10,000 nt of DNA from Acropora yongei (Eukaryota; Cnidaria; Anthozoa; Scleractinia; Acroporidae). A program made the position numbers and the translations under genes. The notes below the pieces were generated by a model. That model ran no database searches and had not been told where the DNA came from. It worked only from the letters and a program-made list of their open reading frames with translations. Below are positions 1 to 10,000 of the stretch, one piece after another. Each line of letters opens with the position of its first letter. Positions within the stretch are counted from its first letter, which is position 1. The stretch lies in NCBI GenBank assembly GCA_014634225.1, contig BLFN01000126.1:1550859-1560858 (forward strand), in the 5' to 3' direction.

Positions 1-1123
1 TGAAAGGTTTTCTTTTCGCAAAAAGAAAGTACAGACAGCAAAAGACAAAGGGATATCAAATTGACAATCCAGGTATATTAAAAATTAAAATTTGACAGGT
101 TGATACCGTGATGGCAAATAGGAGAACAATTGGGAACTAATTTCGACAAACAGCTGCCTTCAACTTGTGTTAAATTCTGCTCACGTTCGTCGGCATCGAG
201 TTGAAAGTGGGTAAGAAATAGATTTGAAAAAATATAATTGAGAAGTTCTAGCAGAGAGGTGGCTCAGCACTACCTGGTTTCGTACAACAACATGCTAGGC
301 CTTACACATTTTCCATTTGAAGATGTGACTGATTTTCTGCTCGATTTTCAATTTTTGATGGCGAAACACTTCAAATATATCACACACGCTGCATTCATAA
401 GTTAGTCGTTACTGGTACAATAACTTCATCCTTGAAAATAATTAAAAAACGCTTTCTGTCGCACCTACAAGCTGACAAATTGAATTCTTTAAAATACTTA
501 TTCTTTGACTAAAGGGATTAAATTTTGATCTTAGAGCAAATTTTTAGAGCATATATATTTCATGCTACGATACCGAATTCAGTTACGCGTCCCTCTAGGG
601 TAAACTGACTTGACGAGAAAATTTTTCTGCTTCAGTTCCAAAATGCTTCAATGAGAAACCTCAAATTCTCTCTGACTCAAACGTAAAGTTCTAGATAGAA
701 ACAATATTACGATTGATGCTAATAAGAAGTAGCATAGAAAATTGCACTTCACTGTAAAACTCATCGTCTCTTCTTTGAAAGTTTAAGTGAGAATACTGTA
801 GCACACGAGCCAATTGAAAACGCGATTAATGAAAAAATCAATGTCTGTCTGAGAGAAATATCTCTGTCTCTTTTAAAGCACAGAAACAAACAAAACTCTC
901 ATCTTTGTCAATTTGTTCAAGCCAGGAGATAGTCTTTTTCAAACACAGCCAAGAACAGATGTATTGAGGAAGTGATTATTTTGAATATTCATGCAAGCTA
1001 CAATTAGCGTATATATCTAAGATCTATCATTTTTCTCTGGTTCTCTGGCGGTCACTCGTTCCCGAGCACGTATTTCCCCCTACCTTAACCCAATTTGTTT
1101 ATTAAATTATTTTTCTTTTTCAG
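1..1123. other. No convincing gene; two weak donor-like sites
   Basis: AT-rich sequence without a long open frame. CCAG|GTATAT at 72/73 and GTGG|GTAAGA at 210/211 resemble 5' splice sites. From a possible acceptor at 152 to the second donor one frame stays open for 18 codons. These could be exons of a gene entering from the left, or chance. No repeat family was recognised. Confidence 0.3.
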
Positions 1124-1180
1124 CCACTGGCTGACCTAAATTGATTTTGTTATCGCGTTATCGCGAACGTCACGGGCCAG
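1124..1180 (+). other. Candidate non-coding exon upstream of the small plus-strand gene
   Basis: A long pyrimidine tract ending TTTTTCTTTTTCAG (AG at 1122-1123) is followed 57 nt later by CAG|GTAATT (donor GT at 1181-1182). All three frames contain stops and there is no ATG, so it can only be a UTR or lncRNA exon. It holds a perfect tandem 8-mer GTTATCGC at 1149-1156 and 1157-1164. Splicing to the acceptor at 1740 would place it just before the ATG at 1744. Confidence 0.3.
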
Positions 1181-1396
1181 GTAATTATCCATTCATAAAC
1201 TCTTAAGCCTTCTTTTGGTTTAAATCATACCGATTCAAACGTTTCCGTTTTACTTCAGAGTCCCTCTTTGTTATAATCAATTGCTTTGAAAGCTTTAATG
1301 CTTCGTTATGTAATAGTGACCCTGATGGCTATTTCAAGAAGAACCAGATGATTGGTCGAGCCCGAGTCTTTAAATTACCAATGTGGACTTTGTTCG

Positions 1397-1424
1397 ATCA
1401 TGCATGAATAGTACTATGCATGAT
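1397..1424. repeat. 9-bp inverted repeat with ATGCAT cores
   Basis: ATCATGCAT (1397-1405) and ATGCATGAT (1416-1424) are perfect reverse complements around 10 nt. A second palindrome, ATAGTACTAT (1408-1417), overlaps the centre. It could be a cruciform-prone site or a paired binding site. It lies in the proposed first intron of the small plus-strand gene. Confidence 0.5.
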
Positions 1425-1653
1425 TACAAAACACCTAAAGAATATCTGCTTCCTTTTTGAATCGGTTTCGATTGCCGACGCACTAAAGCACGCACGATGT
1501 TGCGCAACGTAGCTCAAGGCGATAAATGTATTAACACGCCCACGCACCGCCAGAGATATGTATAAAAAATGGTATTTTAAAAAAAAAGGACCGAAGTGCA
1601 ACATTTTGGTAGTTATTTGTATTATTTTCGTGAGCGTTCCCGAGAAGGACACA

Positions 1654-1720
1654 CATTATTATTATTTTGTTATCATTATTGTTATTATTATTGTTATTAC
1701 TGTTGGTATCATTATTTTTG
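1654..1720 (+). repeat. Degenerate (ATT)n/(GTT)n microsatellite
   Basis: ATT and GTT triplets repeat over about 65 bp, just before the pyrimidine tract and acceptor at 1740. Both strands give low-complexity ORFs (poly-Asn on the minus strand), which are artefacts of the repeat. Confidence 0.8.
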
Positions 1721-1740
1721 CATCGATCTATCTTTTTTAG

Positions 1741-2267
1741 CAAATGGAATCCGATGTTTCACTTAATTGGTCATTTGGCGCTGTTCAGGATGCGAATTCG
1801 AGTAACAAAGACAGGCTGTATAGATCCTTTGTGTTCCTGGTAAAATTAAAAGTCCTTTTCTTCATTTTACGTCGAGGTCACTGATTTTGCAGAGTTCGCC
1901 AGGATTTTTGGCGTCGTCCAAATTAAACGTTGAAAGTCGAAAAGAAGTTAATAAATTGGTGAGTAATATCATTAAGTGTATGCTATTTTTTCAGGTCTTT
2001 CTTGGATAATACGACTAATTTGGAATTTTTCAATTTTAAGGATAGGAGAACAGAATAAGCTTTGACAGCCGAAAAATAACATGGTAATACTTTCCTGTTT
2101 GGCAACTTTCTCTGTAGAAAAGCATGGTTTTGTAATTTGAATTCGCTAATTCTTGAGTGATACTTCACCCACTACAACAATACTAACAATGGCTGGCCAA
2201 TGTGACTAGCTAAGTGTTTTTTTTCTTTATATAGTTTGCCTTTGTTGAGGGTTTGCTATCAGTGTAG
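1741..2267 (+). CDS. Tentative small multi-exon protein gene (exons 1741-1839, 1893-1958, possibly 2235-2267)
   Basis: Exon 1 follows TCTTTTTTAG (AG 1739-1740), opens CAAATGG with the ATG at 1744, and runs open to CTG|GTAAAA (1839/1840). After a 53-nt intron ending GATTTTGCAG (AG 1891-1892), exon 2 (66 nt) runs open to TTG|GTGAGTAA (1958/1959). Both exons are phase 0 at both ends (33 and 22 codons) and are in one frame. The last exon is less certain. The best pyrimidine tract ends at 2234 and gives 10 codons then TAG at 2265-2267, with AATAAA at 2339-2344. Alternative acceptors at 1994 and 2040 would give tails of 4-5 codons. The product would be about 64 aa, hydrophilic, without a signal peptide or transmembrane segment. 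It contains an NWS sequon and an NSS sequon, and matches no family I know. Open frames this short arise often by chance. The agreement of splice sites and phase is the main support. Confidence 0.3.
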
Positions 2268-2338
2268 GGTGGCAGTAATTATTTCAGAGGAAACATAATT
2301 AACCGTCCAAAAAGACTCTGCTAAATGAGGGGATTGTA

Positions 2339-2344
2339 AATAAA
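2339..2344 (+). terminator. Candidate poly(A) signal (AATAAA) of the small plus-strand gene
   Basis: AATAAA lies 72 nt after the TAG of the proposed last exon, a normal spacing for a short 3' UTR. In AT-rich DNA the hexamer is common, so it supports the model only together with the splice sites. Confidence 0.25.
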
Positions 2345-3600
2345 TTAAAATTCGAAATTGTTCAAATGAATCAATTTAAGGTTTCTATCTTTTTCGAAAC
2401 GAGACGTAATATCAAAGTAGCTGGAGAAACTCATTCGAAGTATAGCTTACAGAAGCACTGAACTCAACAGAGGCGATGACAAAATAGAACGTGCACGTGG
2501 AAGCATGTATACGTACAGCAATTGACGAAGGACAGCTGCCTTTTCTACTAGTACAGGCGCACCTTTCAACCCCGCTCCCCTCTTCGCCAAACAAATCATA
2601 AGGAAATATTTCTAGCTCTTGATGAGCTCCCTCACGGACACAGACGTTTTCTTATAAATATACTCTTCAATATCGTATTAACCTGTTCTTTCTGTAATAT
2701 TTCCACCTTTCGATCACCCTTCCTGTGCTATAGTTTCCAGATCAGTAGATTTTTGGGCACGAATTGGCTAATTTGATTTCCCCATCGTTGCCTCCCCAAT
2801 TGCTTTTTTGTTTTGCTTTTTTCTTTTGTCTGTGTGGACATTGTATAAGTAACAGTTGCAGCAGAAGAAATGTAAAACCAAGCAACTGTAAAATCTAACC
2901 CTCCGGATAGATATTTCTCGTCCTAATCACAAAGAATCTTTACCCTGGATGACCGTTTCTTAATGTAAGGAATCCTAAAATGTTATTTAGTTAAGTTACC
3001 AAAATCCGTTACTCACCACAACTCATGCAATGCCGCTCTTTGACATACTGTTGGTCAACAAGTGTAAAACGAACGAGATATAATATTACAACAAGAGAAG
3101 GTTCTCGGAAAAACAATATTCCTGTAAACCTTCTGCTGCATTAAATCGTCAGAACATTGCTGTACTTGTTTACGTAAAGTTCATGCAATTCACACCCACC
3201 GGGAAAAACGTCGGAAAATTATTGCACGCGCCGCAAACAAGTCTGTGGGTTCGAAAATAGACAGGTGTACTGAGGTTAGAGCTATTACATTAAATGCAAG
3301 AAAACTCGGATTTGTTCTTCACTTCAAAGATGAAGTAATCAAGGTCATAACAATCTCAATTTCGTTCATGAGAGAATAATCATTTCTCCAGGAATTTTCA
3401 TAGAGGAATTCGTTGAATAGCATTTGCCACTAATAAACTAACATTTTTCCCGCCTTGTTCAGTTTTGACCATTGATATTTAGCTCATGATAGTCGTGGAA
3501 AATACATACCGGGTTATTTACAATACAAAAATTGAATCAAGCGGCAACACCCCCGGAATTCCACAACGTAGGAAGAAAAATGCCTTCCGAATATTTGCAG
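2345..3600. other. Intergenic stretch, no supported gene
   Basis: All frames are short. The minus strand has a strong donor-like GTG|GTGAGTAAC (junction near 3018), preceded by an acceptor-like ACCAACAG only 31 nt upstream. An exon that small cannot be supported without transcripts. Nothing else stands out. Confidence 0.35.
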
Positions 3601-3629
3601 TACGTTGAAAGAAATGTTGTTTTAATTTC

Positions 3630-3770
3630 ATGAAAAAAAGGTGGAAGAAATTTACCGTTCAGAAATTGTTACCAAAAGAGGGTTCACTCGTATACAAGAA
3701 AAGGATTGTGCTAACAGATAAATATTGTTTCGTTTATTTCGAAATGGAATTCCTAAGGTGTAAAGGTCAG
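3630..3770 (+). other. Candidate first coding exon, 47 codons, phase 0
   Basis: The ATG at 3630 is preceded in frame by TGA at 3606-3608. The frame runs exactly 47 codons to GGTCAG|GTACGT (3770/3771), a near-consensus 5' splice site. A possible acceptor, ATATTTGCAG, ends at 3600. The predicted segment is strongly basic at its start (MKKRWKKF) and is not recognised. The obvious next acceptor, at 3801, would give a 31-nt intron and an immediate stop, so no continuation was found. Probably chance, or an isolated exon. Confidence 0.15.
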
Positions 3771-4050
3771 GTACGTAATATTGCGATTACACTGCTCACA
3801 GGTGCTTTAAAATTATATGACTTACTCAATCATGATGAAACTACTCGAGAAACGCCGAAAGCAAACTATCTTGGAAGGTCCAAGTTCCGTCAATGAAAAT
3901 GTTTATAAGGAAGTCATAACTCGTAAATGCTCCAGAAAGTTTCAGAAAGAAAAGTTGAACGGTTGCGTCAGTGGTGATAATGTAACTATCATGGTCACCG
4001 TGACGAATAATGTTTGAGACTTCTTCAGTCATTTTCTGAACGCCAGGCAG

Positions 4051-4056
4051 TTTATT
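4051..4056 (-). terminator. Candidate poly(A) signal of the GPCR transcript (AATAAA)
   Basis: TTTATT on the plus strand is AATAAA on the minus strand, about 535 nt past the receptor stop. A variant CATAAA lies closer, at 4251-4256. Either could end the transcript. No other feature distinguishes them. Confidence 0.25.
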
Positions 4057-4591
4057 GTGTGGGATCACCGAAATATATCATAAAATCATGAAATGCATTC
4101 TTTTTCAAAGACTAAACGAACATGAATATCATGACTTAGTTCAAGCAAAACCAATGAGATAACAATAGATTTAACAATAAATACTGAAACATAAATTTTG
4201 CGATTACATTCTATTATCACAACTCAACCTTATTATAATTAGGCCCTATTTTTATGCGCTCAGTGTAGAACAGCGTTCTGTTTTAGATGCTCCTCTCCTT
4301 CATTTCTTCAGTTTTTTTCTTTTTTTTCGTAACACACGATGCGCTTCAGTGATTTTTGTGGTGTGAACCAGTACCTTCCAATATCTGGGCGTTTGCGAAA
4401 GTTTCAATGTCATTTTTCTTTTCATTTTTCAATTTGCTAAGTAGATTCGACATCTGGCCATTCTTCATTACGTTCGGAGCCTTTCCTGCGTTTTTAGCCT
4501 TTGAAAAACAATTCATGGAGAGCGAAGCTTTGCATCAAGTCTGTCCACGTAGTTAGAACGTCAGGATCAGGCGCCCGTCCGTCAGTGGATT

Positions 4592-5629
4592 TCAACTTCC
4601 TTCGGGGACATCCTGTAGAGGGACTGTCTCACACTGAGGCTGGAAATCATCTAGATCTAGAGCGTGACTGCTCGTCCCTTCTTTTCCTCGAATTATCCCT
4701 TCATGGCAAGGGAAGACTTTGCGGTAAATTCCCCGGGCTGCCTTCTTCAAGTCGGGCTTCCTCAGAGTATATATGATTGGGTTAAAAAGGGACGTAAAGA
4801 GTCTTAAATAGTAAATGGTGATAGTCACCTCCTTGGGGGCTCCAAACTGATCGCCAAAGTAATGCTGAATGAGTTCCAGGATGAAGAAAGGCAACCAGAA
4901 GATAATGAAGAGAATAAGAAGTATCACGCATGTAAAGACGGCTCGTCTTTGCCGCTTCTGCATCTTCTTCTCACGTTTCAAAAACTCTGCGGGTAGATTC
5001 TCTCGCGCGATTCTCTTGCATTGCCATCGAAGAAGCAGCAGCATCCGTACATCAAGGAAAACCATTACCATTAAAGGAATGAAAAAGAACACAATAAAGT
5101 TACATGACGAGAACATAGTTTCCTTTTCTTGCACCCGTGCAAGATCCTCTTTGGCAGTGATAATGTTCACGTTTAGTGTCCAGTGGAGGCGAACAAGGGA
5201 AGTGAGACTAATGAACCAAGTCACACAGAGACCTACGACGACTCTCCCATGCTGAACGATGTCATTGTATCGCAAGGCCCACCTAATGTAAATGAAGCGA
5301 TCACAGGTCATCATCGTGATGTGCAGCACGGTGGAGATTGATGTAAGGGTGAAAAAAGTGGAGGAAGTCACACAAATGGGTGAGAAGAAGGTGGAACTGC
5401 AGACAACGAGGAGCGGGATCCCAATGACTCCTACGAGAAAATCTGACACCGCTAAACTGGCAAGGATAATATTGCTTGTTGTTCTGAGTTTTGGATACCA
5501 GAAGATAAGTAGGACTACACAGCCATTGATGGTCAAAATAAGAACTCCAAACACCACTGAAGGGACGGTATCGGGTGGAATAGTATGCTCTTGCAAACGT
5601 CCCTGGGGGATGCTTCTGTTCGACGCCAT
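4592..5629 (-). CDS. Class A (rhodopsin-like) G-protein-coupled receptor, orphan, intronless CDS
   Basis: A seven-helix plasma-membrane receptor of 345 aa, expected to couple an extracellular ligand to heterotrimeric G proteins. The reading frame is open to a TTG at 5641, but the first ATG is at 5629 with strong Kozak context (A at -3, G at +4), and an in-frame TAG lies at 5654-5656. Landmarks in 345-aa numbering: N-glycosylation sequon N4-R5-S6; TM1 with N35 (1.50); TM2 LAVSD with D63 (2.50); C86 (3.25) exactly 25 residues before R111 of the DRF motif (3.49-3.51); W138 (4.50); ECL2 cysteine C176, likely disulphide partner of C86; P185 (5.50); TM6 FWLPF with W245 and P247; TM7 NPIIY (283-287); basic helix 8 and C308, a possible palmitoylation site. 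There is no signal peptide, which is usual for the class. Position 3.32 is F93, not Asp, so it is not a canonical aminergic receptor. Positions 6.55 (E252) and 7.43 (L277) lack the adenosine-receptor Asn and His. The ligand is unknown. The family call is certain; the subfamily is open. Confidence 0.96.
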   Translation of the reverse strand: MASNRSIPQGRLQEHTIPPDTVPSVVFGVLILTINGCVVLLIFWYPKLRTTSNIILASLAVSDFLVGVIGIPLLVVCSSTFFSPICVTSSTFFTLTSISTVLHITMMTCDRFIYIRWALRYNDIVQHGRVVVGLCVTWFISLTSLVRLHWTLNVNIITAKEDLARVQEKETMFSSCNFIVFFFIPLMVMVFLDVRMLLLLRWQCKRIARENLPAEFLKREKKMQKRQRRAVFTCVILLILFIIFWLPFFILELIQHYFGDQFGAPKEVTITIYYLRLFTSLFNPIIYTLRKPDLKKAARGIYRKVFPCHEGIIRGKEGTSSHALDLDDFQPQCETVPLQDVPEGS

Positions 5630-5742
5630 GTTGGATTGCAAGATGTATGAACTCTATAATTTGTCCTTCGATTTCTTTAACTTGTTTCTTTCAAATGTTT
5701 TATGCCACTAGCCAGATTTTTAGTTGTAAGGGATGCGTCAAA
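5630..5742 (-). other. Proposed 5' UTR of the GPCR, with a splice acceptor at its upstream edge
   Basis: On the minus strand, a pyrimidine-rich stretch ending TTTTTATTTGCAG (AG at 5743-5744) makes a good 3' splice site 113 nt upstream of the receptor ATG. The stretch from 5742 to the ATG holds no other ATG and has an in-frame stop, as expected of a 5' UTR. Vertebrate and invertebrate single-exon receptors often carry an intron only in the 5' UTR, so this is a plausible end of a UTR intron. It is a prediction from splice-site shape only. Confidence 0.4.
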
Positions 5743-5782
5743 CTGCAAATAAAAAGTACTAATTTAGCTCCATCGAACTTAC

Positions 5783-5868
5783 CAACAGCAACGATCGTAA
5801 GCAGCTGCATGCACACATGTAGTGTTGTGTCTGATGGTAGAGAGCTTAAGGCAAACACGACGTCGACC

Positions 5869-5884
<16 letters not shown>
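5783..5884 (-). other. Candidate 102-nt upstream exon (optional 5' UTR exon or coding exon)
   Basis: On the minus strand this stretch is preceded by TTACATTTTCAG (acceptor, AG at 5885-5886) and followed by GTAAGTT (donor, GT at 5781-5782), both close to consensus. Its length of 102 nt is a multiple of three. One frame is open through it (phase 1 on both sides), encoding a stretch that includes DVVFALSSLPSDTTLHVCMQ, not recognised. Joined to the acceptor at 5743 that frame would hit a stop at once, and the intron between would be only 40 nt. It may therefore be an alternative non-coding exon of the receptor, or an exon of something else. Three ATGs lie inside it. Confidence 0.3.
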
Positions 5885-5932
<48 letters not shown>

Positions 5933-6141
5933 GTCATTATGCTTGAAAAGTGTGTTCTAACTATCCTGGAATTAAATCGGAACCAGCGCTTGGGATATAA
6001 GACGACAAAATTGAACATTTGTCATCATATCACTGTTCACGTCGTCCACACAACTGTAAAACAGGTCACTTCACGTCGCAGAAAGAACGAGAACATCTTC
6101 AAGATATGTCAAAAAATGAAAACGTGCAAAAATAATGTTTC

Positions 6142-6181
<40 letters not shown>

Positions 6182-6207
<26 letters not shown>

Positions 6208-6306
6208 TCTGATGATGAAAAACTAACACACACAAAGTGGAATCCAAAAAAAAGAAAAAAAATATCCATTTATTTATTTATTATTATCATTATTATTTTT
6301 TTTTTA
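6182..6306 (+). repeat. Cluster of simple repeats: (CGT)4, A-rich run, (ATTT)n/(ATT)n
   Basis: CGT is repeated four times at 6182-6193, an A-rich run lies at 6246-6262, and TTTA/TTA units run into a T-run at 6268-6306. Low-complexity DNA with no other signal. It would lie inside the proposed UTR intron of the receptor. Confidence 0.75.
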
Positions 6307-6469
6307 CGGGAAAAGTAACATCAATCTCATTTTTCAATTTTCAGATATACCACTCTCTGCGAACGCATCGATGGCAAGGATAGAATATAACTGAGATTTC
6401 TGAAATTAGTTTTTATTATTGTTATTGAGAAAATTACCAGTCGATTCATATTGATAGATTGTTACTCAC

Positions 6470-6555
6470 CAGAGAAGCCTACAGAATCGCACAACTATGC
6501 ACACTTAATCTTCACGCTCTTAACAGAAGACACGAATTCAGAGCTGAAAATCGCG
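6470..6555 (-). other. Candidate first non-coding exon of the minus-strand receptor transcript
   Basis: The minus strand reads CTCTG|GTGAGTAAC with the junction at 6470/6469, a near-perfect 5' splice site. The preceding 86 nt contain several stops and no ATG, which suits a 5' UTR exon. A TATATAG box lies on the minus strand at 6584-6590, so a start of transcription near 6555 would be about 30 nt downstream. The upstream boundary is only a guess from that spacing. Splicing to the acceptor at 5743 would give a 727-nt intron and a leader with no upstream ATG. Confidence 0.25.
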
Positions 6556-6583
6556 TCCGCTATAATTCTTATTTAACTCATTA

Positions 6584-6590
6584 CTATATA
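6584..6590 (-). promoter_or_regulatory. TATA-like box (TATATAG on the minus strand)
   Basis: CCATATATAGTAA on the minus strand is the only TATA-like element with a useful position relative to the strong donor at 6469/6470. AT-rich sequence gives such boxes by chance, so it is only suggestive. Confidence 0.15.
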
Positions 6591-6599
6591 TGGTGCAAC

Positions 6600-8200
6600 G
6601 GGTCGTTGTCATTTTGCCATATGCGCATTCTTGCCTGTTACCTTTAACTTATAATTGTTATTTAATCTTATTGTTCAGTCTTGTACTGTATCCCGCATCT
6701 TCATTTACATTTTTTCGTTTAGCATAAATTCTTGCGAATTTGTAAACCTACTCGGATTTTTAGATATTTTATCTAAAGAAGTTTCACAAGGCCCGGGGAA
6801 ACGTCGCATTAAAGCCGGAACAATTAGAAGTGTGCTTCATGTTTCATCGTTTTACTCTTATCTATTCACATGGAAGCACTGTTTCCTTCTTGAATCCTTC
6901 TACTGGGAGCTCCTCGTTTGGTGTACCATATTTATTCTGTATATACATAAGTGTGGCCTTTTGCCCGTTGACGGAGATCCCTCATTCGAGTTACACTCGA
7001 AAGGATTATCGTCTCCCGTCCTTATTTGTATAGAATTTTTTTGGAAAGTCTCTTCCAAATTATCGTTACTGAATTAGATCTTTCTGGTATAGCTGAAACT
7101 AATTCGTTTTTTTTTTTCGAGTGCACGTGAGACAAACCAATGATTTGTCCAACATATACAGTAGTTTAAGGTAACCTTCTCTTTCGGGGCATTACAGGCA
7201 ACCAAAAAAACAAACAGACAAAAAAAAAGGGAAAAAGAAAAAGCATAATTGTACAAGACCAAGAGTTCATTGATTTACTGGTTGATTATTTTGGCTATGA
7301 TATTTTTTCTCTCTTTATTTGTTTATTTTTACAAAACGAGACGCTCAGAATCTCAAACTTACAAAAACAAACTTTTTTTCCTACCTTTTACTCCTTTCCT
7401 AGCTCAAATACCCAGCTCGAATTCATTGCCTCCGCAGAACTGATGTCCAGGAAGAAAATGTGCTTCTTCTCAGTCGACTTGACCTTATATTTATTCAATC
7501 TTCATCTATTTTCATTCGATAATTTCCAGCAAGGAAATTGGATATCCAAATGCAACACTCAACTACTATAGCTATAAATTATTGACATAATGTCTCGACA
7601 ATGCATTTTTATTAACCGGTTATGCCATCTATACAAGTTATGCTATCTATAGCTGTATGTCGGCAAAGAGAGATAGCACCAATTCTATCAATTAAGACTT
7701 GAAGGATGACACTTGTGTTTGAAAAGGAAAAGATAATGCTGTATCAGATATTACTCGGGTTAATTTACTTTGACACAATCCGCTCCGATCCATTTGGCTT
7801 TTCGCGCTAAAAGATAGATTGAGTTGAATTAACAGAGCAGATGCCTATTTGGCAAGCGCAGGAGTTTTTTGTGAGGTAATATGGGGCCATCACTTTTCTT
7901 TTTCATTTTCAATGAATGGCTCACTAACGCATTCAAATCTTCAGTGATGGTGACCTTAATTTGGCCAGGATGCCGGCTACTTAAGCACTGGTTGAAGATT
8001 ATTTAAAATGTTATTTTCAGACATAAAGGTTCTTTTTTTTTTAGTTTTCCTCATGGTCTTGGTATTCTTTGAAAGTTAATAATCGAAGAGATCCCAGTTA
8101 CTAAGAAGGTTACAAAAATGTTGAAAACAAATTTCAAGTTACGAATGGGTGTTTAAATTTATCAGCAAGACAGCCTGAAAACTCATATTCCTCTAGCAAG
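6600..8200. other. Intergenic stretch, no supported gene
   Basis: The longest frame (6655-7077 plus, 140 codons) starts at TTG, has no ATG near its start, no recognisable domain and an amino-acid mix dominated by F, L, S and I, as random AT-rich DNA gives. T-runs and A-runs occur at 7107-7118 and 7204-7228. No other structure was seen. Confidence 0.4.
7619..7654 (+). repeat. Imperfect tandem duplication, 18-bp unit x2
   Basis: GTTATGCCATCTATACAA is followed directly by GTTATGCTATCTATAGCT, 14 of 18 positions identical. A small local duplication with no evident role. Confidence 0.45.
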
Positions 8201-8204
8201 AGTA

Positions 8205-8263
8205 TTTTTTTTTTATTACAAAACAAAAAAAAAAAAAAAAACAAAAAAAAAAAAAAACAAAAA
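8205..8263 (+). repeat. T-run followed by A-rich tract
   Basis: A 10-nt T-run at 8205-8214 is followed by a nearly pure A tract with four interrupting C residues (to about 8267). It could be a decayed poly(A) tail of a retrocopy or simple slippage. No gene-like sequence lies directly upstream. Confidence 0.7.
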
Positions 8264-8399
8264 ACTGTTGCGTGTAACATTAAAATAAATCATTAAATGT
8301 AAGATTCGAATTTCAGTAGTCATAATAAAGCAGATGTCTAACCTGAAGTTAAAAAAGAAATGTCTTTAACATAGTGTAGAAACGCTTAGAATGAAACCA

Positions 8400-8449
8400 T
8401 TTTTTTCTTCTTTTTTTGTTTTGTTTTGTTTTTTTTTCTTTTCTTTTTA
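8400..8449 (+). repeat. T-rich tract
   Basis: A 50-bp T tract with C and G interruptions lies 135 bp after the A-rich tract and is roughly complementary to it. Together they could pair around an AT-rich spacer. Confidence 0.7.
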
Positions 8450-8605
8450 TCCAGACGATACATGAGAGAATGAAAACCTAATATCATAACAATAAGCTTC
8501 CTTATCAATTTTGGTGATTCCTACAGTCATTTTAAAGCAGGTTACAGCTTAAAACACGTCTCTCAAAAGCTCAACCGGCCAGGGAAGAGTAAATAAAAAC
8601 TTCGC

Positions 8606-8618
8606 CATTATTTCAGTT

Positions 8619-8619
<1 letters not shown>
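8606..8619 (+). repeat. Left copy of 14-bp target-site duplication
   Basis: CATTATTTCAGTTA, identical to 8893-8906 across the foldback insertion. Confidence 0.85.
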
Positions 8620-8683
<64 letters not shown>

Positions 8684-8696
<13 letters not shown>

Positions 8697-8717
8697 GCGT
8701 TAGCCCTTCGTCAGAGC
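8684..8717 (-). ncRNA. Hammerhead-ribozyme-like motif, left arm (minus strand)
   Basis: This is the mirror copy of the motif in the right arm: CTGACGA on the minus strand at 8714-8708, GAAA at 8694-8691, GTC at 8689-8687. Here the base after GTC is A (8686), so GCT before the core pairs fully with AGC after the cleavage site. Of the two copies this one has the better stem I. The same extra A after CTGACGA is present. Confidence 0.5.
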
Positions 8718-8734
8718 GAATGTCAGAAATTCGG

Positions 8735-8741
<7 letters not shown>

Positions 8742-8766
<25 letters not shown>

Positions 8767-8775
8767 AACGTCCGC
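8742..8775 (+). ncRNA. Hammerhead-ribozyme-like motif, right arm
   Basis: In order: CTGACGA at 8745-8751 (fits core CUGANGA); a short stem GGGC/GCTC with loop TAAC; GAAA at 8765-8768; then GTC at 8770-8772, the usual cleavage triplet. Stem III would be only AC/GT with no loop, so activity would need dimerisation, as described for minimal type I hammerheads of Penelope-like elements. An extra A follows CTGACGA. The base after GTC is C here, so the first stem I pair (T-C) is broken. Confidence 0.45.
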
Positions 8776-8781
8776 TTTCTA

Positions 8782-8843
<62 letters not shown>

Positions 8844-8852
8844 AATCTCTCT

Positions 8853-8884
<32 letters not shown>

Positions 8885-8892
8885 AAGAAATT

Positions 8893-8906
8893 CATTATTT
8901 CAGTTA
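8893..8906 (+). repeat. Right copy of 14-bp target-site duplication
   Basis: CATTATTTCAGTTA, identical to 8606-8619. It fixes the right end of the insertion about 52 bp beyond the palindrome. Confidence 0.85.
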
Positions 8907-8988
8907 GTTCGGCTCAAAAACTAACGTTTGGCGTTTAACGTTAAGAAAACGAAATAAGTGTGAAAGCAGCAATGTTTTCAGAAGGATT

Positions 8989-9024
8989 AAAAAAAAAATG
9001 TATATATATATTTATTTATATATA
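8989..9024 (+). repeat. A-run and (TA)n microsatellite
   Basis: Ten A residues at 8989-8998 are followed by alternating TA and TTTATTTATA to 9024. Simple repeat only. Confidence 0.75.
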
Positions 9025-9119
9025 GTTTGGAAAAAGTTTTCCTTTGCTTCAACATCCAATTGATGTCAAATCTTAGTCATGTCACCGCGCCCTTGTAGAA
9101 TTAGAAATATATAAGCAAA

Positions 9120-9195
9120 AGACCCCGGGCCCGGCTATTGATCCACGACTCGTAAAATGAAATAAAGGCCTTGAATTGAATTACATTGAATTGAA
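9120..9195 (+). mobile_element. 3' end of a non-LTR retroelement or SINE with (TTGAA)n tail
   Basis: A locally GC-rich stretch (CCCCGGGCCCGG) leads to AATAAAGGCC at 9161-9170 and then to TTGAATTGAA, TTACA, TTGAATTGAA (9171-9195). A short pentamer microsatellite as the very 3' end, in place of poly(A), is typical of CR1/L2-like LINEs and SINEs that borrow their tails. No coding sequence is left and no target duplication was found, so the left boundary is approximate. Confidence 0.5.
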
Positions 9196-9226
9196 GGGCA
9201 ATAGACGTTGTAGTAAAGAATTTATT

Positions 9227-9256
9227 CTGGGCTATCCCTCCCAAGGGACGGCCCAG
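9227..9256. repeat. Compact GC-rich hairpin
   Basis: CTGGGC pairs with GCCCAG (6 bp), then a 2x2 internal loop (TA/CG), then TCCCT with AGGGA (5 bp), around the loop CCCA. It stands out in AT-rich surroundings and lies directly before a 15-mer shared with the loop of the large foldback repeat. It may be a terminal structure of a small mobile element. Confidence 0.6.
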
Positions 9257-9270
9257 TCAGAAATTCGGTC

Positions 9271-10000
9271 GATATAAAGATCCTTTAGACTGATTTCATT
9301 TAAATTTCATGATTTCATTGATCCCAACTTGCTGCCTTAGCATTGGTGACTAACAGACGGCGTGATTCCTTTGGTTTCAAATGGAAATGACATCAGTACT
9401 CGTCTCGCCGTTGCACATCGACTTCCTTGAGCGGCCGCAGTTTTGTGGTGCGTCATTGTGTGTTAAATCGATGCAGATGTTTTACTCGATTTCGATGTTT
9501 CACGAGATAGACGAAGGAATATGCCGCATACTCCAATAACGTGATCATTTTGAAAGCTGATAACCTGTTAAAGGAAGGCATTTTTTGGATGCAAGCTACA
9601 TTTGAAACGTTTTCCATGCGGTTTTCAATATATAACTGTTCTTTTGCGATCAACGATTCATCATTCATGAAATATTGACGTGTAGTCCTGGAAACGTCTT
9701 CTAGATTTATTTCTTTTATTGCTCAACATTGTTCAAATGTATGTGACACAACAGAGATTGATAAATACACAAACTGCACTTCTTTTCTTTTAATTAATGC
9801 AAACTGAAAATTTTTTTCATAAGATGCACTTTTGACGAAATGTGGAAATTAGTACAAATGGTATCACGCGCAAACAGAACATTCTGGGGGAACAAGTCTC
9901 GAGATATAGAAGTGTACAAGTTTGAGCAGAAACTCGGCATTTTACATTCATTTTTGTTGTTGCTTTTCTTTCTGTTTGCTTCTTTTAGAGTTTTCTTAAA
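9271..10000. other. Intergenic stretch apart from one weak exon candidate
   Basis: Apart from the exon-like segment at 9453-9564 there is a locally GC-rich point (GCGGCCGC at 9431-9438) in otherwise AT-rich sequence. No repeat, RNA gene or long frame was recognised to the window end. Confidence 0.35.
9453..9564 (-). other. Candidate terminal exon, open in two frames
   Basis: On the minus strand CCTTCCTTTAACAG (AG at 9565-9566) makes a good 3' splice site. Downstream, two frames stay open for over 30 codons. One ends in TGA at 9453 after a segment containing AAYSFVYLVKHRN. The other contains NDHVIGVCGIFLRLS. Neither is recognised and no partner exon was found. Frame one is also part of a 71-codon ATG-started ORF running from 9668. 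Confidence 0.15.

Follow-up and report, generated by a model that had tools for sequence, protein, structure and literature searches.

Minimal type I hammerhead ribozymes of the pLTRs of Penelope-like elements (PLEs) were reportedly described by Cervera and de la Pena in 2014 and by Lunse et al. in 2017. In the portions of PMC7761336 drawn on here, PLE type I hammerheads lack helix III, are located in pLTRs and are thought to cleave as dimers. Excerpts of PMC3846280 describe head-to-head pLTRs in Penelope elements of Adineta vaga, with the tail optionally on one of them and with duplications of 8-10 bp, and propose self-priming on an antisense template as their origin. According to sections of PMC11167929, a PLE protein in purified form cuts both strands and extends them, and reverse transcription begins inside the RNA at two adjacent sites with the tail between them, the start sites in vitro being alike for both strands. 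The same sections report that hammerhead cleavage was found only with PLE protein present, and that hammerhead mutations left insertion by the Anolis PLE protein unchanged in vitro.

The insertion analysed here resembles the A. vaga elements, as far as the excerpts of PMC3846280 describe them, in its inverted pLTRs, optional one-sided tail and short duplications, and in the occurrence of junction palindromes and solo pLTRs. However, the inverted pLTR of A. vaga is usually found beside a coding element, whereas here two pLTRs stand alone, at 27 of 57 places. The insertion lies in a 10,000-nt stretch of Acropora yongei DNA, the whole of which we refer to as the window. The original prediction had described an inverted repeat of 104 nt with one mismatch, in a 273-bp insertion with a 52-bp tail, flanked by an exact 14-bp duplication, and these features were confirmed, the insertion spanning 8620-8892. 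The two arms are 99% complementary and separated by 14 nt, and CATTATTTCAGTTA occurs exactly at both ends as the target-site duplication. The features are as follows.

8606..8619, no strand: left copy of the target-site duplication, 14 bp, its last base common to the left arm.
8619..8722, minus strand: left arm, read as a tail-less pLTR, inverted, with site B (the ACAAAAATTT site) at its outer end.
8679..8717, minus strand: putative minimal type I hammerhead without stem III, core intact, predicted cleavage at 8687/8686.
8723..8736, no strand: junction filler, 14 nt, absent from the other 26 head-to-head copies examined.
8737..8840, plus strand: right arm, read as a sense-oriented pLTR; single copies usually have their 5' end at ATTCGC, which here runs from 8738.
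8742..8780, plus strand: putative minimal type I hammerhead, core intact, first stem I pair broken (C at 8773).
8841..8892, plus strand: tail, read as a PLE tail, ending at site A.
8893..8906, no strand: right copy of the target-site duplication, 14 bp.

The sole mismatch between the arms is the base directly after GUC, which is A in the left arm and C in the right arm, and because of this one-base difference the right-arm hammerhead motif lacks its first stem I pair. By the hammerhead rule, cleavage would presumably fall at 8687/8686 in the left-arm motif (minus strand) and at 8772/8773 in the right-arm motif (plus strand). Elsewhere in the window, an open frame for a class A G-protein coupled receptor, whose relatives match PF00001, occupies positions 4592-5641 of the minus strand; its identity to Acropora cervicornis and Montipora capricornis proteins is 72% and 77%. 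Its coral relatives are named beta-2 adrenergic or histamine H2-like, and one database protein is 99% identical.

Searching the 405 Mb genome gave 84 matches with the whole insertion, 56 with arm plus tail and 56 with the arm alone, counts that were tallied per arm among the best candidates and are not copy numbers. We compared 57 listed places, of which 27 were head-to-head with two arms and 30 had a single arm; 46 came from queries including the tail, so that the copy set is biased, and 11 were added from a tail-free query. This 27/30 split uses a 20-nt arm minimum and all 57 copies, and a 22/24 split with a 30-nt minimum and 46 copies underlies the tests of shared variants and target duplications. 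Two single-arm copies, L014 and L027, were counted separately; they apparently represent a single insertion event, present in both copies of a duplicated segment that lie some 67 kb from each other on the same contig. The sequence of L007 runs into Ns.

By the classing used for copy ends, the 5' end of single copies was at q1-q3 (about ATTCGC) in 26 of 31, and the 3' end was at the tail end (q155 or q156) in 47 of the 57 copies. Target duplications of 9-15 bp were present in 30 of the 46 tested copies; duplications of at least 9 bp were found in 14/22 head-to-head copies and 16/24 single copies, compared with 11 of 2070 mismatched flank pairs used as control. The two copies with a mirror-image junction (L006 and L038) had no clear target duplication. 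A 28-nt core of the tail occurred 138 times in the genome with at most 2 mismatches, compared with 0 for a reversed-pattern control. The number of whole-insertion matches, the abundance of the tail core over its control and the duplications far above the control pairs therefore indicate that the insertion is not a chance arrangement. Inverted repeats and a target duplication would also be left by a DNA transposon with terminal inverted repeats (a MITE or foldback), the alternative that the original prediction had raised against itself. This was not borne out, since the single-arm copies also have target duplications (the 16/24 above), the length of the duplication varies from 9 to 15 in copies with at least 9 bp, the tail is at one end only, and the arm lies close behind GIY-YIG endonuclease frames, as described below. 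We give a DNA transposon almost no chance of being the correct explanation.

The relation to PLEs put forward in the original prediction held. With two protein searches we located copies of the GIY-YIG endonuclease from two PLE clades; 20 of 69 places were fetched for the first clade, and for the second, with 34 places, 20 fetched stretches and L043 made up 21 loci. At 8 of these 21 second-clade loci the arm was found in the same orientation approximately 10-270 bp behind the endonuclease match (over 25 bases only in one of the eight, L120), whereas none of the 20 first-clade loci had a significant match to the arm, one matching at E 0.39. This difference argues that the arm is the pLTR of a PLE. 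Four single copies (L015, L028, L037 and L068) extend by about 150 bp upstream into a common module, which comparison with P0121 and P0126, database relatives of the L118 fragment, identified as the C-terminal coding end of a GIY-YIG endonuclease. With PF01541, P0121 and P0126 scored above the cut-off and the local L114 and L118 fragments below it. At 8 of 18 places, among them that of the query itself, a segment resembling a reverse transcriptase (RT) thumb, which we take it to be, lies at most 1 kb upstream of the endonuclease; Pfam and PDB searches gave no name for this segment. None of 150 RVT_1 matches could be tied to this pLTR, and no complete reading frame was obtained from the upstream pieces L133-L135. 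The genome search for relatives of arm and tail that the original prediction had called for yielded the 57 places. A Pfam GIY-YIG search of the genome found only 5 places.

A related arrangement was seen in another PLE copy, L136 (G000:C57:3900760-3901110), which shares the tail and the pLTR's 3' half at about 80% identity; RT-like coding sequence follows its tail directly, and endonuclease matches occur farther downstream. L136 represents a second PLE family, which has short head-to-head arms and the same tail motif behind one of them.

From these comparisons of sequence, we read the insertion, at a probability of roughly 85%, as two PLE pLTRs placed head to head with the tail on one arm, which would have been made by PLE enzymes from the 5' leader. 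It is a by-product of a known retroelement class, not a new element, and the proposal that it was mobilized in trans by an element-encoded enzyme is probably right.

Both arms carry motifs in hammerhead order on opposite strands, as had been predicted: CTGACGA - AGGGCTAACGCTC - GAAA - CGTC, from 8679 to 8717 on the minus strand and from 8742 to 8780 on the plus strand. GAAACGUC leaves no room for a stem III loop. The Rfam check suggested with the prediction gave no match to any hammerhead model, even at E 10, with the window or with each arm alone, as is expected for a form without stem III such as has been described for PLEs; the stems and C3-G8 nevertheless covary across 16 copies. The best Rfam hits, mir-H11 and mir-304, were below their gathering scores and reflect the palindrome, and were set aside.

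The alignment of 16 motifs comprised the two in the window, L125 and L129 (both C3-G8, from endonuclease loci of the second search), L114 and 11 first-clade loci. The pattern used to pick rows allowed C or U at position 3 and A or G at position 8 and left the stems unconstrained, and it fixed most core letters, so that the invariance of U4 G5 A6, A9, GAAA and the U and C of GUC in 16/16 rows is partly built in. Across the paired set scored (three pairs of stem I, the 3-8 pair and five pairs of stem II), 91.0% of cells were paired compared with 61.6% after shuffling, and there were 49 double-sided changes compared with 18.8, neither value being reached in 500 shuffles. Further pair types numbered 23 compared with 18.6 in shuffles (2/500), and the number of pairs with a double change, 8 compared with 7.2, was not above the shuffles (180/500). 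When partners were slid by 1-3 columns, the covariation score fell from 0.887 to at most 0.135. The 3-8 pair was U-A in 10 rows, C-G in five and U-G in one, both window motifs having C3 and G8; three of the four 3/8 combinations pair because the pattern limits the letters at these positions, and independent changes are fewer because the rows share ancestry, three of the five C-G rows being of the window's family. Modules with U3-A8 lie behind or near other PLE endonuclease frames (L093, L094, L097, L099, L100, L105, L106, L107, L111 and L114:842-883). Other PLE families of this genome differ from the window's in having U3-A8 instead of C3-G8, possibly a natural covariation of the catalytic core pair.

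A minimal type I hammerhead motif without stem III is well supported in both arms by this pattern of pairing. It agrees with the minimal PLE hammerheads as sections of PMC7761336 describe them (type I, no helix III, in pLTRs) and with the hammerhead of PAc, which in the portions of PMC11167929 used here has stems I and II only, but differs from the minimal PLE hammerheads in that two motifs face each other within a single palindrome, one on each strand. In a single RNA the two arms would pair with each other (-188.6 kcal/mol), and this fold should make both motifs inaccessible. Because of this pairing between the arms and the lost stem I pair of the right arm, ribozyme activity of the window copy is doubtful. 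The hammerheads are of the usual minimal PLE kind and are carried along within the pLTR. Hammerheads are also the mark of retrozymes, tandem-repeat elements with circular RNA, and parts of PMC7229834 credit the coral Acropora millepora with over 6000 type I hammerhead motifs, of which as many as 1508 are canonical and occur in tandem repeats. The insertion, however, has no tandem arm at 8400-9100, no stem III and a head-to-head order, together with a PLE tail and a PLE-type endonuclease near the arm, and a retrozyme is an extremely improbable source for it.

The ends of the copies cluster at two sites that bound the tail, site A at the tail end and site B. Among the 27 head-to-head copies, all or most of the tail was on the right arm in 26, the 27th runs into Ns, and the tail was on the left arm in none. 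The places from the tail-free query included four head-to-head copies, all with the tail on the right arm only. The outer ends of left arms lay at q101-107 in 16/27 and at q97-119 in 23/27, and at q23-80, at neither site, in the remaining four. The tail was carried by 24 of the 30 single copies, and four tail-less single copies end at q102-107, which is site B. Site B therefore looks like a genuine start site, since single copies need no fold-back, and we infer that sites A and B are both start sites of reverse transcription. Two start sites bounding the tail are likewise found in PAc, Poseidon of Anolis carolinensis, in the sections of PMC11167929 used here, measured there and inferred here from copy ends. 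PAc is of a different host and family, and its strands are equal in start site, in contrast to the rule of one start per site seen here; in the published in vitro assay, reverse transcription started within the ORF. The tail had been proposed as a possible recognition end for the reverse transcriptase with a hairpin of its own. That it marks the end from which reverse transcription proceeds is in print for PLEs, in the same parts of PMC11167929, but the hairpin is weak (-3.3 kcal/mol, with 78/200 shuffles folding equally well). The equal start sites on both strands in vitro (PMC11167929, in the parts used) would alone predict copies with the tail on both arms. None were seen, and no facing tail pairs within 400 bp were seen by eye among the 100 matches listed of 138.

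The 27 head-to-head copies had 21 junction types, the commonest of which was found in six. Five of these six copies were tested for relatedness, and their mean distance was 0.068 compared with 0.074 in random sets, 42% of which were as close. As the junctions are mostly private, the palindrome was most simply made at each insertion and not inherited. This speaks against a self-propagating miniature foldback retroelement, in which the head-to-head RNA would itself be copied and re-inserted, and for which the frequency of head-to-head copies (27/57) and the one junction common to six could be cited. In addition to the diversity of junctions, and to the shared-junction copies tested being no closer kin than random sets, single copies are about equally common (30, with the tail in 24). 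Moreover, a transcript started in the flank would bring flank along, whereas left arms mostly stop at site B beside the duplication. We consider such an element very unlikely, and the miniature foldback element with its own lineage envisaged in the original prediction is not upheld.

The junctions alone fit one self-priming cDNA as well as two cDNAs. The commonest junction fits a 2-bp CA/TG fold of the cDNA end and the junction of L018 and L030 a 4-bp TTCG/CGAA fold, and some junction filler was copied from the pLTR. Variants common to both arms of a copy numbered 20, in 10 of 22 copies, compared with 6.9 expected and a maximum of 19 in 5000 shuffled pairings; two of the 20 were only the extra first C. 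Three little-diverged copies were fully concordant (L004 4/4, L007 2/2, L045 3/3). In the other 12/22 the arms had no variant in common, and several of these 12 had private variants on both arms, which may be explained by age. The shared variants support a common RNA or source for both arms in part of the copies only. A C before ATTCGC (8737 in the window) is present in the window's right arm and 15 other right arms of 46, and the upstream module has T at this position. This extra first C may be added at the cDNA end.

Variants shared within a copy beyond chance, and junctions of the kind expected from folds of the cDNA end, would both follow if a cDNA from site A folded back at the end corresponding to the RNA 5' end, copied itself and stopped at B, for instance at a protein on the tail. 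Self-priming has been proposed before, although on an antisense template in the excerpts of PMC3846280. However, such a snap-back should copy the tail too, and none of 27 left arms has it; nor does it explain why the copied arm stops at site B, which is the end of four tail-less single copies as well. The cDNA end folds weakly as DNA (-2.2 kcal/mol, with 27/200 shuffles folding as well), and the mirror-image junctions of L006 and L038 do not follow from it, though both copies may be rearranged. We regard snap-back as rather unlikely.

Two priming events are favoured because the tail is on one arm only and single copies also end at site B. In this scheme, the PLE endonuclease would make a cut in each target strand, the two cuts being about 14 bp apart. 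Of the resulting DNA ends, one would prime cDNA at the end of the tail (site A) and its partner would prime at site B, which is closer to the RNA 5' end by 52 nt; the two could use the same RNA or two sister molecules as template. The two cDNAs would extend as far as the RNA 5' end near ATTCGC, where their 3' ends would join via 2-4 nt of self-complementarity or templated filler. The ends of copies at ATTCGC, together with a TATA-like motif about 30 nt before it in the four copies extending upstream (ATATAAA in L015, L037 and L068; TTATAAA in L028), suggest that ATTCGC marks the transcription start and thus the RNA 5' end. We judge this scheme of two primings, with one start at each of the two sites per insertion, to have slightly better than an even chance of being correct. 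In LINE-1 twin priming, two priming events at one insertion produce an inverted copy joined by microhomology; here, by contrast, both arms would derive from one and the same region of the RNA, with two fixed sites as starting points.

More tentatively, and with somewhat less than an even chance, PLE retrotransposition may normally be two-ended, the strands being primed at the tail end and at the inner site on the same or a sister RNA in one complex. Head-to-head pLTRs would then be the ordinary signature of the process and single pLTRs its half-finished outcome, and the rule of one end at A and one at B in the copies would be genomic evidence for asymmetry between the two ends. How head-to-head pLTRs originate is left to future experiments in the excerpts of PMC3846280, and sections of PMC11167929 leave the later steps of PLE insertion unvalidated. 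The A. yongei genome preserves numerous small insertions whose duplications, junction fillers and end sites serve as a record. Among them, sister copies separate a palindrome that is inherited from one that is made at insertion, and they allow a direct test of the two-start model. As an element, the insertion is an ordinary PLE by-product; the value lies in its set of sister copies, which turns a question of PLE biology into countable outcomes.
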